The notes beneath the pieces are model-generated. The model ran no database searches. It was not told where the DNA came from and was given only the letters and a program-made list of their open reading frames with translations. Of a DNA stretch of 64,000 nt, positions 1 to 64,000 are shown in pieces (position 1 is the first letter of the stretch; each line of letters opens with the position of its first letter). This DNA comes from Planctomycetota bacterium (GTDB taxonomy: Bacteria > Planctomycetota > Phycisphaerae > UBA1845 > UTPLA1), in assembly GCA_003576905.1 (NCBI GenBank), contig QEVG01000018.1:1-64000 (forward strand), in the 5' to 3' direction. The position numbers were made by a program, and so were the translations under genes.

Positions 1-3
1 CTT

Positions 4-40
4 CATCAGAAAACTCCTCCCGCCAAGGGCGGGTCTGATG
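4..40. repeat. Imperfect hairpin at the left edge
   Basis: CATCAGA (4-10) pairs with TCTGATG (34-40), and inside it CCCGCC (19-24) pairs with GGCGGG (28-33), with an 8-nt bulge on the left arm. It lies downstream of the minus-strand integrase, so it could be its terminator, although there is no clean T-run on that strand. The rest of 1-196 shows no gene. Confidence 0.4.
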
Positions 41-196
41 ACCGAAATCTAGCAGATTTTTCTCGTTCTCGATGGATCAGAATTTGGGGGGAAGGTCACC
101 GCGGGGCGGCGGGGTTGGCGGCACGGAGGACCGACCATGTCGAATCGCAAGGAACGTCACCACTGGTCCCTGGTCGTTCTTTTTGGTCGAGTCCCC

Positions 197-1555
197 TCAC
201 CCAATCTTCCGCATGATCTCCATCACCCGCGCCCGGTCGCGCTCGGCGTAAACGGCATCGGTGATTTGGGCGCTGGCGTGACCCAGCGTCAGTTGGGCGG
301 CCTCAAGGCCAAACTCGCGTCGAAGCATCGTGGCCGCGCTATGACGGAGTTGATGCGGATGCCAGCGGTGGTTCTTCCGCCAATCAACCAACTCCTGCCA
401 TTTCTTCTCCTGCTTCAGGCGGGCCTCCCACTGCCCGGCGGTTTCTCTCCTCTGCTTGGCGAGAGGCGCCGGCGGCGGGAACGCCTTGTCACAGGCATAC
501 TGGATCGACCGGCAATACGCCGTCGTCGTGTAGTGGTCCTTGGCCTTGCGCATCGGGTCATGCCGTCGATTGGTGCCCGGTTTGTTGCCGCAGGACAGAG
601 GCGTCTTGCGCGCCGCTGTCACGATTTCGCGTCGCGCGGCCTCAGCTTCTGCGGGGCTGAACAAGTAGGCATTGGTCGGCCGGTTGGCGAGGAAGGGTCC
701 AATGACTTCCTGGGCCTTGGGACCGAAGTAGATCACCCGCTCCTTTTCGCGGTAGGCGTTCTTGTGAGCCTCGGGCCTGTAGGTCCAGACGCCCTGCGTC
801 TCGTCGATCTCGATATCGGTTGGGCGAAGGCAGAGCAGTTCGCCCGGTCGAGCGCCGGTTAGCAACTGAAGTTCGACGACGGCCCGGACCTGATCGTTCA
901 GGTGTGGCAGCACACCATCGAGCAAATGCTCCGGCACCGGTCCGACCTTTGGATTCTCCCGGGCCCTCGATCGACCACGGCGCAGGGGCTCCAGCGTGCA
1001 CAGCGCCTGGTGGACACTTGCTGGAACCAACTCGCGGGCAGCCGCCCATTTGAAGACGTGGCGGATACGCTGCATCTGCGAGTTGATGTACTTGCGCGAC
1101 CACGCCATACGAGGCGGTTTGGCGGTCACGTCTCCCCTGATCATCTCGTCGCGCAGGAGACGAATGTTGTTTGGCCCGAATTCGCCTGCGGTCGTATGGC
1201 CAAAGTACTGCTTCAGAAGTCGAAGCGCCCCGACAAGCGACTGCATGTGCTTTGGTCGATAGTAGCCTTCAGCCCAGCGCCAGTAGTCCCGAACGACTTC
1301 GGTGACCGTGGGACCGTTCTGATCGGTGAGCGCGGCCTCGACTGGCTTAAAGGCAGGCAGCCGTCGTCCATTCGCCTCCCACGCTGCGATTACGCGATGA
1401 TACGCCTCGCGACTTTCTGGAGAGCCGTACTCGCCGAGCCAATAGTCGCGTCGCCGGCGCGTGGTCGAATCCGTCAGCGTTACTAGGGCTTGCGAATAGC
1501 CCTTGCGGCGGCGATAGGCGGGAATCTTCGTTCGAAACCTGACGTTCTCCGGCAT
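197..1555 (-). CDS. Tyrosine-type site-specific integrase (neighbouring element)
   Basis: This 452-residue protein has the full catalytic set of a tyrosine recombinase in its C-terminal half: the box I arginine in LLTGARPGELL, the HxLRH motif in HPHQLRHSAATML, the LGH histidine and the nucleophile tyrosine in ITDAVYAE. The N-terminus KIPAYRRRKGYSQALVTL followed by LGEYGSPES is typical of the large integrase family of planctomycetes. The start codon faces the 44-bp attachment repeat about 120 bp away, and the gene is transcribed away from it. It is not closely similar to the integrase at the other end of the 48-kb element, so it most likely belongs to a second element inserted in the same tRNA site and extending out of the window. 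Family assignment is firm; element ownership is inferred. Confidence 0.93.
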   Translation of the reverse strand: MPENVRFRTKIPAYRRRKGYSQALVTLTDSTTRRRRDYWLGEYGSPESREAYHRVIAAWEANGRRLPAFKPVEAALTDQNGPTVTEVVRDYWRWAEGYYRPKHMQSLVGALRLLKQYFGHTTAGEFGPNNIRLLRDEMIRGDVTAKPPRMAWSRKYINSQMQRIRHVFKWAAARELVPASVHQALCTLEPLRRGRSRARENPKVGPVPEHLLDGVLPHLNDQVRAVVELQLLTGARPGELLCLRPTDIEIDETQGVWTYRPEAHKNAYREKERVIYFGPKAQEVIGPFLANRPTNAYLFSPAEAEAARREIVTAARKTPLSCGNKPGTNRRHDPMRKAKDHYTTTAYCRSIQYACDKAFPPPAPLAKQRRETAGQWEARLKQEKKWQELVDWRKNHRWHPHQLRHSAATMLRREFGLEAAQLTLGHASAQITDAVYAERDRARVMEIMRKIG

Positions 1556-1672
1556 GGTGCGACCTCCCGAACGCGCTTGCGCGGTGTAACACCGCGCGAT
1601 TTGGCGCTTCAGGCCGCACTGCCGAACGCCGGCAGGTCTCTCGAACTATCGAGGGCGGCGATATTTACGTTC

Positions 1673-1716
1673 AAAGCGGGCGATGGGATTCGAACCCACG
1701 ACGTCCAGCTTGGGAA
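1673..1716. repeat. attL: left 44-bp attachment repeat
   Basis: This sequence is identical to positions 49924-49967. It covers the tRNA-Gly acceptor 3' strand, T-arm, variable loop and anticodon stem up to the anticodon loop, preceded by AAA. Identity stops at 1717, where the tRNA 5' half is missing, so this copy is an integration scar and not a functional tRNA. The surrounding 1556-1863 interval (308 bp) has no other gene. Confidence 0.93.
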
Positions 1717-1863
1717 TCCTTCAGAGGCCGAACCTAAGTCGTTGCCAGATAAGGCGCAAGACGAGTTGCCCAAACGGGATACCGACTGATTTCGGACTGG
1801 CAGCGGAACTGACTTTTTACTGCTTCCCGGACCGGTTTTTACGCAACGTAGACGCAAATCAGC

Positions 1864-3123
1864 TTAAGCTTTTAAGGCTGGAAGTCGTTCGTCCGCAGAT
1901 GCCAAACTCGCAGCTACGATGGCTCGGATTTCTAATCGACTTAGACCCGAAACTTCTGGCGATTTCAACCCAGATTCGACATTCTCACTTGGACGCCTGC
2001 TTTCCGATGGCGTTCTTGAACTTCGCTTCAAGATTCGCGTTGCTTCATCCTCGTCATCCTGCGTGATGAAATGCCAGAGTTTTTTTCGCACCAAGAACGC
2101 AAATAGTCCGCATGGATTTCGCGTACCAATCGCCTTGGCATGCTCGGCAGCCGCGAAAAAGCGAAGCCGATCGCACACCGATTGACTGATAAGCCCACTT
2201 TCGGCTGCATGACGATGAAGCGCCATCATTCGTTCCGGGTCCAGCAAATCAGCCATGACAACATGGCGCATCGTCGGCTTCCCTGCCCTGTTCTGTTCTG
2301 TTGAAACACCAGACGGCCCGTTCTCGGGTTTCTGGTTCATGTACATTCTCGAAGAGAGTTCCTTGTCTTTATATGGGGGTGGCGATTTGGTTGTGGAAAC
2401 CACATGCAGGGGTGATCGTTTGCCTTGGGGTCTTATGTCGTTTCTCGACCAATCGAGGTTCACGCGAATCCGCTGGCCGAAACGGTTGAGCACCGTTTGG
2501 CGCGTCACGACGGGAATCAGCCAGCCCAGTTGAACCAAGTGCTTTCGCGCCGCCTTTACGTTTCGAATGTTGACACCAAAGACATCGGCGATCCACGACG
2601 ACTTGCAAGTTCCTTCCGGAAGGCAAGACCCTGCTCGATAGTAGAGGCACCGAAGAAGATGGCCGAGGATGGTCGCAACGACAACCCGGCGCGCTCCGCC
2701 GGCAATCAAGCGAATGATGCGGCGTGGCACCGGAACAATGCGCCGGTGATTGGGAACGAGGTCGAGAAGCAGCATCGTGTCAGAACCGACCGCGACTGCC
2801 TCGCTCCTGGGAAACACGATTGCCGACTCTGACCACGAAAGAAGTCCAGCAGTCTCGATTCGACCGAGGGATCGGCGTACATGCTCACCCCCTACCCCGC
2901 CGATCAGCCGGTGAACTTCCTCAATTCGGTACTTTGGCAAGCGGCCGTTTATAGCGCCGCAGCGCCGCGCGGTTAGCTCCAAGCAAGCAAACCACACGCG
3001 AAGGTCAACCAGGCGAAGATCGCCCCGTCTATAGGCCGCCCAGGCGCTTAAAAGCAGGGTTCCAGAAACGAAGGTGAAGCCACCGGCAGGTTTTTGCCGT
3101 GCAGCGGGTTCTTTGAGGGCCAT
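1864..3123 (-). CDS. Replication-initiator-like winged-helix protein
   Basis: I do not recognise a named family with certainty. The protein is about 419 residues from the ATG at 3123; a TTG two codons upstream (3129) is possible, and neither has a clear ribosome binding site. The first half is basic and helical, with two stretches that look like winged helices (around YRIEEVHRLIGGVGGEHVRRSLGRIETAGLLSW, given here only as a region near residue 70-100, and around residue 185-215). The C-terminal third is charged and low in complexity. It is divergent to parA across an intergenic region that holds a putative small RNA and iteron-like repeats, which is the layout of a plasmid rep/par block. A replication-initiator role is therefore inferred from context and general fold, not from a diagnostic motif. 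Confidence 0.5.
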   Translation of the reverse strand: MALKEPAARQKPAGGFTFVSGTLLLSAWAAYRRGDLRLVDLRVWFACLELTARRCGAINGRLPKYRIEEVHRLIGGVGGEHVRRSLGRIETAGLLSWSESAIVFPRSEAVAVGSDTMLLLDLVPNHRRIVPVPRRIIRLIAGGARRVVVATILGHLLRCLYYRAGSCLPEGTCKSSWIADVFGVNIRNVKAARKHLVQLGWLIPVVTRQTVLNRFGQRIRVNLDWSRNDIRPQGKRSPLHVVSTTKSPPPYKDKELSSRMYMNQKPENGPSGVSTEQNRAGKPTMRHVVMADLLDPERMMALHRHAAESGLISQSVCDRLRFFAAAEHAKAIGTRNPCGLFAFLVRKKLWHFITQDDEDEATRILKRSSRTPSESRRPSENVESGLKSPEVSGLSRLEIRAIVAASLASADERLPALKA

Positions 3124-3221
3124 AACCAATCAACCGTTTGACGAACACACGACGGGCGTTCGCACTGCCCGTTGGGGCAAGCCGTGAAGAAACACCTTCC
3201 CTGTTCAGCGATGAAAACGGT

Positions 3222-3251
3222 TTGACAGCAGCCTTTACGCCGCGCTACCTT
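3222..3251 (+). promoter_or_regulatory. Sigma-70-like promoter in the rep-par intergenic region
   Basis: A perfect -35 TTGACA (3222-3227) is followed after 18 bp by TACCTT (3246-3251). It points towards parA, but a strong terminator only about 70 bp further on suggests it makes a short RNA instead. Confidence 0.55.
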
Positions 3252-3257
3252 GGACCT

Positions 3258-3346
3258 GTCACAGTTTTGGTAGCTTGGAAGTTGGGGCGACCGGCTCCGA
3301 TTTCAAGCCGTGAAAAGGGCGACCAATTTGGTCGCTTTTTTCTTTT
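3258..3346 (+). ncRNA. Candidate small regulatory RNA between rep-like gene and parA
   Basis: About 90 nt lie between the predicted start site of the TTGACA/TACCTT promoter and a rho-independent terminator. No open reading frame of note fills it. In plasmids, short RNAs in this position control initiator synthesis or copy number, which makes this a reasonable candidate, but the RNA itself is only predicted from the promoter-terminator pair. Confidence 0.45.
3319..3346 (+). terminator. Rho-independent terminator
   Basis: GCGACCA (3319-3325) pairs with TGGTCGC (3329-3335) around a 3-nt loop, and is followed directly by TTTTTTCTTTT. It lies 400 bp upstream of parA and after no plus-strand gene. 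Confidence 0.8.
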
Positions 3347-3492
3347 GTGGACACGCTTGCTAGCCCAAATAGTCCTCCATCGTACACGACTCTCCACGCC
3401 GCCGGCCAATTCGCCAGCAATGCTTCAAGTCTCTTGAACCAAGGCGTACCGAACCGCCAAGTACCTGACAATACAAAATCTCTTGACCGTCG

Positions 3493-3720
3493 CATGACCG
3501 AATGCGGGAATGCGGGCAGGCGGGAACGCTGGCTTGCGGGAATGCAGGAAAGCCGGGATGCCCGCGTGCATGAATGCCGGCCTGCGGGAAGGGTCATTTT
3601 CTATCTTGTGCAAGGGGTTATTCCCGCGCTACGACCAAGACATGCGGGCACGCGCGATGGCGGGAAAGCGGGAAAGCATGAATGCGGCCATGCCCGAAAG
3701 CCCGAATGCCCGCGAACGCA
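3493..3720. repeat. Iteron-like GCGGGAATGC repeat field upstream of parA
   Basis: The motif GCGGGAATGC and close variants (GAATGCGGG, GCGGGAACGC, GCATGAATGC, GCGGGAAAGC, GAATGCCCGC) recur many times in both orientations in two clusters (3493-3592 and 3643-3716). Spacing is irregular and short, with no unique spacers, so it is not a CRISPR array. Such degenerate short repeats between rep-like and par genes fit an origin (initiator binding) or a partition centromere. Confidence 0.55.
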
Positions 3721-3746
3721 CCGAGAACTTTTTTTATGGAGGGCAC

Positions 3747-4640
3747 GTGACGACAGGGAAACGGCTTGGAATTCTGATCGCGGTCGGCAACCAAAAGGGT
3801 GGGGTCGGAAAGACTACCAACACCGTGCACATCGCGGCAGCACTCGGCCAGCGAGGCCACAAGAGCCTGGTCATCGATCTCGACCCGGCTGCAGGGGCCA
3901 CCAAACACCTGGGCGTTCCGGAGAATAGCTTCGCTGGTTCGCTTGAACTTCTTTCAACCGACGAAACCGTCGAGTCGCTCGCCATCACCGACAAGATGCC
4001 CAAAGGCGTTCACCTCATTCCTTCGAGGCCCCAGCTCTCGGAACTCGACACCGTGCTCTCAAAGTACGTTGACCGCACTCGAATCCTCGACCGACCCATC
4101 GCGCTTGCTCGCCAACAGTATGATTTCATTTTTCTCGACACGGCGCCGGCCGCGGCGGCAACCACGACTGTTGCAGCCTATTCCACGGCGGAGTGGTTCC
4201 TGCTTTCGGCGTTTCCGCATCCGCTCTCACTTGGCGGACTCACCGAGGCTTTCAACGACATCGCCGATGTGCGAAAGCATCGAAATCCCGGACTTGAAGT
4301 TCTGGGCGTCGTCTTCACCAATGTCGATGGACGAGCCACGCGGCTTCGGGCGCAACTTGAGACCGTCGTGCATTCGGCCCTGCCGGGACGGCGATTCGAC
4401 ACCTACATTTCTCAAGCTGTCGTACTGCCGGATCTCTCGGGCCGAGGAAAGACGCTCTTTCAACTACCGCGCTACGACAAGTATGCCGTCGCCAAGCAGT
4501 ACATGCGGCTTGCCCAGGAAGTCGAACATCGCGTGACCAATCGCGACGCGTTTCTCGCCGGAACACTTCCGCCGCCCATGCTTGTTGACCTCGAAGGTCC
4601 CGAAGTTGAGGCTGATGAAGCGCTCGTTGCAAACGCATGA
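3747..4640 (+). CDS. parA: ParA-family partition ATPase
   Basis: From the GTG at 3747 the protein has 297 residues. This start is preferred because GGAGGG lies 5-6 nt upstream and the deviant Walker A motif then falls at the expected place: KGGVGKTT at residues 17-24. The reading frame is open further upstream, but there it runs through the repeat field. IDLDP follows as the A' motif, and FLDTAP is the Walker B region. ParA-type ATPases move or position DNA or protein cargo over the nucleoid, together with a DNA-binding partner. The next gene, 11 bp downstream, is a good candidate for that partner. Presence of par genes suggests that the element has a replicating, plasmid-like stage. Confidence 0.92.
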   Translation: MTTGKRLGILIAVGNQKGGVGKTTNTVHIAAALGQRGHKSLVIDLDPAAGATKHLGVPENSFAGSLELLSTDETVESLAITDKMPKGVHLIPSRPQLSELDTVLSKYVDRTRILDRPIALARQQYDFIFLDTAPAAAATTTVAAYSTAEWFLLSAFPHPLSLGGLTEAFNDIADVRKHRNPGLEVLGVVFTNVDGRATRLRAQLETVVHSALPGRRFDTYISQAVVLPDLSGRGKTLFQLPRYDKYAVAKQYMRLAQEVEHRVTNRDAFLAGTLPPPMLVDLEGPEVEADEALVANA

Positions 4641-4651
4641 GAGGGTAGGGG

Positions 4652-5200
4652 ATGGCCAAGCCGCTTCGAGATCCACCGCCAACCAGTTCCGTGGCGCGCC
4701 TGCTCGACGTGGAGGCAGCAATCCGTGCAGTCGCTCCGGCACAACCCGCCGCCGCCCGTCCAACCGAGCCGGCCAACCGCGATTTGCCGGTCGTGTCAGT
4801 GCCGCCACCTTCGCGGCCGACCGAATCGCCGCCAGTTTTTTCAGCTCCGACGCCCAGCTATCCGGCAGGTGCTCTCACGGGCGAGCCTGCCAATATCAAG
4901 CGCGAGCTGGTACTCAGCCCTTCGACGGAGGAAACTTTTTCTCGGCTGGTCGAGGTTTACCGTCGCTCCACCGGCACGCGACTTAGCAACAGCCACGTTG
5001 CCCGCGCGATGCTCAAGGGCCTAGCCGCCTGCATGACATCGCTCGAACGAGAGGCCGATGCAATCGGACGCCTCCGGCTTCCCGGAAACGCGCGCGGCCG
5101 GGAAGGGGAGCGCGAACGATTCGAGGACCGGATTGCCGAAGCGTTCGTAAACGGCGTCCGGTCGGCAGCGGCCTACCGGCGAAAAGACCAGTCGAATTAG
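4652..5200 (+). CDS. Ribbon-helix-helix-like partition partner
   Basis: This 182-residue protein starts at an ATG behind a purine-rich GAGGGTAGGGG site, 11 bp after parA. Residues 1-80 are rich in proline and alanine and probably disordered. Residues about 83-125 (KRELVLSPSTEETFSRLVEV and what follows) read as a short beta strand followed by two helices, the pattern of a ribbon-helix-helix DNA-binding domain. The rest is charged and helical. In many small par systems the centromere-binding protein downstream of parA is a ribbon-helix-helix protein, so this role is a good guess from order and fold. The likely binding site is the repeat field upstream of parA. Confidence 0.6.
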   Translation: MAKPLRDPPPTSSVARLLDVEAAIRAVAPAQPAAARPTEPANRDLPVVSVPPPSRPTESPPVFSAPTPSYPAGALTGEPANIKRELVLSPSTEETFSRLVEVYRRSTGTRLSNSHVARAMLKGLAACMTSLEREADAIGRLRLPGNARGREGERERFEDRIAEAFVNGVRSAAAYRRKDQSN

Positions 5201-5256
5201 CGACGGCGCCAAGGCGAGCGCTAATCGATTCCGCGCGAGTGTGCTAGGATTAGGCC

Positions 5257-8200
5257 ATGGCATCTGTACTGTTGGTCAACGCCACAGATCTCACGTTTTG
5301 GGCAAACCGCCGAGACGCGCAAGATTCACTTCCCCGGCTAGTTCGACGCTTGGTGCATGCAACAATCGAACGCGTCCAGCGCATGGGCCTTCCGGCAGGA
5401 GAAGCGGTCCAACTTGGCGGCTGGGATGGGATCGTTGAAGTCCCCAAGGGAAACGCATTCGTGCCTGATAACACGTCTGTATGGGAATTCACCGTAAACA
5501 AGAACGCAAAGGACAAGGCAGACGGAGATTACGAAAAACGCACTGCCGAGCCATTGGGTATTGATCCTGCCACTTCCACTTTTGTCTTTGTCACAGCCAG
5601 GCGTTGGGCCGACAAGCGCGAATGGGAGGTAGCTCGTCAAAAGGAAGGAGAATGGAAGGATGTCCGCGCCTACGATGCCGACGACTTAGAAGCGTGGCTC
5701 GAATCCGCCCCGAGTGTTCATGTCTGGCTCTCGATTCTGTTGGGTAAACATCCGGAGGGCGCTGACGACATTGCAAACCTATGGGCAGATTGGTCCGGCG
5801 TCACAAATCCGCCGCTCTCCGCACCACTCGTGCTTGCAGGACGAACCGCGATTGTGGAGTCCATCCAGAAGTGGATGGCTGCTCCGTCTAGTCACCTTAC
5901 CTTGCGCGGCGAATCTCGCGAAGAATCGCTAGCGGTGCTCGCCGCATCCATCATGGCACTTCCAGCCGTTCAACAACTTGAAATCCTTTCCCGCACCGTA
6001 ATTGCAAAGGACATATCCGCTTGGAATCGGCTCGCTGCGTCCGACAACAGGATCATACTCATCCAGGATTTTGAAAGCACGACGGCCATCGGGCGCGCGG
6101 CCCAACGCGGACATTCGGCAGTTCTCTTGCTTGGCCGAGCCGATGCTACATCTCCCAATGCAATCGAGATTCCCAGGATTAAGGCCGAGGATGCAAAAGA
6201 AGCAGTACTCGACATGGGTGTCGAGAAGGAAAAGGCCGGTGACCTCGCCGTACTCGCCCGCCGGAGCCTTATGTCCCTACGTCGAAAGCTGGCGATGGCT
6301 CCGCAGATAATCCAGCCACAGTGGGCAATACCGGAGAATTCAGTGTCCCTGATCCCGGCGCTACTTTTGGGGCGCTGGTCTGATTCGTCCGAAGGCGACC
6401 GTACCGCGATATCCGAAATCGCAGCGGCGCAATTCACCGAGGTCAACAAGGAGTTCATACGATGGATGAACGATAATGACCCGCCGCTTCGATGCGTCGG
6501 CTCGGCATGGTATTTGACTTCCGAAGAGGACGCTTGGTCGCTTCTCGGTCGCTTTGTATCGAACGAACACCTAAGTCGATTTGAAAAGATCGTTCTTCAA
6601 GTCCTCGGCGATTATGACAAGCGCCTTGATCTGGCAAAAGATAAGCGTTGGTATGCGGAGCTTCTGGGACACAAGCCGCAGTTTTCCAGGCTGATACACA
6701 CGGGACTAGCTAACACGCTAATCATGATGGGGGCTCGTGGCGAGGGTATTCCGACGGTTGGCAGCCTCTCGCTCTCGAGTGCGGCAGCAAAGTATGTTCG
6801 ACAGCTCCTTGAACCGACGGACTGGCGCATCTGGGCATCATTGCCGCTGCGAGCATTAGCCGAGGCCGCCCCCGATGAGTTCCTTCAAGCTGCCGAGCGA
6901 TCCTTAACTGGCGACTCGCCACCACTTGCGAAGCTATTCGAAGAAGAGGCCGATGAACCCATGTTCGGCTCTTCTCCACATACCGAATTACTCTGGGCTC
7001 TTGAGATACTTGCTTGGAGCGATACGCACCTGACCCGAAGTGCATTGGTGCTCGCGTCCCTTGCACGAATTGACCCGGGTGGAAGGCTTGCCAACCGACC
7101 CCTAGCGAGTCTTCAGGGAATCTTTCTTCCATGGTACCCGCAAACGGGAGCTTCACCAGGCCAACGGCTTGATGCAATTGATGCCCTACGAAAAAGGGAG
7201 CCCGAGGTTGCTTGGAAAGTGATGATACGCTGTCTGCCCAAATTCCACGATGTCGGTCACCCATCAGCAAAACCACAATGGAGAGAGTGGGCGCCTGAAG
7301 AACCTCGAGTCCCGCGATCCGAATACACCGCGGCGATTAAGGCTCTTGTCGAACGCTTAATTGACGACGCGAGTAATCACGGCCGACGATGGGCCGACTT
7401 AATCGAGAGCCTGCCTCAACTCCCCCCGTCGGATCATGACGTGGTTAAGTCCAACCTTGACGCGCTCGATTCCAACGAGCTTCCACAGGAGGAGGCAACA
7501 ACAATCTGGCACGCGCTTCGCATCCTGATTTCAAATCACCGATCGTTCTCCGATGCAGATTGGGCACTCCCAAAGGCGAAGGTCGATGCTCTAGAAGGCA
7601 CTCTGAATCGCTTTACCCCCGCCAACGAAATAGACCGCGTCGCATGGTTATTCAGTGATCGTCCCATGCTCTTGGAGGGTAGGGAAGAAGATTGGCGGGC
7701 CCACGAGACGCTGGTTGCTGAGAGACAGGACTCTGCGCTGCGATCACTCATTGCCACACGAAACCCGGATTGGCTTCGAGACTTGCTTCGCCAGACGCCG
7801 CGCCCCGCGTTGGTTGGAGCTTCACTTGCCAGAACAGGAATAATAGACAATATCGAGAACAGCTTACTTGGAGAATATCTCACCCAAGACGACGATACTT
7901 CGCGCCTGTTTATTGCAGGGTTTATCGGCAAGGCAACCCACACTCGCGGATTCCAATGGGCGAGAGAGAAATTAGAGATCGCAGGCGTCAATTGGTCCTG
8001 CCAGCAGAAGGCCGCGTTCTGCACTTTATTGAACGTCACGGACGAGGCTTTGAATCTCGTTGAATCCCTTACCGAAGAGTGTCAAGACTACTACTGGAAA
8101 AAAGTGAACGTATTCTTTGTCGAAGAGCCGCTGACTGAAAAAGTCGTAGAGTCGCTGCTCCGCTACGGTCGTCCCGATGCGGCGCTTCAGATGTTTGCCT

Positions 8201-9024
8201 TCCACTCGCAACGGCAAGCCCTCGCCCCCGACTTGATTGTGCGAGCATTGGAACAGATGCTTCAAGCCAAAGACCTAAACCAGGCGCGTATCCGTCTATC
8301 CGGGCACGAAATCGGCGACCTATTAAGGATCGCCACGGACTCTGGCAAAGTTGATGAACCGCGCATCGCAAGACTCGAATGGGCATACTTGCCGGCGTTG
8401 GATCGGCATTCATATCAACCACGGTTGCTCCATCGCGAACTTTCCCGAAACCCAGAGTTCTTCGCACAGGTCGTAGCAATCGTCTTCCGCGAAGAGGGTG
8501 CAGACGGGATCGAAACCTCAGATGAAGAACAAGAGCGGGCTCGTCGGGGTTATGAACTACTCGATTCCTGGAGATCGCCGCCGGGACTAGGAGCGGACGA
8601 CAAACTAGATTCCAGCGATCTTCGTCTGTGGGTGACGAAGGCAAGAGAGCTGCTCAAGACAAGCAAGCGCTTAGCGGTCGGAGATGTTTCGATTGGCCAA
8701 GTTCTCAGCGGACATTTCTTTGGTTCGGATGGAGCGTGGCCACATGAGGCCGTTCGAAACCTCATTGAGGAATTGGCAAGCGACCAGTTTGAGAGTGGGC
8801 TCGTCACCGGTCTATTCAACTCCGAAGGAGTCTATTCAAAGGACCCCAACGACGGTGGCAGGCGCGAGCGAGGTATCGCAGAGCGATACGAGGCATTCGC
8901 CACCAAGGTTACCAGCAAGTGGCCGCGAACTGCTGCCATGTTGCGGCGAATCCGTGATCATTACTTGGCGCATGCAATGGACGAGGATCGCCGAGCCGAA
9001 TTGCGGCAAGATTTATCTGATTAA
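5257..9024 (+). CDS. Large nuclease-like/STAND-like protein, candidate antiphage sensor
   Basis: This protein has 1255 residues. The first 150 residues resemble a restriction-endonuclease-like (Mrr/Cap4-type) domain: WDGIVEV (D57), SVWEFTVNK (E77) and the conserved block FVFVTARRW...KEGEWKDVRAYDADDLEAWLE. The expected lysine after the glutamate is not obvious, so activity is uncertain. Residues around 190-330 sit where a STAND NTPase is expected (APLVLAGR...), but the P-loop position reads LRGESREES and lacks the GK[ST] signature. The remaining 900 residues are helix-rich and probably form repeats, as in the sensor part of Avs proteins. Nuclease head, NTPase-like middle and long repeat tail in a mobile element suggest phage defence. 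This is inference; no named system is assigned. Confidence 0.6.
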   Translation: MASVLLVNATDLTFWANRRDAQDSLPRLVRRLVHATIERVQRMGLPAGEAVQLGGWDGIVEVPKGNAFVPDNTSVWEFTVNKNAKDKADGDYEKRTAEPLGIDPATSTFVFVTARRWADKREWEVARQKEGEWKDVRAYDADDLEAWLESAPSVHVWLSILLGKHPEGADDIANLWADWSGVTNPPLSAPLVLAGRTAIVESIQKWMAAPSSHLTLRGESREESLAVLAASIMALPAVQQLEILSRTVIAKDISAWNRLAASDNRIILIQDFESTTAIGRAAQRGHSAVLLLGRADATSPNAIEIPRIKAEDAKEAVLDMGVEKEKAGDLAVLARRSLMSLRRKLAMAPQIIQPQWAIPENSVSLIPALLLGRWSDSSEGDRTAISEIAAAQFTEVNKEFIRWMNDNDPPLRCVGSAWYLTSEEDAWSLLGRFVSNEHLSRFEKIVLQVLGDYDKRLDLAKDKRWYAELLGHKPQFSRLIHTGLANTLIMMGARGEGIPTVGSLSLSSAAAKYVRQLLEPTDWRIWASLPLRALAEAAPDEFLQAAERSLTGDSPPLAKLFEEEADEPMFGSSPHTELLWALEILAWSDTHLTRSALVLASLARIDPGGRLANRPLASLQGIFLPWYPQTGASPGQRLDAIDALRKREPEVAWKVMIRCLPKFHDVGHPSAKPQWREWAPEEPRVPRSEYTAAIKALVERLIDDASNHGRRWADLIESLPQLPPSDHDVVKSNLDALDSNELPQEEATTIWHALRILISNHRSFSDADWALPKAKVDALEGTLNRFTPANEIDRVAWLFSDRPMLLEGREEDWRAHETLVAERQDSALRSLIATRNPDWLRDLLRQTPRPALVGASLARTGIIDNIENSLLGEYLTQDDDTSRLFIAGFIGKATHTRGFQWAREKLEIAGVNWSCQQKAAFCTLLNVTDEALNLVESLTEECQDYYWKKVNVFFVEEPLTEKVVESLLRYGRPDAALQMFAFHSQRQALAPDLIVRALEQMLQAKDLNQARIRLSGHEIGDLLRIATDSGKVDEPRIARLEWAYLPALDRHSYQPRLLHRELSRNPEFFAQVVAIVFREEGADGIETSDEEQERARRGYELLDSWRSPPGLGADDKLDSSDLRLWVTKARELLKTSKRLAVGDVSIGQVLSGHFFGSDGAWPHEAVRNLIEELASDQFESGLVTGLFNSEGVYSKDPNDGGRRERGIAERYEAFATKVTSKWPRTAAMLRRIRDHYLAHAMDEDRRAELRQDLSD

Positions 9025-9161
9025 CCGCGTCTCATCACCATGCCCACCTAAACTAGACCGCGCGCTGCCCACAATCAGCAATACCCAACAGGCCGCTGGG
9101 AAGGCATACAACGTTTCGTTGTGCACTTGTGGCTTTCTGCTTTGGTAATAGTCTACTCTAT

Positions 9162-9416
9162 ATGAAACCGACCGATCCCGAGGTGACACCGTTCACCCAC
9201 TGGCTCTCCGTTGAGCAGATTCGAAAGATGCAGCGCATGCGCCGCCAAACCGTCATCCAGGCAATGGAAGCCGGCGAATTGCCTTACGAACGGCGCGGCC
9301 GCATTCGCTACGCCCGACTTTCAGACGTTCAGCTTTGGGAGGAACGCCGACTCTCGCAGCCCAACACTCCGACCACTCACGTGATTTGCCCCGAGCTTGC
9401 AGATTTGGCCGGCTGA
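9162..9416 (+). CDS. Small helix-turn-helix (excisionase-like) protein
   Basis: From the ATG at 9162 this is an 84-residue protein. Its core (WLSVEQIRKMQRMRRQTVIQ ... GELPYERRGRIRYARLSDV) has the form of the MerR/excisionase helix-turn-helix: a helix pair, a short wing, then a basic tip. Such proteins act as recombination directionality factors or small repressors. It stands alone, not next to either integrase, so a regulatory role for the downstream antirestriction genes is equally likely. An upstream in-frame start at 9129 is possible but has no ribosome binding site. Confidence 0.65.
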   Translation: MKPTDPEVTPFTHWLSVEQIRKMQRMRRQTVIQAMEAGELPYERRGRIRYARLSDVQLWEERRLSQPNTPTTHVICPELADLAG

Positions 9417-9800
9417 CCGCTCCGCATCGTCTCACTTGGCGACCCATTCCGTCTGTCCCGTTGCGGCTCATCATCCAATTCCACCTTTGGCCTCTGACCA
9501 TTCGCCACATCGCCCGGCGCGATGAACAGCCCGGGCGTTGTTTCGGGCGATTCCGGCTTGCTCACTTTCTGACCGCTCCGCGTTCGGTCCGCTCCGCGGC
9601 TTAACGCCGCCGGTCTGCGCTCGGCATCGGCCGCGCCAGGCACGCTTCGCTCTTCGCCTGCGGCTTCGGCCTGTCACGCCCGCTGCAAGTCGCTCCGACC
9701 TGGAGCAGACCGCCCGCTGCGCTTTTGTCCATCCGGTCCGGGCTTTTGGTTTCCCACGGCTCGTGAGGAAACCCAAAACCCCGAACACGGAGTCCAAATC
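9417..9800 (+). other. Gene-free GC-rich leader before the ArdC-like gene
   Basis: These 384 bp hold no convincing gene. Several short palindromic GC stretches occur, such as GGTTTCC...GGAAACC at about 9748-9776, just before the ArdC start. It may be a structured 5' untranslated region. No known riboswitch is recognised. Confidence 0.4.
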
Positions 9801-10613
9801 ATGAAAGTAGAGCAAGCCAAACAACTCGCCGACCAAGCCCTTAATCAGCTCATCGCCGCCGTCGAAGCGGGCGGATCAGATGCATTCAAGGCGTATCTGG
9901 CCACGATGGCCCGCTTCCACCGCTACAGCTTTGGAAACGTGATGATGATCGCCATGCAGCGACCCGATGCGACTCAGGTCGCGGGCTTCAATCGCTGGAA
10001 GGAGCTGGGGCGCTACGTGAAGGCCGGCGAAAGGGGCATCGCGATCATCGCGCCGATGCTCCTCCGCAAGAAGTCCGAGCCTGGCAACGGCGACGCGGCC
10101 GACGGCGAGGACGCCGAGAAGATTCTCCGCTTCAAAGCTGTGTACGTCTTCGATGTCAGCCAGACCGACGGCCAGCCGCTGCCAGAGCTGCACCGCGTCG
10201 GCGGCAATCCGAACGGCCACACCGACCGGCTCAAGCAGTTCATCGCCCAGCGCGGCATCGTGCTCGAATACTCCAGCGACATCGGCACGGCTGATGGTCT
10301 GTCCAAGGGCGGGACCATCGTGCTTCGCACCGATCTCCCACCCGCCGAGGAATTCTCGGTGCTGGTCCACGAACTCGCCCACGAGATGCTCCACCGCACC
10401 GAGCGGCGCAAGGAGACGAACAAGACTGTCCGCGAGACGGAGGCTGAAGCCGTCGCGTTCATCGTCTCCCAGGCCATCGGCCTTGACACCAACTCGGCCT
10501 GCTCCGACTACATCCGCCTCTACAACGGCGACCGCGAAACGCTCACCGAGTCGCTCGACTTCATTCAGAAGTCTGCCGCCGCCATCCTCGAAGCCATCAG
10601 CGAGGCTTCATAG
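9801..10613 (+). CDS. ArdC-like antirestriction protein with zinc metallopeptidase motif
   Basis: The 270-residue protein matches the ArdC family layout. The N-terminal half is the ssDNA-binding-type domain (FHRYSFGNVMMIAMQ, ATQVAGFNRWKELGRYVKAG, ERGIAIIAPM), and the C-terminal half is a zincin-like domain with HELAHEMLH and a downstream glutamate in ETEAEAVAFIVSQAIG. ArdC-type proteins are carried by conjugative elements and protect incoming single-stranded DNA from host restriction. Its presence supports a horizontal-transfer history for the element. The gene for an unknown 311-residue protein follows after a 100-bp spacer. Confidence 0.88.
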   Translation: MKVEQAKQLADQALNQLIAAVEAGGSDAFKAYLATMARFHRYSFGNVMMIAMQRPDATQVAGFNRWKELGRYVKAGERGIAIIAPMLLRKKSEPGNGDAADGEDAEKILRFKAVYVFDVSQTDGQPLPELHRVGGNPNGHTDRLKQFIAQRGIVLEYSSDIGTADGLSKGGTIVLRTDLPPAEEFSVLVHELAHEMLHRTERRKETNKTVRETEAEAVAFIVSQAIGLDTNSACSDYIRLYNGDRETLTESLDFIQKSAAAILEAISEAS

Positions 10614-10639
10614 GAGCCGCGTTTCACCGGAAATCGCAT

Positions 10640-10655
10640 GCCGACTTCGGTCGGC
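10640..10655 (+). other. UUCG-capped hairpin in the ardC-like downstream spacer
   Basis: GCCGAC and GTCGGC flank a TTCG tetraloop, giving a very stable hairpin 27 bp after the ArdC stop codon. A T-rich stretch (CTTTTTCTTT) follows after 11 nt, so it may act as a weak terminator or RNA stabiliser. Confidence 0.5.
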
Positions 10656-10702
10656 AAGAGCACATCTTTTTCTTTCGCAGCCATAACAGGAGGAAAACAT
10701 AA

Positions 10703-10717
10703 ATGCAGCACGCATGA
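10703..10717 (+). CDS. Possible four-codon leader cistron (MQHA)
   Basis: The only good ribosome binding site here, AGGAGG at 10688-10693, is correctly spaced for the ATG at 10703 and not for the start of the next gene at 10714. The four-codon frame ends in TGA, which overlaps that start as ATGA. This suggests translation of the 311-residue protein by termination-reinitiation. Confidence 0.4.
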   Translation: MQHA

Positions 10718-11649
10718 ACCGCGCCATCCAACAAGAATTCGTCTGGCCCGACGATACGCCGGCCCCCGAAGGCGCCGTCACTACGTCGGCCCTCCACGAG
10801 CCCGCCACGGTCAAGACTGTATCTGACACCGCGACGCTCGCTTCCCTTAAGGTGCCGGAAGTTGATCCACTTCCCATCGCCCGCCCGCTTCAAAATGCCG
10901 TTGACCAAGGCGTATTTGGTGTTACCACCGATGGCCCCATCAATCCTGACGAGAACGAAGTCCGGGCCATGACCGAAGAACATGGCCGCGAACTCGTGTC
11001 CCGTCTGGCAGACCTTCAGGTCGTCGAAGATTCACTTCGCACCGGAGAAGACCCACAAACAGGGAGAACGCCGAAGTCGCCGGAGGCATCGCGCAAGCTC
11101 CGCGAGCACCTCGACGCCGAACTGCCACGACTCAAGGCCGCGTACGCCGCGGCGCTGGAGGCCTTTGCGCGCGGATTCGGCGACTCCGCCGCCTCCGCGC
11201 TGGACGCTTGGGCACGAAAGACCGTTGCCGATTGCACCATCGAGCCCAAAGACCGCTACGACCCGGGACACCCGTGGCACTATTTGCTGCAAGGTGACAA
11301 TGCTCAGCCAATCCCAATTGAGCTGATCGAGCCGGACTTGGCACTCGGACAATTCATCGAGAGGGATCTACCGAAGAATCCGGCCAAGCGCCGCGAAAAA
11401 CTCCGCGCACTGCTCGCTGAGGAGGAGCAGCGTGTCACCGAAGACAAGCGGCGATATCAAGAAATTGTCGAAAAGGGCGCCGAGGCGCTTTCACGTTATG
11501 ACCGCGAAATCGCCCACACCAGCGACGAAATGGCCCGAGCCACTGCGCTTTCGCTCAAGTTCAATCATCTGCGATACGGCTTGGGCCGAATTGCTTGGAT
11601 GAGAAAGCAACTTGGAGTGGGCGATGCTCTGCTACCCACTCAGCATTGA
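10714..11649 (+). CDS. Conserved element protein of unknown function
   Basis: I do not recognise this 311-residue protein. Residues 1-90 are proline- and threonine-rich and probably flexible. The rest is strongly helical with two likely coiled-coil parts (near residues 75-150 and 225-275, for instance REKLRALLAEEEQRV). No signal peptide, membrane segment or catalytic motif is seen. It follows the ArdC-like gene on the same strand and is probably co-transcribed. Its start overlaps the stop of a possible tiny leader cistron. Confidence 0.75.
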   Translation: MNRAIQQEFVWPDDTPAPEGAVTTSALHEPATVKTVSDTATLASLKVPEVDPLPIARPLQNAVDQGVFGVTTDGPINPDENEVRAMTEEHGRELVSRLADLQVVEDSLRTGEDPQTGRTPKSPEASRKLREHLDAELPRLKAAYAAALEAFARGFGDSAASALDAWARKTVADCTIEPKDRYDPGHPWHYLLQGDNAQPIPIELIEPDLALGQFIERDLPKNPAKRREKLRALLAEEEQRVTEDKRRYQEIVEKGAEALSRYDREIAHTSDEMARATALSLKFNHLRYGLGRIAWMRKQLGVGDALLPTQH

Positions 11650-11724
11650 ATCCGTACACGACTTGCTGTCTCGCGCTTCACGTTGATTACCAATCGCAAC
11701 CCGTGATAACGTCTTGCCGAACCG

Positions 11725-12027
11725 ATGAAACACCCACGGACGTTTACAAAAACAGACTTCCAATTCGTCTGCCGACTTCGCTTCGAGGACTTGGAGGGAG
11801 AAAGCAACTTGCGCCGCCATTGCAGTCGATGCAACCTTGTTGTTCACAATCTCGACATGTACACGGATGAGGGCGTTCAGGCGCTCATCGAAGAGTCGGC
11901 TGCCAAAAACAGCCGTTTGTGCGTAAACGTTTCTAACCGTATTCCCGACGGTCGCCCGTGTAGGTCCCACCAGAGCAGCCCGCTCATGGGTGATGTCGGT
12001 CCCGAATTCTCTAAGAAGTTGAAGTAA
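11725..12027 (+). CDS. Small cysteine-containing protein, 3' end inside a repeat
   Basis: This 100-residue protein has the pattern RFEDLEG...LRRHCSRCNLVVHNL, a D/E-rich helix, then RLCVNV. It resembles the small domain with a CxxC motif and a third cysteine found at the N-terminus of some acidobacterial and planctomycete proteins (the W-L...RxCxxC...V.dls...C type). Function is unknown. The last 25 codons lie in the dispersed repeat described at 11950-12086, so the gene's native end has probably been replaced. No clear ribosome binding site precedes the ATG. Confidence 0.45.
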   Translation: MKHPRTFTKTDFQFVCRLRFEDLEGESNLRRHCSRCNLVVHNLDMYTDEGVQALIEESAAKNSRLCVNVSNRIPDGRPCRSHQSSPLMGDVGPEFSKKLK

Positions 12028-12086
12028 CTCCGCTGTTTTTGAGTAGCAATCGTCTGCGTGATACGGATGCGGTATGGAGACGCGAG
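11950..12086. repeat. Dispersed repeat, copy A
   Basis: This is about 80% identical to copy B at 16025-16214, including the segments CCCGAATTCT, GTTGAAGTAAC and TTTTTGAGTAGCAATCG, in direct orientation. Copy A lacks a 64-bp stretch that copy B has. On the minus strand one frame is conserved between the copies (the pattern LLQxLxEFGxDITxxRAALVG), which hints at a decayed coding segment. Confidence 0.75.
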
Positions 12087-12302
12087 GGAGACTTGCTTCG
12101 AGCCGCACGCTCGAAACGCCAATAGTCACCTTTCCATACACTACATCCGAACCGTGAACACATTACCATATCGGCTTCCGAACTCGATCGAGTGTGCACA
12201 TAATGTATTCACTCCCGGTGAGGCTTGCGTCCCCTTTTTCCCCTTGACGCGCCTCTCCAGCTCTGCTACGAGTCAATTTGGTCATACTTGCCTTCTTCTG
12301 AT

Positions 12303-12743
12303 ATGAGAACAATCATGCTACGCATCCTTCTATTATTTACCGTCCCGTTCCTTGTGCTTACATCGGCCGCTGTCGCCACGCCGCAACTAAAGTACTGCGA
12401 GGGGACAGTGCAAGTCTTTGTTGAAGACGATGCGGCTGGTGTCGCCATGCTTGACATCACGGGCACCAAGATCCTTGGCACTCAGAACACTTGTGAATAC
12501 TCGAACTGCGTACCATACTACTGGAACGGCAGTGCATTCGCGCAGGGTGGTGGATCGTACCGACGGGCGTGGATTCTTAAGGCTGACAAGGAACTTACAG
12601 CTGCTGCCATGACCGCCGCCAGCCGCTACGATAGCAACAACAATAAGCGTACGGCGTACTTCGCGTTTAGGACCGAGCAGGCTTATGGCGGTAGCGGGAC
12701 TCACGATTACTACACATGCGCTGTTGTCAGCGTATGGTGGTAA
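12303..12743 (+). CDS. Small secreted protein of unknown function
   Basis: The ATG at 12303 gives 146 residues with a clear signal peptide (MRTIMLRILLLFTVPFLVLT then a VATP cleavage area). The mature part has four cysteines (YCEG, NTCEYSNC, YTCAV) and many tyrosines, serines and asparagines, as in exported proteins. No family is recognised. It lies between two copies of the dispersed repeat, beside a second exported protein, in DNA of lower GC content than the rest of the element. An upstream in-frame start would spoil the signal peptide. Confidence 0.65.
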   Translation: MRTIMLRILLLFTVPFLVLTSAAVATPQLKYCEGTVQVFVEDDAAGVAMLDITGTKILGTQNTCEYSNCVPYYWNGSAFAQGGGSYRRAWILKADKELTAAAMTAASRYDSNNNKRTAYFAFRTEQAYGGSGTHDYYTCAVVSVWW

Positions 12744-12801
12744 AGTTTTGCGTACAACGCTTTACTACGTATGCGCCCCACGCATGTAAGACCTTGCCCA
12801 T

Positions 12802-14172
12802 ATGATCATTAATTGCACCGCCAACCGCCTTATACACGCGGCATTGTTTGCGGCTCTCGTAATTACACATGTGTGTTGGCCTCACACCGCCCGCGCTGAT
12901 ACTCGCCTGTTTCAACTAGACTGCGACACCTGTGTGAGCTACGGTCACGACTCTGTTGGCCTGCGTGATCTCAATTCAGACAACATCATCGAGTTTGCTA
13001 TCTCGGACCCCGATTATGACGACGGTACGGGCGCGGTGTTTATATACTCCGGCGCCACCGGAACATTGCTATACACGATAGCGGGCGAGGATGAGGAAGA
13101 CCGGTTTGGCTCGTCCTTGGCGTTTACAGACTTAAATAATGATGGCGCAAGAGACCTCTTGGTTGGCGCGACAGGGTACACCACACCGAATTGCCAAGGC
13201 GGGAGCTTACCACCCGGTCACCAATACGTTGGCTATGCCAAGGGCTTTACTCTCTCTCAGTCAGCCGCCACTCAATTGTTTAAGATCACCGGCTCGGCTA
13301 ACGATCTATTCGGGATCTCAGTGGCCGGTCTCGGCGACATCAACAGCGACGACGTCACTGATTTCGTTATAGGGAAAGCGAACAATTCTAACGGAGTGTG
13401 CGACGCTCAAAATGCACTCCAGGGTGTACTCGCATTTTATGCTGGAGCGAGTTCTGGCTCAACACGGTCATTAATCAGGAACACGTACATTGGGGTCGGC
13501 CATGGTCTTGTCGGCCTTGCAACCGGTGGAGACGTAGATGGCGATGGCATAGATGATGCGCTTGGCCGTGCCGCTTCGCGTGTCGTCGTGTTTTCCGGCG
13601 ACAATGGCGATGTTATAGGTCTCGTCACACGACAGAGTCAGGATTTTGACCTGTTCGGGGCACAAATAATATCTGACATGAATAGCGACGGGTTCGATGA
13701 CGTTGGAGTGTGTGAGTCTGTGTCCTCATCGCAGCAATCTGTGCAGGACGCCGCAACCAACACCCTAAGTCTATTTAGCGGCGATGATGATGGAAATGGC
13801 TCAATTACGCTGCATGCGTCTATTGTGCGCAAGGGGTACGGGTTTTGCCGTAGCATCGCTAATCTGGGCGATTACAACGCCGATGGAGTGCATGACGTGC
13901 TTGTGGGAAGTCCCTCTAACCATACCGTGACTGGTCGGTACGAGATCTATTCCGATTCCCTCGACAAGCTCACAAGTGGAGTCATAGCCGGCGAGAGTGC
14001 AATGGGGCATCTCGCATTTGGCCTCAACGCGGACATTAATTCAGACGGCCGAAACGACATTGTGCTAGCCGGAAAGCCTGGTACTATCCGCAAACGAGTA
14101 TTTGTCCTGTCTCCGGGTGTCGCGAAAACACCAGGATACCGTGTTAGTGATGGGCTTGTAAGTCCGTTCTAG
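12802..14172 (+). CDS. Exported FG-GAP/integrin-alpha-like beta-propeller protein
   Basis: The 456-residue protein begins with a signal peptide ending near HTARA. It contains about six FG-GAP repeats of the integrin alpha type, each with a calcium-loop signature such as DLNSDN, DLNNDGARD, DINSDDVTD, DVDGDGIDD, DMNSDGFDD, DYNADGVHD and DINSDGRND. These repeats fold into a seven-bladed propeller and usually act in adhesion or surface recognition. There is no C-terminal anchor, so the protein is probably secreted or loosely surface-bound. It follows the small secreted protein on the same strand. The surrounding DNA looks foreign to the rest of the element. Confidence 0.85.
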   Translation: MIINCTANRLIHAALFAALVITHVCWPHTARADTRLFQLDCDTCVSYGHDSVGLRDLNSDNIIEFAISDPDYDDGTGAVFIYSGATGTLLYTIAGEDEEDRFGSSLAFTDLNNDGARDLLVGATGYTTPNCQGGSLPPGHQYVGYAKGFTLSQSAATQLFKITGSANDLFGISVAGLGDINSDDVTDFVIGKANNSNGVCDAQNALQGVLAFYAGASSGSTRSLIRNTYIGVGHGLVGLATGGDVDGDGIDDALGRAASRVVVFSGDNGDVIGLVTRQSQDFDLFGAQIISDMNSDGFDDVGVCESVSSSQQSVQDAATNTLSLFSGDDDGNGSITLHASIVRKGYGFCRSIANLGDYNADGVHDVLVGSPSNHTVTGRYEIYSDSLDKLTSGVIAGESAMGHLAFGLNADINSDGRNDIVLAGKPGTIRKRVFVLSPGVAKTPGYRVSDGLVSPF

Positions 14173-14249
14173 GTACCTCCAATTGTTACGGTTATCTTCC
14201 TCCGTCGATGACCCTTAAGAACAGCCGCTCGTCACGCCCTCGTCAATCC

Positions 14250-15872
14250 TTACACGCATTGAGGAGCCGGGATTACAAGCGCTACACCCTGCAGCCTCCG
14301 TACTCGCACGCAATATGGAAGCTCCGAGTGAGTGAATCCAAGGGTCATGAACTTCATGTCCATTCCGCGTGGCTCGGATAGTTGTGCTGACATACCAGCG
14401 ATAATTCCAAGGATTATTCGTCCATTCAGCAGCAATGCAGGGATGTCGCCATCCTCGGCGCTGCCACGAACAAGTACGACCCCGTCCTGGCCTCGTACGA
14501 GCTCCTGAACGCTAGTGTCAGCCAGGGGCTGTGCGCGATCCGCTCGTAGTTGTCGGAGCTCCCGAAGGGCTTGCTTGCTGAGGGCCAGCTCCTCCGTAAA
14601 CATGGGATTGCGAGAGGCAGCCAAGTACAGAACTATCTCCTCACTCAATTGCTGTCCGGCGGGCTGCGGAAAGGGCATACGAGCATCACGCTCCGCTGAA
14701 AATCGCTTCATGTAGGTTACGATGCCGTCGATGTACGTCGCATGGCGAGGACCAAGTGTTTGAGCGACAGCACAGGTACCTGCTACATACAGCATCAACA
14801 GTATCATGCAGGTCGCTTGCCCCAGGAGGTGCGCGTACTTGTTAGTTGTGCAAGATAGCGCGTCCATCACAATTAGTAGTCCCGCAGCCACAAATGGTAA
14901 AGCTAGATAGCTGTGATAAGGCGCGTAGAAGCCCCGGGCTAGCGCAAGGCCGCCCACTGAAGCTATTCCAAACGCATAGAGACCTATGACAAAGGGATTA
15001 GGTCGGCGCACTGCTATAATATAGATTGCGGGGAACGCTAGTACACCGGCACCAACCACTGTCAGTAATGGTCGCGCGGCTGTCACGTACGCTATTGAGT
15101 CGGTCGCGTAAAGAAGCGACACAGACGCCCATCCAACGAGGTGGGGAAATCCTAGGATAATATCCGTGGTCATGCTTGGGGCCCCCGGGTTTGGTGCCAC
15201 TTCTGGCATTGTCGCAACACACACGCTCACCCATACCACCCCTACGACCACACGCCATCTTAAGTGCGATCGAGAAAATGCGAGTATTGCCACCCCTGCA
15301 ACCCAGCCAATAATGCCCGAGCCACTTGTGTGTGTTGCAAAGTACATGAGCAAAAGGGCGCACGGTAGCAACACAGGCCGGTTGTGATCCAACGCCACGG
15401 ACAATGACCACAAGCTCACCGATACAAAAAACACAGTCAAGGCGACAACAAATTGAAAGCCCCAGAGAATATTGTTCCAGTGCCCACTGCTAAAACAAAT
15501 CATTCCGAGCAGTACGGCTGGCCAGCCCGCATTCATGTAGTCCCTCGGTAACCGCATAAACAATAGTACATAAAGTGCGAACAGGCACAAAAGCTGTACA
15601 GACATGAAAACGCGACTGTCAAAGCGACACCACGGACCCACGACACTATACAGGAGAGTGGGGAGTACGAGACTGTGTTCACCAAGAGTGACAACTGGTG
15701 GTGATTGGCCAGCGGCGGTCAGGCGAGCCCACTGAACAAGTTCCCATTCATCTGTTACCGGTGCGGGATTCCAAAACCGTCCAGCAATCATCGCGAGGAA
15801 AGCCAGCGGCACAAGCCCGGCTGCAAACGTCGTTGCACGCGCGAAAGTCACTGAATCTGAATAGGTACGCAT
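14250..15872 (-). CDS. Polytopic membrane protein, possible glycosyltransferase-like
   Basis: This is a 540-residue integral membrane protein with about ten to eleven hydrophobic segments in residues 15-390 and a soluble C-terminal part. After the first membrane segment comes a loop with APVTDEWELVQWARL, an acidic pair at the position where GT-C glycosyltransferases keep catalytic aspartate or glutamate. This resemblance is weak. The C-terminal domain includes a helical stretch (SKQALRELRQLRADRAQP) and an aspartate/glycine-rich region. It is convergent to the FG-GAP gene and lies within the repeat-flanked cassette. A role in modifying surface polymers is only a guess. Confidence 0.65.
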   Translation of the reverse strand: MRTYSDSVTFARATTFAAGLVPLAFLAMIAGRFWNPAPVTDEWELVQWARLTAAGQSPPVVTLGEHSLVLPTLLYSVVGPWCRFDSRVFMSVQLLCLFALYVLLFMRLPRDYMNAGWPAVLLGMICFSSGHWNNILWGFQFVVALTVFFVSVSLWSLSVALDHNRPVLLPCALLLMYFATHTSGSGIIGWVAGVAILAFSRSHLRWRVVVGVVWVSVCVATMPEVAPNPGAPSMTTDIILGFPHLVGWASVSLLYATDSIAYVTAARPLLTVVGAGVLAFPAIYIIAVRRPNPFVIGLYAFGIASVGGLALARGFYAPYHSYLALPFVAAGLLIVMDALSCTTNKYAHLLGQATCMILLMLYVAGTCAVAQTLGPRHATYIDGIVTYMKRFSAERDARMPFPQPAGQQLSEEIVLYLAASRNPMFTEELALSKQALRELRQLRADRAQPLADTSVQELVRGQDGVVLVRGSAEDGDIPALLLNGRIILGIIAGMSAQLSEPRGMDMKFMTLGFTHSELPYCVRVRRLQGVALVIPAPQCV

Positions 15873-16024
15873 GTCGTACTGAATTTACAGCAGGGTGAAC
15901 TGCACTCTAGCAGATCAGCCAACGTCTGTGCGAGACGCTTTTTTGTAAGAAAAGGTGCTCCTGTCGGACATGCCGCCGCCTAACAAACCCGATTGTGCGT
16001 CAACACCGCGATGCGGCTACTCAA

Positions 16025-16214
16025 CGGCCGCCCGGGCGGCCCCAACCAAAGCAGCCCGATCTTGGGTTATGTCTCTCCCGAATTCTTCAAGATGTTGAAG
16101 TAACGACCCAGCTTGAAGCATTCCCAGTTTCGTCCCTTCCCGGCACTTTGCCCAATCCACTGTTTTTGAGTAGCAATCGCCTGCGTGATATGGATGCCGT
16201 ATGGAGACACGACG
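16025..16214. repeat. Dispersed repeat, copy B
   Basis: This is the direct partner of copy A at 11950-12086, with a 64-bp extra segment (about 16105-16168). The two copies bracket roughly 4.1 kb carrying the secreted, FG-GAP and membrane protein genes. The interval 15873-16024 beside it holds no gene. Confidence 0.75.
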
Positions 16215-16860
16215 ATTGCCGCGGGGCACGTTTCGAACTAAACGCAGGGTTCAAGGCCGCGGGCGGCCGCGCCAGGCTCGATCGAGCGCAACATTGCGAC
16301 CTTGTGCCACCGACTATCGCGGCCGCGGGACGTTGCTGTCCAAGGGTGAGGCGGCGTTTTTTGGACCGCTTCGAATGGCTGCCGGACGCCATTATCTCAT
16401 CATGTGTAAAGTGCGGCTGGCCGACGTGGTGACATGCTCGGTCCGGCGCGATAGGCGCGGACCATTTAGCGCCATATCCCAAAAACACCTCGATTTCGTG
16501 CTTTGCGATCCGACTACGACCCAGGTCGTAATGGCCGTCGAATTGGACGACCGGTCGCACGAACAGGCGGGCCGACGGCGACGCGATGCCTTTGTGAACC
16601 AAGTCCTGGCCGCCGCAGGCGTGCGGCTGATTCGTTTTCGCGCTGCCTATCGGTATTCCATTCCCGACATCCGCGACCGAATCATGGCCAGTCAAAACAA
16701 CATGCATGATGCTCGAAAGCCGTTTGCCTGCGGAGCCTCCGAAGGCACGCAACGTTACGCGTCACAATCGAACCGATCGGATTATCACACGCGAAATACC
16801 GCCGGAGCGCCCTCCGACTCGGGTCCAATCCGGCAGCGTGGGGAAGGGCAGGGCAGGTGA
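16201..16860 (+). CDS. DUF2726-type nuclease-like protein with a replaced 5' end
   Basis: Residues about 46-165 match the DUF2726 domain: LLSKGEAAFF at its start, CKVRLADVV, ISQKHLDFVLCDP, VMAVELDDRSHE, RDAFVNQVLAAAGV and LIRF. The LDFVLCD...VELDD pattern is a PD-(D/E)XK-like arrangement. The first 45 residues are arginine-rich, unlike the family, and begin inside repeat copy B, so the original 5' end has probably been lost. Translation might start at the ATG in the repeat or at a TTG near 16333. Residues after 165 have no counterpart in the family. The biochemical role is not known; the domain often occurs with topoisomerase or nuclease parts. Confidence 0.55.
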   Translation: METRRLPRGTFRTKRRVQGRGRPRQARSSATLRPCATDYRGRGTLLSKGEAAFFGPLRMAAGRHYLIMCKVRLADVVTCSVRRDRRGPFSAISQKHLDFVLCDPTTTQVVMAVELDDRSHEQAGRRRRDAFVNQVLAAAGVRLIRFRAAYRYSIPDIRDRIMASQNNMHDARKPFACGASEGTQRYASQSNRSDYHTRNTAGAPSDSGPIRQRGEGQGR

Positions 16861-16961
16861 TTCGGACCTGCTCAGCATCGGCCGCCATCGCCGGGGACCC
16901 CCTCGATGAGCCCCGACGACGACGGCCGAATACGGCAGTCTGATGAGAGCGCACCTTTCAT

Positions 16962-16980
16962 GATGTTGCTATGCAACATC
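16962..16980. promoter_or_regulatory. Perfect 8-bp inverted repeat, possible operator
   Basis: GATGTTGC and GCAACATC are separated by TAT, 76 bp upstream of the small gene at 17057. The size fits a repressor operator. The rest of the 16861-17056 interval has no gene. Confidence 0.45.
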
Positions 16981-17056
16981 CGCCGGGGATACCCGCATAA
17001 CGCAATTATCAGGTGGAGCTGATCGAATCCTCGTAACGATGGTTGGAGAAACGCAT

Positions 17057-17293
17057 ATGGCAAAGAACGCGTCGAACAAACCCGTTCACGAGATTCGCTA
17101 TGGCAGCATCAAGGCGGTGATCTGGAAAAATGAGACCGCCAACGGCGTGATGCACAACGTCACCGTCGCCCGGATCTACAAGGATGGCGAGGACTGGAAG
17201 GAGTCGAACGGCTTTGGCCGCGACGACCTTCTCATTCTGGCCAAGGCGCTCAACGACGCCCATTCCTGGATTCACGCCCAGAAGGCCGCGTAA
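17057..17293 (+). CDS. Small conserved element protein (IKAVIWKNE family)
   Basis: The ATG at 17057 has GGAGAA six bases upstream and gives 78 residues. The sequence (YGSIKAVIWKNE, HNVTVARIYKDGEDWKES, GRDDLLILAKALNDAHSWI) is a single compact domain: beta strands followed by one helix. Similar small proteins are frequent in planctomycete accessory regions and look somewhat like PC4-type single-stranded-DNA-binding domains. That comparison is from memory of the pattern and is not proven. It is followed by a hairpin-rich untranslated region and two more small genes. Confidence 0.75.
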   Translation: MAKNASNKPVHEIRYGSIKAVIWKNETANGVMHNVTVARIYKDGEDWKESNGFGRDDLLILAKALNDAHSWIHAQKAA

Positions 17294-17672
17294 GCCTTCG
17301 GGTTCGGCTCGATTCGGTTCAAACAAGAATTGGTTGTCCAGAGGATTCACAGCTCCACCTGAATCCCAACTCTTCACTGTTTCAAGAAAACGAGTCCATC
17401 GGTTGCCGAGCCGCGTTCGGCAAGGGTCGTGCCAGCAAAGCTGGCACGCTTCCTTGCATTCGAACGCTCAGTTCCTGCCCGCACGTCCCTTCTTCCAAGC
17501 GGCATCGGGCTTCGCCCGATTCGAGAACTCCTTTTCCCTGTGGGGCCGGCTTTTTACGAATCGGGGTGAGTAAAAAGCCGGCCCCTCCGGGAAAAAGCTG
17601 CCTCCGGCAGTATTCCCGCGGCGAAACGTTCCGGCGTAACAAGGGGCACCGCCGGTTATTGGAGAAGCACCC
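17294..17672 (+). other. Hairpin-rich 380-bp untranslated region
   Basis: No gene is seen. It contains CGTGCCAGC/GCTGGCACG with an AAA loop (17428-17448), a GGGC/GCCC hairpin near 17507-17518, and the long inverted repeat listed separately. It lies between two small genes on the same strand and is probably transcribed. Confidence 0.6.
17531..17597. repeat. Long perfect inverted repeat (16-bp stem plus 7-bp outer stem)
   Basis: GGGGCCGGCTTTTTAC (17542-17557) is fully complementary to 17570-17585, with a 12-nt loop. Outside it TTTTCCC (17532-17538) pairs with GGGAAAA (17589-17595) across a 3x3 internal loop. The hairpin could work as a bidirectional terminator, a protein-binding cruciform or a single-strand origin. 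Confidence 0.8.
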
Positions 17673-17921
17673 ATGCCATTGAAACCCACACCGCTGCCGG
17701 AAGACCTTCGGGCGGCTTTGTACGAAATCTTGCGCCGGACATCAGAAGAACCCTATTTCGAACTGATGGACAGACTTCGTGACGATCGCCTGATGGACGC
17801 TCGGGAAACCGTCCGCTGCCACCTTGCGGGAATCACCCCGGAAACTGACCAGGACGAAGAAGCGACCTCGCTCAAGAACAAGGCAACGACAGGGCGGGAG
17901 GCCGACCACAATGAACGCTAA
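17673..17921 (+). CDS. Small acidic protein, first of a coupled pair
   Basis: This protein has 82 residues from an ATG with GGAGAA six bases upstream. It is mostly helical (LPEDLRAALYEILRRTSEEP, YFELMDRLRDDRLMDARETV) with a charged C-terminal tail. No family is recognised. Its last 11 bp overlap the start of the next gene, so the two are translationally coupled and their products may interact. Confidence 0.65.
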   Translation: MPLKPTPLPEDLRAALYEILRRTSEEPYFELMDRLRDDRLMDARETVRCHLAGITPETDQDEEATSLKNKATTGREADHNER

Positions 17922-18180
17922 ATTCGGACTTGGGCAAACGGTAATAACCTCGACGGCGATGAATGTTCTAAATTCCGAGGACGTTCACGCCGCCTTGCAG
18001 CGCCACGCCGTCGGCGACTGGGGCGAAGTGGGTCACGAGGATTGGGCGGAAAACGAAATATCGCTTGACCAGGGCTTCCGACTCTTGTCGGCCTATCGGG
18101 ACCGAAACGACCGCAAGTTCTGGATTATCACCGAGGCAGACCGTTCGGCCACGACCGTTTTGCTTCCCGAGGACTACTGA
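17911..18180 (+). CDS. Conserved small plasmid/element protein (ITEADRSATTVLLPEDY family)
   Basis: The internal ATG at 17911 gives 89 residues. The sequence (VITSTAMNVLN, ALQRHAVGDWGEV, WAENEISLDQGFRLLSAY, FWIITEADRSATTVLLPEDY) matches a small single-domain family common on plasmids and integrative elements of many bacteria. It has no established function; some databases link it to restriction-modification contexts. It overlaps the preceding gene by 11 bp. A strong GC hairpin follows its stop codon. Confidence 0.75.
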   Translation: MNAKFGLGQTVITSTAMNVLNSEDVHAALQRHAVGDWGEVGHEDWAENEISLDQGFRLLSAYRDRNDRKFWIITEADRSATTVLLPEDY

Positions 18181-18186
18181 CAACAA

Positions 18187-18217
18187 CCGGCGGCCGCCCC
18201 TTGGGGCGAGCCGCCGG
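18187..18217 (+). terminator. Strong GC hairpin after the small-gene operon
   Basis: CCGGCGGCCGCCCC pairs with GGGGCG-A-GCCGCCGG around a 2-nt apex, only 7 bp after the stop codon. There is no T-run, so it may stabilise the 3' end or terminate inefficiently. The remaining 18218-18454 has no gene. Confidence 0.5.
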
Positions 18218-18454
18218 CCCTAAGAACGCACCATGTATGCTCGGCGATTTTTGGGCTTCGAAACCGGCGGGGCGGGGGAAAAAATTGCCGCCGCAGGCGA
18301 GCGGGGAATGTGCGCCGCGGTCCGCGTTGCAAAGGGTCGGCTACCGCCGTTGAGACCACATTAGTATCACGGCCAGGGAATCGCCGTTGATTCGCCCGGC
18401 TCTTTTCAAATCGTCGCCTGCATTTCCGCACCCGCATCCCCGGTCCGCAACCTG

Positions 18455-19213
18455 GTGAACGAAACGCACAGAAACTTCTACCCAAATCCAGCCGCTTCCT
18501 TGACTTGCGTGCCAAGACCTGCACTGCTTTTCAATCTACCAAGACCCCGGGAGAATGTTCCGAAAGCCGTGCAAAACCTTCCGGAAATCACCGACCGGGA
18601 CCGTGCCATTTTGGACTCGCTTGTCCGGCGTATCCGCGTGCTGTCCGTTGGCCAAGTGGCGCGGACTTGGTTTGAGGCCACGAGGGACCCGGGTCGCTTT
18701 GCAACCCGTCGGCTGCGTCTGTTGGAACAGGCCGGCCTGATCGAACGATACGAAGAGCTTGTTCGACCCGAATTAAGCTTCAAGACCCCGTTGGCCTCGT
18801 GGAAACCCGGTCGTACCGAACCGGCGTTCAGTCGATTGGCGACTCAATTGGCGTCGCGCTGGCAGCAGCCAGTTCGAAGAACGCCAGTCCTGATAGCAAC
18901 CAAGGCGGCGGGCACGAAGCTTGGAGGCCACGGCGGGCGCCGGCCCAGGCGAAGCGAAGTCAGCCACGACCTGTCGCTGGCTGGCCTGTTCCTCCATTTA
19001 CTCGAAACGGAGCCAGACGTGGCGGCAACCTGGACGTCCGAGGCCGGCTTGCGCCGCCTTGGATTTGGAGCCAAGACCAAGCTTCCGGATGCTCTGGTTC
19101 ATCGCGAGTCGCGGCCGACGGTCATCGAGTTGGGGGGAATATACGCAGCGAGTAAACTTCAGGAATTCCACGGCTTCTGCCAAACGCACGGATTGGCTTA
19201 TGAAATCTGGTAG
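18455..19213 (+). CDS. Replication-relaxation-like winged-helix protein
   Basis: This 252-residue protein resembles the replication-relaxation family found beside TraD-type genes. Residues about 45-100 form a winged helix (ITDRDRAILDSLVRRIRVLS, VGQVARTWF, RRLRLLEQAGLIERYE). The C-terminal part ends with LPDALV, VIELGGIYAASKLQEFHGFC and GLAYEIW, a nuclease-like or substrate-recognition fold without a confirmed active site. The GTG start is uncertain. The stop overlaps the next gene. The order winged-helix protein, second winged-helix protein, coupling ATPase suggests a DNA-processing role in transfer or replication of the element. Confidence 0.6.
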   Translation: MNETHRNFYPNPAASLTCVPRPALLFNLPRPRENVPKAVQNLPEITDRDRAILDSLVRRIRVLSVGQVARTWFEATRDPGRFATRRLRLLEQAGLIERYEELVRPELSFKTPLASWKPGRTEPAFSRLATQLASRWQQPVRRTPVLIATKAAGTKLGGHGGRRPRRSEVSHDLSLAGLFLHLLETEPDVAATWTSEAGLRRLGFGAKTKLPDALVHRESRPTVIELGGIYAASKLQEFHGFCQTHGLAYEIW

Positions 19214-19925
19214 CCTCAGCGATCGAGACCGGCTGATTCTGGCGCACATCGGCCGCCACTGGTTGAGCTTTAAGGAAATCATCGGCCACCTATTCTTCGC
19301 CAATGATGATCCAAGATCCGCGCTCGACGACCTTCGCGGCGCCAACCTGATCGCCTCGCACAAAGGACTGGTCGGCAATCGAGCCATGTACCAGCTCACA
19401 TCCCGGGGCGCCACCGCCGCGCACCTCAACCGTCGCCGCGGACTACTGATGGGCACAGAATCCATCGCAGCCCACCTTGCCATCCTTGGCTTTTGCTTTC
19501 TTAAGCAGCGCCGGCGAATCAGCCTGGAGCCTGGCGAGTTTTACGAGATCTTCGGCGTCCAGGCCTCGCCCAATCGCCACCATGTTCTGGAGTTCAGCTC
19601 TTACGCCAAACGTGTCTACTGCGTAAGCGTGCCCGGTGCGACCACGCGACCCGAGGACGTGATCCAATCGGCGCGCCGCTGGGTGGCCGACAGTTTGCGC
19701 GTTCGCGAAATCCGGCCGTGGATCAAGTACCGACTCTACGCCTACGCCGTACTGGTGGATAATCGTGAGCGCCAAAATGAAATTGCAAGCCAGCTCGAAC
19801 AGGCTTCCTATGTGGAAGGCAAAACCTTGGTCAGCGCAGCGCAGATAATGGTCGAAATTGTCCCCGGTGCCCACACCCTTGAGGACTCGCTGAGTGTTTT
19901 CAAAAAAGAAGCCCAAAAAGCTTGA
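19200..19925 (+). CDS. Winged-helix protein linked to coupling ATPase
   Basis: The protein has 241 residues from the ATG at 19200, which overlaps the previous stop by 14 bp. Residues 5-60 are a winged helix (LSDRDRLILAHIGRHWLSFK, EIIGHLFF, ALDDLRGANLIASHKGLVG), comparable with that of the upstream protein, so the two may be distant paralogues. The rest has mixed strands and helices (FYEIFGVQASPNRHHVLEFS, YAVLVDNRERQNEIASQLEQ) and no catalytic motif that I recognise. It overlaps the start of the ATPase gene by 32 bp, which points to tight co-expression. Confidence 0.6.
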   Translation: MKSGSLSDRDRLILAHIGRHWLSFKEIIGHLFFANDDPRSALDDLRGANLIASHKGLVGNRAMYQLTSRGATAAHLNRRRGLLMGTESIAAHLAILGFCFLKQRRRISLEPGEFYEIFGVQASPNRHHVLEFSSYAKRVYCVSVPGATTRPEDVIQSARRWVADSLRVREIRPWIKYRLYAYAVLVDNRERQNEIASQLEQASYVEGKTLVSAAQIMVEIVPGAHTLEDSLSVFKKEAQKA

Positions 19926-22029
19926 CCTTGGCCCGGTCGAAGATTATCTGGCGGCCAAGCCGAAGTCGCTGGACATTGGACCGCCGGCCTTGCCGATCGT
20001 TGCCAAGCCGACCCACGACACTCGGCCGTTTGACCGCGAGGCTTATTGGCGAAGCCTAGGGCCAAAGGCGTGGCAAATACTTCAACAGCGAAGACTTCGA
20101 ACGATACTCGACTGCGACCAGATTTGTGAGTTCGACCGCTACTTGCAGGTGCTGCACCAGCAGGCGCCGGACTTTCGGGATGAGATATTCATTGGCATCG
20201 ATCCCGAAACGCATCGCCCAATTCTCGTGCCTCGCTTTGTGTTCGAACGGCACAGCTACATCCTGGGCGGTTCTGGCTCCGGCAAGACGACTCACGCGCT
20301 GGCACAGATTCTCCTCCAACTCTCCGAAGCATACACCGACCAGCGCGGCGATCTGAAGAAGCCGCCGCCGATCCTCATCATCGATATGAAGCAAAATGGT
20401 GACCGATTTCTGCGGGCGCTCGCGTCTCAACTCGCCAGCGATAGGAACCAGGAGCTGAGATTCTATTCGAACGATCCTGAGTACGTCAGCATGGTCTTTG
20501 ACCCGCTCTACTCTCTTCGAACCATCAAGTATCCGCTCAAGCTTCTGGAAACGCTGCTCAAGGCGTTTTCGATGATCTACCCGGAAGGGTATGGCTCTGA
20601 CTTCTTTACCGCTGAGCAGCGGCTGACCTTCATGCGAATTCTGTACGACCAAAAGCCGACATCGATGAAGCAACTCATCGGATTCATCCGCAAAGCCACG
20701 CGGGGCCAGAGTGCCGAAAGCAAGGACGCTCGCGGTCTGTACGCGGCGTTGGCCGCCCTCGAATATGCCATGCATGTACACACCGACGGATCGCCCATCG
20801 ACCCCGAGCAGCGCGTCGATTTCGACCGATTCTTCGATCGGGGCGAAGTGATGTATGTGCACCTGGACTCTCGCGCACTTTCCCTTCTGTCGCGCGATAT
20901 TGGAAAGCTAATGCTATTCTCGCTGTTGGAGACGGCATCGCAGCGTGAGCGACATGGCCGCAAGGTCCAGTGCTTTGTTGCAATCGACGAGTTTCACCGG
21001 CTGGCAGCCCGGAACATCGTCGAAATGCTTGAAGATGCCCGGAGCGCCGGCCTTGGATTCATCATTGCCCACCAGTCCTCAAGCTCACTCAAGACCCGCG
21101 ATGCAGATCTCTACGGCAGCTTGTTTGAAAATTGCAGCTTCAAGCAGTGCCTCACCCTTGAAGATGCACGAGTGATCGAGCTGTTCCGAATGATCTCGGG
21201 TCGGTCGAAGGAATATCGAGCGAGCGAATCCACAACGACCTCTAAATCGAATACTTCCACGCGGTCCGAAGGCGTCTCGGAATCAGAGTCCTTCGGACAC
21301 GCCGGAGCGAGCATGAGCGTTCTTGGCGACGACACACTCTATGAAGAACCACGCTGGGGGAATACGGTTGCCACCAGCAAAACGGAAGGAACGAGCACGG
21401 GCGAATCAAAGTCGCAAACAAAGTCCCTGTCCGAGGAAATGGTCTGCTCGCTCGTCCCGGAAGTGGTCACTCTGGTCAATCACATTCCGTTGTTGTCGCT
21501 TGTCCACATCAAGGGCACGTCCGGCCTTTCACACACCGATACGGGAGGCGTGCCGGTACTGGTGCAGGGAATGTTTCCGTTCATGGAGAAACGGTTCCGC
21601 GAAATGATCGGCGCCCCGTGGCCGCACAAAAACGTTTCGCAGGAGGAATATTATCTCGATCACAGACCGAAGCTGGAGGCGTCACAAATCAGACGCGCCG
21701 AACTCGGAATCTCGCCGTCAACCCCGCTGCCCACGGCCAAGAAAGAACAGGACGAATCACCACTTGGAACCGATTTGCCGGAAAGCGATGGCGAGCTTCG
21801 GCAGCTAAAGAATCAGCTACGCGTGATGGCCAGTCGGCTCTCTGCACAAATGCTCGAAGAACCAGCCCGGGCCGTGGACCTCGCCCGCCGGTTTCAAATC
21901 TCCATCGGAAAACTCATCGCGGTCGCAGCAGATGCCGGAATCGTTGTGAAGGCGGGCGGCGATATGTTGACGCCCCATCAAGTCAATGCAATCAAGTTTC
22001 AGATCGCAAAAGCGGGCAAGGACGCATAG
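19894..22029 (+). CDS. TraD/VirD4-like coupling ATPase without membrane anchor
   Basis: This 711-residue protein has a Walker A motif GSGSGKTT at residues 126-133, ILIIDMKQNGDRF shortly after, and a Walker B motif in CFVAIDEFHRLA near residue 360, followed by GLGFIIAHQSSSSL, the usual sensor region of TraD/TraG/VirD4 ATPases. Unlike true coupling proteins it has no N-terminal transmembrane helices. The C-terminal 150 residues are charged and include a short coiled coil and a helical domain (RRFQISIGKLIAVAADAGIV). The GTG start has GAGGAC about 8 bases upstream. Proteins of this class pump DNA through a secretion channel or along a partner complex. No channel genes are present. Confidence 0.8.
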   Translation: MFSKKKPKKLDLGPVEDYLAAKPKSLDIGPPALPIVAKPTHDTRPFDREAYWRSLGPKAWQILQQRRLRTILDCDQICEFDRYLQVLHQQAPDFRDEIFIGIDPETHRPILVPRFVFERHSYILGGSGSGKTTHALAQILLQLSEAYTDQRGDLKKPPPILIIDMKQNGDRFLRALASQLASDRNQELRFYSNDPEYVSMVFDPLYSLRTIKYPLKLLETLLKAFSMIYPEGYGSDFFTAEQRLTFMRILYDQKPTSMKQLIGFIRKATRGQSAESKDARGLYAALAALEYAMHVHTDGSPIDPEQRVDFDRFFDRGEVMYVHLDSRALSLLSRDIGKLMLFSLLETASQRERHGRKVQCFVAIDEFHRLAARNIVEMLEDARSAGLGFIIAHQSSSSLKTRDADLYGSLFENCSFKQCLTLEDARVIELFRMISGRSKEYRASESTTTSKSNTSTRSEGVSESESFGHAGASMSVLGDDTLYEEPRWGNTVATSKTEGTSTGESKSQTKSLSEEMVCSLVPEVVTLVNHIPLLSLVHIKGTSGLSHTDTGGVPVLVQGMFPFMEKRFREMIGAPWPHKNVSQEEYYLDHRPKLEASQIRRAELGISPSTPLPTAKKEQDESPLGTDLPESDGELRQLKNQLRVMASRLSAQMLEEPARAVDLARRFQISIGKLIAVAADAGIVVKAGGDMLTPHQVNAIKFQIAKAGKDA

Positions 22030-22037
22030 GTAAAAAA

Positions 22038-22072
22038 GACAACGGACCCCAATGGGATCCGCTGTCGTTTTT
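22038..22072 (+). terminator. Rho-independent terminator after the ATPase gene
   Basis: GACA-ACGGA-CCCC faces GGG-ATCCG-CTGTC with an AAT loop and two mismatches, followed by GTTTTTT. An A-run on the other side would also allow termination from the minus strand. Confidence 0.8.
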
Positions 22073-22253
22073 TGCGTGCACCCCAGTGTTTTTGATTTTC
22101 CCGGGGAATAGCTTTGGGGGCTCCTGTTTGTCAATCGTCGGAGCCTCCAAAGGGCACGCTGAAAAATCAATTGTCTTCAACAGGATACCGTCCCCGCCGG
22201 AGCGATTCAAGTTTGTGTTGAACACGCGCGTCGCTTCGTGCTATCGTCGCGGC

Positions 22254-22427
22254 ATGGACACAATCGTGCATCATCGCGATCAGCAAATCCGCAGCCAGCT
22301 AACGATTTTGGAGCGTAACTACGGACCTAATCGCCATTGGTACTACCTGCTCCGATTGCTTCCAAAAATGCTCTTGGCATGCACGCTGGGTTTCTTGGGT
22401 GCAGCCGCGGTTGAATGGCTCTTCTGA
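22254..22427 (+). CDS. 57-residue single-pass membrane protein
   Basis: The short frame encodes a basic N-terminal half (RDQQIRSQLTILERNYGPNR) and a C-terminal transmembrane helix (LLPKMLLACTLGFLGAAAVE). It ends just before a terminator that serves the opposite strand. No homologous family is recognised. Coding status is plausible from composition and topology only. Confidence 0.45.
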   Translation: MDTIVHHRDQQIRSQLTILERNYGPNRHWYYLLRLLPKMLLACTLGFLGAAAVEWLF

Positions 22428-22434
22428 CGAGCGC

Positions 22435-22467
22435 AAAAAAGAGGGAGTCGTGTGTGGCACGACTCCC
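22435..22467 (-). terminator. Rho-independent terminator for the minus-strand gene
   Basis: GGGAGTCGTG (22443-22452) pairs perfectly with CACGACTCCC (22458-22467) around 5 nt. On the minus strand it is followed by TCTTTTTT, 20 bp past the stop of the 98-residue protein. Confidence 0.85.
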
Positions 22468-22486
22468 AAAAACCTAATCAGAAGGC

Positions 22487-22783
22487 CTATAAGCGACTTT
22501 GAAACATCATCCCAACAAGCAGGGTCAGAATGATCATTATCGCGGTCATCCAGGGCCTTCGCCCGTAAGCCTCAAGGAGATGGATCTCGACGCTTCGAAG
22601 ATCCGTTGCTGATTCCTTCTCGTCAAAGACGATCAGGTAACCAGTATTCTCCAAGTGCAATGGGCGCTTCAGCTCCGGGGCGTGGATAGTGATATCACCA
22701 ACCGCACGCCATTCCGGCCTTCTGTCGCCCGCTCGATAGTACACAACTCGCGACTTGCGAGTTGTGTTATTTTGTTGTTCCAT
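22487..22783 (-). CDS. 98-residue tail-anchored membrane protein
   Basis: The ATG at 22783 follows an excellent GGAGGAG site, which settles the start. The N-terminal 70 residues are soluble (ITIHAPELKRPLHLENTGYL, IVFDEKESATDLRSVEIHLL) and residues about 78-95 form a transmembrane helix (MTAIMIILTLLVGMMF). The product is thus probably a tail-anchored inner-membrane protein. No family is recognised. An 11-bp perfect inverted repeat lies within codons 5-14 and may control translation. A strong terminator follows. Confidence 0.7.
   Translation of the reverse strand: MEQQNNTTRKSRVVYYRAGDRRPEWRAVGDITIHAPELKRPLHLENTGYLIVFDEKESATDLRSVEIHLLEAYGRRPWMTAIMIILTLLVGMMFQSRL
22741..22767 (-). promoter_or_regulatory. 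11-bp perfect inverted repeat at the start of the minus-strand gene
   Basis: ACACAACTCGC (22741-22751) is fully complementary to 22757-22767 with a 5-nt loop. In the mRNA of the 98-residue protein it begins about 16 nt after the start codon. It could be an RNA hairpin that limits ribosome entry or a DNA operator. Confidence 0.6.
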
Positions 22784-23156
22784 GGTTTCTCCTCCATGTT
22801 TTTTAAGGTTAATCGAAAACTCACGGGGAGATTGTCTCCCTACCTCTGCACACTGCCTTGCTGGCGGGCGTGCACAGGCGAGAAACGCGGAACAACAACT
22901 TTCCAAAGAGCGGCGCTTTCGGGTGCCAATCCTCGATTGCCACATGAATGGCCCCAGGTGGATTCGAGTGGGCACCGATTCTCAGGACACCATGAAGTCC
23001 CGAGTAAAAAACAAGCTATTCGCCGTATTGTAGGCGCCGTCCACGCTGCCGTGATGATTGCGTCAAGAAAAATCTACGGGTAAAAAACACCGCTCGGAAA
23101 CCGGGGCGGACGGCCCGGCCTGGTCAGAATCTCCGGACATCTTGGAATGCTCGGGC
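22784..23156. other. Intergenic region between divergent genes
   Basis: No gene is supported in these 373 bp. A small inverted repeat GGGAGA-TTG-TCTCCC (22826-22840) lies about 40 bp upstream of the minus-strand gene and could be its operator. Confidence 0.4.
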
Positions 23157-24179
23157 ATGACCCCAACGGTCCCCAGAACGCTCTATGAAGTCCTTGGCGT
23201 AGGCCCAAATGCCGACGACGCCGAGGTCGAGTCCGCCTATGCCGGGTTTGCGTTCGGACCGAACCCCAACGTGCCAACCGACGTGACGGAGGCGTACAGG
23301 TTCCTTCAAGATGCCACCCGCCGCGCCTGGTACAACGAACTGATCGAGGCTTGCGAGCGGGACGAGCTCCTCCACATCGAGCCCGCGAAGTTGGGGAGCT
23401 TCAAGGCGCATTGCGATCTTGCCCAAATTACCATCTTCCCCAAGCCCGGCGCCCCAAATTGCTATGCGGTTCGGCTCCTGGGCCAAGCCCCGCCGGTTTG
23501 GACCCACAACGCCCGACCCGTCGGACAGCCCGGCCCGCCGATTCCCACCCGGGCCGATCGATTCTGGGAGGCCTTCGAGGCCGTCTTTCTTTTTGGGGCG
23601 CTTCGGCGTGCTTCGATTGGGGGCAAACTGGGATTGGCCGTGCTGTATAGCTTTGTCATCGCGGCCGGAGCCCTGGGGATACGCTGGGCAGGTCGAGAAC
23701 TGACCGCCATGCGGGCCGCCGCGCTGGTCCGCGATGTTCAGGCCGGCCATGCCGCAGCTAGCGAAAAGCTGGCCCAACTTGTCCGGCGAACAAGTGACAT
23801 GGACGCCGAGTTCAGGTCCGTGACCGGCGCGGACTTTGACCCAGCCACGGGGAAGTCCACCCGTCCACGCCCGGAGGTGGACGAGGCCATCGTCCGGCAC
23901 GAGACCGTTCGCGATGCTTGGGCCGCCCTTGAAAACGGTCGGGTCAGACCGGCCGAGATTCAAGCCGCGCACTCAACGCTTGCCGCCATCCACGACCGGA
24001 TTCAGAGCAGGACCATTGTTCCCGACGACCGCAAACGTCTCGAAGACCTGATCAAGTGGATTGAGCAGGGCGCCGCAAAGCTGCCCCGCCAATCTGATTT
24101 CATCAAACACATTAAGACGATGGTCGAGACTGACCGTTTTGAACGAAAAAGCCCATCGTCGGAAGGGAGCGGTTCGTAG
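23157..24179 (+). CDS. J-domain-like membrane protein lacking the HPD motif
   Basis: From the ATG at 23157 the protein has 340 residues. Residues 8-65 resemble a J domain (TLYEVLGVGPNADDAEVESA, AYRFLQDATRRAWYNE), but the loop that should carry HPD is replaced by FGPNPN, so stimulation of a DnaK-type ATPase is unlikely. A transmembrane helix is seen near residues 160-180 (LGLAVLYSFVIAAGALGIRW). The remaining 160 residues are helical and charged. The stop codon directly abuts the next start, so it forms an operon with the coiled-coil protein. Function unknown; a scaffold at the membrane is one possibility. Confidence 0.6.
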   Translation: MTPTVPRTLYEVLGVGPNADDAEVESAYAGFAFGPNPNVPTDVTEAYRFLQDATRRAWYNELIEACERDELLHIEPAKLGSFKAHCDLAQITIFPKPGAPNCYAVRLLGQAPPVWTHNARPVGQPGPPIPTRADRFWEAFEAVFLFGALRRASIGGKLGLAVLYSFVIAAGALGIRWAGRELTAMRAAALVRDVQAGHAAASEKLAQLVRRTSDMDAEFRSVTGADFDPATGKSTRPRPEVDEAIVRHETVRDAWAALENGRVRPAEIQAAHSTLAAIHDRIQSRTIVPDDRKRLEDLIKWIEQGAAKLPRQSDFIKHIKTMVETDRFERKSPSSEGSGS

Positions 24180-25526
24180 ATGTCCGGCGAAATCTGTGTC
24201 CATCGTGACCGTTCAAAGACGATTTTCACCGCCTGCACCGCCGTGGCGACGCTTATTTGTTACGTTGGCTTGGCGGCCGCCCAGGATCGGAGCAGCGAAC
24301 TGGAAACAGAGGCCCGCGAGCGCATGCTCCAAGAGCGGGTCCGGCAGATTGATGCCCAGCGCACGCGACAGCTTGTCGAGCAGTTTGGAGCGTCGGCCGA
24401 GGAGGCCAACAAGCTCTTGGTGGAACTCGAATCCAAAGGGGCCGCTTTTCAGGCCCGGTTTGAAGGACTTCTGACGAATGATGACGGCAAGCGAATTGGC
24501 CAGGACCCAATCGCCTTCAGGACATTCCTGCGTTACAGGGACGACCCCATCGCGCCGGCGGGCGAAATCGCAGCCCGGAAGAAGGCTGTCGAGTCACTCT
24601 TGTCTCAAATCAAGGCCGAGCTGACGAGCCAAAACGTGGGCTTTTCACCGACTGATTCTCAACGGCGAGACGCCGCCGAACACGATTCATGGGCTCGGCA
24701 GCGACTTGCACAAATCACGGTTCGCAACGATTGGATCGACGCCGCCCTGTCCAGAGCACCCAAACTTACAGACCCCAAAGCGGCAAAGTCCCTCGAATCC
24801 GTCATTCATGCCTACGAAATCGAACAACAGGAATTCTGGGACCGCGCGCGCCTCAAAGGGGAGGCGGCGGCCAAGGCGGAATCGGAGTCGATACTGGTCG
24901 AAAAGGCTCGCATGGCCGAGCTTGAAAACCGGCTTCGAGAAGCTGAGGTCTTGATTCAGAAGATGAAAGCCGAGCAGGAAGTCGAGCTCAAGCGCATCGC
25001 CGTCGAGTCGCAACAGAAGCTTGCGCTTGCGGAGATTCGCGAGAAGAATCTCTTGGCTGAACTCGACCGCGCCAAGCAGGTGGCGGCTGCGGAACGCCGG
25101 CTTGAAGACGCGAAAGCGGTAGCCAAGAGCAATCAAATCGATCTTGAAGCTGATAAGACACTGGATCGGCAACGCTGCGAAGACCCGGAAGTGAAGCGGC
25201 TGCTCGCCCCATTCCTTGCACAGGGCAAGTACCAGCCGGGCATGAACCGCGATGAAATGCTGACCGCCGACACGAAGGCTATTTCGCTATCCAGGCTGCG
25301 CGCCTTTGGCGCGTTAGAGCCAACATCAAACGGGATTCAGAAACTCTTAGAGGTCGCTACCAACAAGCACCTGAATCGCCCGATGGATACTACTCGGCCT
25401 CGCTGGGGCTATAAGCCAAGGCTGCGGGACAACAAGCCCGAGGCGGTCGACGAAATCAAGAAAGCTCAGCAGCTACTTATCGAGCTGGGGCCAACGATGG
25501 TGGAGTTGGGCCTTCTGGCACCATGA
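24180..25526 (+). CDS. Membrane-anchored or exported coiled-coil protein
   Basis: The 448-residue protein begins with a hydrophobic segment (IFTACTAVATLICYVGLAAA) that could be a signal peptide or an anchor. Residues about 220-330 form a long coiled coil rich in E, K, A and R (KARMAELENRLREAEVLIQK). The C-terminal 100 residues include DRQRCEDPEVKRLLAPFL and a helical end. It starts one base after the stop of the J-like membrane protein, so the two products probably act together. No family is recognised. Position after the coupling ATPase suggests, but does not prove, a structural role in DNA transfer. Confidence 0.6.
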   Translation: MSGEICVHRDRSKTIFTACTAVATLICYVGLAAAQDRSSELETEARERMLQERVRQIDAQRTRQLVEQFGASAEEANKLLVELESKGAAFQARFEGLLTNDDGKRIGQDPIAFRTFLRYRDDPIAPAGEIAARKKAVESLLSQIKAELTSQNVGFSPTDSQRRDAAEHDSWARQRLAQITVRNDWIDAALSRAPKLTDPKAAKSLESVIHAYEIEQQEFWDRARLKGEAAAKAESESILVEKARMAELENRLREAEVLIQKMKAEQEVELKRIAVESQQKLALAEIREKNLLAELDRAKQVAAAERRLEDAKAVAKSNQIDLEADKTLDRQRCEDPEVKRLLAPFLAQGKYQPGMNRDEMLTADTKAISLSRLRAFGALEPTSNGIQKLLEVATNKHLNRPMDTTRPRWGYKPRLRDNKPEAVDEIKKAQQLLIELGPTMVELGLLAP

Positions 25527-25580
25527 GGCGATGCCATCAACGCATTGAGCGTACTTTCATACGCAAAAGGCGCCTTGCAC

Positions 25581-25605
25581 AAACCTTCAAATTATTTTAA
25601 GGTTT
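25581..25605. promoter_or_regulatory. Inverted repeat ahead of abiE, candidate autoregulation site
   Basis: AAACCTT (25581-25587) and AAGGTTT (25599-25605) form an AT-rich palindrome with an 11-bp centre, ending four bases before the antitoxin start codon. AbiEi proteins repress their own operon by binding inverted repeats, so this is a natural operator candidate. Confidence 0.55.
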
Positions 25606-25609
25606 ATGC

Positions 25610-26224
25610 ATGACCCCTTATCGGCCCGCCCGTGCTGCCCTGCGTCGCCTGACCGCCGTTGCCAACGGGCAGGGGGGGTATTTTACGGCCAAACAGGCCC
25701 AAGCGGCCGGCTATGACTATCCCCATCTTGTCTACCATATTGATACGGGGAATTTTGAACGCGTAGGCCACGGAATCTATCGCCTGCCATCCGTGCGGCC
25801 AGCAGAACACGATGATTTGATTCGCCTGACCCTTTGGAGCCGCGCCCGGGATGATCGGCCCCAAGCCGTCGTTTCGCATGAAACAGCGCTGGCACTCCAT
25901 GAGCTAAGCGACGTGCTACCATCGAAGACACACGTAACGGTGCCAAAGTCCTTTCGCAAAACAGCCCCGCGCGGCTGCGTCCTACATAAGGCTGCCATTC
26001 AGCCCGGCGACATCGAGGAACGCGAAGGGTTTAGAATAACCGGCCCGCTCCGCACCCTCCTCGACGTGGCCGACTACACCTCCCAAGACCAACTCGAAAA
26101 GGCCGTTCGCCAAGCCCTGGAGCGAGGCCTCGTCAGACGGCGAGCGCTCGACTCCATCGTTTCCAAGCACGGGAAAAACGACCGTCTGTCCCGGGTATTG
26201 GCCTTGGTGGATAATCGACCCTAA
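25610..26224 (+). CDS. abiEi: AbiEi-type antitoxin/transcriptional repressor
   Basis: This 204-residue protein matches the AbiEi family: an N-terminal winged helix (GYFTAKQAQAAGYDYPHLVY, GIYRLPSVRP) followed by the antitoxin domain with SHETALALHELSDVLPSKTH, VTVPKSFRK, ITGPLRTLLDVADY and a helical end. AbiEi is the antitoxin of a type IV toxin-antitoxin system that also acts in abortive infection. The toxin gene follows after 29 bp. A palindrome just before the start codon is a likely autorepression site. Confidence 0.9.
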   Translation: MTPYRPARAALRRLTAVANGQGGYFTAKQAQAAGYDYPHLVYHIDTGNFERVGHGIYRLPSVRPAEHDDLIRLTLWSRARDDRPQAVVSHETALALHELSDVLPSKTHVTVPKSFRKTAPRGCVLHKAAIQPGDIEEREGFRITGPLRTLLDVADYTSQDQLEKAVRQALERGLVRRRALDSIVSKHGKNDRLSRVLALVDNRP

Positions 26225-26253
26225 GCAAAGCACCATCGAACAAGGGTCAACCA

Positions 26254-27132
26254 GTGGCCAAGTCCTTTGAAAACGCCGCGGCATTTCGCACTTCACTTGA
26301 GCAACGCTTGAAGACACTTGCCAAGGCCCGTGGCATGCCCATGAACTCCCTGCGGCTGAAAGTCGTCATCGAGCGCCTGCTTGCCAGGCTCTTTGCGCGC
26401 CCAGCAGCCCCGTGGCTTCTCAAAGGCGGCTACGCCATGGAACTTCGCTATCGGCCAACCGCACGAACCACCAAAGACATTGACTTGGGTATCGCGGACC
26501 CGCCCGCGGGCATGACGGCACCAGCGCGACTTGACGCCATAAGAGACGAACTCCAGGAGGCGGCAGAGCTGGACCTTGGCGATTTCCTTCAATTCCGAAT
26601 CAGCAGCCCATCGAACGAGCTGCAGGGCGCACCACAGGGCGGCGGTCGATTTCCGGTCGAGGTGCTTCTTGCCGGAAAGACCTACGCACGATTCCATATC
26701 GACATCGGCATTGGCGATGTACCGACCGGCCAGCCGGAACGGCTTATCGGCGAAGACGTGCTCGCGTTTGCCGGCGTCAGGCCCGCCGAGGTGCTCGCGA
26801 TACCCAAGGCGCAGCAATTTGCCGAGAAGATCCATGCGTACACGTTTCCCTGGACGGATCGGCCAAACACAAGAACCAAGGACATCATCGACTTGATAAT
26901 GCTCATCCAACGAGACCCGCCAAGCCCGGACTCGCTGCGCCAAGCGTTGCGGCTAACGTTTAACCGCCGCGGCACGCATCCGCTCCCGACGAAACTTCCC
27001 AAGCCGCCCGAGGCTTGGCAAAGAGATTTCGAGTTGATGGCCAAAGAAACAGAACTGCCGACGCGGGACATGTCGGAAGGCTTTGCCATCGTCGAACGCT
27101 TCTGGAATGAAAACGAGCTTGGAGCGACCTGA
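26254..27132 (+). CDS. abiEii: AbiEii-type nucleotidyltransferase toxin
   Basis: The 292-residue protein has the nucleotidyltransferase signature of AbiEii: LLKGGYAMELRYRP, TARTTKDIDLGI with the two acidic residues of the DxD motif, HIDIGIGD as the third acidic strand, and KIHAYTF...RTKDIIDLIML. AbiEii toxins transfer nucleotides and stop growth unless the antitoxin is present, usually after phage infection. It starts with GTG, 29 bp after abiEi. The pair opens the defence island. Confidence 0.92.
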   Translation: MAKSFENAAAFRTSLEQRLKTLAKARGMPMNSLRLKVVIERLLARLFARPAAPWLLKGGYAMELRYRPTARTTKDIDLGIADPPAGMTAPARLDAIRDELQEAAELDLGDFLQFRISSPSNELQGAPQGGGRFPVEVLLAGKTYARFHIDIGIGDVPTGQPERLIGEDVLAFAGVRPAEVLAIPKAQQFAEKIHAYTFPWTDRPNTRTKDIIDLIMLIQRDPPSPDSLRQALRLTFNRRGTHPLPTKLPKPPEAWQRDFELMAKETELPTRDMSEGFAIVERFWNENELGAT

Positions 27133-27152
27133 TCCGGTTCCCCTTTCCCGGA

Positions 27153-27182
27153 TTGACGGTGTAACATAAAGGACGTTATGAT
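27153..27182 (+). promoter_or_regulatory. Promoter of the recombinase-defence operon
   Basis: TTGACG (27153-27158) and TATGAT (27177-27182) are 18 bp apart, close to the sigma-70 consensus, and lie about 90 bp upstream of the recombinase start. Confidence 0.65.
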
Positions 27183-27269
27183 ACGCCAATCGAGCGGCAG
27201 GGGAGTTTCGTCGGTAACGCTGTTTGAAGCCGAAGCTTGCCCGCGACTGCCACTAACACCGGAAGGAGC

Positions 27270-28247
27270 ATGAGCGGCGAAATCTCCCTCGCATCAAGAA
27301 AGCAGCTTGGCCGAATCGGGCTTGAGGCGCTTCCATCCATCGTCGCCCAGGCCGGGGAGCGCGCCAGTCGCCGGTTCATCGAGTTCTTCACCGCAAACAT
27401 CAGGAACAAGAATACGCGGCTGGCATACGCTCGGGCTGTGGCCACATTCTTTGATTGGTGCGACTCGCGCGGCTTGCGGCTCGAATCGATTGAGCCGGTT
27501 GTTGTGGCCGCGTACATCGAGGAGCTTCAGAAGTCGCTCGCGGCGCCATCCGTCAAACAGAACCTCGCCGCGATCCGCATGCTTTTTGATTGGCTTGTCG
27601 TTGGCCAGGTCGTGCCGTTCAATCCGGCAGCATCGGTCCGCGGCCCCAAACACGTCGTAAAGCGCGGTAAGACACCCGTCTTAACCGCCGACCAGGCCCG
27701 AAAGCTGCTCGATTCCATCGACACAGAGACCATCGTCGGCCTACGCGACCGGGCGCTCATCGGCGTGATGGTCTATTCGTTCGCCCGCGTCGGCGCCGTC
27801 GTCGCCATGCGCGTTGAGGACTATTTCCAGAGCGGCAAACGCTGGCAAGTCCGACTTCACGAAAAAGGAGGAAAGCGCCATGAAGTTCCGGCCCACCACA
27901 ACGCTGAGGCCTATTTAGACGCCTACATCCAAGCCGCCGGCATCAACCGGGACAAGAAAACTCCCCTATTCCGCAGCGTAAACCGCCACCGCCGCGTCAC
28001 CGAAAGACCCATGCACAGGCTTGACGTTCTCCGTATGATTCGACGCCGCGCCCGGGCCGCAGGCTTGCCCCAAACTACGTGTTGTCATACGTTTAGGGCC
28101 ACCGGAATCACGGCGTATCTGGAAAACGGCGGCACGATTGAAAACGCCCAGGCGATCGCCGCCCACGAGTCGCCGCGAACAACGAAGCTCTACGACCGCA
28201 CGAGCGATGAGATCACGTTGGATGAAGTGGAACGGATCGCGATTTGA
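27270..28247 (+). CDS. XerD-like tyrosine recombinase, first gene of the defence operon
   Basis: From the ATG at 27270 the protein has 325 residues. Residues about 20-100 are a SAM-like core-binding domain. The catalytic domain shows YSFARVGAVVAMRVEDY (arginine), LHEKGGKRHEVPAHH (lysine), CCHTFRATGITAYLENGGT (H-x-x-R), IAAHESPRTTKLYDR (histidine and tyrosine). All five active-site positions are present. This widespread family is often found in mobile regions. AAGGAG is only one base from the chosen ATG, so a start a few codons upstream is possible. Its stop overlaps or nearly abuts the helicase start, so recombinase and defence genes share one transcript. Confidence 0.9.
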   Translation: MSGEISLASRKQLGRIGLEALPSIVAQAGERASRRFIEFFTANIRNKNTRLAYARAVATFFDWCDSRGLRLESIEPVVVAAYIEELQKSLAAPSVKQNLAAIRMLFDWLVVGQVVPFNPAASVRGPKHVVKRGKTPVLTADQARKLLDSIDTETIVGLRDRALIGVMVYSFARVGAVVAMRVEDYFQSGKRWQVRLHEKGGKRHEVPAHHNAEAYLDAYIQAAGINRDKKTPLFRSVNRHRRVTERPMHRLDVLRMIRRRARAAGLPQTTCCHTFRATGITAYLENGGTIENAQAIAAHESPRTTKLYDRTSDEITLDEVERIAI

Positions 28248-28252
28248 AGGTC

Positions 28253-31200
28253 ATGACTATCGACGCACTCAAACCAGGTTCGACTGTACGTGGCGCTCTC
28301 TTCCCGGAGCCGGTCCAAGTGATCGTCTGTACTCCGCTCGGCCGTTCGTTCAAGCTGGTTGGGAAGGGACTCGATTCGGGGCGCGTTTATGAGCCGGTCC
28401 TGGACTCCAGTCAACTTGCCGCCCTTCAGATTAGTCCTGAACAGCCGCCGTTTGACGGCGACCCAATGCAGTTTCGGCTCGGCGTAGAGGCCCTCCGACT
28501 GACGCTAGCCTACGAGTACGACCCTTACTTCTCACTTTCAATCGCCCGCGTAGATCCCCTGCCCCACCAGCTTGAAGCCGTCTACGACTATTTCATCAAG
28601 CTCCCTCGCATTCGATTCTTGCTCGCCGATGACCCGGGCGCTGGCAAGACGATCATGGCCGGCCTCTTGCTCAAGGAACTCAAAGTCAGGGGCTTGGCAA
28701 GTCGAACCCTCATCGTCACGCCCGCAAACCTGACGTTTCAATGGCAGCGCGAACTCAAGGACAAGTTCCGCGAGACTTTTGAGATCGTTCGCGGTGACGT
28801 GCTAAGAGCAAACTATGGGACGAACCCGTGGCAGGAAAAGAAGCAGGTCATCACGTCCGTGTCATGGGTGTCGCGAGTCGACGATGCTCGTGAAAGTCTC
28901 CTTCGCAGCCATTGGGACCTGATAATTGTTGATGAAGCCCACAAGATGTCGGCATACAGCGCCGACAAGAAAACACTCGCCTATCAGCTTGGTGAACATT
29001 TGTCGGCCATGACCGATCATTACCTTTTGATGACGGCAACGCCGCACAAGGGCGATCCGGAGAACTTTTGCCTATTTCTACGACTCCTCGACGATGACGT
29101 GTACGGAGACGTAAAGAGCCTCGAAGAGGCGATGCAGCGAAACTCGGCGCCGTTTTATCTGCGACGAATAAAAGAGGCGCTGGTCACTTTTCCCGACCCT
29201 GACACCGGCCAGATAAAAAAGCTCTTCACGAAGCGAAACGTCCAAACGGTAAAGTTCCAGATCGACAGTGATGAGTGGGACCTCTACGACGCGCTCACGC
29301 GCTACGTTGAAGACCAATCCATCAAGGCTCAGGCCGCTAACGCCACGACCGGCCGCGCCGTTGGCTTCACGATGGCCATGCTCCAGCGCCGACTGGCATC
29401 CAGCGTTTATGCCGCACGTCGAAGCCTTGAGCGGATGCGTGAGAAACGCGAGAAGATTCTCAAGGACCCGCAAGCCTATCGTCAGGAGCAGATTGCCAAG
29501 AAGCTGCCCGACGACTTCGACGACCTTCCTGAAGACGAGCAACAGGAGATCCTTGGTGAGCTGGAGGATGTTGTTGCCTCCATTGACCCCGCTGCGCTTC
29601 GTGAAGAAATCCTTCAACTTACCAAGCTGATCGACCAAGCCCGAGTGCTAGAGCAACGTGAAGTCGAAACCAAGCTCAATCGGCTTCGTGAGGTCCTTTC
29701 CGAACAGGGAGCGTTCAAAGACCCGACAATGAAGCTCCTTCTCTTCTCGGAGCATAAGGACACGCTGGATTACTTAGTAGGCAAGCTCACCGAATGGGGC
29801 CTTTCCGTCACGCAAATCCACGGCGGGATGAAGATCGGTGACCGAGACACGCCTGGCAGCCGCATCCACGCGGAGCGCGAGTTTCGGGAATCCGCCCAGG
29901 TTCTCGTCGCCACCGAAGCCGCTGGCGAAGGCATAAACCTTCAGTTCTGCTGGTTCATGATCAATTACGACATCCCGTGGAATCCCGTCCGGCTCGAACA
30001 GCGCATGGGCCGCATCCACCGCTACGGTCAGGAAAAGGATTGCCTCATTTTCAATTTCGTCGCGACAAATACTCGCGAAGGGCGTGTGCTCCAGAAGCTC
30101 TTTGAACGCCTGGAGCAGATCGAGCACGATCTCGACCCGCTGCGCACCGGCAAAGTCTTCAACGTGCTCGGTGACGTTTTTCCCGCGAATCAACTGGAGA
30201 AGATGATCCGGGAGATGTACCTCCACAATCAAACCGAGGAGAGCATCAAGGCCCGCATCGTTCGGGAAGTCGATACGCAGCGGTTCCGCCAAATCACCGA
30301 TTCAACGCTAGAAGGCTTGGCCAAGCGCGAGCTAAATCTCTCAGCAATCGTCGGCAAGTCAGCCGAGGCCCGCGAGCGACGGCTTGTTCCCGAAGTCATT
30401 GAAGATTTCTTCGTCCAGGCAAGCCCCGTGGTCGGGCTGTTGCCGAAAGAAACCGCTACCGGCTCTCACCTCTATCGCATCGGGCGCGTCCCGCGCCACC
30501 TGTGGGCGATGGGTGATAGGCTCGAACCCCGCTTCGGAAAGTTCGGCCACGAATACAAGCAAATCGTTTTCGACAAGGCGCTACTCACCAAAGACCCCAC
30601 CTGCGAATGGGTCACGCCCGGCCATCCGCTCTTCGAGACCGTTCGCCAAACGCTCTGGGAGCAGGTCCGCGAGGGGCTGGCTCGCGGCTCGGTCTTTTAC
30701 GACCTGCACAGCAGCACGGCCTATCACCTCGACGTGTTCTCTGCGTCAGTAAAGGATGGGCTGGGCAACGAACTTCACCGGCGCCTATTCGTCGTACAGG
30801 CTGGCCATGATGGCCAACTTTCGGTCCGGCAACCGACCATTTTTCTTGATCTTGCCCTCGCCCCCATTGGCACTGCCCCTTCGACGGCCGAGACCTTTCC
30901 TGCCCGCGAACGCCGCGAGCAGGCGCTGACCGAGCAATGCCTGACCGCGTTTCTGGCCGAGATCGCATCGCAGCGAAAGAAGGAAACCGACACCATCCGC
31001 CGTCACATCGAAATCAGTCTCAATGAATTGATCCATCGCCAGCAATTGACCTTCGCGGGCTTTCACGAGCAGGCCGCCAAGCTAACCACCACGCCGCCGT
31101 GGCTCGCCGCAAGCATGAAGCAGTCGGAGGACCGGTTGGAGGAACTCAACGCCCGCCGCGAGCACCGGCTTGCCGACCTCGACCGCGAATGCCAGTGCAC

Positions 31201-31678
31201 AATCGGCGACATACAGCACGTCGGCTCCGCGTGGGTCCTTCCCCACCCCGAGCGTACTTCACCCGGCGTGGCCCCGATGGTGCGCGACGAGGAGATTGAG
31301 CGCATCGCCGTACAGGCCGTTGTCGCCCATGAATTAGCTGATGGACGCAACGCGGAAAGCGTCGAGGCACAGAATCGTGGCTTCGATCTGATCTCTCGCC
31401 GACCGCACCCGGAGGACCCTCAGACGGCTGTCGAAGTGCGTTTCATCGAGGTCAAGGGCCGCGCCGGTGTCGGCGAGGTCGCTCTCACCACCAACGAGTA
31501 CAAGACGGCAGAGCGGCTCAAGAACGACTATTGGCTATACGTCGTTTACAACTGCGGCTCCAAGCCCGAGGTCCACATTATTCGTAATCCGGCCCGGCTG
31601 GGGTGGAAGCCCGTCGTAACCGTTGAACATTACGCGGTCGATGCGCGCTCAATCATCGCCGCGGAGGAAAAGGCATGA
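28253..31678 (+). CDS. SNF2-type helicase with C-terminal DUF3883 domain
   Basis: A superfamily 2 helicase of 1141 residues from the ATG; a TTG at 28244 overlapping the recombinase stop is an alternative. Motif I is DPGAGKTIMAG near residue 130, motif II is IIVDEAH near 228, motif III is MTATPHKGD, and the second RecA domain has LLFSEHKDTLDYL, ATEAAGEGINLQFC and EQRMGRIHRYGQ. After a long helical part, residues about 1035-1130 form a DUF3883 domain (FIEVKGRAGVGEVALTTNEY, YWLYVVYN). SNF2-type helicases with this tail occur in several restriction-like defence systems such as DISARM. It overlaps the next gene as ATGA. Confidence 0.9.
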   Translation: MTIDALKPGSTVRGALFPEPVQVIVCTPLGRSFKLVGKGLDSGRVYEPVLDSSQLAALQISPEQPPFDGDPMQFRLGVEALRLTLAYEYDPYFSLSIARVDPLPHQLEAVYDYFIKLPRIRFLLADDPGAGKTIMAGLLLKELKVRGLASRTLIVTPANLTFQWQRELKDKFRETFEIVRGDVLRANYGTNPWQEKKQVITSVSWVSRVDDARESLLRSHWDLIIVDEAHKMSAYSADKKTLAYQLGEHLSAMTDHYLLMTATPHKGDPENFCLFLRLLDDDVYGDVKSLEEAMQRNSAPFYLRRIKEALVTFPDPDTGQIKKLFTKRNVQTVKFQIDSDEWDLYDALTRYVEDQSIKAQAANATTGRAVGFTMAMLQRRLASSVYAARRSLERMREKREKILKDPQAYRQEQIAKKLPDDFDDLPEDEQQEILGELEDVVASIDPAALREEILQLTKLIDQARVLEQREVETKLNRLREVLSEQGAFKDPTMKLLLFSEHKDTLDYLVGKLTEWGLSVTQIHGGMKIGDRDTPGSRIHAEREFRESAQVLVATEAAGEGINLQFCWFMINYDIPWNPVRLEQRMGRIHRYGQEKDCLIFNFVATNTREGRVLQKLFERLEQIEHDLDPLRTGKVFNVLGDVFPANQLEKMIREMYLHNQTEESIKARIVREVDTQRFRQITDSTLEGLAKRELNLSAIVGKSAEARERRLVPEVIEDFFVQASPVVGLLPKETATGSHLYRIGRVPRHLWAMGDRLEPRFGKFGHEYKQIVFDKALLTKDPTCEWVTPGHPLFETVRQTLWEQVREGLARGSVFYDLHSSTAYHLDVFSASVKDGLGNELHRRLFVVQAGHDGQLSVRQPTIFLDLALAPIGTAPSTAETFPARERREQALTEQCLTAFLAEIASQRKKETDTIRRHIEISLNELIHRQQLTFAGFHEQAAKLTTTPPWLAASMKQSEDRLEELNARREHRLADLDRECQCTIGDIQHVGSAWVLPHPERTSPGVAPMVRDEEIERIAVQAVVAHELADGRNAESVEAQNRGFDLISRRPHPEDPQTAVEVRFIEVKGRAGVGEVALTTNEYKTAERLKNDYWLYVVYNCGSKPEVHIIRNPARLGWKPVVTVEHYAVDARSIIAAEEKA

Positions 31679-33381
31679 GCGAGTCACCCGCTGAGCCATC
31701 CTTTGACGCCATGTCGTTTCTACAACATCGTGATCTTCGCGCCGAGAACGTCATCGGGCCACCGAATGTGACGCTCTACGTGGAATCGCCCATTGTGCAC
31801 GCACCGCAACAGGAATGGACCGCAGGCTATTGGCAATCACAACACTGGGTAGAATCATTTCTCATCGACAGAGCCGACTATGACAAATGCCGGTCTGCAC
31901 AGTTTGAGCACTTCCGTGGCATTACCGATGCCTTCAAAACCGATTGTTACGAAGATCCCCCACAATACGTTCCAGGCGAGCAAGCTGAACTCTATTGCGA
32001 GGATAATGGAGTCGTCGCCGTTGAACCAGTTTACTTTGATCAATTTTGGGACGGTTTGCATGGAAAGTGTCTGATCGAACCGGCCCAACGGCTGACGCTC
32101 TATCTGGAGCTTGTGCAGCAACCCGAGCCTGATGCAGCCGTCACAAAATGGATTGATCCTTACAACGACAACGCCGTACTCGTGCGCAACGACCACGGAG
32201 ATCGGGCACGCCTCCGCACTCTAACGATTCGATTGGACCGACTCCGAGATTACCTCGCGGCTCGCGGCAAGGCCTTATACATCCGGCGATGGTGTCAGCG
32301 ATATTTCACCCTCAACAACGACCGATTGGATGCCATACAACACGAGAGCACAGTTGACATCAACGACGGAAGCATTTATTTCGAGCGGAGAAACGTGGTC
32401 GCGTCCCCCAGCATCGAGTCCATTTTCAACCAGCACTTCCTGATCGAACCCGCCCGGCGACCTTCTCACTACAAGTTACACGACTATCGCAACGAAGAAC
32501 CCCCCGTCGAGTTCCTCGACGAGCGCGGCGACCCCATCACGCCCGACAGGGGTGTTCCTCTCTTGAGCGTGATCTCTTTCCGGCGACAGGTGCTCGACCA
32601 ATTCCAGACGAACGTCGATGGCGGATGGAGCCTTCAATCAATCGCCCCTGGCAGCATGTGGCTTATTTTCCCGCGCGGTCAAAACCTCCATGTGTCGGAC
32701 AGTTCCCACGGTCAGATTCAGTGCTTCCTTAAGGATCTCCATGAATTGGACCACGAATACCAGGAGTACATGCGGGGCTTTTGCGAGATGTCCCAGGGCA
32801 AGCCTCATCCCAACTGGTCGCGCCCGTCGATGGGTGACGGTCCGCCGCAACAAGAAGCTTTCCACCGGCGATTGAATGCTGCCAAACGTCGGCTGTGCGA
32901 CGCAATCAGCCCGATTTCCGCCGACTCTCCTTTCGCTTGCATGGCCGATCCAATTCGCAGCACAGACATCGTTCGGCCACACCCCAACGATGGCCGTGAA
33001 TTCGCCCGGGTTTGCAAGGAGATCTATCGCAAGCTCCTTGTCGAAAATCGACCTGGAGCATTCATTCGCGCATTTGGATTGACACCGCCCGCGGACGGTA
33101 GGTCGCTCGCCGCGATCAGAGCGCTATGTGACAAGTTCGCACCTGAAAAGGCTGACCAGCTTTACGATCCGTTTCGCGCGCTCAACGGCTTCAGACAGGT
33201 GGATGCCCATCCAAAGCCGATGGAAGACGCTCTTCAAGCCTCGGGCTATGACGCACAGCCGGATTTTGGGGCGCGCTTTGATCGTCTTTTCGAGGAACTC
33301 TGCTCTGCTCTGGAAACAATGGCGATTCTCGTTGAGCGAGAGGTTGCCAGAATCGAAATCGAAAGACCTGCCACCGCATGA
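31675..33381 (+). CDS. Unknown defence-operon protein (568 aa)
   Basis: I do not recognise a domain. The protein is soluble, without signal peptide or membrane segment. It is rich in aromatic residues and acidic in its first 300 residues, with many beta-type stretches (NVTLYVESPIVHAPQQEW, LRTLTIRLDRLRDYLAARGK). A tryptophan-containing region follows (GSMWLIFPRGQNLHV), and the final 130 residues are helical (EFARVCKEIYRKLLVENRPG ... LYDPFRALNGFRQVDAHP). It overlaps both neighbours by four bases (ATGA), so it is an integral member of the helicase-methylase unit. It could be a target-recognition or adaptor subunit; this is a guess from position. Confidence 0.75.
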   Translation: MSESPAEPSFDAMSFLQHRDLRAENVIGPPNVTLYVESPIVHAPQQEWTAGYWQSQHWVESFLIDRADYDKCRSAQFEHFRGITDAFKTDCYEDPPQYVPGEQAELYCEDNGVVAVEPVYFDQFWDGLHGKCLIEPAQRLTLYLELVQQPEPDAAVTKWIDPYNDNAVLVRNDHGDRARLRTLTIRLDRLRDYLAARGKALYIRRWCQRYFTLNNDRLDAIQHESTVDINDGSIYFERRNVVASPSIESIFNQHFLIEPARRPSHYKLHDYRNEEPPVEFLDERGDPITPDRGVPLLSVISFRRQVLDQFQTNVDGGWSLQSIAPGSMWLIFPRGQNLHVSDSSHGQIQCFLKDLHELDHEYQEYMRGFCEMSQGKPHPNWSRPSMGDGPPQQEAFHRRLNAAKRRLCDAISPISADSPFACMADPIRSTDIVRPHPNDGREFARVCKEIYRKLLVENRPGAFIRAFGLTPPADGRSLAAIRALCDKFAPEKADQLYDPFRALNGFRQVDAHPKPMEDALQASGYDAQPDFGARFDRLFEELCSALETMAILVEREVARIEIERPATA

Positions 33382-36300
33382 ATAAGACAATTTCCTATCC
33401 CAAGCGCCTCATTGAAGTCGACCTGCCCATCAAGCGCATATCCGAACATGCTCGGCGAGAAAAGGATATGCGCCTTGGACACATTCCGAGCCTGCATATT
33501 TATCCGGCCGCTCGTCCGCCGGCGGCTTGTCGAGCGGTGATCTGTGCCTCGCTTTGGCCCGATCCTGCCGATGACAGCTGCCCTCAAAAGTTTCGCGATG
33601 ATGCATTCGGAATCTTAACAGAGTTTCGCACTCGCGTGGTCGATGGAAAACTCTCTGAAGATCAGCGCATGGCACGCGAGCACATCGATAGGATTCACGT
33701 GCCATCTAACGCAAAAGATCACGCTGGCCTCCGTCATTCCCTTTTGGATTTCATTGCCGTGTTTGCCAATTGGGACCTATCGACCAACAAGTTCTTTCTT
33801 GATGCAAGTCGAGCTCTGACCTTGTCTGCCCATACTGCATTGGGTGGGCCTCCCGATACTAAACCGTTGGTGACGGATCCATTCGCGGGCGGCGGCGCGA
33901 TTCCCCTAGAAGCACTTCGCGTTGGAGCCGACGCAATTGCGAGCGACCTCAACCCTCTGGCCGTACTCATTAACCGTGTCGTCTTGGAGTATGTCCCGCG
34001 TTTCGGCAATCAGCTGCAGTTGCATTTAGAACAATGGATCAATGAGGCAAGGATTCAGGCCAAAGAAAGGTTGCATTCGCTTTTTCCTCGGGGGGCTGGC
34101 GGGGATATTCCGGTGGCATACTTGTGGGCTCGCACAATCATCTCTGAGGCTCCCGCTGGTGATGACATACCAGTTGAAGTTCCCCTTATCCGCTCGATGT
34201 GGCTAGCGCGCAAAGGTCGCAAGATCGCACTGAAATGGTCTCGCGACCGCAGTGGCCAAATCATGACAAATGTCGCAACTGTTAAGTACGCCGACGGTAC
34301 CGAGCGCAAAGTTAGGCAGCCGCAACTGGAGGTCTTTGAGCCCCGAAATGCATCAGATGTCGAAAAGGGTACCGTCGCCAGAAGTTCAGCCACGTGTCCA
34401 ATTACGGGATATACGACTCCTGCTGACCGAGTACGTGAGCAATTGATCGCGCGATCCGGCGGTGCTTGTGACGCCCGCCTTTATTGTGTTGTGACAATGC
34501 CAGAGAACGGCCGCGGTAGAACGTTTCGCTCTCCAGAGTCTTGTGACCTCGCAGCAATGGCCAAAGCAAAGACAATGCGTGCGACTCTGGAACAGTCGGA
34601 ATCTGTGATCAGGCCGTTTTTTCCAGATGAATCGTTTCCAGTAATGAGTGGAGTATTTAATGCTCCGCTCTATGGTCATGCTACATGGAGTTCTCTGTTC
34701 AACGACCGACAATTAGTAGCGATTTCCATCTATTCAGGAATCGTGCGGGATTATTGTGGTCGGTTGGCAATTCAGGACCCGCAATTGGCCAAGGCGGTAG
34801 CCGCAGTACTCGGCCTCGTCATTGACCGGTTGGCCGATTTGAATGCAAGTCTATGCGTATGGCAACTTAACACACCTAACAACGCACATGTGTTCGGGCG
34901 TTGGGCGCTACCGATGGTATTGGACTTCGCCGAAGTAAATCCACTTGCGGGTGCCGGTGGATCTCCGGAATCAGCTCATCGCCGAGCCCACGCCGTAATC
35001 GATTACTTGACTTCCAGTGCGTATCGACCTGCACAAGTTGTCTCGGCATCCGCTAGGACCCGATTCTTGCCCGATGATTCCGTGCAATTGCTCTTCACAG
35101 ACCCGCCTTATTATAACGCTATTCCATATGCTGACATATCCGATTTCTTCTACGTGTGGCTTCGCCGGTGCGTGCTCCCCTTCCATGATGACATCCTCTC
35201 CTCGCCGCTGACTCCTAAAGAAGAGGAAATCTGCGAAATGGCAGGATGGGATCCAGTGCGATATCCCCACAAAGACAAGGCTTTTTTCGAAAACGGCATG
35301 ACGGAGGCACTAACCAATGCAAGGCTTGCGCTGCAACCGAACGGTGTTGGTGTAATCGTGTTCGCACATAAGACAACCGACGGCTGGGAAGCGCTCCTCC
35401 AAGCAATGGTGGAAGCCGGCTTTATCGTAACTGCGTCGTGGCCGATCGACACCGAGATGGCCTCTCGGTTGCGAGCAAAGGCCTCTGCCGCATTGGGATC
35501 AAGTGTACATCTCGTTTGTCGACCGCGCGAAAATGCAGACGGCAGTCTCCGCACCGAAGAGGTAGGCGACTGGCGCGAGGTGCTTGCAGAATTACCCAAG
35601 CGCATCCACCAATGGTTGCCCCGATTAGCCAATGAGGGCGTTGTCGGCGCAGACGCGATTTTCGCGTGTCTTGGACCTGCTCTGGAAATCTTTTCACGAT
35701 ACTCGCGCGTCGAAAAAGCTAGCGGCGAGCGAGTCAGCCTCCGTGATTATCTTGAACAAGTCTGGGCGGCGGTTTCTCAGGAGGCCTTGAAACTTGTGTT
35801 CGAGAAGGCGGACGCCAGCGGCTTCGAGGAGGACGCGCGACTGACCGCCATGTGGCTGTGGACGCTTGGCACCGGTAACGGCAAAGATGCCGCCGACTCA
35901 GCGGACGACGACTCCGACGAATCTGATGACGACGAGAGCACCACGACGAAGAAGAAATCCAACGGGGGCTTTGCCCTGGAATATGACGCCGCCCGCAAGA
36001 TTGCTCAAGGACTGGGCGTAAAGAACCTCGAACGAATGACTGATGTTGTGGAGATTGCTGGAGACGTGGCCCGGCTTCTGGCTGTCTCGGAGCGAACCAA
36101 GGCACTGTTCGGGAAGGACCAAGCCGACGCACCAACCGGCAAGCGCAAGAAGAAAGACAAGCAGATGAAGCTGGCCTTCGCCGAGGAGATTGAGCAGGCC
36201 GAGGCCGAAGGCGGCTGGGGCGAAAAAGGCGCGCCAAAGGTAGGCACTACCACGCTCGACCGCGTTCACCAATCCATGATCCTCTTCGCCGCCGGCCGCA

Positions 36301-36458
36301 GCGAGGCCATGAAGCGCTTCCTTGTCGAAGAAGGAGTCGGCCGCGACGGCCGCTTCTGGACGCTTGCGGATTGCTTGTCAAAACTCTACCCACCAAAATC
36401 AGATGAAAAACGCTGGGTCGATGGCTTGTTGGCACGAAAAAAGGGACTTGGGTTCTGA
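33378..36458 (+). CDS. DUF1156 (COG1743-type) adenine-specific DNA methylase
   Basis: This protein has 1026 residues. The first residues (LIEVDLPIKRISEHARREK) are the DUF1156 signature. Motif I is DPFAGGGAIPLEALR at residue 167, followed by ASDLNPLAVLIN. Motif IV is TDPPYYNAIPYADISDFFYV near residue 575, the DPPY of N6-adenine or N4-cytosine amino methylases. The zinc ribbon found between these motifs in many relatives is degenerate (CPITGYTT, few cysteines). A long C-terminal extension holds an acidic linker and a helical domain. It probably marks host DNA so that the companion helicase and nucleases spare it. Start overlaps the previous stop (ATGA). Confidence 0.9.
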   Translation: MNKTISYPKRLIEVDLPIKRISEHARREKDMRLGHIPSLHIYPAARPPAACRAVICASLWPDPADDSCPQKFRDDAFGILTEFRTRVVDGKLSEDQRMAREHIDRIHVPSNAKDHAGLRHSLLDFIAVFANWDLSTNKFFLDASRALTLSAHTALGGPPDTKPLVTDPFAGGGAIPLEALRVGADAIASDLNPLAVLINRVVLEYVPRFGNQLQLHLEQWINEARIQAKERLHSLFPRGAGGDIPVAYLWARTIISEAPAGDDIPVEVPLIRSMWLARKGRKIALKWSRDRSGQIMTNVATVKYADGTERKVRQPQLEVFEPRNASDVEKGTVARSSATCPITGYTTPADRVREQLIARSGGACDARLYCVVTMPENGRGRTFRSPESCDLAAMAKAKTMRATLEQSESVIRPFFPDESFPVMSGVFNAPLYGHATWSSLFNDRQLVAISIYSGIVRDYCGRLAIQDPQLAKAVAAVLGLVIDRLADLNASLCVWQLNTPNNAHVFGRWALPMVLDFAEVNPLAGAGGSPESAHRRAHAVIDYLTSSAYRPAQVVSASARTRFLPDDSVQLLFTDPPYYNAIPYADISDFFYVWLRRCVLPFHDDILSSPLTPKEEEICEMAGWDPVRYPHKDKAFFENGMTEALTNARLALQPNGVGVIVFAHKTTDGWEALLQAMVEAGFIVTASWPIDTEMASRLRAKASAALGSSVHLVCRPRENADGSLRTEEVGDWREVLAELPKRIHQWLPRLANEGVVGADAIFACLGPALEIFSRYSRVEKASGERVSLRDYLEQVWAAVSQEALKLVFEKADASGFEEDARLTAMWLWTLGTGNGKDAADSADDDSDESDDDESTTTKKKSNGGFALEYDAARKIAQGLGVKNLERMTDVVEIAGDVARLLAVSERTKALFGKDQADAPTGKRKKKDKQMKLAFAEEIEQAEAEGGWGEKGAPKVGTTTLDRVHQSMILFAAGRSEAMKRFLVEEGVGRDGRFWTLADCLSKLYPPKSDEKRWVDGLLARKKGLGF

Positions 36459-36476
36459 TCACCGTTAGGGCAACCC

Positions 36477-37688
36477 GTGGCCAAGGCAAAAACGAAACAC
36501 AAAAGCAAAAAGCCGCGTAAGTCGAGCGCCGGTGGTTCTCGACGAAAATCCAAGGTCTGTAATCGCTGTGGCCATGCAAGTCCCCTTAATGCCAGTGCAT
36601 GCGCTAAGTGCCAATCAACTCGCTTTGCGCCACGGTGGGTTCTGGCCAAACGTGCTGTCAACCGGCAAGTGGGCGTTGAGGTCACATCAACAAATCCCGA
36701 TTTCGGCGAAGTACAAAGGCGAATAACGCTCTCAAAGTGGTGGCCAGGCGGCAACGCCAGCTTCCACATCCCGAACGCCGCCCAATGGAACGAGATTGAG
36801 CGAATCATCAACGAAGACCTCGGTCCATTTCTCGGCTGGAAAACTCAGCGCGAGTTACTCGCGGCTGTCCGCGAGAAACAGAAGGAAGGACAAGAGGCTG
36901 CTGGTGACCTTCGACAGCTCGTAACCGACTACCCAGATGTGCTCAAGCAAGTCGTGGCGGCCGTTGATGCCGCAAAACTCGGCAAGCGAGACATGGACGG
37001 CTTGATCAAGGTCATGGGCAACCTTGCAGACGCTGTCGCTAACGCCAACGCTGGATTTCGTCAGGCATTCCTTGCAGTTGTCGGCAAATTGCCCAAACAA
37101 GGCCAGCGAGCCCTTGAGGACTTGGCGTTGCTGCTCGAGGGATGGTCACTCCAACAAGTTGCATCCGTTGCCCAGCAGGTTCGGTCGCGAGTCGAGACTA
37201 TCGATTTGTTTAAGAAGCAGATCAGGGACAATCGCACCTATGAAATCCGAGGAGACAAATCCATCCACCGCATCCTCGAACGTGCAATGTGGCTCATCGA
37301 CGAGCGATATTGGCTTCTCCAATCGAACTCTACACTGCGGACGTTTATTGGCGACGAAATGTCGAAGATTGACAAGAAAGCCTACGGGAAGAAGAGGCCC
37401 GACTTTGCCTGCGGCACGGTCGGAGAGAGACTCATCATCGTCGAGTTGAAGCGGCCAGCGCACGCGCTTTCGGCTAAGGATCTGAATCAGTTGGAAACCT
37501 ATCTTACAGTAGCAGAGAGCTATTCGAAGTATAGGGGCTTTGAGGCTTACCTGGTCGGGAACAAGAAGGACGACGATTTGTTGCGTCGCCTCAAACATCG
37601 GTCAAGCAGTTTCAAGGTTCTTACGTACACAGATCTTATTCAGGATACCGAAACACGGTATCGTGAATTCCTAGAGACAATGAGATGA
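36477..37688 (+). CDS. Zinc-ribbon plus Shedu-like (DUF4263) nuclease
   Basis: This protein has 403 residues from a GTG. Residues 1-25 are lysine/arginine-rich, then a short zinc ribbon follows (CNRCGHASPLNASACAKC). A helical middle leads to the C-terminal domain, which resembles Shedu SduA: KSIHRILERAMWLIDERYWL, TFIGDEM, KKRPDFACG, LIIVELKRPAHALSAKDLNQ. RPDF...VELK is the D...ExK active site of the PD-(D/E)XK fold. It is the best candidate for the cutting subunit of the operon. It follows the methylase by 18 bp. The zinc ribbon may bind DNA or a partner. Confidence 0.8.
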   Translation: MAKAKTKHKSKKPRKSSAGGSRRKSKVCNRCGHASPLNASACAKCQSTRFAPRWVLAKRAVNRQVGVEVTSTNPDFGEVQRRITLSKWWPGGNASFHIPNAAQWNEIERIINEDLGPFLGWKTQRELLAAVREKQKEGQEAAGDLRQLVTDYPDVLKQVVAAVDAAKLGKRDMDGLIKVMGNLADAVANANAGFRQAFLAVVGKLPKQGQRALEDLALLLEGWSLQQVASVAQQVRSRVETIDLFKKQIRDNRTYEIRGDKSIHRILERAMWLIDERYWLLQSNSTLRTFIGDEMSKIDKKAYGKKRPDFACGTVGERLIIVELKRPAHALSAKDLNQLETYLTVAESYSKYRGFEAYLVGNKKDDDLLRRLKHRSSSFKVLTYTDLIQDTETRYREFLETMR

Positions 37689-37716
37689 TGACAGAAACCA
37701 ACGGACTCGTGATTCA

Positions 37717-38304
37717 ATGACCCACTCGCTTGCCGGAACATGGCAAGAGTCGTTTTCGCGGGTCGCCCGAGACGGCGACGAGGCGCAGCGACTCAAACAG
37801 GCCGCAACGCAGGGACGCCTCGCGGACTGGACGGTTGCGCTGACGAGTTGCGTCGTGGCAACCTGTCGGGAGATGGGTTGGATGGCCTCCGCGATCGGGC
37901 ACAAGACCAAGCTCTTGCCCGTGGACCAGAGCGAGTATCTGGCGCTGGATGTCATGGCCTTTGGTGCGGGCGAAAAGAACTGGCGGTTCCCTGTCGCGGT
38001 CGCGGAGTTGGAGAACAGCCAGGATGCGGATCGGGTCGCATATTCGCTCTGGAAGGTGCTGATCGTCCGGGCTGACCTCCGAATCGTGTTCTGTTATCGT
38101 CGACGCCCGGAGGACGGGCCGGCGCTGGTCCGCGAGATCGAGCGCGAGGTCGTGCATGCGATGGCCCTTTCCGGGCGGGTACGGCTGGAAGGCGAGACCC
38201 TGCTGGTCGTCGGCAGCACCAACGAAGCGGAGTATTTTCCGTATGGCTTTTTCAAATGGTGGCAATTGGATGCGGGGACGGGCCGGTTTTGCTTAGCCTC
38301 GTAG
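37717..38304 (+). CDS. Small protein with possible PD-(D/E)XK-like core
   Basis: The 195-residue protein has an N-terminal helix, then LALDVMAFG, WRFPVAVAELENSQDADRVA, YSLWKVLIVRADLRIVFCYR, then a helix and LLVVGSTNEAEYFPYGFFKW. The succession of D, strand, AELEN and a helix is similar to restriction-like folds in which the lysine is replaced by asparagine. That similarity is weak. It lies between the Shedu-like and DUF499 genes on the same strand with short spacers, so it belongs to the operon. No named family is assigned. Confidence 0.65.
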   Translation: MTHSLAGTWQESFSRVARDGDEAQRLKQAATQGRLADWTVALTSCVVATCREMGWMASAIGHKTKLLPVDQSEYLALDVMAFGAGEKNWRFPVAVAELENSQDADRVAYSLWKVLIVRADLRIVFCYRRRPEDGPALVREIEREVVHAMALSGRVRLEGETLLVVGSTNEAEYFPYGFFKWWQLDAGTGRFCLAS

Positions 38305-38313
38305 GAGCGTCGA

Positions 38314-41238
38314 ATGGCATTGAAACCTTGGTACAACGCAATTTTCCCCCGCGAGGATCTGCGCGAAGGCAAGCCGCTGGATGCTTCCGAATTCGCCGTG
38401 CACCTCGACCAGGTGCGCGACGGCCGAGCCAATCCGGACTATCAGGACCCCGCGCGGTTCTTCAGCAAGACCTATCTGACCAAGAATCTGCTCGCCGTTG
38501 CCGCGGAAGCGGTTCGCCGGTTGTCGGGAATTAAGACCGAGACCTCAGCCGTATTCAACATGACCACCCAGTTCGGCGGCGGAAAGACGCACGCTCTTAC
38601 CTTGCTTTACCACCTCGCGCGCGCGGGCAAGGACGCCAAGGGCTGGACGGGAGTGAGTTCAATTCTGGAACGGGCGGGTGTTGCGGAACTCGCCAAGGCG
38701 GAAATCGGCGTATTCGTTGGCACCGAATTCGATTCCATCACCGGCCGGGGCGGGCAGGACGGCACGCCGCTTCGCAAGACGCCGTGGGGTGAACTCGCAT
38801 GGCAAATCGGCGGCAAAGAGGGATTCCAGGCCGTCGCCGAGCACGAGAAAAAGCTCATCGCGCCTGCCGGCGAAGTCATTCGATCGTTTCTTCCCAAGGA
38901 AAAGCCATGCCTGATCCTTATGGACGAGCTGATGAACTACGTCAGCCGAAACCGCAAGAGCGGCTTGGCGACGCAGCTTTACAATTTTCTTCAGAATCTC
39001 TCGGAGGAAGTACGCGGACAGGAGAGAGTCGTGTTAGTCGTATCCATCCCGGCGAGCGAATTAGAGATGAACGCCGAGGACCAGGCCGACTACGATCGCT
39101 TTAAGAAAGTGCTCGACCGACTCGGCAAGGCAGTCATAATGTCCGCGGAGACCGAGACTGCGGAAATCATCCGCCGCCGACTGTTTGAATGGGACGGCAT
39201 CACGAAAGACGCGGACAAGACAATTACCGCATTCGCGGAATGGGCTGTTGACCACCGGACACAGATTCCTGGATGGTTTCCGGTTGACAACGCGCGAGAA
39301 GCATTCCGGTCATCCTACCCCTTTCACCCTGTTCTGCTTTCCGTGTTTGAACGAAAGTGGCAGCAGTTGCCCCGCTTCCAACAGACCCGCGGCATTCTGC
39401 GCTTGCTCGCCCTTTGGGTTTCGAAGGCGTATCACGACGGATTCAAGGGCGCCCACAAAGACCCGTTGATCGGATTGGGCACGGCGCCACTCGACGACCC
39501 GTTCTTTCGCACGGCTGTCTTTGAGCAACTCGGCGAAGCCAAGTTAGAGGGTGCTGTCACGACTGACATATGCGGCAAGCGCGAATCGCACGCGGATAAG
39601 CTCGACCGCGAGGCCGTAGAGGACATCAGGAAGGCCCGCCTGCATCGCAAGGTCGCGACCGCGGTTTTCTTTGAATCAAACGGCGGCCAGATGCGGGCAG
39701 AGGCCACCGTACCCGAAATCCAGCTAGCCGTCGGAGAGCCAGATCTCGACATCGGTCACATTCAGACCGTTATGGAAACCCTTATCCAATCTTGCTACTA
39801 CCTCTCCGCCGAGCGCAACCGTTACCGATTCAGCACGACGGAGAACTTGATCAAGCGATTCTCCGATCGTCGTGCAAGCATATCCGACAAGGCCATCGAT
39901 GAACGCGCCCGCGCAGAGATTCAGAAGGTCTTCGCCCCACATGAGGGAATCGAACGCATTTTTTTCCCTGATAAGAGCAACGCCATTCCCGATCGGCCCG
40001 CCTTAGTTCTGAGCGTGCTTGCTCCCGAGCATTCGATCGACGAGGAGTCCGCAACTTTGGCCCATGCCAAGACCATGACATGGGAATGTGGCAAATCGGG
40101 CCGAACGTTTAAGAGTGCAATCATTTGGTCCATTCCCGAGTCCGCCCAAATTCTGCGTGATGAGGCTCGCAAGGCTCTGGCATGGGAAGCAATCGAGGCT
40201 GAGAAGGATGAGTTGCACATTGAAGAAAGCCAGAAGCGCCAGCTCGGCGAGTACGTCGGCCGGTCTAAACGAGATCTCAAAGAAGCCGTCTGGCGAAGCT
40301 ACAAGTTCCTTTTGCTGCTCGGTAAGGACAACGAGCTAAAAAAGACTGACCTTGGGCTCGTAAACTCCAGCCAAGGCGGCTCGCTCATCGAGGTGATCCT
40401 CAAGCGGCTTCGTGATGATGGGGATATCGAGAAAACTCCGAGTCCCAATTATCTGGTTCGCAAATGGCCGGGCTTCAAGGAATGGAGCACGAAAGCTGTA
40501 CGCGATGCGTTTTTCGCATCGCCCGAATTCCCCAGGCTTCTAAATGCAGAGGCCGTGAAAGAGACCATCGCCAGGGGCGTCAGCGAACGCATCCTTGCAT
40601 ACGCTGGAAAACGTCCCGACGGCCGTTACGAACCGTTCGTCTTCGAACGAGAACTGACACCGGCTGAGGTGGAGATATCAGACGATGTATTCATTCTCAC
40701 CGCAGAGGAAGCCAAGAGACACGTCGAGCCACCGAAATTGACGACACTTTCGATCACACCACAAGACGCGCAGGTCAAGCCAGAGGCCCATGTCGCCTTT
40801 CAAGCCCGCGGGGCCGACCAGCATGGCAGGCCCATTGCTCTACCACACGTTGCATGGACAGCCAAAGGTGGAGTGATTGATGACAAGGGTGGCTTTACAG
40901 CGGGCAAGCAAGAAGGAAGTTTTCTCATTGAAGCGGCCGCCGAGAGCATTTCCGCGCAGGCTACCGTTGCAATCACCAAGGACGAATCGCGACCGCCTCC
41001 TCAGCCACCACCGAAGCGGGAGGCGAAGACCCTTCGCTGGACCGGCCAAATTCCACCACAAAAATGGATGAACTTCTACACGAAGGTGCTCGCGAAGTTT
41101 GCCAACACGTCCGATTTGAAACTTAACGTCAGCTTTGAAGTGACCCCCGACGGCGGCCTGTCCACTTCTCGAATCGAGGAAACCAAGGCTACGCTCCGCG
41201 AACTTGGATTGGATGACGATGTACAGTCGGATACTTGA
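38314..41238 (+). CDS. DUF499 (COG1483-type) AAA+ ATPase with C-terminal Ig-like insert
   Basis: This is a 974-residue ATPase of the DUF499 family: KPWYNAIFPREDLREG at the N-terminus, FFSKTYLTKNL, Walker A TTQFGGGKTHAL near residue 90, Walker B CLILMDELMNYVSRN near 200, LVVSIPASE, and FHPVLLSVFERKW. It is the partner of DUF1156 methylases in defence neighbourhoods. Residues about 810-890 (TLSITPQDAQVKPEAHVAFQ ... AATVAI-like end) read as a bacterial Ig-like (BIg2) domain, unexpected in a cytoplasmic ATPase. A final 60-residue domain (KWMNFYTKVLAKFANTSDLK) follows. It is the last gene of the operon and is followed by a terminator hairpin. Confidence 0.88.
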   Translation: MALKPWYNAIFPREDLREGKPLDASEFAVHLDQVRDGRANPDYQDPARFFSKTYLTKNLLAVAAEAVRRLSGIKTETSAVFNMTTQFGGGKTHALTLLYHLARAGKDAKGWTGVSSILERAGVAELAKAEIGVFVGTEFDSITGRGGQDGTPLRKTPWGELAWQIGGKEGFQAVAEHEKKLIAPAGEVIRSFLPKEKPCLILMDELMNYVSRNRKSGLATQLYNFLQNLSEEVRGQERVVLVVSIPASELEMNAEDQADYDRFKKVLDRLGKAVIMSAETETAEIIRRRLFEWDGITKDADKTITAFAEWAVDHRTQIPGWFPVDNAREAFRSSYPFHPVLLSVFERKWQQLPRFQQTRGILRLLALWVSKAYHDGFKGAHKDPLIGLGTAPLDDPFFRTAVFEQLGEAKLEGAVTTDICGKRESHADKLDREAVEDIRKARLHRKVATAVFFESNGGQMRAEATVPEIQLAVGEPDLDIGHIQTVMETLIQSCYYLSAERNRYRFSTTENLIKRFSDRRASISDKAIDERARAEIQKVFAPHEGIERIFFPDKSNAIPDRPALVLSVLAPEHSIDEESATLAHAKTMTWECGKSGRTFKSAIIWSIPESAQILRDEARKALAWEAIEAEKDELHIEESQKRQLGEYVGRSKRDLKEAVWRSYKFLLLLGKDNELKKTDLGLVNSSQGGSLIEVILKRLRDDGDIEKTPSPNYLVRKWPGFKEWSTKAVRDAFFASPEFPRLLNAEAVKETIARGVSERILAYAGKRPDGRYEPFVFERELTPAEVEISDDVFILTAEEAKRHVEPPKLTTLSITPQDAQVKPEAHVAFQARGADQHGRPIALPHVAWTAKGGVIDDKGGFTAGKQEGSFLIEAAAESISAQATVAITKDESRPPPQPPPKREAKTLRWTGQIPPQKWMNFYTKVLAKFANTSDLKLNVSFEVTPDGGLSTSRIEETKATLRELGLDDDVQSDT

Positions 41239-41340
41239 AACGAAGGAAATAGAAGCGAGGCGGCCGGGAGCGACGTATTATCGCCCGCCGACCGCCGTGC
41301 TTGGCCTCATTCGATGCATCTTTCCGCTGTAGCGAGCCAT

Positions 41341-41376
41341 TAAGCCCGTGCTGCGTCCGTTTGGGACGCGGGCTTA
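41341..41376. terminator. Hairpin between convergent genes
   Basis: TAAGCCC/GGGCTTA (outer) and GCGTCC/GGACGC (inner) enclose a GTTTG loop with a 5-nt bulge. It lies 100 bp after the DUF499 stop and overlaps the last codon of the convergent minus-strand gene. It lacks a long T-run. Confidence 0.5.
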
Positions 41377-42054
41377 TCCTTCTCCGCCGGGACGCTCCCG
41401 GGCATCGACTGCCGCTCCACCTTCGGTTGAGCCACCTTTTCCCTCTTGGGCTTCGGAGCGCCGTGGCGCTTCGAGCCGTGTCCGTGATAGGGTCCGCCGC
41501 CATTCGACATAGGACTTCTCCTTTCCGGAGTCTGTGTCCGCCTTCAGCACCTGCGAAACGCGGACGTAGTACTTGCGAAGCGTGTCCCGCGACGTTGCAA
41601 AGAGCACCGCTTCGACGATCACAAATCCGGCGTCAACCCAGCCTGGGCCGCCGCACCATCGGCAGCCGCCGGCGAGCCGGCTTCCGTATGCCAGCAGCAC
41701 AGCGACAAACGTGTTCGCGTTGAACTGGTAGTAGCGATAGTGGAACTCCACCAGCAGGTTGTACGCAGCCAGGTTCTCCTGAAGCTGCGAAAAGTCCCAT
41801 TTTGGATGCCGTATGCCGGTTCGATGATGAATCGAATCGAGCAGCAGCCACCGAATCGAGCTGACCAGCATTCCGGCGGCAATTGAAGCCAGCGTCACAA
41901 ACAGAAATCCGCCCACGGTCGGCTGTCCGTCCGGCGCCGTCGCCAGCCAGGGCTGGATCGTGGGCACGAGGCCGCTCACGGCTATCACCGCGACGAATCC
42001 AGGCACCAGGTATGCAATCACCAGCCCGAAGTTCCGGGCCGAAAGCTCTCCCAC
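41374..42054 (-). CDS. Membrane protein of unknown function
   Basis: This 226-residue protein has hydrophobic segments near residues 8-28 (FGLVIAYLVPGFVAVIAVSG), 47-66 (GGFLFVTLASIAAGMLVSSI), 112-128 and 138-152, then a basic, arginine/glycine-rich cytoplasmic tail. No family is recognised. The gene is divergent from the small XRE regulator, with a large palindromic operator between them, so both may be controlled by that regulator. Confidence 0.65.
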   Translation of the reverse strand: MGELSARNFGLVIAYLVPGFVAVIAVSGLVPTIQPWLATAPDGQPTVGGFLFVTLASIAAGMLVSSIRWLLLDSIHHRTGIRHPKWDFSQLQENLAAYNLLVEFHYRYYQFNANTFVAVLLAYGSRLAGGCRWCGGPGWVDAGFVIVEAVLFATSRDTLRKYYVRVSQVLKADTDSGKEKSYVEWRRTLSRTRLEAPRRSEAQEGKGGSTEGGAAVDARERPGGEG

Positions 42055-42128
42055 GCGACCTCTTCTGAGGCAGATTCATCGGCCAACCGCGCCGCCGCCC
42101 GGTGCCCTACTCCATCGGCTCCCGGGCG

Positions 42129-42174
42129 ATCACACTCATAGTGTGTAGAAGATTGTACACCCTATGAGTGTGAT
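42129..42174. promoter_or_regulatory. 46-bp nested palindromic operator
   Basis: ATCACACTCATAG (42129-42141) is perfectly complementary to 42162-42174. Inside, GTGTA (42143-42147) pairs with TACAC (42156-42160). The site ends nine bases before the XRE regulator start and sits between divergent genes. Its symmetry resembles the operators of restriction-modification controller proteins. Confidence 0.75.
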
Positions 42175-42182
42175 TTCAAGGC

Positions 42183-42395
42183 ATGGAGCCAAAAAATATC
42201 AAACTGGTCGTAGGGGAGCGAATCCGGGCTTTGCGGCTCAAGCGTGCTATGTCGCAGGAGGAGCTTGGGTTCGAAAGCGGTCTTCATCGCAATTACATCG
42301 GGGGCATCGAACGAGGCGAACGCAACGTCGCGATCGTGAATCTCGCCAAGCTCGCCAAGGCACTCGGCGTGCGCCCTCGGGACCTCTTGCCATAG
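42183..42395 (+). CDS. Small XRE-family regulator (controller-protein-like)
   Basis: This is a 70-residue single-domain helix-turn-helix protein: VGERIRALRLKRAMSQEELG, FESGLHRNYIGGIERGERN, VAIVNLAKLAKALGV. Size and sequence are close to the C (controller) proteins of restriction-modification systems and to other minimal XRE regulators. A nested palindrome ends nine bases upstream and is very likely its own operator. There is no good ribosome binding site, so the mRNA may be leaderless. Possible targets are the divergent membrane protein gene and neighbouring genes. Confidence 0.9.
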   Translation: MEPKNIKLVVGERIRALRLKRAMSQEELGFESGLHRNYIGGIERGERNVAIVNLAKLAKALGVRPRDLLP

Positions 42396-42401
42396 CGACC
42401 G

Positions 42402-43088
42402 TCAAGTGCCGGACTGCCCAACCTCAAGCCCAATCTCCGTGTCAACCTCCGCCAATCCCGGCGGCTCGTCAAAAGGTCGAACCACGCGACGTCGAAGTCG
42501 AAGCGCCGATACCGGCACCGGCTCAAAGTCAGCGGCAGTCCGAAGTCGATTCACGGCTCGCAGCAGGTTTAGCAGTTGCCGCCTGACCGGGGCATATCCC
42601 TCGAACCGAAGTCCACGAAACTCAGCCATGAGATTCTCCACCGAACGATGGCACGCGATGTCGAGCAGGTATGCCTTTTGTCGTCGGTATTCCTCTGGGT
42701 GGATTCGCACTGACGGATGCCATTGACGGTCAACGCCGCGGCGATAACCGATGCTGTAGCCCCCGAAGCGGATCGCATCGCGACGCACATCCTTATGGTT
42801 GGGCTCGTTCAGAAAAAATCGGTGCTCACCACGGGACGCGATCAGCACAAAGAACCGGCCATGCCGGATGTAATGGACATTTGCCTGTCCGGCTCGCTTT
42901 CGCCGGGCACGCGCCCATTTTGATAGGCCCGCGTCATATTGCTCCAGCAGCTTTTCATCGATCCGGCGCGGGTCCTTCCGCTCCGGGATCATGCCCGTGA
43001 TGTAGAACCAGTACCCATGCCCTATGTAGCTCAAGGCGAGCTGTTGGACGAACCCCTCGACCGAAGCTGCAACACACCGATACGCCAT
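42402..43088 (-). CDS. Conserved hypothetical protein of integrative elements
   Basis: From the ATG at 43088 there are 228 residues; a GTG at 43103 is an alternative. Conserved-looking blocks are AYRCVAASVEGFVQQLALSY, GYWFYITGMIPERKDPRRID, SKWARARRKRAGQANVHYIR, HGRFFVLIASRGEHRFF, DAIRFGGYSIGYR and YAPVRRQLLNLLRAVNRLR. I know this pattern as an uncharacterised family common near integrases in planctomycetes and some proteobacteria. It is basic and arginine-rich, which suggests nucleic-acid binding, but no catalytic motif is clear. It is convergent with the XRE regulator, with 6 bp between the stop codons. Confidence 0.7.
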   Translation of the reverse strand: MAYRCVAASVEGFVQQLALSYIGHGYWFYITGMIPERKDPRRIDEKLLEQYDAGLSKWARARRKRAGQANVHYIRHGRFFVLIASRGEHRFFLNEPNHKDVRRDAIRFGGYSIGYRRGVDRQWHPSVRIHPEEYRRQKAYLLDIACHRSVENLMAEFRGLRFEGYAPVRRQLLNLLRAVNRLRTAADFEPVPVSALRLRRRVVRPFDEPPGLAEVDTEIGLEVGQSGT

Positions 43089-43210
43089 TGCAGTGGGTAG
43101 CACAGCTTGTGAGGCTACTCAACTCCACCACATGCATTTCATAGCCCACAATGGACCCATTGCTTTCCAACGTCAGCCCGTGGCGGGCCCCATCGATTAC
43201 GAGCCTCTGG

Positions 43211-43735
43211 CTACTTGCTGTTGATGCCTAATCGGCGTTCCCTGAGACGACGCTTGGCCCCTTCGCTCATCGCCTTTAGCAATTCATAGTTGCCATACAC
43301 CTCACTTGGCAGCGTGGGTGCACCAGCCAGAGAGGATTCGTAATCACACATTGCGCTCTCAAATTCGCAACGTTCGAAATGCAGATTGGCTCGATTTAGC
43401 AAATATGTAGAATTATTAGGACAGTTTTCGATCGCCTCGTCATATTTCATTAGCGCCGTATCGAGATCTTTGTTGTTCCATGCAGTCAGAGCTTCAGCCG
43501 CGATACGCTCATGCAATTCAAATCCCGGCATCGTGCATGCAGACTGGAAAAGCTTCCCCTGTTGCTCCCGTGGCAATGACATCCAAGTGCCAAGCCACTG
43601 TCGAATCCAGGCGAAGCCGCGACGTTGGGGAACAACAAGTTGGGCTCCACACCGTCCACACTTCGGCACCTCCATCTGCTCATGCGGACGAATCCGATTA
43701 GTGGTACGGCACTTCAGACACTTAACGTACTCCAT
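43211..43735 (-). CDS. Zinc-ribbon and tetratricopeptide protein
   Basis: From the ATG at 43735 the protein has 174 residues. Residues 5-30 are a zinc ribbon (VKCLKCRTTNRI, PKCGRCGAQLVV). Residues about 85-160 contain TPR-like helices (AAEALTAWNNKDLDTALMKY, LNRANLHFERCEFESAMCDY). TPRs mediate protein contacts; the zinc ribbon resembles the ribbon that precedes such repeats in other bacterial proteins. No specific function can be given. It lies downstream, on the same strand, of the group II-like RNA region. Confidence 0.65.
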   Translation of the reverse strand: MEYVKCLKCRTTNRIRPHEQMEVPKCGRCGAQLVVPQRRGFAWIRQWLGTWMSLPREQQGKLFQSACTMPGFELHERIAAEALTAWNNKDLDTALMKYDEAIENCPNNSTYLLNRANLHFERCEFESAMCDYESSLAGAPTLPSEVYGNYELLKAMSEGAKRRLRERRLGINSK

Positions 43736-44102
43736 TGCATTCACCGAACCTGACACATTACCCACGGTCGATGGCCCTGAAAGCGAGCCACATGCGTTTA
43801 GTCCTAATCAGTCAAAAGACTAATGTCGCTGTCGCTGTAAATATCACGAGCACAAGAAGCATTCAAATCCACCCGAAACGAAAGTGGGATTGTTCAAAGG
43901 CACAATCCCCAAAGCCCATGAAACCACCTGATGACGGAGGGCCGCTGCGCCCGTCTCGGCCGTCGCGGCTCCGCATCCCAACCTCTCTTCAAATCCTCAT
44001 TTTGTTGTGACACCTCCTCGCCACGTCGCGCATCCGGGCGCGCCGTCCGTATTCCAGATCGGCCCCCGCCCAATACATACGCGTAGCGCAGCAAAAACCT
44101 CC
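43736..44102. other. Gene-free spacer next to the group II-like RNA
   Basis: No gene or clear structure is seen in these 367 bp. Composition in its left half is less GC-rich than the flanks. Confidence 0.4.
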
Positions 44103-45180
44103 GGCGAATCCTGGATACACATCCAGTGTTCGCCGTCATTCCGCCATCAAAAGACGACTCACGTCCCCGTGAGACCTCTTTCGATCGCAGCATCGTCCTT
44201 CCCAGGAACCGGCCGGCGGGGGGGCTTCTCGCCTACCCCGCCGACCGCACGCTTCAAGATGGAAATGACCCGTCACCGCTTTCGTTGTCGTACATCCCCG
44301 GCACCACCCGTAAGGACACAAACGGCGCACCACTGCCTTGCAGTGCATCCGCTCCGCTCCCGCGGACTTCTACTTGCGGCACTCTCCCAGACTACGGCCT
44401 TTGAATCACCTGCTGAACAAGCAGGCACCGGGCACCACCCCGGCAGCCGCAGCCCTTCCCCGGTTATTGATAGTCGTCGCACAATCGGTCACGTCGGTAG
44501 GGCCGGTTAAGGCCCGGTCCGGCAGCGTATGTCCGAGGCTCCCGCCCCGGCATAGTTTCCGCCCGCATAATCGCGGACGATTTCGAGGCGCAGAATACAG
44601 AAGCTCGCCCCTACCCCATCGCTGCGGGATATTCCCTGTTCGGCACCGTCTCCGATTGCACTGACCGGCAAGGGCTTGATGCCCATTTCATCGTTGAGCT
44701 TTTCACCGTCCGCCTTTGTTCGACGGATCGCCGGGCATTGTCATCACCCGGTTCCGCGTGTCGCCACGCGGAAGCTCCCGACGCCGGCAAGCGTTGAACG
44801 AACCTGACGGGACTTGCACCCGAATTGCCTTTCGGCTTTGGTCCGGACCCCGCTGGGGGATTTTCACCCCTTCGACCATCACGGCCCGCCTTGCGGCAGG
44901 TCTGTCCCGGTCGCCCGATTTCCAGTTGCACTATGGGATAGAACTACAGGATTGCTCCAACGAACTACGTCGCAGGGATTACTCTGTAGAGCCTCCCTCG
45001 AACCGGACGAGCCTGTCTCCAGGCATCCGGCTCTACGGGTCGTGAACCTTGACGGCTGGTGAAGCGCGTCCCCTTAGTCCCGATGGTGAATCGGGATTTA
45101 CCGGGCGGTCCACGCCCATCTTAAAGCGTCAGATACGCGGTTTGCGTTCCTGACAGCCGCGGGATCGGTGATCCCGCTGG
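44103..45180 (-). ncRNA. Candidate circularly permuted group II ribozyme (domains V-VI before domain I)
   Basis: On the minus strand, reading from high to low coordinates, hairpins at 45180-45040 are followed by a 34-nt domain V (45033-45000) with the AGC catalytic triad, GAGA tetraloop, two-base bulge and the closing GUUC. Domain VI (44998-44974) has an AGGGA/TCCCT stem and bulged adenosines. After about 37 nt comes GTGCA (44931), resembling the GUGYG intron start, and domain I-like elements: GGGGTGAAAATCCCC (44870-44856), GCCGAAAGGC (44836-44827), CGGGTGCAAGTCCCG (44822-44808) and the EBS-type region around 44690-44590. No reverse transcriptase is present. A hairpin at 44134-44103 may close the RNA. 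Two adjacent broken ordinary introns are the main alternative. Confidence 0.65.
45000..45033 (-). ncRNA. Group II intron domain V
   Basis: It is exactly 34 nt long. The lower stem GAGCCGGA pairs with TCCGGTTC, with the AGC of the catalytic triad facing GTT. The upper stem GCCTG/CAGGC is closed by a GAGA (GNRA) tetraloop, with TCG at the bulge position. Compared with the common ACG bulge the first base differs. Confidence 0.88.
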
Positions 45181-45283
45181 TAGCCACCATAGCGCGAACA
45201 TCATTTCCAATCAAACTGCTAGCCGACCGCAAACCCGCGCGCCAATGCCGATCAAATCGCGTGCCCGATTCGTCCGAAATCCA

Positions 45284-46486
45284 TCACTCGTCTTCTTTCA
45301 GCTTTACCAGTCCGGGCAGTCGCTCTTCAACGCAAGTACCGAGCAAGAAAGCGACTGCCACCATTACCGCGACACCTGCACGTGGAAAATCTGCGGCAGG
45401 AAGCACATCGACTAGCAACTCAGTGAGCTTTGCCCCTACTCCGCCTACGACTGCGATTCCAAGCAGCGCGATAGTTCTTGCTGGTTGCCTCGGTTTCCGG
45501 CCAACTTCTCGCTTCCATGTGAAGAAGATAACTCCCAGAAAAAACCCAATTGCTAACGTCCACGAAAGCAGCGAATTTAGTCGGCTTCGCCAATCGGGCA
45601 TCACCCTGAACGCCGCCGATTCAACACCGCGCAGTGCGGCTGTCATTTCCGGATGCTTTGCAATTTCCCACCATACAATAAGATGAACCTGCGATGGCCC
45701 TCCACCCTTCGCCCTGCTAACTCCGTCCAATATCGCGGAAAACGAATCTTCAAATGAAAGGACCAATTCTCGCTCAACCACATGCTGTGCCCCTGCTAGG
45801 GCCGGAATTGCGATTGATCTATCTTTCATCCGCCCAGAATCTTGCACCGTTTCCATCACGCATCGTGAAATAGCTTGAACCAAGACAGTCTTGTACTCCC
45901 CGCCCAGATCTTCCATGAATTCAAACAGATTGACAGCATAGATCGCCTTGATGCTCGTAACGTGCGCATATTTCGATGCCTCGGGAACATCAATACGCGT
46001 CAGTCGTTCGAAGTGCCAATCTTGAGGACCACGTTTCAAGCCGAGTGTTCGAGCCAACGCTTCGCCAAACTCCCGGTCGAGACTGCCCACACTGTGCACA
46101 ACCGACATAGGCAACAACGTCCACGGGATGGTCAAGGTTGTACCGTCTTTGGTTGAAATCGCATCAGGTACCGGCGCACTAATCAAGAACGAGTCCCAAT
46201 ACTTTACGCGATTATTGAATTCCCATCCCTGCGAAGTTGCGCGTACCGCACGGTTAGGAATCACGACATCACCAACTTGCAAGTACACATCAATCTGGTT
46301 CAGCCGCCCAAGCAATTGTGGCGCGGAAAACGGATTCTGGACCCTGACCGATGGAAGCAACATCAGTGCAACAAGATATCCACAAAGGCCAAGTAACAGA
46401 CTCACAATCACGCGCCGTTGTAATGCACGCCGCGAAAGGCCTGATACACGACCGACCCATTGCTTCGACCGCTTCTTCAAGACCAT
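45284..46486 (-). CDS. Membrane protein of unknown function
   Basis: From the ATG at 46486 there are 400 residues; a GTG at 46501 is possible. A transmembrane helix lies near residues 22-45 (VIVSLLLGLCGYLVALMLLP). A large soluble domain of about 260 residues follows (VGDVVIPNRAVRATSQGWEF, RIDVPEASKYAHVTSIKAIY), then three C-terminal helices (SWTLAIGFFLGVIFFTW, TIALLGIAVVGGVGAKLTEL, VAVMVAVAFLLGTCV). No family is recognised. It is transcribed towards the group II-like RNA, which begins about 100 bp after its stop, so the RNA may be read from the same promoter. Confidence 0.65.
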   Translation of the reverse strand: MVLKKRSKQWVGRVSGLSRRALQRRVIVSLLLGLCGYLVALMLLPSVRVQNPFSAPQLLGRLNQIDVYLQVGDVVIPNRAVRATSQGWEFNNRVKYWDSFLISAPVPDAISTKDGTTLTIPWTLLPMSVVHSVGSLDREFGEALARTLGLKRGPQDWHFERLTRIDVPEASKYAHVTSIKAIYAVNLFEFMEDLGGEYKTVLVQAISRCVMETVQDSGRMKDRSIAIPALAGAQHVVERELVLSFEDSFSAILDGVSRAKGGGPSQVHLIVWWEIAKHPEMTAALRGVESAAFRVMPDWRSRLNSLLSWTLAIGFFLGVIFFTWKREVGRKPRQPARTIALLGIAVVGGVGAKLTELLVDVLPAADFPRAGVAVMVAVAFLLGTCVEERLPGLVKLKEDE

Positions 46487-46848
46487 GTCGCCATGCCTCA
46501 CGCGGAGCTGTTCAAGCCACAGTGCAGCATACCAGATTGCCTTGCACGTCCCCGTTAAGGCAAATTATTCTGATCCAATATCCGCGATTCGCTCGCCCCG
46601 TCGGGACCACTCCGGTGCTCGCTCGAAACGTTGGAGGGGTTTTACGGCCGATCGCTCTGCTCTATCGGCCGGTTTGGCTTTGGAACCCCCGCACGCCGCC
46701 GGTTCCAAACCTCCCCCGCCCCCTTCTTTCCCCTCCGAAAATGCTGGGGCCGACGGGTTGGCGTACGCACCGGAAGTCCCCAAGCCCGGGCGCCTTGACT
46801 TGGCGGATTTGGCCGTTAGCATATATGCGAACACAGGAAAGGACTCGC
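46487..46848. other. Intergenic region between divergent genes
   Basis: No gene is supported. It carries the promoter and a possible operator of the XRE/ImmA pair at its right end and a purine/pyrimidine-biased stretch (CTCCCCCGCCCCC) near 46708. Confidence 0.45.
46795..46833 (+). promoter_or_regulatory. Promoter and possible operator of the XRE/ImmA pair
   Basis: TTGACT (46795-46800) and TAGCAT (46817-46822) are 16 bp apart. The palindrome GCATATATGC (46819-46828) overlaps the -10 box, and GCGAACA (46827-46833) recurs in the inverted repeat at 48010-48031, suggesting a shared half-site for the regulator. Confidence 0.5.
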
Positions 46849-47226
46849 GTGGCTCCAAGGAATACACCAATTGGCGAAGTGCTCAGGCGGCAGCGCGTGC
46901 AGGTCGTCAAAAAGGGGCTCCGCGAGATGGCCCGGCTGCTGGAGATCACGCCGCCGCACTTGACCGACATCGAAAAAGGACGCCGGGCACCATCCGAGGA
47001 ACTGCTGGTCCGAATCTGCCGGCATTACGACATCCCGGAGGCCGAGCTGCGCTCCGGTTGGAACAAGGCCGACACCGTCGTCGGGCAGGTGGCGACCCAG
47101 GATGCGGTGACCGCGGAAAAAGTGCCCGAGCTGCTTCGATCCGCCCGACGGCTCACATCGGACCAGTGGGATTCGCTCATCGACCAGGCCAAACGGATGT
47201 CCGCGGACAAGAAAGGCAGGAAGTAG
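46849..47226 (+). CDS. XRE-family repressor, ImmR-like
   Basis: The GTG at 46849 follows GGAAAGGA and gives 125 residues; an ATG at 46825 is also in frame but sits at the promoter. The helix-turn-helix is IGEVLRRQRVQVVKKGLREM, ARLLEITPPHLTDIEKGRRA, SEELLVRICRHYDIPEAEL. The C-terminal 60 residues are helical. The next gene, three bases on, encodes an HELAH metallopeptidase. XRE repressor plus ImmA/IrrE-type protease is the classic switch of integrative elements such as ICEBs1: damage activates the protease, which removes the repressor and induces excision. That role is inferred from the gene pair. Confidence 0.85.
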   Translation: MAPRNTPIGEVLRRQRVQVVKKGLREMARLLEITPPHLTDIEKGRRAPSEELLVRICRHYDIPEAELRSGWNKADTVVGQVATQDAVTAEKVPELLRSARRLTSDQWDSLIDQAKRMSADKKGRK

Positions 47227-47229
47227 CGC

Positions 47230-47991
47230 GTGGCCGCCTTGCCGATTGGCAATCTGTTTCACCCGCAGCCGGGCAACATCCGCGCCGAGCGAAACGCCGG
47301 CAAATGCCTCGAACGGTGCCGGCGGAAACTCGGGCTCACCGAGATTCCCTTGCCGGTGCCGGTCGACCAGTGGATTGAAACGGTCTTCGACATCGGCTTC
47401 GGAATCACAGACCTGTCGCACCTGGGAGCGGACGTGCTCGGGGCGGCCTACATCAAAGAGAACGAGATCGCCGTTGCTGAAACGGCGCTCAAGCACGACG
47501 GGCGCTTTCGTTTCACCTGTGCCCACGAGCTGGCCCACTTCGTCTTGCACGCGCACATTGCCGTCGTCTTTACCGACGGCGAGCTTCCGAGCCTGGAGCT
47601 GGCCAATCGACTTGACAGGGAAGCCGACAAATTCGCCGCGGCGTTTCTTTCGCCGCTACCGCTTCTGGAGCGAGAGATCGTGCGATTCTGTCGTAGCGAA
47701 CGGTTGGACCCGGAATACTGCCTTGCCGAGTTGATGGTGCCCTCGCCCGAATCGCTCTGGCTCTGGAAGGGGTTCTTGGTGCCGTTTCTGACACAGCGGT
47801 TCGGGATCTCCAAGACGGCGCTCGTCTATCGCTGCCAGGATCTGCGCGACTTGACCGATGAAAGCCGGTCGTTCATGCCGGCACGGATAAAAAACGCGAT
47901 CCTTGGAAATGCCTCCTTCGGCGAGCCGGTGCCGTCGATGCGAATCGTCAACGGGCGTCCGCAGCCGGTGGCCGAGAGCCCGAGGCGCTGA
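47230..47991 (+). CDS. ImmA/IrrE-family zinc metallopeptidase
   Basis: This 253-residue protein starts at a GTG three bases after the XRE repressor. The zinc-binding signature is CAHELAHFVLH (near residue 98) with the downstream acidic region RLDREADKFAAAFLSPLPLL. The N-terminal part (IPLPVPVDQWIETVFDIGFG) and the C-terminal part, including SPESLWLWKGFLVPFLTQRF and GISKTALVYRC, match long forms of this family. It probably cleaves or inactivates the partner repressor, freeing the element's excision genes downstream. The glutamate of HExxH is intact, so it should be active. Confidence 0.9.
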   Translation: MAALPIGNLFHPQPGNIRAERNAGKCLERCRRKLGLTEIPLPVPVDQWIETVFDIGFGITDLSHLGADVLGAAYIKENEIAVAETALKHDGRFRFTCAHELAHFVLHAHIAVVFTDGELPSLELANRLDREADKFAAAFLSPLPLLEREIVRFCRSERLDPEYCLAELMVPSPESLWLWKGFLVPFLTQRFGISKTALVYRCQDLRDLTDESRSFMPARIKNAILGNASFGEPVPSMRIVNGRPQPVAESPRR

Positions 47992-48009
47992 ACCGTTTTT
48001 TTGCGAGCG

Positions 48010-48031
48010 ATGTTCGCACGATAGCGAACAT
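48010..48031. promoter_or_regulatory. Inverted repeat ATGTTCGC-N6-GCGAACAT
   Basis: This perfect 8-bp palindrome with a 6-bp centre lies downstream of immA-like and 67 bp upstream of the next small gene. It shares GCGAACA with the promoter region of the XRE repressor. It is a likely repressor operator ahead of the excision/integration genes. Confidence 0.6.
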
Positions 48032-48097
48032 GCCTAGAATCAACAGGTGTGCATCGCTTCGGCACGACGTTGCCGCTAGCAGCCCGAGGTATGAATC

Positions 48098-48388
48098 ATG
48101 GTGGTGTATCTGGTCAACCAGTCGAATCTCGCTCGAATTTACTCCAAGCGCGCCGAGCCGTCCGAAACCGAGCTCTTCGCCATCCTGGTCGCGTTGATGG
48201 CCCTGCCGGGTTCGGCTCGCAAGCCCAGAAGCCACGAGCTTGTCCTGACCGAGGAAAACCGGCTGCAGGTCGCTGAGTACATCCGCGAGAAGCTCTCTGT
48301 CCTCCTTCCCGAGTTTGAGTGGAACGGCGGGCTGCTGCTTCGGCTCTATCAGCTGGTGGGTTTGAGGATTCAATGGACGCCGTTTTGA
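48098..48388 (+). CDS. Small hypothetical protein upstream of the excisionase remnant
   Basis: This 96-residue protein is mostly helical (NLARIYSKRAEPSETELFAI, LTEENRLQVAEYIREKLSVL, GGLLLRLYQLVGLRIQ). No family is recognised. There is no strong ribosome binding site. It lies between a palindromic operator and the broken excisionase-like gene, so it may belong to the element's excision module under control of the XRE/ImmA switch. Confidence 0.55.
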   Translation: MVVYLVNQSNLARIYSKRAEPSETELFAILVALMALPGSARKPRSHELVLTEENRLQVAEYIREKLSVLLPEFEWNGGLLLRLYQLVGLRIQWTPF

Positions 48389-48427
48389 CCGAAGGCCGCA
48401 AAGACGGCTTGTCTGCGGGATGCTTCC

Positions 48428-48685
48428 ATGACGCACGTGCAGCACATCGGACCAATCCTTCCCGGCGACCCGCCGATTCCCTGCCCCGAGCTGCTGACCG
48501 AGGAGGAGGCGATCCGCTATCTCAGGCTCGATACAATTGAGGGATTGAGCAACCCCTAGGAGACGCTGGCCCGCTATCGAACGATGGGCGTGCTTCAGGG
48601 AACGCAGGTGTCGAAGAAAATCTTCTATCGGCGCGTTGAGCTTGACCGGTTTTTGGAGCGATTGACCACCACCAACCCCAGGTAA
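48428..48685 (+). pseudogene. Excisionase-like HTH gene interrupted by an in-frame amber codon
   Basis: An 85-codon frame starts at ATG 48428 and ends at TAA 48683-48685, but codon 44 is TAG (48557-48559). The part before it (CPELLTEEEAIRYLRLDTIE) and the part after it (ETLARYRTMGVLQGTQVSKK, IFYRRVELDRFLERL) together form one helix-turn-helix protein of the excisionase/MerR type. The integrase starts 11 bp downstream, the usual place for xis. A single-base change could restore a sense codon. Either the gene is dead, with the element locked in place, or the amber is read through. A sequencing error cannot be excluded. Confidence 0.7.
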
Positions 48686-48696
48686 AGGACCCGACT

Positions 48697-49997
<1,301 letters not shown>

Positions 49998-50498
49998 AAA
50001 TCTATACAGCAGTCTGACTGGCGCATGCCTAGCCGCCAGACCCGGGTTGTGCGCAAGCACAATTCGAGCGAGCCATCGCACTGTTTATAACCGTTTTTCC
50101 GTGATTCGCAAGGATACCGAACAGAAGGCATACCGCACAAGCCGGCATTGCGGAACGCGAGATTCCGGTTTTGCAGTGCCCGTTCTGGCCGGCTTGGCTC
50201 GCCGCTAAGCTACCCGCCAGGAACGCGATCTCGCCGCGAGTCACATCCCCGGCGCGCTTCGAGTCGGTCGCCCTGGGCCGAGGGCGTACCCGCCCTCCCC
50301 CTGCTTCCTTACGCGGGCTTTACAGCCCTTGCGCTGAATCAAACAGCATCCTAATTCGCCGGGTTGTACGCTTCTGAAGTGGACGCGAACGGCACGGGAT
50401 TCGCCGCCGCTTTTTGCTTTACGTTTGACCAGAGTGAACTTGTCCGCCCGCACGCCCGCGGCTTTCGCCGCTGATCGCACGTTTCCGAGGGTGAATAC
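49998..50498. other. Intergenic region upstream of the kdp operon
   Basis: No gene is seen in 500 bp. TTGTGC-GCAA-GCACAA (50047-50062) is a small GNRA-capped hairpin near the tRNA. I looked for a c-di-AMP (ydaO) riboswitch, which precedes many potassium uptake genes, and did not recognise one. The kdp promoter and KdpE site should lie here but cannot be fixed by eye. Confidence 0.5.
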
Positions 50499-50591
50499 AT
50501 GACTGCATGGTACGTGGTGTGCGGTGTCGTTGCGCTGCTGCTGCTGGTCTACCTGTTCGTCGCAATGCTCAAGCCGGAGGCCTTCCAATGA
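50499..50591 (+). CDS. kdpF: KdpF small stabilising subunit
   Basis: This is a 30-residue single-helix membrane peptide (WYVVCGVVALLLLVYLFVAM then LKPEAF). KdpF peptides share exactly this form, a hydrophobic helix with a central Y-L and a final PE-F motif, and stabilise the KdpABC complex. It is the first gene of the operon, and its stop overlaps the start of the next small frame. Confidence 0.85.
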   Translation: MTAWYVVCGVVALLLLVYLFVAMLKPEAFQ

Positions 50592-50683
50592 CGGCGCTGT
50601 TGTATTTGTTTCTCGGAATGGCGTGCTTCGCCGCGCTGCTCGGATTGACGCTGGCGGTGGCACACACCGAACCCCGCGAGTGA
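50588..50683 (+). CDS. 31-residue membrane peptide between kdpF and kdpA
   Basis: The ATG overlaps the kdpF stop (ATGA). The product MTALLYLFLGMACFAALLGL followed by TLAVAHTEPRE is one transmembrane helix with a short charged tail. It could be a second small Kdp-associated subunit. No named family is known to me. Confidence 0.55.
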   Translation: MTALLYLFLGMACFAALLGLTLAVAHTEPRE

Positions 50684-50696
50684 CTCAGGTGCGCGC

Positions 50697-52376
50697 ATGA
50701 CGGCCTTCATTTTCATCGTTCTCATCGTCGGCGGCACGGCCGCGCTTTCCTGGCCGCTCGGCCGGTACATACAGTGGGCGATGGACCCCGCGGCCGACGT
50801 GGGCCCGCGCCGACGTGGGCTGGATCGGCTATTCGAGCGCATCGCGGGCAAGCTCGGCCGCGATGCGCAGGGCTGGAAGAAGTACATCCTGGCGATGCTG
50901 GCCTTCAACGTTGTCATGTTCGTTGTGAGCTTCGCCTTCCTGGCGTTCCAGCACTACCTGCCGCTCAATCCGGACGGCATGAAGGCGATCGAGGGCAGCC
51001 TGATTTTCAACACGGCGGCCTCGTTCACCTCGAACACGAACCTCCAGCACTATTCGGGCGAGTCCACGATGAGCTACCTGTCGCAGCTCTGCGCGCTCAT
51101 GTGGCTCCAGTTCGTTTCGCCCGCCGTGGGCCTGGCCGCCCTGGCTGCGATGGCGCGCGGTCTCGCCGGCCGCCAACAAATGGGTAACTTCTTCATCGAC
51201 GTTCAACGGGCCACCTTCCTGGTGCTCGTACCACTCGCGCTCATCATGGCGACGCTGATGGTGCAGGGCGGGATGCCCATGACGCTGTCCGGCGCCGCGC
51301 ACGCGACAACGCTCGAAGGCGCTGAACAGGTTATTGCCCGCGGCCCCGTCGCGGCGTTTCTGGCGATCAAGCAGCTCGGCACCAATGGCGGCGGCTTCTT
51401 CGGCCCGAACTCGACGCATCCGCTCGAGAACCCCACTTTCTGGACGAACGTGCTCGCGACTATGTCCATCATCATCATCCCGATGGCGTGCGTGTGGATG
51501 TTCGGGCGGATCATCGGGCGGATGCGGCACGCGGCCGTTGTCTTTGGCGTCATGCTGCTGCTCATGGGCACGCGCATTGCGGGCGCGGTCTTGTTCGAGT
51601 CGGCACCGACGCGCGCTTTTGCGAGCCTCCCGATCGAGCAGACGGACGGCAACCTGGAGGGCAAGGAGCTGCGGTTTGGCGCTGCCGCCGGGCCGCTCTG
51701 GGCGGTCGTCACGACCTCAACCAGCAATGGCTCGGTCAACTGCATGCACGACAGCCTCAATCCGCTGACAGGGCTGATGCCCATGATTGGCATGTGGCTG
51801 AACGAGGACTTCGGCGGTGTCGGCGTCGGGATGATCAACATGTTCGTGTACATCATCCTGGCCGTATTCCTCGCCGGCATGATGGTCGGCCGTACACCGG
51901 AATACCTGAACCGCCGCGTGGAGGCGCGCGAGGTCAAGCTCGCAGTACTCGCGCTCCTGGCGCAATCATTATTCATTCTCGTCGGCACGGCCGTCTTCGC
52001 CGTGACGCCGTGGGGGACGAAAACGCTTAACAACGCCGGCGCGCACGGGTTCAGCGAGATGCTCTACGAGTTCAGTTCGGCAAGCGCGAACAACGGTTCG
52101 GGCTTTGAGGGGCTGGGCGACAATACACCGCCCTGGAATATCGCGACAGGAGTCGTGATGCTCCTGGCGCGTTTCATCCCCATCATTGTGCCGCTGGCCA
52201 TCGCCGGATCGCTGGCTGCGAAGCGGCCGACGGCGCAGTCCGCCGGCACGCTCGGCGTGGAAGACGGCACGTTCGGTGTCATGTTGACGGCCGTCGTCGT
52301 AATCATCGGGGCGCTCACGTTCTTCCCGGCTGCGGCGCTGGGGCCGATCGTCGAGCATCTCCAGTTCATGGTTTGA
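50697..52376 (+). CDS. kdpA: Potassium-transporting ATPase subunit A
   Basis: This 559-residue polytopic membrane protein is homologous to the SKT superfamily of potassium channels. Selectivity-filter regions are visible: TNTNLQHYSGES, KQLGTNGGGFFGPNSTHPLE, SLNPLTGLMPM and SSASANNGSGFEGLGDN. KdpA binds and conducts potassium in the high-affinity Kdp pump. The length is typical. The ATG at 50697 follows the small membrane peptide gene by 13 bp. kdpC, not kdpB, comes next. Confidence 0.97.
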   Translation: MTAFIFIVLIVGGTAALSWPLGRYIQWAMDPAADVGPRRRGLDRLFERIAGKLGRDAQGWKKYILAMLAFNVVMFVVSFAFLAFQHYLPLNPDGMKAIEGSLIFNTAASFTSNTNLQHYSGESTMSYLSQLCALMWLQFVSPAVGLAALAAMARGLAGRQQMGNFFIDVQRATFLVLVPLALIMATLMVQGGMPMTLSGAAHATTLEGAEQVIARGPVAAFLAIKQLGTNGGGFFGPNSTHPLENPTFWTNVLATMSIIIIPMACVWMFGRIIGRMRHAAVVFGVMLLLMGTRIAGAVLFESAPTRAFASLPIEQTDGNLEGKELRFGAAAGPLWAVVTTSTSNGSVNCMHDSLNPLTGLMPMIGMWLNEDFGGVGVGMINMFVYIILAVFLAGMMVGRTPEYLNRRVEAREVKLAVLALLAQSLFILVGTAVFAVTPWGTKTLNNAGAHGFSEMLYEFSSASANNGSGFEGLGDNTPPWNIATGVVMLLARFIPIIVPLAIAGSLAAKRPTAQSAGTLGVEDGTFGVMLTAVVVIIGALTFFPAAALGPIVEHLQFMV

Positions 52377-52392
52377 GAAGCAGGACGCAAAG

Positions 52393-52968
52393 ATGCAAAC
52401 GTTTATTGCCAGTTTGCGAATCACGGCGGCCACGATGGTGATCTGCGTCGCCGCTTATACGCTGGCGATCCTCGGCATCGCGCAAGTCGTGACGCCCGAG
52501 TCGGCGAATGGATCGCTTATTCGACGCGCGGATGGGACCGTTGTTGGCAGCCGTCTCATCGGGCAGAGGTTTGAGCAACCGGGCTACTTCTGGCCGCGCC
52601 CCTCGGCATGCGACTACAACGCGGCGGGCGCCGCAGGTAGTAACAAATCGCCCACGAGTCCAGATCTCATCGCCCGTGCCAGCGCCATGATTGCGCGCCA
52701 CGGCGCAACCGCCGACACACCGCTGCCCGCCGATCTGGCCGCGGCCTCCGGCGGCGGGCTCGACCCCCACATCACGCAGCGGGCTGCCCTCTACCAGGCA
52801 ACGCGTGTAGCCGGCGCTCGCGGTGTACCGACAAAAGAGGTGGAGGCACTCATTCAGAAGTTCGCGTTCTCACCGGGCGGTCCGCTTACGTCGGACTTGG
52901 TGGTCAACGTGCTGGAATTAAACCTGGCGATGGACGAAGCGTCCGGGCCCGTATCCGCGTCGCGGTAA
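52393..52968 (+). CDS. kdpC: Potassium-transporting ATPase subunit C
   Basis: This 191-residue protein has one N-terminal membrane helix and a periplasmic domain with family motifs: GIAQVVTPESANGSLIRR, GSRLIGQRFEQPGYFWPRPS, YNAAGAAGSNKSPTSPDL, GGLDPHITQRAALYQATRVA. KdpC is needed for assembly and ATP affinity of the pump. It lies 16 bp after kdpA and 24 bp before kdpB. This A-C-B order differs from the usual A-B-C. Confidence 0.96.
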   Translation: MQTFIASLRITAATMVICVAAYTLAILGIAQVVTPESANGSLIRRADGTVVGSRLIGQRFEQPGYFWPRPSACDYNAAGAAGSNKSPTSPDLIARASAMIARHGATADTPLPADLAAASGGGLDPHITQRAALYQATRVAGARGVPTKEVEALIQKFAFSPGGPLTSDLVVNVLELNLAMDEASGPVSASR

Positions 52969-52992
52969 TGCGGCATACATGGTGATCGTGCA

Positions 52993-55224
52993 ATGAGTAC
53001 CCAGACGGACAATCGGAATCCCAGGCGCGAGGAGCCCGCCGCGCATTCCAAGCCAATCGTCGAAACCAGCGCCGGCGGCAAGCCCCGATCGCGTCCCGGC
53101 GAGCGCGCGGCGCTCGATGCGACTCGCGGCACGGACAGGTCGCGGCCGCTTTTCGAGCGCGAGATCGTCACGAAGGCGATCCGGGCCAGCCTCGCCAAGC
53201 TTGACCCGCGCCACCAGGTCCGCAACCCGGTGATGTTCGTGGTCGAAGTCGGCAGCGTGCTCACCACAATCCTCTTTCTCCAAGCACTGGTGGGAACGGG
53301 CGAGGCGTCGGCCGCGTTCACGGGCGTGATTGCCGCGTGGCTGTGGTTCACCGTGCTGTTCGCGAACTTCGCGGAGGCGATGGCCGAAGGCCGCGGCAAG
53401 GCACAGGCCGAAGCGCTGCGCCGAACAAAGAAACAAACCCTCGCACGGCGACTTCGTCAGCCCGTATCAGACACCGAGCAGGAACGCATCAGAACTTCCG
53501 AGATGGTTGCTTCGACGCTGCTGCGAAGGGATGACGTCGTGCTCGTCATGGCCGGCGAGTTCATCCCGGCCGACGGCGATGTGATCGAGGGCGTCGCGTC
53601 CGTCGATGAGTCGGCGGTCACGGGCGAGAGCGCCCCGGTCGTCCGCGAAAGCGGCGGCGACCGCTCAGCGGTCACCGGCGGCACGCGCGTGATCTCCGAC
53701 TGGCTCGTCGTCCGTGTGTCTTCCAATCCGGGCGAGGGCTTCCTCGACCGCATGATCTCGATGGTCGAAGGCGCCAAGCGCCAGAAGACACCGAACGAAA
53801 TCGCGCTCGATATCCTGCTGACGGCGCTGACCATTATTTTTCTGCTCGTTTGCGTCACCCTGCTCCCGTTCTCAATCTACAGCGTCAATGCAGCGGGGCA
53901 GGGCACACCGGTGACGATCACCGTGCTCGTGGCTCTGCTTGTATGCCTCATTCCCACGACCATCGGCGGCCTGTTGTCGGCGATCGGTATAGCCGGCATG
54001 GACCGCATGATCCAGGCGAACGTCATCGCCATGTCCGGCCGGGCGGTCGAGGCGGCCGGCGACGTCGACACGCTGCTGCTCGACAAGACGGGCACGATTA
54101 CGCTCGGCAATCGACAGGCGACGGAGTTCATCCCCGCTGAAGGCGTGCACATCGAGGAACTTGCGGATGCCGCCCAGCTTGCCTCACTCGCCGATGAGAC
54201 GCCCGAAGGCCGGAGCATCGTCGTCCTTGCCAAGGATCAGTACGGCCTGCGCGGTCGCGACGTGGAGAGGATGCACGCGCAATTCGTCCCGTTCACGGCG
54301 CAGACCCGGATGAGTGGCGTCGACGTGGACGGAACAGCCATTCGCAAGGGGGCGGCCGACGCCATTCAGCGTTTTGTGGAGTGCCAGCGCGGCACCTTTC
54401 CGGCCGCATTGCAAAGGGCCGTGGACAGCATCGCCAAACAAGGGGGCACACCCCTTGTCGTCGCATCGGTGAAGCGTGGCAAGGCGAGCGTGCTGGGAGT
54501 GATTCACCTCAAGGACATCGTCAAGGGCGGCATTCGCGAGCGATTCGCCCAGCTTCGCCGGATGGGCATCAAGACGATCATGATCACGGGTGACAATCCG
54601 CTGACCGCGGCATCGATCGCGGCTGAAGCAGGCGTTGACGACTATCTCGCCGAAGCGACGCCGGAGGCGAAGCTAAAGCTGATTCGCGAGAACCAGGCCG
54701 GAGGCCGACTTGTCGCCATGTGTGGCGACGGCACAAACGACGCGCCAGCGCTCGCGCAAGCTGACGTGGCGGTCGCCATGAACACCGGCACCCAAGCCGC
54801 CAAGGAAGCCGGGAACATGGTCGATCTCGACAGCAATCCGACCAAGCTGATTGAAGTAGTCGAGATCGGAAAGCAGCTCTTGATCACGCGCGGGGCGCTG
54901 ACTACGTTCAGCATCGCCAATGACGTATCCAAGTACTTCGCGATCATCCCGGCCGCCTTCGTGAGCACCTACCCGGCCCTGGGAAAGCTGAATATCATGG
55001 GCTTGGCCACACCGCAAAGCGCGATCCTGTCGGCGGTGATTTTCAACGCCCTGATCATCATCGCGCTGATCCCGTTGGCGCTGCGCGGCGTGCGCCACAA
55101 GCCCGCAAAGGCGACAGCCCTGCTTACGAGAAACCTGCTTATCTACGGCGTCGGCGGACTGATTGCTCCGTTCGTCGGTATCAAGCTGATCGATCTGGCA
55201 CTCGTTGTACTGCGGCTGGCGTGA
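52993..55224 (+). CDS. kdpB: Potassium-transporting P-type ATPase subunit B
   Basis: This 743-residue P-type ATPase has the phosphorylation motif [14 protein letters not shown] near residue 360, [12 protein letters not shown] in the actuator domain, [20 protein letters not shown] near 530 and [19 protein letters not shown]. KdpB hydrolyses ATP to drive transport through KdpA. The first 50 residues are an extra basic and disordered-looking extension ([20 protein letters not shown]) before the usual start region ([20 protein letters not shown]), so the family's usual start would be inside this frame. It is placed after kdpC. Confidence 0.97.
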
Positions 55225-55272
55225 AGGACGACCCTTCCCTGCGGACCGTGCCGTCTTTCGAAGCGAACTCAG

Positions 55273-56181
55273 ATGCAAAAAACCGGCATAATAATCAGGA
55301 CATCCATCCTCGCGATTATCGCCGCTCCAATCGCACACGCCCAGCACGAAGGAGAGCCACAATCGTCGCAGCCGGCCGCGGAAGAAAAGAGCCCGTTCTC
55401 GTTCTTCATCTGGCCCGAGCCGGCCAAGCTTGAGGGACCGATCTCCACGGATCGGCCGGGTTTCTCTACCAGCGCCTCGCTGGTACCGCGCGGCCACATG
55501 CACATCGAAGTCGGGCACATCTACTCCTACGACCAGGAGAAGCGCACCGAGACGCAGAGCCATCTCGTGCCGGGCACGGGATTGCGAGTAGGCCTCCTCG
55601 ATGATCTCGAGCTGCGCGTCAACTGGAACGGCATGTCGCTCACCGAGTCGAAATTCCGCGACACGAGCCCGGCGGGGCGCAGGTTCACAAATCATCAGCA
55701 CGATGACGGGGCGGGCGACATGAGCACCGGCTTCAAATTTCCCGTGCTCAAGCACACGGATACGAATCATCAGCCCAATATTTCGCTCGTTCCGACCATC
55801 TCGCTGCCGACAGGTGGCAAAACAAAGACAACGGGTGACGTCGATCCGTCCATTTTGCTGGCTTGGAATTATCCGCTTACCGAAAAATTCACGCTGTATG
55901 GCATCGGCTCCGTCGCATCCATCAGCGATTCGGACGGACGGTTCTGCCAATCCGCTGCCTCGTTCGCGGGTTCTTACACCATCTCCGACCAGTGGAGCTT
56001 CTTTGTGGAGTACTTCGGTATCTATCCCAACACCCGAAACTCCGATTGCCAGCACAACATCAACGGCGGCCCCGTCTTTCTCATCACTGACAACATTCAA
56101 CTGGATCTGGCCGTGGGCATGGGGCTCAATGAAGAGGCCCCGGATTTCTTCGTCAACTGGGGAATCTCAATCAGATTCTGA
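55273..56181 (+). CDS. Outer-membrane beta-barrel protein in the kdp locus
   Basis: This 302-residue protein has a signal peptide (IIIRTSILAIIAAPIAHAQ). The mature part resembles the transporter family of putative outer-membrane beta barrels (PF13557-like): DRPGFSTSASLVPRGHMHIE, alternating strands, SLVPTISLPTGG, and a C-terminal WGISIRF ending in phenylalanine, the usual signal for outer-membrane insertion. Lying between kdpB and kdpD on the same strand, it could form a pore that lets potassium reach the inner-membrane pump. That functional link is inference. Confidence 0.75.
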   Translation: MQKTGIIIRTSILAIIAAPIAHAQHEGEPQSSQPAAEEKSPFSFFIWPEPAKLEGPISTDRPGFSTSASLVPRGHMHIEVGHIYSYDQEKRTETQSHLVPGTGLRVGLLDDLELRVNWNGMSLTESKFRDTSPAGRRFTNHQHDDGAGDMSTGFKFPVLKHTDTNHQPNISLVPTISLPTGGKTKTTGDVDPSILLAWNYPLTEKFTLYGIGSVASISDSDGRFCQSAASFAGSYTISDQWSFFVEYFGIYPNTRNSDCQHNINGGPVFLITDNIQLDLAVGMGLNEEAPDFFVNWGISIRF

Positions 56182-56256
56182 TGTCAAGGCGTCTAACCCG
56201 AGGGATGGCGCCTCGCCGACAGGTTCAACGCTATGTGATTGGAGGTTACGTATCAC

Positions 56257-56370
56257 ATGTTCATTGCTGACTTGCTCTATTCGGTCCTGGAGTCCATGCT
56301 GACCTTCATCGTAACAGGCCTGCTTCAGATACCGCTTGGCCTTCTGGCTCAGGCCTTCGGTGTTGCCTGA
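56257..56370 (+). CDS. 37-residue membrane protein upstream of kdpD
   Basis: A short frame behind GGAGG (56241-56245) encodes a hydrophobic peptide (FIADLLYSVLESMLTFIVTG, LLQIPLGLLAQAFGVA) that probably crosses or lies in the membrane. No family is recognised. Composition and a ribosome binding site support expression. Confidence 0.5.
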   Translation: MFIADLLYSVLESMLTFIVTGLLQIPLGLLAQAFGVA

Positions 56371-56527
56371 CGGGTGGCGGACCGGGAATCCCGTTGATAC
56401 GCCTGACTGTTCCTTGCACGTGCTTGCGCACCTACATACGATTCAGCGCATCAACAAAGCCTGCTGGCCTCATCCGGACCTCGCACCGAATCAGGCATGC
56501 ACCGCGACGCTCTCACAGGGCAAGACC

Positions 56528-59263
56528 ATGGCCGATAGCCGACCCGATCCCGATGCCCTGCTCGCCCGCGCACAGGCGGCTGAAACCCATCCACGCCGCG
56601 GCAGGTTGAAGATTTTTTTCGGCATGTGTGCAGGGGTCGGTAAAACCTATGCAATGCTCCAAGAAGCACGGGAGCGTTGCGCAGCCGGCGCGGACCTCGT
56701 GGTCGGCTACATCGAGACGCATAAACGCCCGGACACCGACGCCCTCAAGGAGGGCCTGGAGGAGTTGCCGCCGCGCTGGATCGAATATCGCGGCGTGCGC
56801 CTTCGAGAGCTCGATCTCGACGCGGTCCTGGCTCGCCGGCCTGGTTTGGCCCTGGTCGATGAACTCGCCCACACGAATGCAGAAGGCCTGCGTCATGCGA
56901 AGCGCTACCAGGATGTGCTGGAGCTCCTGGACGCCGGCATCGACGTGTACACGACGGTCAATGTTCAGCACATCGAATCGCTCAATGACGTGGTCGCTCA
57001 GATCACGGGCGTTCCGGTCAGGGAGACAATCCCGGACTCGATCATCGAGCGCGCCGACGAGATCGAGTTGGTGGACATCCCGCCGGATGATCTGCTCCAG
57101 CGCCTGCGCGAAGGGAAGGTGTACGTCGCCGACCAGGTGCAACGCGCCGCGGAGAAGTTCTTCCGGCGTGAGAATCTCGTGGCTCTCCGGGAGTTGGCGC
57201 TGCGCGAGACCGCAGCCCGGGTCGGCAAACAGGTGCGCGTGGAACGCGCCGGTCGCGGCGAGACGCGGCCCTGGGCGACGGCCGAGCGAATCCTCGTGTG
57301 CGTCGGTCCCAGTCCACTCTCGGCTCGCGTGATCCGCATCGCCCGCCGCATGGCGGCGGCGGTACACGCCGAGTGGCTGGCGGTCAGCGTCGAGCCACCC
57401 GGCCAATCAGAACTTGCCGCGGCGCAGGTGAGGCGGAACCTGAAACTCGCGGAGCAACTTGGCGGTGAACCAACCGTCATTTCAGGCGATCGGGTGGTTG
57501 ATGAGATCCTGGCGTACGCCGTGCGCCACAACGTCACAAAGATCGTCATTGGCAAGACGGCGCTGCCTCGCTGGCGCGAGTGGCTACGCGGCTCCATTGT
57601 CGATGAGTTAATCCGCCGCAGCGGCGAGATTGATGTCCACGTGGTCAAGGGCGAACCCGAGGACATCGTGGCCGTCCGTACGCGCGGGGAACGCCGGCAT
57701 GCGAACTGGCGAGAGTACGCGGCGGCGACGGCCGCGGTCGGCCTGTGCGTCATCCTGGCCACCCTCGCCCATCCGTATCTGCCCGCCGCCAATCATACGA
57801 TGATCTTCCTCGCCGGCATGGTATTCGTAGCCACGCGGTATTCGGCCGGGCCTTCGGTGCTGGCCTCCGTACTTGCGGCGTTGTCGTTCAATTTCCTGTT
57901 CACTGAGCCGTATTACACGTTTGTGATCTATGATCCGTCCCTCTTTATCACCTTCATCGCCCTCCTCATCACGGGCCTCGTGGTGAGCGGTTTGGCGCAG
58001 CGCGTCCGGAGGCAGGCGGAAAGCATACGAACGCGTTACCACCGCACGTTCGCCCTGTATTTCATGAGCCGTCAGCTTGCGGCCGCTGCCAGCATCGAGG
58101 CCCTCGCCAAGGTCGCCGCAAAGCACGTCGCCGATGTTTTCCAGGGAGATACCGTCATCCTCGGACCGGATTCAACCGGACGCCTCGGTGTCCTTGCCGT
58201 GTCGGGTCCGTTCGCGGCCGAACCCACGAATGAGCGAACCGCAGCGCAGTGGGTGTTTGAGCACGGGCAGTGGGCGGGCTGGAGCACGGACACGCTGCCG
58301 GCCTCGCAAGCGATCTACCTGCCTCTGGTCGCATCCGGAAAGGCGCTCGGCGTTCTCGCACTTCGTCCACGCCGCCCAGAACCGCCGCTGGAACCGGATC
58401 AGAGACACATGCTGGAAACCTTCGCGACACAGCTTGCCATTGCGATGGAGCGAGCGGCGTTTGCGTCGCAGGCGGAGGCGGCTCGTCGAGAAGTCGAGAC
58501 GGAGCACGTCCGTAGCTCCCTCTTGAGCTGCGTCTCGCACGATCTTCGCACGCCGCTGGCCGCAATAGCCGGTGCGGCAAGCACGCTGGTCGATGAACCG
58601 GCTCAACTGACGACAGAAGCACGACGCGAGTTGGCGCAGTCCATCGCAGAGGAGGCCGGCCGGCTGAATCAGCTTGTCGGCAAGCTACTCGACATGACGC
58701 GGCTGGAGGCGGCCGGCTTTCGGCTGCAAAGGGATTGGTACCCGCTGGACGAACTGGTTGGAGCGGCATTGACCCGACTCAATTCGATCCTGCAACCGCG
58801 CCGTGTGATCACGGATATTCCGGAAGATCTGCCGCTTATCCACGTGGATGGCCCGCTGATCGAGCAAGTGCTGGCGAATCTCCTGGAGAACGCGGCCCGT
58901 TACACGCCGCGGCAATCAACAGTTACCGTCGCTGCAAGCGCCGTTGCGTCCGGTGTCCTCGTCGAAGTGATCGATGAAGGACCTGGGCTGCAACCGGGCA
59001 CCGAAAAGGCGGTTTTCCGCCGATTCGTGCGTATTCGCCCGGCGGCTGATCGCTCGGGCACCGGGTTGGGGCTGGCGATATGCGAAGCGGTGGTACGGTT
59101 GCACGGTGGCCAGATCGGCACGGAAAACCGGCGAGAGGGCGGCGCTCGCTTCTGGTTCACCCTTCCCGTACCCGCCACAGCGCCTGCGGGACTCAGCGCG
59201 GCCGGTCAATCGGCCCCCTCGGATCAGGACTTCCGCGCGCCGACGCCGGAGGCAACAAAGTGA
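56528..59263 (+). CDS. kdpD: KdpD sensor histidine kinase
   Basis: From the ATG at 56528 this is a 911-residue KdpD. It starts with the cytoplasmic KdpD domain with Walker A GMCAGVGKTYAM (residues 32-43) and ALVDELAHTN, then a universal-stress-protein-like domain (ERILVCVGPSPLSARVIRIA). Four membrane helices follow near residues 400-500, then a GAF domain, and the kinase core with H-box SCVSHDLRTPLAAIAG (near 669), N-box LLENAARYTP and G-boxes DEGPGLQPG and GTGLGLAICEAVVR. It senses potassium or turgor and phosphorylates KdpE. An upstream in-frame extension lacks homology. Its stop overlaps the kdpE start. Confidence 0.96.
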   Translation: MADSRPDPDALLARAQAAETHPRRGRLKIFFGMCAGVGKTYAMLQEARERCAAGADLVVGYIETHKRPDTDALKEGLEELPPRWIEYRGVRLRELDLDAVLARRPGLALVDELAHTNAEGLRHAKRYQDVLELLDAGIDVYTTVNVQHIESLNDVVAQITGVPVRETIPDSIIERADEIELVDIPPDDLLQRLREGKVYVADQVQRAAEKFFRRENLVALRELALRETAARVGKQVRVERAGRGETRPWATAERILVCVGPSPLSARVIRIARRMAAAVHAEWLAVSVEPPGQSELAAAQVRRNLKLAEQLGGEPTVISGDRVVDEILAYAVRHNVTKIVIGKTALPRWREWLRGSIVDELIRRSGEIDVHVVKGEPEDIVAVRTRGERRHANWREYAAATAAVGLCVILATLAHPYLPAANHTMIFLAGMVFVATRYSAGPSVLASVLAALSFNFLFTEPYYTFVIYDPSLFITFIALLITGLVVSGLAQRVRRQAESIRTRYHRTFALYFMSRQLAAAASIEALAKVAAKHVADVFQGDTVILGPDSTGRLGVLAVSGPFAAEPTNERTAAQWVFEHGQWAGWSTDTLPASQAIYLPLVASGKALGVLALRPRRPEPPLEPDQRHMLETFATQLAIAMERAAFASQAEAARREVETEHVRSSLLSCVSHDLRTPLAAIAGAASTLVDEPAQLTTEARRELAQSIAEEAGRLNQLVGKLLDMTRLEAAGFRLQRDWYPLDELVGAALTRLNSILQPRRVITDIPEDLPLIHVDGPLIEQVLANLLENAARYTPRQSTVTVAASAVASGVLVEVIDEGPGLQPGTEKAVFRRFVRIRPAADRSGTGLGLAICEAVVRLHGGQIGTENRREGGARFWFTLPVPATAPAGLSAAGQSAPSDQDFRAPTPEATK

Positions 59264-59958
59264 CCCGCACACCGGCCTGCGTTCTGATCGTGGAAGATGA
59301 ACTGCCCATCCGGCGCTTCCTTCGGCCTGCGGTGGAAGCCGCCGGATGGCGCCTGATCGAGGCGGAGACGGCTCAGCGTGCCCTTCTCGAAGCCTCGCAA
59401 AGCGGACCGGACGTCATCATCCTTGACCTGGGCCTGCCGGACTTCGACGGGATCGAAGTCGTCCGGCGCGTCCGCGAGTGGTCCAGCGTGCCGATCATCA
59501 TTCTGTCAGCGCGCGGTCAGGAACAGGACAAGATCTTGGCGCTCGACGCCGGCGCCGACGATTACGTTCAGAAGCCTTTCAACGTGGGCGAACTCATTGC
59601 CCGAATCCGCGTCGCGCTGCGTCACGCAGCCAGCCAGTCTCAACCTTCAGCCAACCCGACGATTGTCGCGGGCGACATCACGATCGACCTGCATCGCCGG
59701 GTCGTCACCAAGGGCGGACAAGAGGTGCACCTGACACCGCTCGAATACAAGCTGCTGACCACGCTCACACGCCATGCGGGCATGGTCATGACGCACCGCC
59801 AGCTCCTTCGCGAAGTCTGGGGGCCGGGCCACGCGGAGGACTCAACCTATCTGCGCATGTTCGTTCGGCAGCTCAGACTGAAACTGGAGAGCAATCCGAC
59901 CCAGCCCAAGCATCTGCAAACCGAAGTCGGCGTAGGATATCGATTCGTAACCGAGTGA
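59260..59958 (+). CDS. kdpE: KdpE response regulator
   Basis: The GTG start overlaps the kdpD stop (GTGA) and gives 232 residues. The receiver domain has the acidic pair in VEDE, the phospho-acceptor aspartate at about residue 56 (DVIILDLGLPDFDG), the threonine/serine position in ILSARG and the conserved lysine in YVQKPFN. The C-terminal OmpR-type winged helix has LTPLEYKLLTTLTRHAGMVM, REVWGPGHAEDSTYLRMFVR, QTEVGVGYRF. It activates the kdp structural operon under potassium limitation. Confidence 0.96.
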   Translation: MTRTPACVLIVEDELPIRRFLRPAVEAAGWRLIEAETAQRALLEASQSGPDVIILDLGLPDFDGIEVVRRVREWSSVPIIILSARGQEQDKILALDAGADDYVQKPFNVGELIARIRVALRHAASQSQPSANPTIVAGDITIDLHRRVVTKGGQEVHLTPLEYKLLTTLTRHAGMVMTHRQLLREVWGPGHAEDSTYLRMFVRQLRLKLESNPTQPKHLQTEVGVGYRFVTE

Positions 59959-60695
59959 ATGATGCTGTCAGACTCGGGAAGTCGTCTGGAAATGCGGCCC
60001 TGAAAACCCAGGAAACCGAGACCCACGGGTTTGCCGATTTGACAGCGATGATCTGACCCGAAAGACCACGCTCCTTATTGCGCCGATGCGGCTTTCGGCT
60101 CGCCTGAGCGGCGGCCTGCGGTGTCGAGATTCTGACAGTCCGCGACCGGATTACGCCAGCGCGACTTCCAGGCGACGAAACAAAACCGGGGCTCGTGCCC
60201 CACGGCGGTCGGAATCGTACTCGGGTCTTGTGCGGCTCACACCACGTTTCAGCCTGCCGGCCTCACACTCCTTTATTCCATTGCCGGTGGAACAGGACTC
60301 CGCCATCCCCATTGCCGCCGGCTCAAACCGAAAGTAGGCACCGATCTGTCGTGGGGCGCCAGGACAAGGATCGAAGGATCAGCCCATTCAATCCGGGGCC
60401 ATCCACTGGAGGTCGAAACCGGCTGCACGCGACGCTGTGCTATCGGAGCCCGGCCGAAACTGAAGCTGCTGCGCAAGCTCTCGTGACCACGTGTCCACTC
60501 AAAGGCGACAATCCCAAGGCCTTTGAGAAACGGCACACGCTTTCGAATCAGCCGGCGCTACAGCAGTTGAGGATCGTCGCCGAAGTTCATACCTAAGCGC
60601 GACCACTTCGACCGCGTGGGCGCTGGCTGACTCAATCGGGCGCGCCGCCGATGCACCACCAACGCGATGATCCCATCGGTCCCGCGTGAATCAAT
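59959..60695. other. Gene-free interval after kdpE
   Basis: Over about 740 bp no frame has a recognisable product or coding-like composition. It may hold decayed sequence. No structured RNA or repeat stands out. Confidence 0.5.
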
Positions 60696-61064
60696 TCACG
60701 ACGCCCCCCAGCTGCCCGAATAAAAGAACCGCTCCCAGGTGATCTTGTCCCCCTTCACCGTGTAGATGGCGACTTCTTCAAGGGTCTTACGCTGGCCACC
60801 GGCGTTCCGGGTCACGTCGAAGGTGATGTGCACGGCAAACTCTTCGAGGCCATTGAAGTATGGCCCTCGCACGGTTTCGCCGTGAATGGTGTGATCGGCC
60901 GCCCATCGCTCAGACTTCTGAATGACGGCGGCCTTGCCTCGGGTCTCGGTGCCATCGCCCTCGACAGAAACGATGTCGGGATCGTACATCGTGTGCATCA
61001 CGTCGAAGTTCCTGCCCTGGTTGCACAACTCAACGAACTGGTTTGCAACAGCCTGAAGGCTCAT
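60696..61064 (-). CDS. SnoaL-like/NTF2-like protein
   Basis: This is a 122-residue single-domain protein of the NTF2-like fold: LQAVANQFVELCNQGRNFDV, MYDPDIVSVEGDGTETRGKA, ITFDVTRNAGGQRKTLEEVA and IYTVKGDKITWERFFYSGSW. Such proteins are small polyketide-cyclase-like or scaffold proteins with varied or unknown substrates. It is a stand-alone gene upstream (in minus-strand order, downstream) of the alcohol dehydrogenase, with about 70 bp between them, so they may be co-transcribed. Confidence 0.8.
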   Translation of the reverse strand: MSLQAVANQFVELCNQGRNFDVMHTMYDPDIVSVEGDGTETRGKAAVIQKSERWAADHTIHGETVRGPYFNGLEEFAVHITFDVTRNAGGQRKTLEEVAIYTVKGDKITWERFFYSGSWGAS

Positions 61065-61136
61065 GGCGAGTCCCTTTCATGGATGACGGGGTGACAATTG
61101 GGAGGCCAAGACCACTCGCCAATTCCGCACAGCCCG

Positions 61137-62198
61137 CTAGTACTTTATCACGGCACGGCCCACAACGTCGCCCATCCGAATGAGGTCGATGTTCTCGTTT
61201 ATGTCTTCAAAGCGAATGACCTTCGTGGAGTGGCGAATTCTTCCCTGCTGCGCCAGCGAGATGACCTCGCTCAAGTCGTTGTGATTTCCCCAAAAAGAAC
61301 CGTGGTAAGTGTACTCCCGCGCGACGAAAGGAAACAGCGGCAGATTGATGCGATCGCCGACCAGTCCCACGGACGAGTAATGACCCCCAATGGCGAGAAG
61401 CCCGAATCCAAGCTGGATCATCTCTTCGGCCCCGGCGCAATCAATGACTGCGTCGATCTCGCCCCGGCCGGTCGCCTGGTTCAGCTCCTTGCGCACGTCA
61501 TCGAGCGACCTGCCCTTCGTACTAATGACGTGATCCGCGCCGAATTCTTTCGCGACAGCCAGCTTCTCAGCACTGCGGGCAAACGCGACCACCGTCGCCC
61601 CGGCGCCGAGCAGCTTAGCGTATTGGACGGCATAAGATCCGAGACCACCTACGCCCATGACGCCCAGCACCCGATTCGGCCCCAGCGCCCCGGCGTCCCG
61701 CAGCTTCTTGATGCCGCGATAGGGCGTCAGCCCGGCATCGGTCAGCGGGGCAAGCTCCTCCGGCTTCAGATTGAACCGCTTGTCCACCTTGATGAGGTAC
61801 CGATATGGAACCGGGACGAATTCCGCATAGCCGCCGTACGGCCCGAAGCCCGGCCATCTGCCGTGGGCACAGATCTGCGTGTCGCCCTGCTGGCAGTGAC
61901 GACAGGTCCCGTCGCCCCATCCTCCGACAAGGACTACCTGGTCCCCCTCCTCAAGTCCGATGGTCCTGGGCACAGAACTGCCGATCTTGTGGACCTCGCC
62001 GGCGATTTCATGTCCCGGCGTCACAGGAAACGTCATCTCTGCATAGCTGCGAAAATAGCCGTCGATGAGTTGAACGTCGGTGCGGCACATGCCGGCGGCC
62101 CGGACGTGCAACAGGACTTCCTCAGCGCCGATCTCCGGCTCACGGACATCTTCAAGGACAAGGGGCCTGTGGTAGCCGTGCATTCGTGCTGCGCGCAT
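61137..62198 (-). CDS. Zinc-dependent alcohol dehydrogenase
   Basis: The ATG at 62198 is preferred because AGGAGG lies seven bases upstream; this gives 353 residues. The catalytic zinc ligands are AAGMCRTDVQ and TPGHEIAGEV. The second zinc site region GWGDGTCRHCQQGDTQIC retains several cysteines. The NAD-binding motif is VMGVGGLGSYAVQYAKLLGA. It belongs to the medium-chain dehydrogenase family and probably oxidises primary alcohols or reduces aldehydes with NAD. The substrate cannot be given. It stands outside the mobile element. Confidence 0.92.
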   Translation of the reverse strand: MRAARMHGYHRPLVLEDVREPEIGAEEVLLHVRAAGMCRTDVQLIDGYFRSYAEMTFPVTPGHEIAGEVHKIGSSVPRTIGLEEGDQVVLVGGWGDGTCRHCQQGDTQICAHGRWPGFGPYGGYAEFVPVPYRYLIKVDKRFNLKPEELAPLTDAGLTPYRGIKKLRDAGALGPNRVLGVMGVGGLGSYAVQYAKLLGAGATVVAFARSAEKLAVAKEFGADHVISTKGRSLDDVRKELNQATGRGEIDAVIDCAGAEEMIQLGFGLLAIGGHYSSVGLVGDRINLPLFPFVAREYTYHGSFWGNHNDLSEVISLAQQGRIRHSTKVIRFEDINENIDLIRMGDVVGRAVIKY

Positions 62199-62331
62199 TG
62201 GCATTCCTCCTGTAGGTGCGCATCGCACCTGGCTGTGGCCTCAGACCCGGGCGGGTTCGAGCCGACGAGGGGCGATGTCTATCGAAGGCGGACCTGATGG
62301 CGTCCAACTCTTCGGCAGCGGCCGGACGGTC

Positions 62332-63033
62332 TTACGCCTTTCGCTTCACCATTTCCTCGATCCAGATCGGCACGTAGGGAATCGTGCACCCCTTTGACAT
62401 CGGCCAGTCCTTGTACAAGCCGATCTTCTCGCCGATGGCGATCGCCCGTTTGCGGAGTTTGGCGTGCTTAATGCCGATCGCCGCGAGGGTATTGTTCATC
62501 GTCCACCTCGTCTCCGGCGGGGCCTTCGGCATTTCCTTCTCAATGCGATCGAGGAGCTTCTCCACATCAAGCCCGTCCGCATCCTTGCCGCCCTTGTTGA
62601 TCATTGACGCCGTGAGGTGCCAGCCGGCGCGGGCGGCCCAGCCGTCCTTGTCCTTCATCCACTTCGCGCGCAGCGCCTCCTTTTCGGCGGGAGGCTGCTC
62701 CTTGACGATGTACGAGGTCAGCCACTCGGCCACCCACCCGAAGCGGGCCTCGCGGACCATCTTGTCCAGTTCCTTCGCGGACACATCTTTCGGCTTCATG
62801 ATGAGGATCGCCAACATCTGCGCATCGACGTGGCCGGTTTTCCACAACTGGAGCGCGAGTTCGTGATTGGTTTTGATCTTCCTGGCGAGCGCGCGGATGT
62901 CGCCGGTCTTGACGCCGAACTGTTTGTCCGGGGGTGCGCCGGCAATCCCATCCGGCCCGACCCTGGCGTTGTACGTGCGGCGGCCTGCGTCGCCGAGCGA
63001 TTCGAGTTTCGCGAGGACATCTTTGACGGTCAT
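62332..63033 (-). CDS. DNA alkylation repair protein (AlkD-like)
   Basis: This 233-residue, all-helical protein has the layout of AlkD/AlkC-type HEAT-repeat DNA glycosylases: FGVKTGDIRALARKIKTNHE, LALQLWKTGHVDAQMLAILI, RFGWVAEWLTSYIV, WAARAGWHLTASMI and WTMNNTLAAIGIKHAKLRKR. Such enzymes excise alkylated purines. It is divergent from the DUF1801 gene, with a short shared promoter region. The ATG at 63033 is chosen because residues before it have no counterpart in the family. Confidence 0.88.
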   Translation of the reverse strand: MTVKDVLAKLESLGDAGRRTYNARVGPDGIAGAPPDKQFGVKTGDIRALARKIKTNHELALQLWKTGHVDAQMLAILIMKPKDVSAKELDKMVREARFGWVAEWLTSYIVKEQPPAEKEALRAKWMKDKDGWAARAGWHLTASMINKGGKDADGLDVEKLLDRIEKEMPKAPPETRWTMNNTLAAIGIKHAKLRKRAIAIGEKIGLYKDWPMSKGCTIPYVPIWIEEMVKRKA

Positions 63034-63105
63034 GGAGGAATTGTACGAAGCGCTGCCCGCAGACGGAAGCGGGACGGGGCATGGGCGACAACGGGGGGAA
63101 ACCGG

Positions 63106-63111
63106 TACAAT
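63106..63111 (+). promoter_or_regulatory. -10 element of the DUF1801 gene
   Basis: TACAAT lies only seven bases before the ATG at 63118, so the mRNA would be leaderless or nearly so. No convincing -35 is seen. Confidence 0.4.
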
Positions 63112-63117
63112 AGAGCG

Positions 63118-63612
63118 ATGCAAAGTAAAGCCACGACCGTCAAGGAGTATCTCACCTCATTGCCGGAGGATCGGCGCAAGACGATCGCGGCGGTGCGCAA
63201 GGTTATTCTCAGGAACCTTGACAAGGATTATGAGGAGGGCATGCTGTACGGCGCAATCAGCTATTACGTGCCGCACAAGGTGTATCCGCCCGGGTATCAC
63301 TGCGATCCGAAGATTCCCCTGCCGTTTGCGGGACTCGGATCGCAGAAGAACTACATCTCGCTCGGCATGATGTGCCACTACAACGACGGCGCAGAGGACA
63401 TGTGGTTCCGCGCGGCATGGGCAAAGTCCGGCAAAAAGCTGAACATGGGCAAGTGCTGCGTGCGATTCAAAAAGATCGAGGATGTGCCGCTGGACGTGAT
63501 CGGTGAGGCGATCCGACGCGTGCCGGCAAAGAAATACATCGCGATGTACGAGAAGGCCCTTGGGCCGCAGCGCCTGGCGAAGCATCGGGCGAAGGGGCTC
63601 AAGAACGCATAG
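63118..63612 (+). CDS. DUF1801 (YdhG-like) domain protein
   Basis: This is a 164-residue protein of the DUF1801 family: VKEYLTSLPEDRRKTIAAVR, LDKDYEEGMLYGAISYYVPH, PLPFAGLGSQKNYISLGMMC, KLNMGKCCVRFKKIEDVPLD, VIGEAIRR. The fold resembles the YdhG/frataxin-like group, with possible roles in iron or stress physiology; no reaction is established. The start ATG follows a TACAAT box by a few bases. It is divergent from the alkylation repair gene. Confidence 0.85.
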   Translation: MQSKATTVKEYLTSLPEDRRKTIAAVRKVILRNLDKDYEEGMLYGAISYYVPHKVYPPGYHCDPKIPLPFAGLGSQKNYISLGMMCHYNDGAEDMWFRAAWAKSGKKLNMGKCCVRFKKIEDVPLDVIGEAIRRVPAKKYIAMYEKALGPQRLAKHRAKGLKNA

Positions 63613-63814
63613 AGAGCGTTGCCGACTCGGAGTCTGTGGGGTAACCGTCCCGCGCGTGCCGGCAAATGAGTGGGCGAGACCGTGTGCCTGTTTCCGCACA
63701 AGTCACTCGTCAACTTCGACTCGTTTCCTTGAGGCGACCATAAAGCGCTGCCGCGCGGAAACTTTTCGACGACGGCGGCGGCTGTGGTGACCTAAAGCCC
63801 GAAAGGCGGCGGTC

Positions 63815-64000
63815 ATGACGCATTCGCTGTGGTCCATTCTAAACGGCACGATCGTCAACGTGGCGACGGTGGCAGTCGGCTCGGCGATCGGCATCGGGCT
63901 CTCGACGCGCATCCCGGAGCGGTTCCAAAAAATCATCCTCAACGGCCTCGGGCTGGTCACCGTCACCCTCGGCGTGGACGCCTCGGTGCTGGTGATGGCC
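63815..64000 (+). CDS. DUF554 membrane protein, truncated by the window end
   Basis: The first 62 codons are visible: LNGTIVNVATVAVGSAIGIG, LSTRIPERFQKIILNGLGLV, TVTLGVDASVLVM. The N-terminal pattern (G-T-x-V-N, then G-x-x-x-G-x-x-x-x, RIPE, GLGLVT) is that of DUF554 (YdfK/YqgA-like) multi-spanning membrane proteins. The rest lies beyond position 64000. Function of the family is poorly known. Confidence 0.85.
   Translation, partial: MTHSLWSILNGTIVNVATVAVGSAIGIGLSTRIPERFQKIILNGLGLVTVTLGVDASVLVMA

Follow-up and report, generated by a model that had tools for sequence, protein, structure and literature searches.

Circularly permuted (CP) group II ribozymes have been described by Roth et al. in bacteria, with published members ("T-large" RNA) from Comamonas testosteroni, the Polaromonas plasmid pPNAP05 and the Thermus plasmid pTT8 (PMC8637638). 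Their layout comprises a 3' splice site of the form NU, a linker of 15-86 nt, a 5' splice site GGGCG and then domain I (D1) (PMC8637638). A protein found with them, AcpG ("associated with CP group II"), was left without an assigned function, and no homology to a known protein class was detected for it (PMC8637638). In P. naphthalenivorans, expression of the RNA was seen but processing was not (PMC8637638), and no biological role of these ribozymes is known to date. The main text of that paper mentions neither Planctomycetes nor Cyanobacteria nor Verrucomicrobia.

In this study, we examine a stretch of 64,000 nucleotides from a planctomycete genome, referred to here as the window. Its minus strand, from about 45,190 to 44,110, encodes what is, on the sequence evidence, a genuine CP group II ribozyme of the Roth et al. 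2021 class; a sequence-only reading had placed such an RNA at 44103-45180, which is about right. Our main reading, to which we give a probability of roughly 0.8, is that this ribozyme has a protein partner in AcpG, a diverged maturase that does not copy RNA, and that the two are carried on a tRNA-Gly integrative element. The RNA adds a sound new example to an established class, and what deserves pursuit is the fold of the partner protein; the reading of AcpG as a mini-maturase is new within the literature searched.

Domain order, splice sites and relatives of the RNA

The Rfam model RF00029 (Intron_gpII; gathering cut-off 40 bits) matched D5 and D6 at 45035-44933 on the minus strand with 50.3 bits (E 6.7e-07 in the 64-kb window), and no CP group II match was returned for the window by Rfam 15 at the gathering or a relaxed threshold. 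Relatives were collected with a degenerate pattern, consisting of the D5 tail, D6, a linker and GGGCGA, which was run over all genome contigs and gave 35 stretches. Three candidates (L013, L026 and L028) lacked D5, were judged chance pattern matches and were dropped. The remaining loci belong to Planctomycetota, Verrucomicrobiota, Cyanobacteria, Acidobacteria and Proteobacteria; the named relatives are mostly Phycisphaerae/Planctomycetota, which agrees with the planctomycete host proposed earlier. Viral contigs held no CP RNA match, and BLASTN of the RNA against plasmids returned almost nothing because the RNA changes too quickly to be traced by sequence similarity. The plasmid copies that were found, in Planctomycetes bacterium K2D, Leptolyngbya, Calothrix and Planococcus, adjoin AcpG homologues. 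On the Calothrix plasmid (plasmid5, L006), two CP RNAs with near-identical linkers lie in tandem at 2780 and 4922, about 2 kb apart, with a single acpG after the second.

Covariation among 18 full-length RNAs converges on a single fold that compensatory changes support in each domain; its order is P1-P2-D5-D6-linker-D1-D2-D3, closed by a split D4 stem, rather than the canonical D1-D6 order with splice sites outside. Together with the RF00029 match, this fold bears out the earlier observation that D5 and D6 precede D1-type sequence on the minus strand, and it answers the call for folding by placing D1, D2 and D3 at 44910-44274. Read 5' to 3' along the minus strand, the RNA begins with a P1-like hairpin (45159..45177; GCGGGAUC ACC GAUCCCGC) and a P2 hairpin (45051..45070), the loop of which, CACCA, pairs with the D2 loop UGGUG. 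These are followed by D5 (45000..45033) and by D6 (44935..44997) with an invariant bulged branch A at 44939; in 34 sequences, 20 of the 27 D5/D6 pairs show both-side compensatory changes. D1 (44460..44910) is closed by stems 44910-44907/44463-44460 and 44882-44874/44475-44467, both supported by covariation, and the covariation fold then gives D2 (44389..44455) and D3 (44274..44381). The 3' terminus of the conserved RNA forms a hairpin of 17 bp (44143..44188), 14 pairs of which occur in at least two Watson-Crick types.

Tandem copies that lost part of their sequence could yield such an order, and the phylum does harbour ordinary group II introns, so that the locus might be no more than functionless head-to-tail remnants of two introns, an old D5-D6 followed by an old D1-D4. 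We reject that reading, and hold it to be extremely improbable, because the two halves covary. The strand 5' of D5 (45035..45040) pairs with the strand 3' of D3 (44268..44273) in the covariation fold, and this helix is 97% paired in the 18 sequences, with 2 covarying pairs. The D4 stem of ordinary introns is its counterpart, and the ends of the window RNA thus fall inside D4, as permutation predicts. The P2-D2 pseudoknot, which is specific to CP RNAs, likewise links the halves: the loop pairs CACCA/UGGUG, CAUCA/UGAUG, UAUCA/UGAUA and UACCA/UGGUA are all seen, and none of 10,000 shuffles gave covariation as good, with pairing registers that were partly chosen by hand. Compensatory changes therefore run through all domains and between the halves, so that an origin from two separate introns, named in advance as the outcome that would overturn the CP interpretation, is not what the alignment shows. 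More than 30 distinct sequences from several phyla, moreover, share this order, the GGGCG motif and a short linker, and the window copy is intact and duplicated in its genome.

The splice-site motifs follow the published layout. D6 ends with CTATCCCAT at its 3' side, and GGGCGACC starts 16 nt further on, at 44916. The intervening linker (44917..44932; AGUGCAACUGGAAAUC), a predicted 16-nt RNA circle, lies between CCCAU and GGGCG, the arrangement that Roth et al. describe (PMC8637638). The 5' splice-site motif GGGCGA (44911..44916) is invariant in 34 relatives, for most of which it had been part of the search pattern. A conserved D1 hairpin loop (44589..44606; GCUUCUGUAUUCUG) is probably EBS1, as its UUC complements GAA in the linker; the flanking positions do not covary consistently, and the EBS1-IBS1 pairing is only partly conserved.

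A second RF00029 match in the source genome, on contig C61, likewise marks a CP RNA, whose linker between the same motifs is 40 nt long and differs in sequence. The two copies share their halves but not the linker, and a variable linker between conserved halves is what a functional CP RNA predicts. To relate these sequences to the published ones, a covariance model (R1) was built from the newly found sequences only. It recovered the published Polaromonas pPNAP05 RNA with 47.7 bits (E 1e-10) and the Planococcus copy with E 2e-10, and gave a weak match to the Thermus thermophilus pTT8 RNA (E 0.014); ordinary introns scored 23-26 bits, as opposed to 131-144 bits for the copies of the window genome. 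The covariance-model search that had been called for thus gave a D5-D6 match above the cut-off and a link to a published member.

Transcription probably begins close to 45,190, and conservation of the RNA stops near 44,110. A weak promoter-like element, TTGATT-17-TATGGT (45186..45214, minus strand), went unlisted by the promoter scanner because it has only 8 of 12 consensus bases; homology with the relatives L021, L034, L047, L050 and L055 begins at 45193-45199, and a TATGGT/TATCCT-like element is found again in Phycisphaerae relatives. Every defining sequence trait of the class for which the test gave a clear answer is present in the window RNA, namely the domain order, the splice motifs, the linker length, the branch A and the P2-D2 pseudoknot, and there is additionally no internal intron-encoded protein and an AcpG nearby.

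The acpG gene and its pairing with the RNA

The gene on the 3' side of the RNA, acpG (42402..43088, ORF 43088-42405, minus strand), encodes 228 aa that searches of Pfam, NCBIfam, PHROGs and PDB sequences assign to no family. Profile comparison places it in one family with TTHC007, the AcpG of Thermus pTT8: a profile made without TTHC007 still finds it with E 8e-5 among 2513 ORFs, and the link is lost (E 0.9) when the Planococcus and gammaproteobacterial bridging members are left out as well. The RNA had been described as sitting between two unknown genes, a description that missed the identity of this neighbour.

Pairing of the two is the rule. Of the pattern-derived loci with sufficient flanking sequence, 24 have acpG downstream and in the same orientation, and two gammaproteobacterial loci carry it upstream and divergently oriented. 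Across 61 sampled relatives from the window's own planctomycete order, a strong RNA match was found in 26, AcpG in 25 and both in 24, so CP RNAs are common in that order; of the 36 RNA loci that are informative, 32 are followed by acpG on the same strand, the pairing being read from match coordinates. In the phylum at large, 8 of 294 genomes gave a strong RNA match and 7 encode AcpG; each of those 7 also has the RNA. Where the RNA lies upstream on the same strand, about 0.7-1.8 kb separates it from acpG, and the association spans several phyla, on plasmids and chromosomes alike. There are exceptions. Strong CP RNAs without AcpG nearby occur at L088 (G013), L089 (G055), L092 (G019) and L093 (G040), G019 and G040 having one such locus each, and the published pPNAP05 copy also lacks it. 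Conversely, genome G003 has AcpG with no CP RNA detected upstream (C1, ~2251316; L091). A truncated AcpG relic lies 1.15 kb 3' of an apparently intact Verrucomicrobiota CP RNA (L017:2172-2408).

These exceptions bear on a different view of the protein, in which the RNA is a CP group II ribozyme and AcpG is an unrelated palm-like protein that binds RNA or DNA in plasmid or element maintenance, the two being mere neighbours on mobile elements. Unpaired copies on either side are what such a view would allow, as are the ParA and Rep-like genes that recur near other CP loci and the lack of a significant sequence link between AcpG and maturases. The near-perfect co-occurrence, the constant orientation in planctomycetes and the spread of the link over several phyla, plasmids and chromosomes argue against it, as does the fold match described below, which is led by group II maturases and not by general palm or RRM proteins. 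We regard an unrelated AcpG as unlikely.

The same arrangement raises the possibility that the RNA is a cis-regulatory leader that serves to control the acpG operon and not to produce a circle, its splicing or folding gating AcpG output. Intron-encoded proteins autoregulate through D4a, and a leader hairpin that served as an AcpG site could act in a comparable way. Such a structure exists: a hairpin, probably an H-type pseudoknot (43886..43917, minus strand; GGGC ... UUGUGCC ... ACAAUCCC), recurs in relatives about 35-110 nt 5' of acpG in some 20 loci, outside the ribozyme, and in Leptolyngbya its pairing is kept through the compensatory change CUCGGU/ACCGAG. The constant placement of the RNA on the same strand, ~0.7-1.8 kb 5' of acpG, also fits a leader. 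Against this, acpG is divergent in the gammaproteobacterial and Thermus copies (PMC8637638) and published copies without acpG exist, and we consider a purely regulatory leader a doubtful explanation of the pairing. Between the hairpin and acpG, the window carries an ORF with weak Zn-ribbon/TPR matches (43211..43765, minus strand) that the genus relative L021 lacks; at this point the window carries about 780 nt more than L021.

The predicted fold of AcpG

An AlphaFold2 model of AcpG was computed from an alignment of 23 AcpG proteins (pLDDT 92.6) and compared with solved chains. The 14 best matches were bacterial reverse transcriptases (RTs), with group II maturases leading. The group II RTs and maturases 6me0, 8t2r, 8fli, 8t2s, 7uim, 6ar1 and 9d5x matched with Z 8.6-9.5 at 3.2-3.6 A over 159-189 of the 228 residues, of which 6me0, 8t2r and 8fli reached Z 9.5 and 3.6 A for aligned spans of 175-189 residues; 8h2h gave Z 10.3, but with an rmsd of 9.5. 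Prp8 came after the bacterial RTs, and the first matches outside RTs and Prp8 were viral RdRps (Z 6.0). Foldseek alone ranked retron RTs first (E 7e-4), and against viral models it gave weak RdRp matches only. A second model, of a gammaproteobacterial AcpG with 21% identity, was less confident (pLDDT 71.5); its top matches were helical bundles aligned to the thumb part alone, and its best full-length matches were group II RTs over the same span (Z 7-8).

In the model, the element order a-b-a-a-b-b-a-b-b-b-a-a-a would correspond to an RT palm followed by a three-helix thumb. The alignment begins at RT residue 102-156 and extends through the thumb, and the fingers (RT0-RT2) are thus absent from AcpG. 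The catalytic YxDD is found in none of the 23 proteins, the hairpin at its expected site reading YLRYGRFFVL and the like, and all are strongly basic, with a core net charge of +11 to +25. Profile-profile comparison (hhalign) with 19 maturases gave nothing above shuffled controls; in hmmsearch, maturases were marginally enriched over decoys (p 0.02), the aligning segments lying at the YADD hairpin and where RT7 meets the thumb. Since profile comparison is not significant, the maturase link rests on structure, collinearity and context. AcpG resembles a maturase and probably works like one; we stop short of counting it as an established member of that family. The sequence-only reading had noted that the region has no reverse transcriptase gene. 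This holds at the level of sequence, as RVT_1 has no match anywhere in the source genome (97% complete), but not at the level of predicted structure, where AcpG has the fold of a catalytically dead RT or maturase.

The integrative element, a proposed mechanism and known systems

The RNA and acpG are carried on a 48-kb tRNA-Gly integrative element. The integrative setting proposed earlier is confirmed by a perfect 44-bp direct att repeat in tRNA-Gly (1673..1716 and 49924-49967, plus strand) and a tyrosine integrase at one end (48697..49986, plus strand; Phage_integrase 3e-16), which adjoins tRNA-Gly(CCC) at 49926-49997. Divergent from the ribozyme lie an XRE-type HTH regulator (46351..47226, plus strand; HTH_31 3.7e-10), the true start of which is probably internal, and an ImmA/IrrE-type peptidase (47230..47991, plus strand; Peptidase_M78 5.8e-10); a membrane ORF (46501-45284) also lies inside the module, as does the Zn-ribbon/TPR ORF. 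Directly 3' of acpG is a membrane-protein ORF (41374..42054, minus strand) that is kept in 5 loci. The ImmA/IrrE, XRE, AcpG and downstream membrane-protein genes surround both genome copies in matching order, with identities of about 50-77%, the XRE homologue beside the second copy being 77% identical. This conserved module is a place to look for the role of the CP RNA. Elsewhere in the element, a DUF499 ATPase-like gene (38314-41238) is possibly part of a defence island.

By analogy with the biochemistry published for other CP ribozymes, the bulged branch A at 44939 would attack the 5' splice site ahead of GGGCG (44917/44916), and the freed linker end would next attack the 3' splice site (44933/44932). 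The predicted outcome is the release of a 16-nt RNA circle, with D5-D6 left attached through a 2'-5' bond to the RNA that carries D1-D4. In the reading proposed here, AcpG is a diverged group II maturase in which the RT palm and thumb survive while the fingers and the YxDD motif of the active site are gone. Its part would be to hold the ribozyme in the active conformation at the Mg2+ levels of the cell by binding to it, a task that maturases and Prp8 also perform, and it would not copy RNA. More speculatively, should acpG be cotranscribed with the ribozyme, its message may come out of splicing with a branched 5' part. With no recognisable RT in the genome, retrohoming of the window RNA is unlikely, and the pair is probably kept by the element for RNA processing and not for spread.

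We favour, as a reasonably probable account, an RT-derived, catalytically dead and fingerless mini-maturase that has been rebuilt with its ribozyme into a splicing RNP that does not transpose and yields circular and branched RNA; in bacteria, this would parallel the change from a group II maturase to Prp8. If AcpG is such a stripped maturase, ribozyme and protein form a complete splicing RNP that gave up retrotransposition; an orphan gene gains a testable job, in binding and in splicing at low Mg2+; and the conversion of Prp8 to a non-catalytic scaffold gains a bacterial comparison.

The window RNA resembles published CP RNAs in its domain order, NU/GGGCG motifs, 16-nt linker and P2-D2 pseudoknot, and in having no internal ORF, an AcpG nearby and a location on a mobile element. 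It differs from them in its planctomycete host, in the two diverged copies in one genome, in having acpG 3' of the RNA in the same orientation and preceded by a conserved leader hairpin, and in the XRE/ImmA and membrane-protein neighbours that the copies share. TTHC007 of Thermus pTT8 is a distant relative of the window AcpG (18% identity) and is divergently oriented. With canonical group II introns (Ll.LtrB, T.el4h and the E. rectale IIC intron), the RNA shares the sequence and structure of D5/D6, the D1-D3 architecture and, by analogy, the branch-point chemistry; in contrast to them, it has no RT ORF in D4, and D5-D6 precede D1, which would make its products a circle and a branched RNA. AcpG, at about 190-265 aa, differs from group II maturases in lacking RT0-2 fingers and YxDD, in being encoded outside the ribozyme and in having no significant sequence similarity to them. 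Like these maturases, it is encoded beside a group II ribozyme; like group II maturases and RTs (6me0, 8t2r, 8fli and 6ar1) and Prp8, it is basic, with a predicted fold that fits the palm-thumb span. Prp8, as AcpG would be, is a non-catalytic core protein with an RT-like fold.
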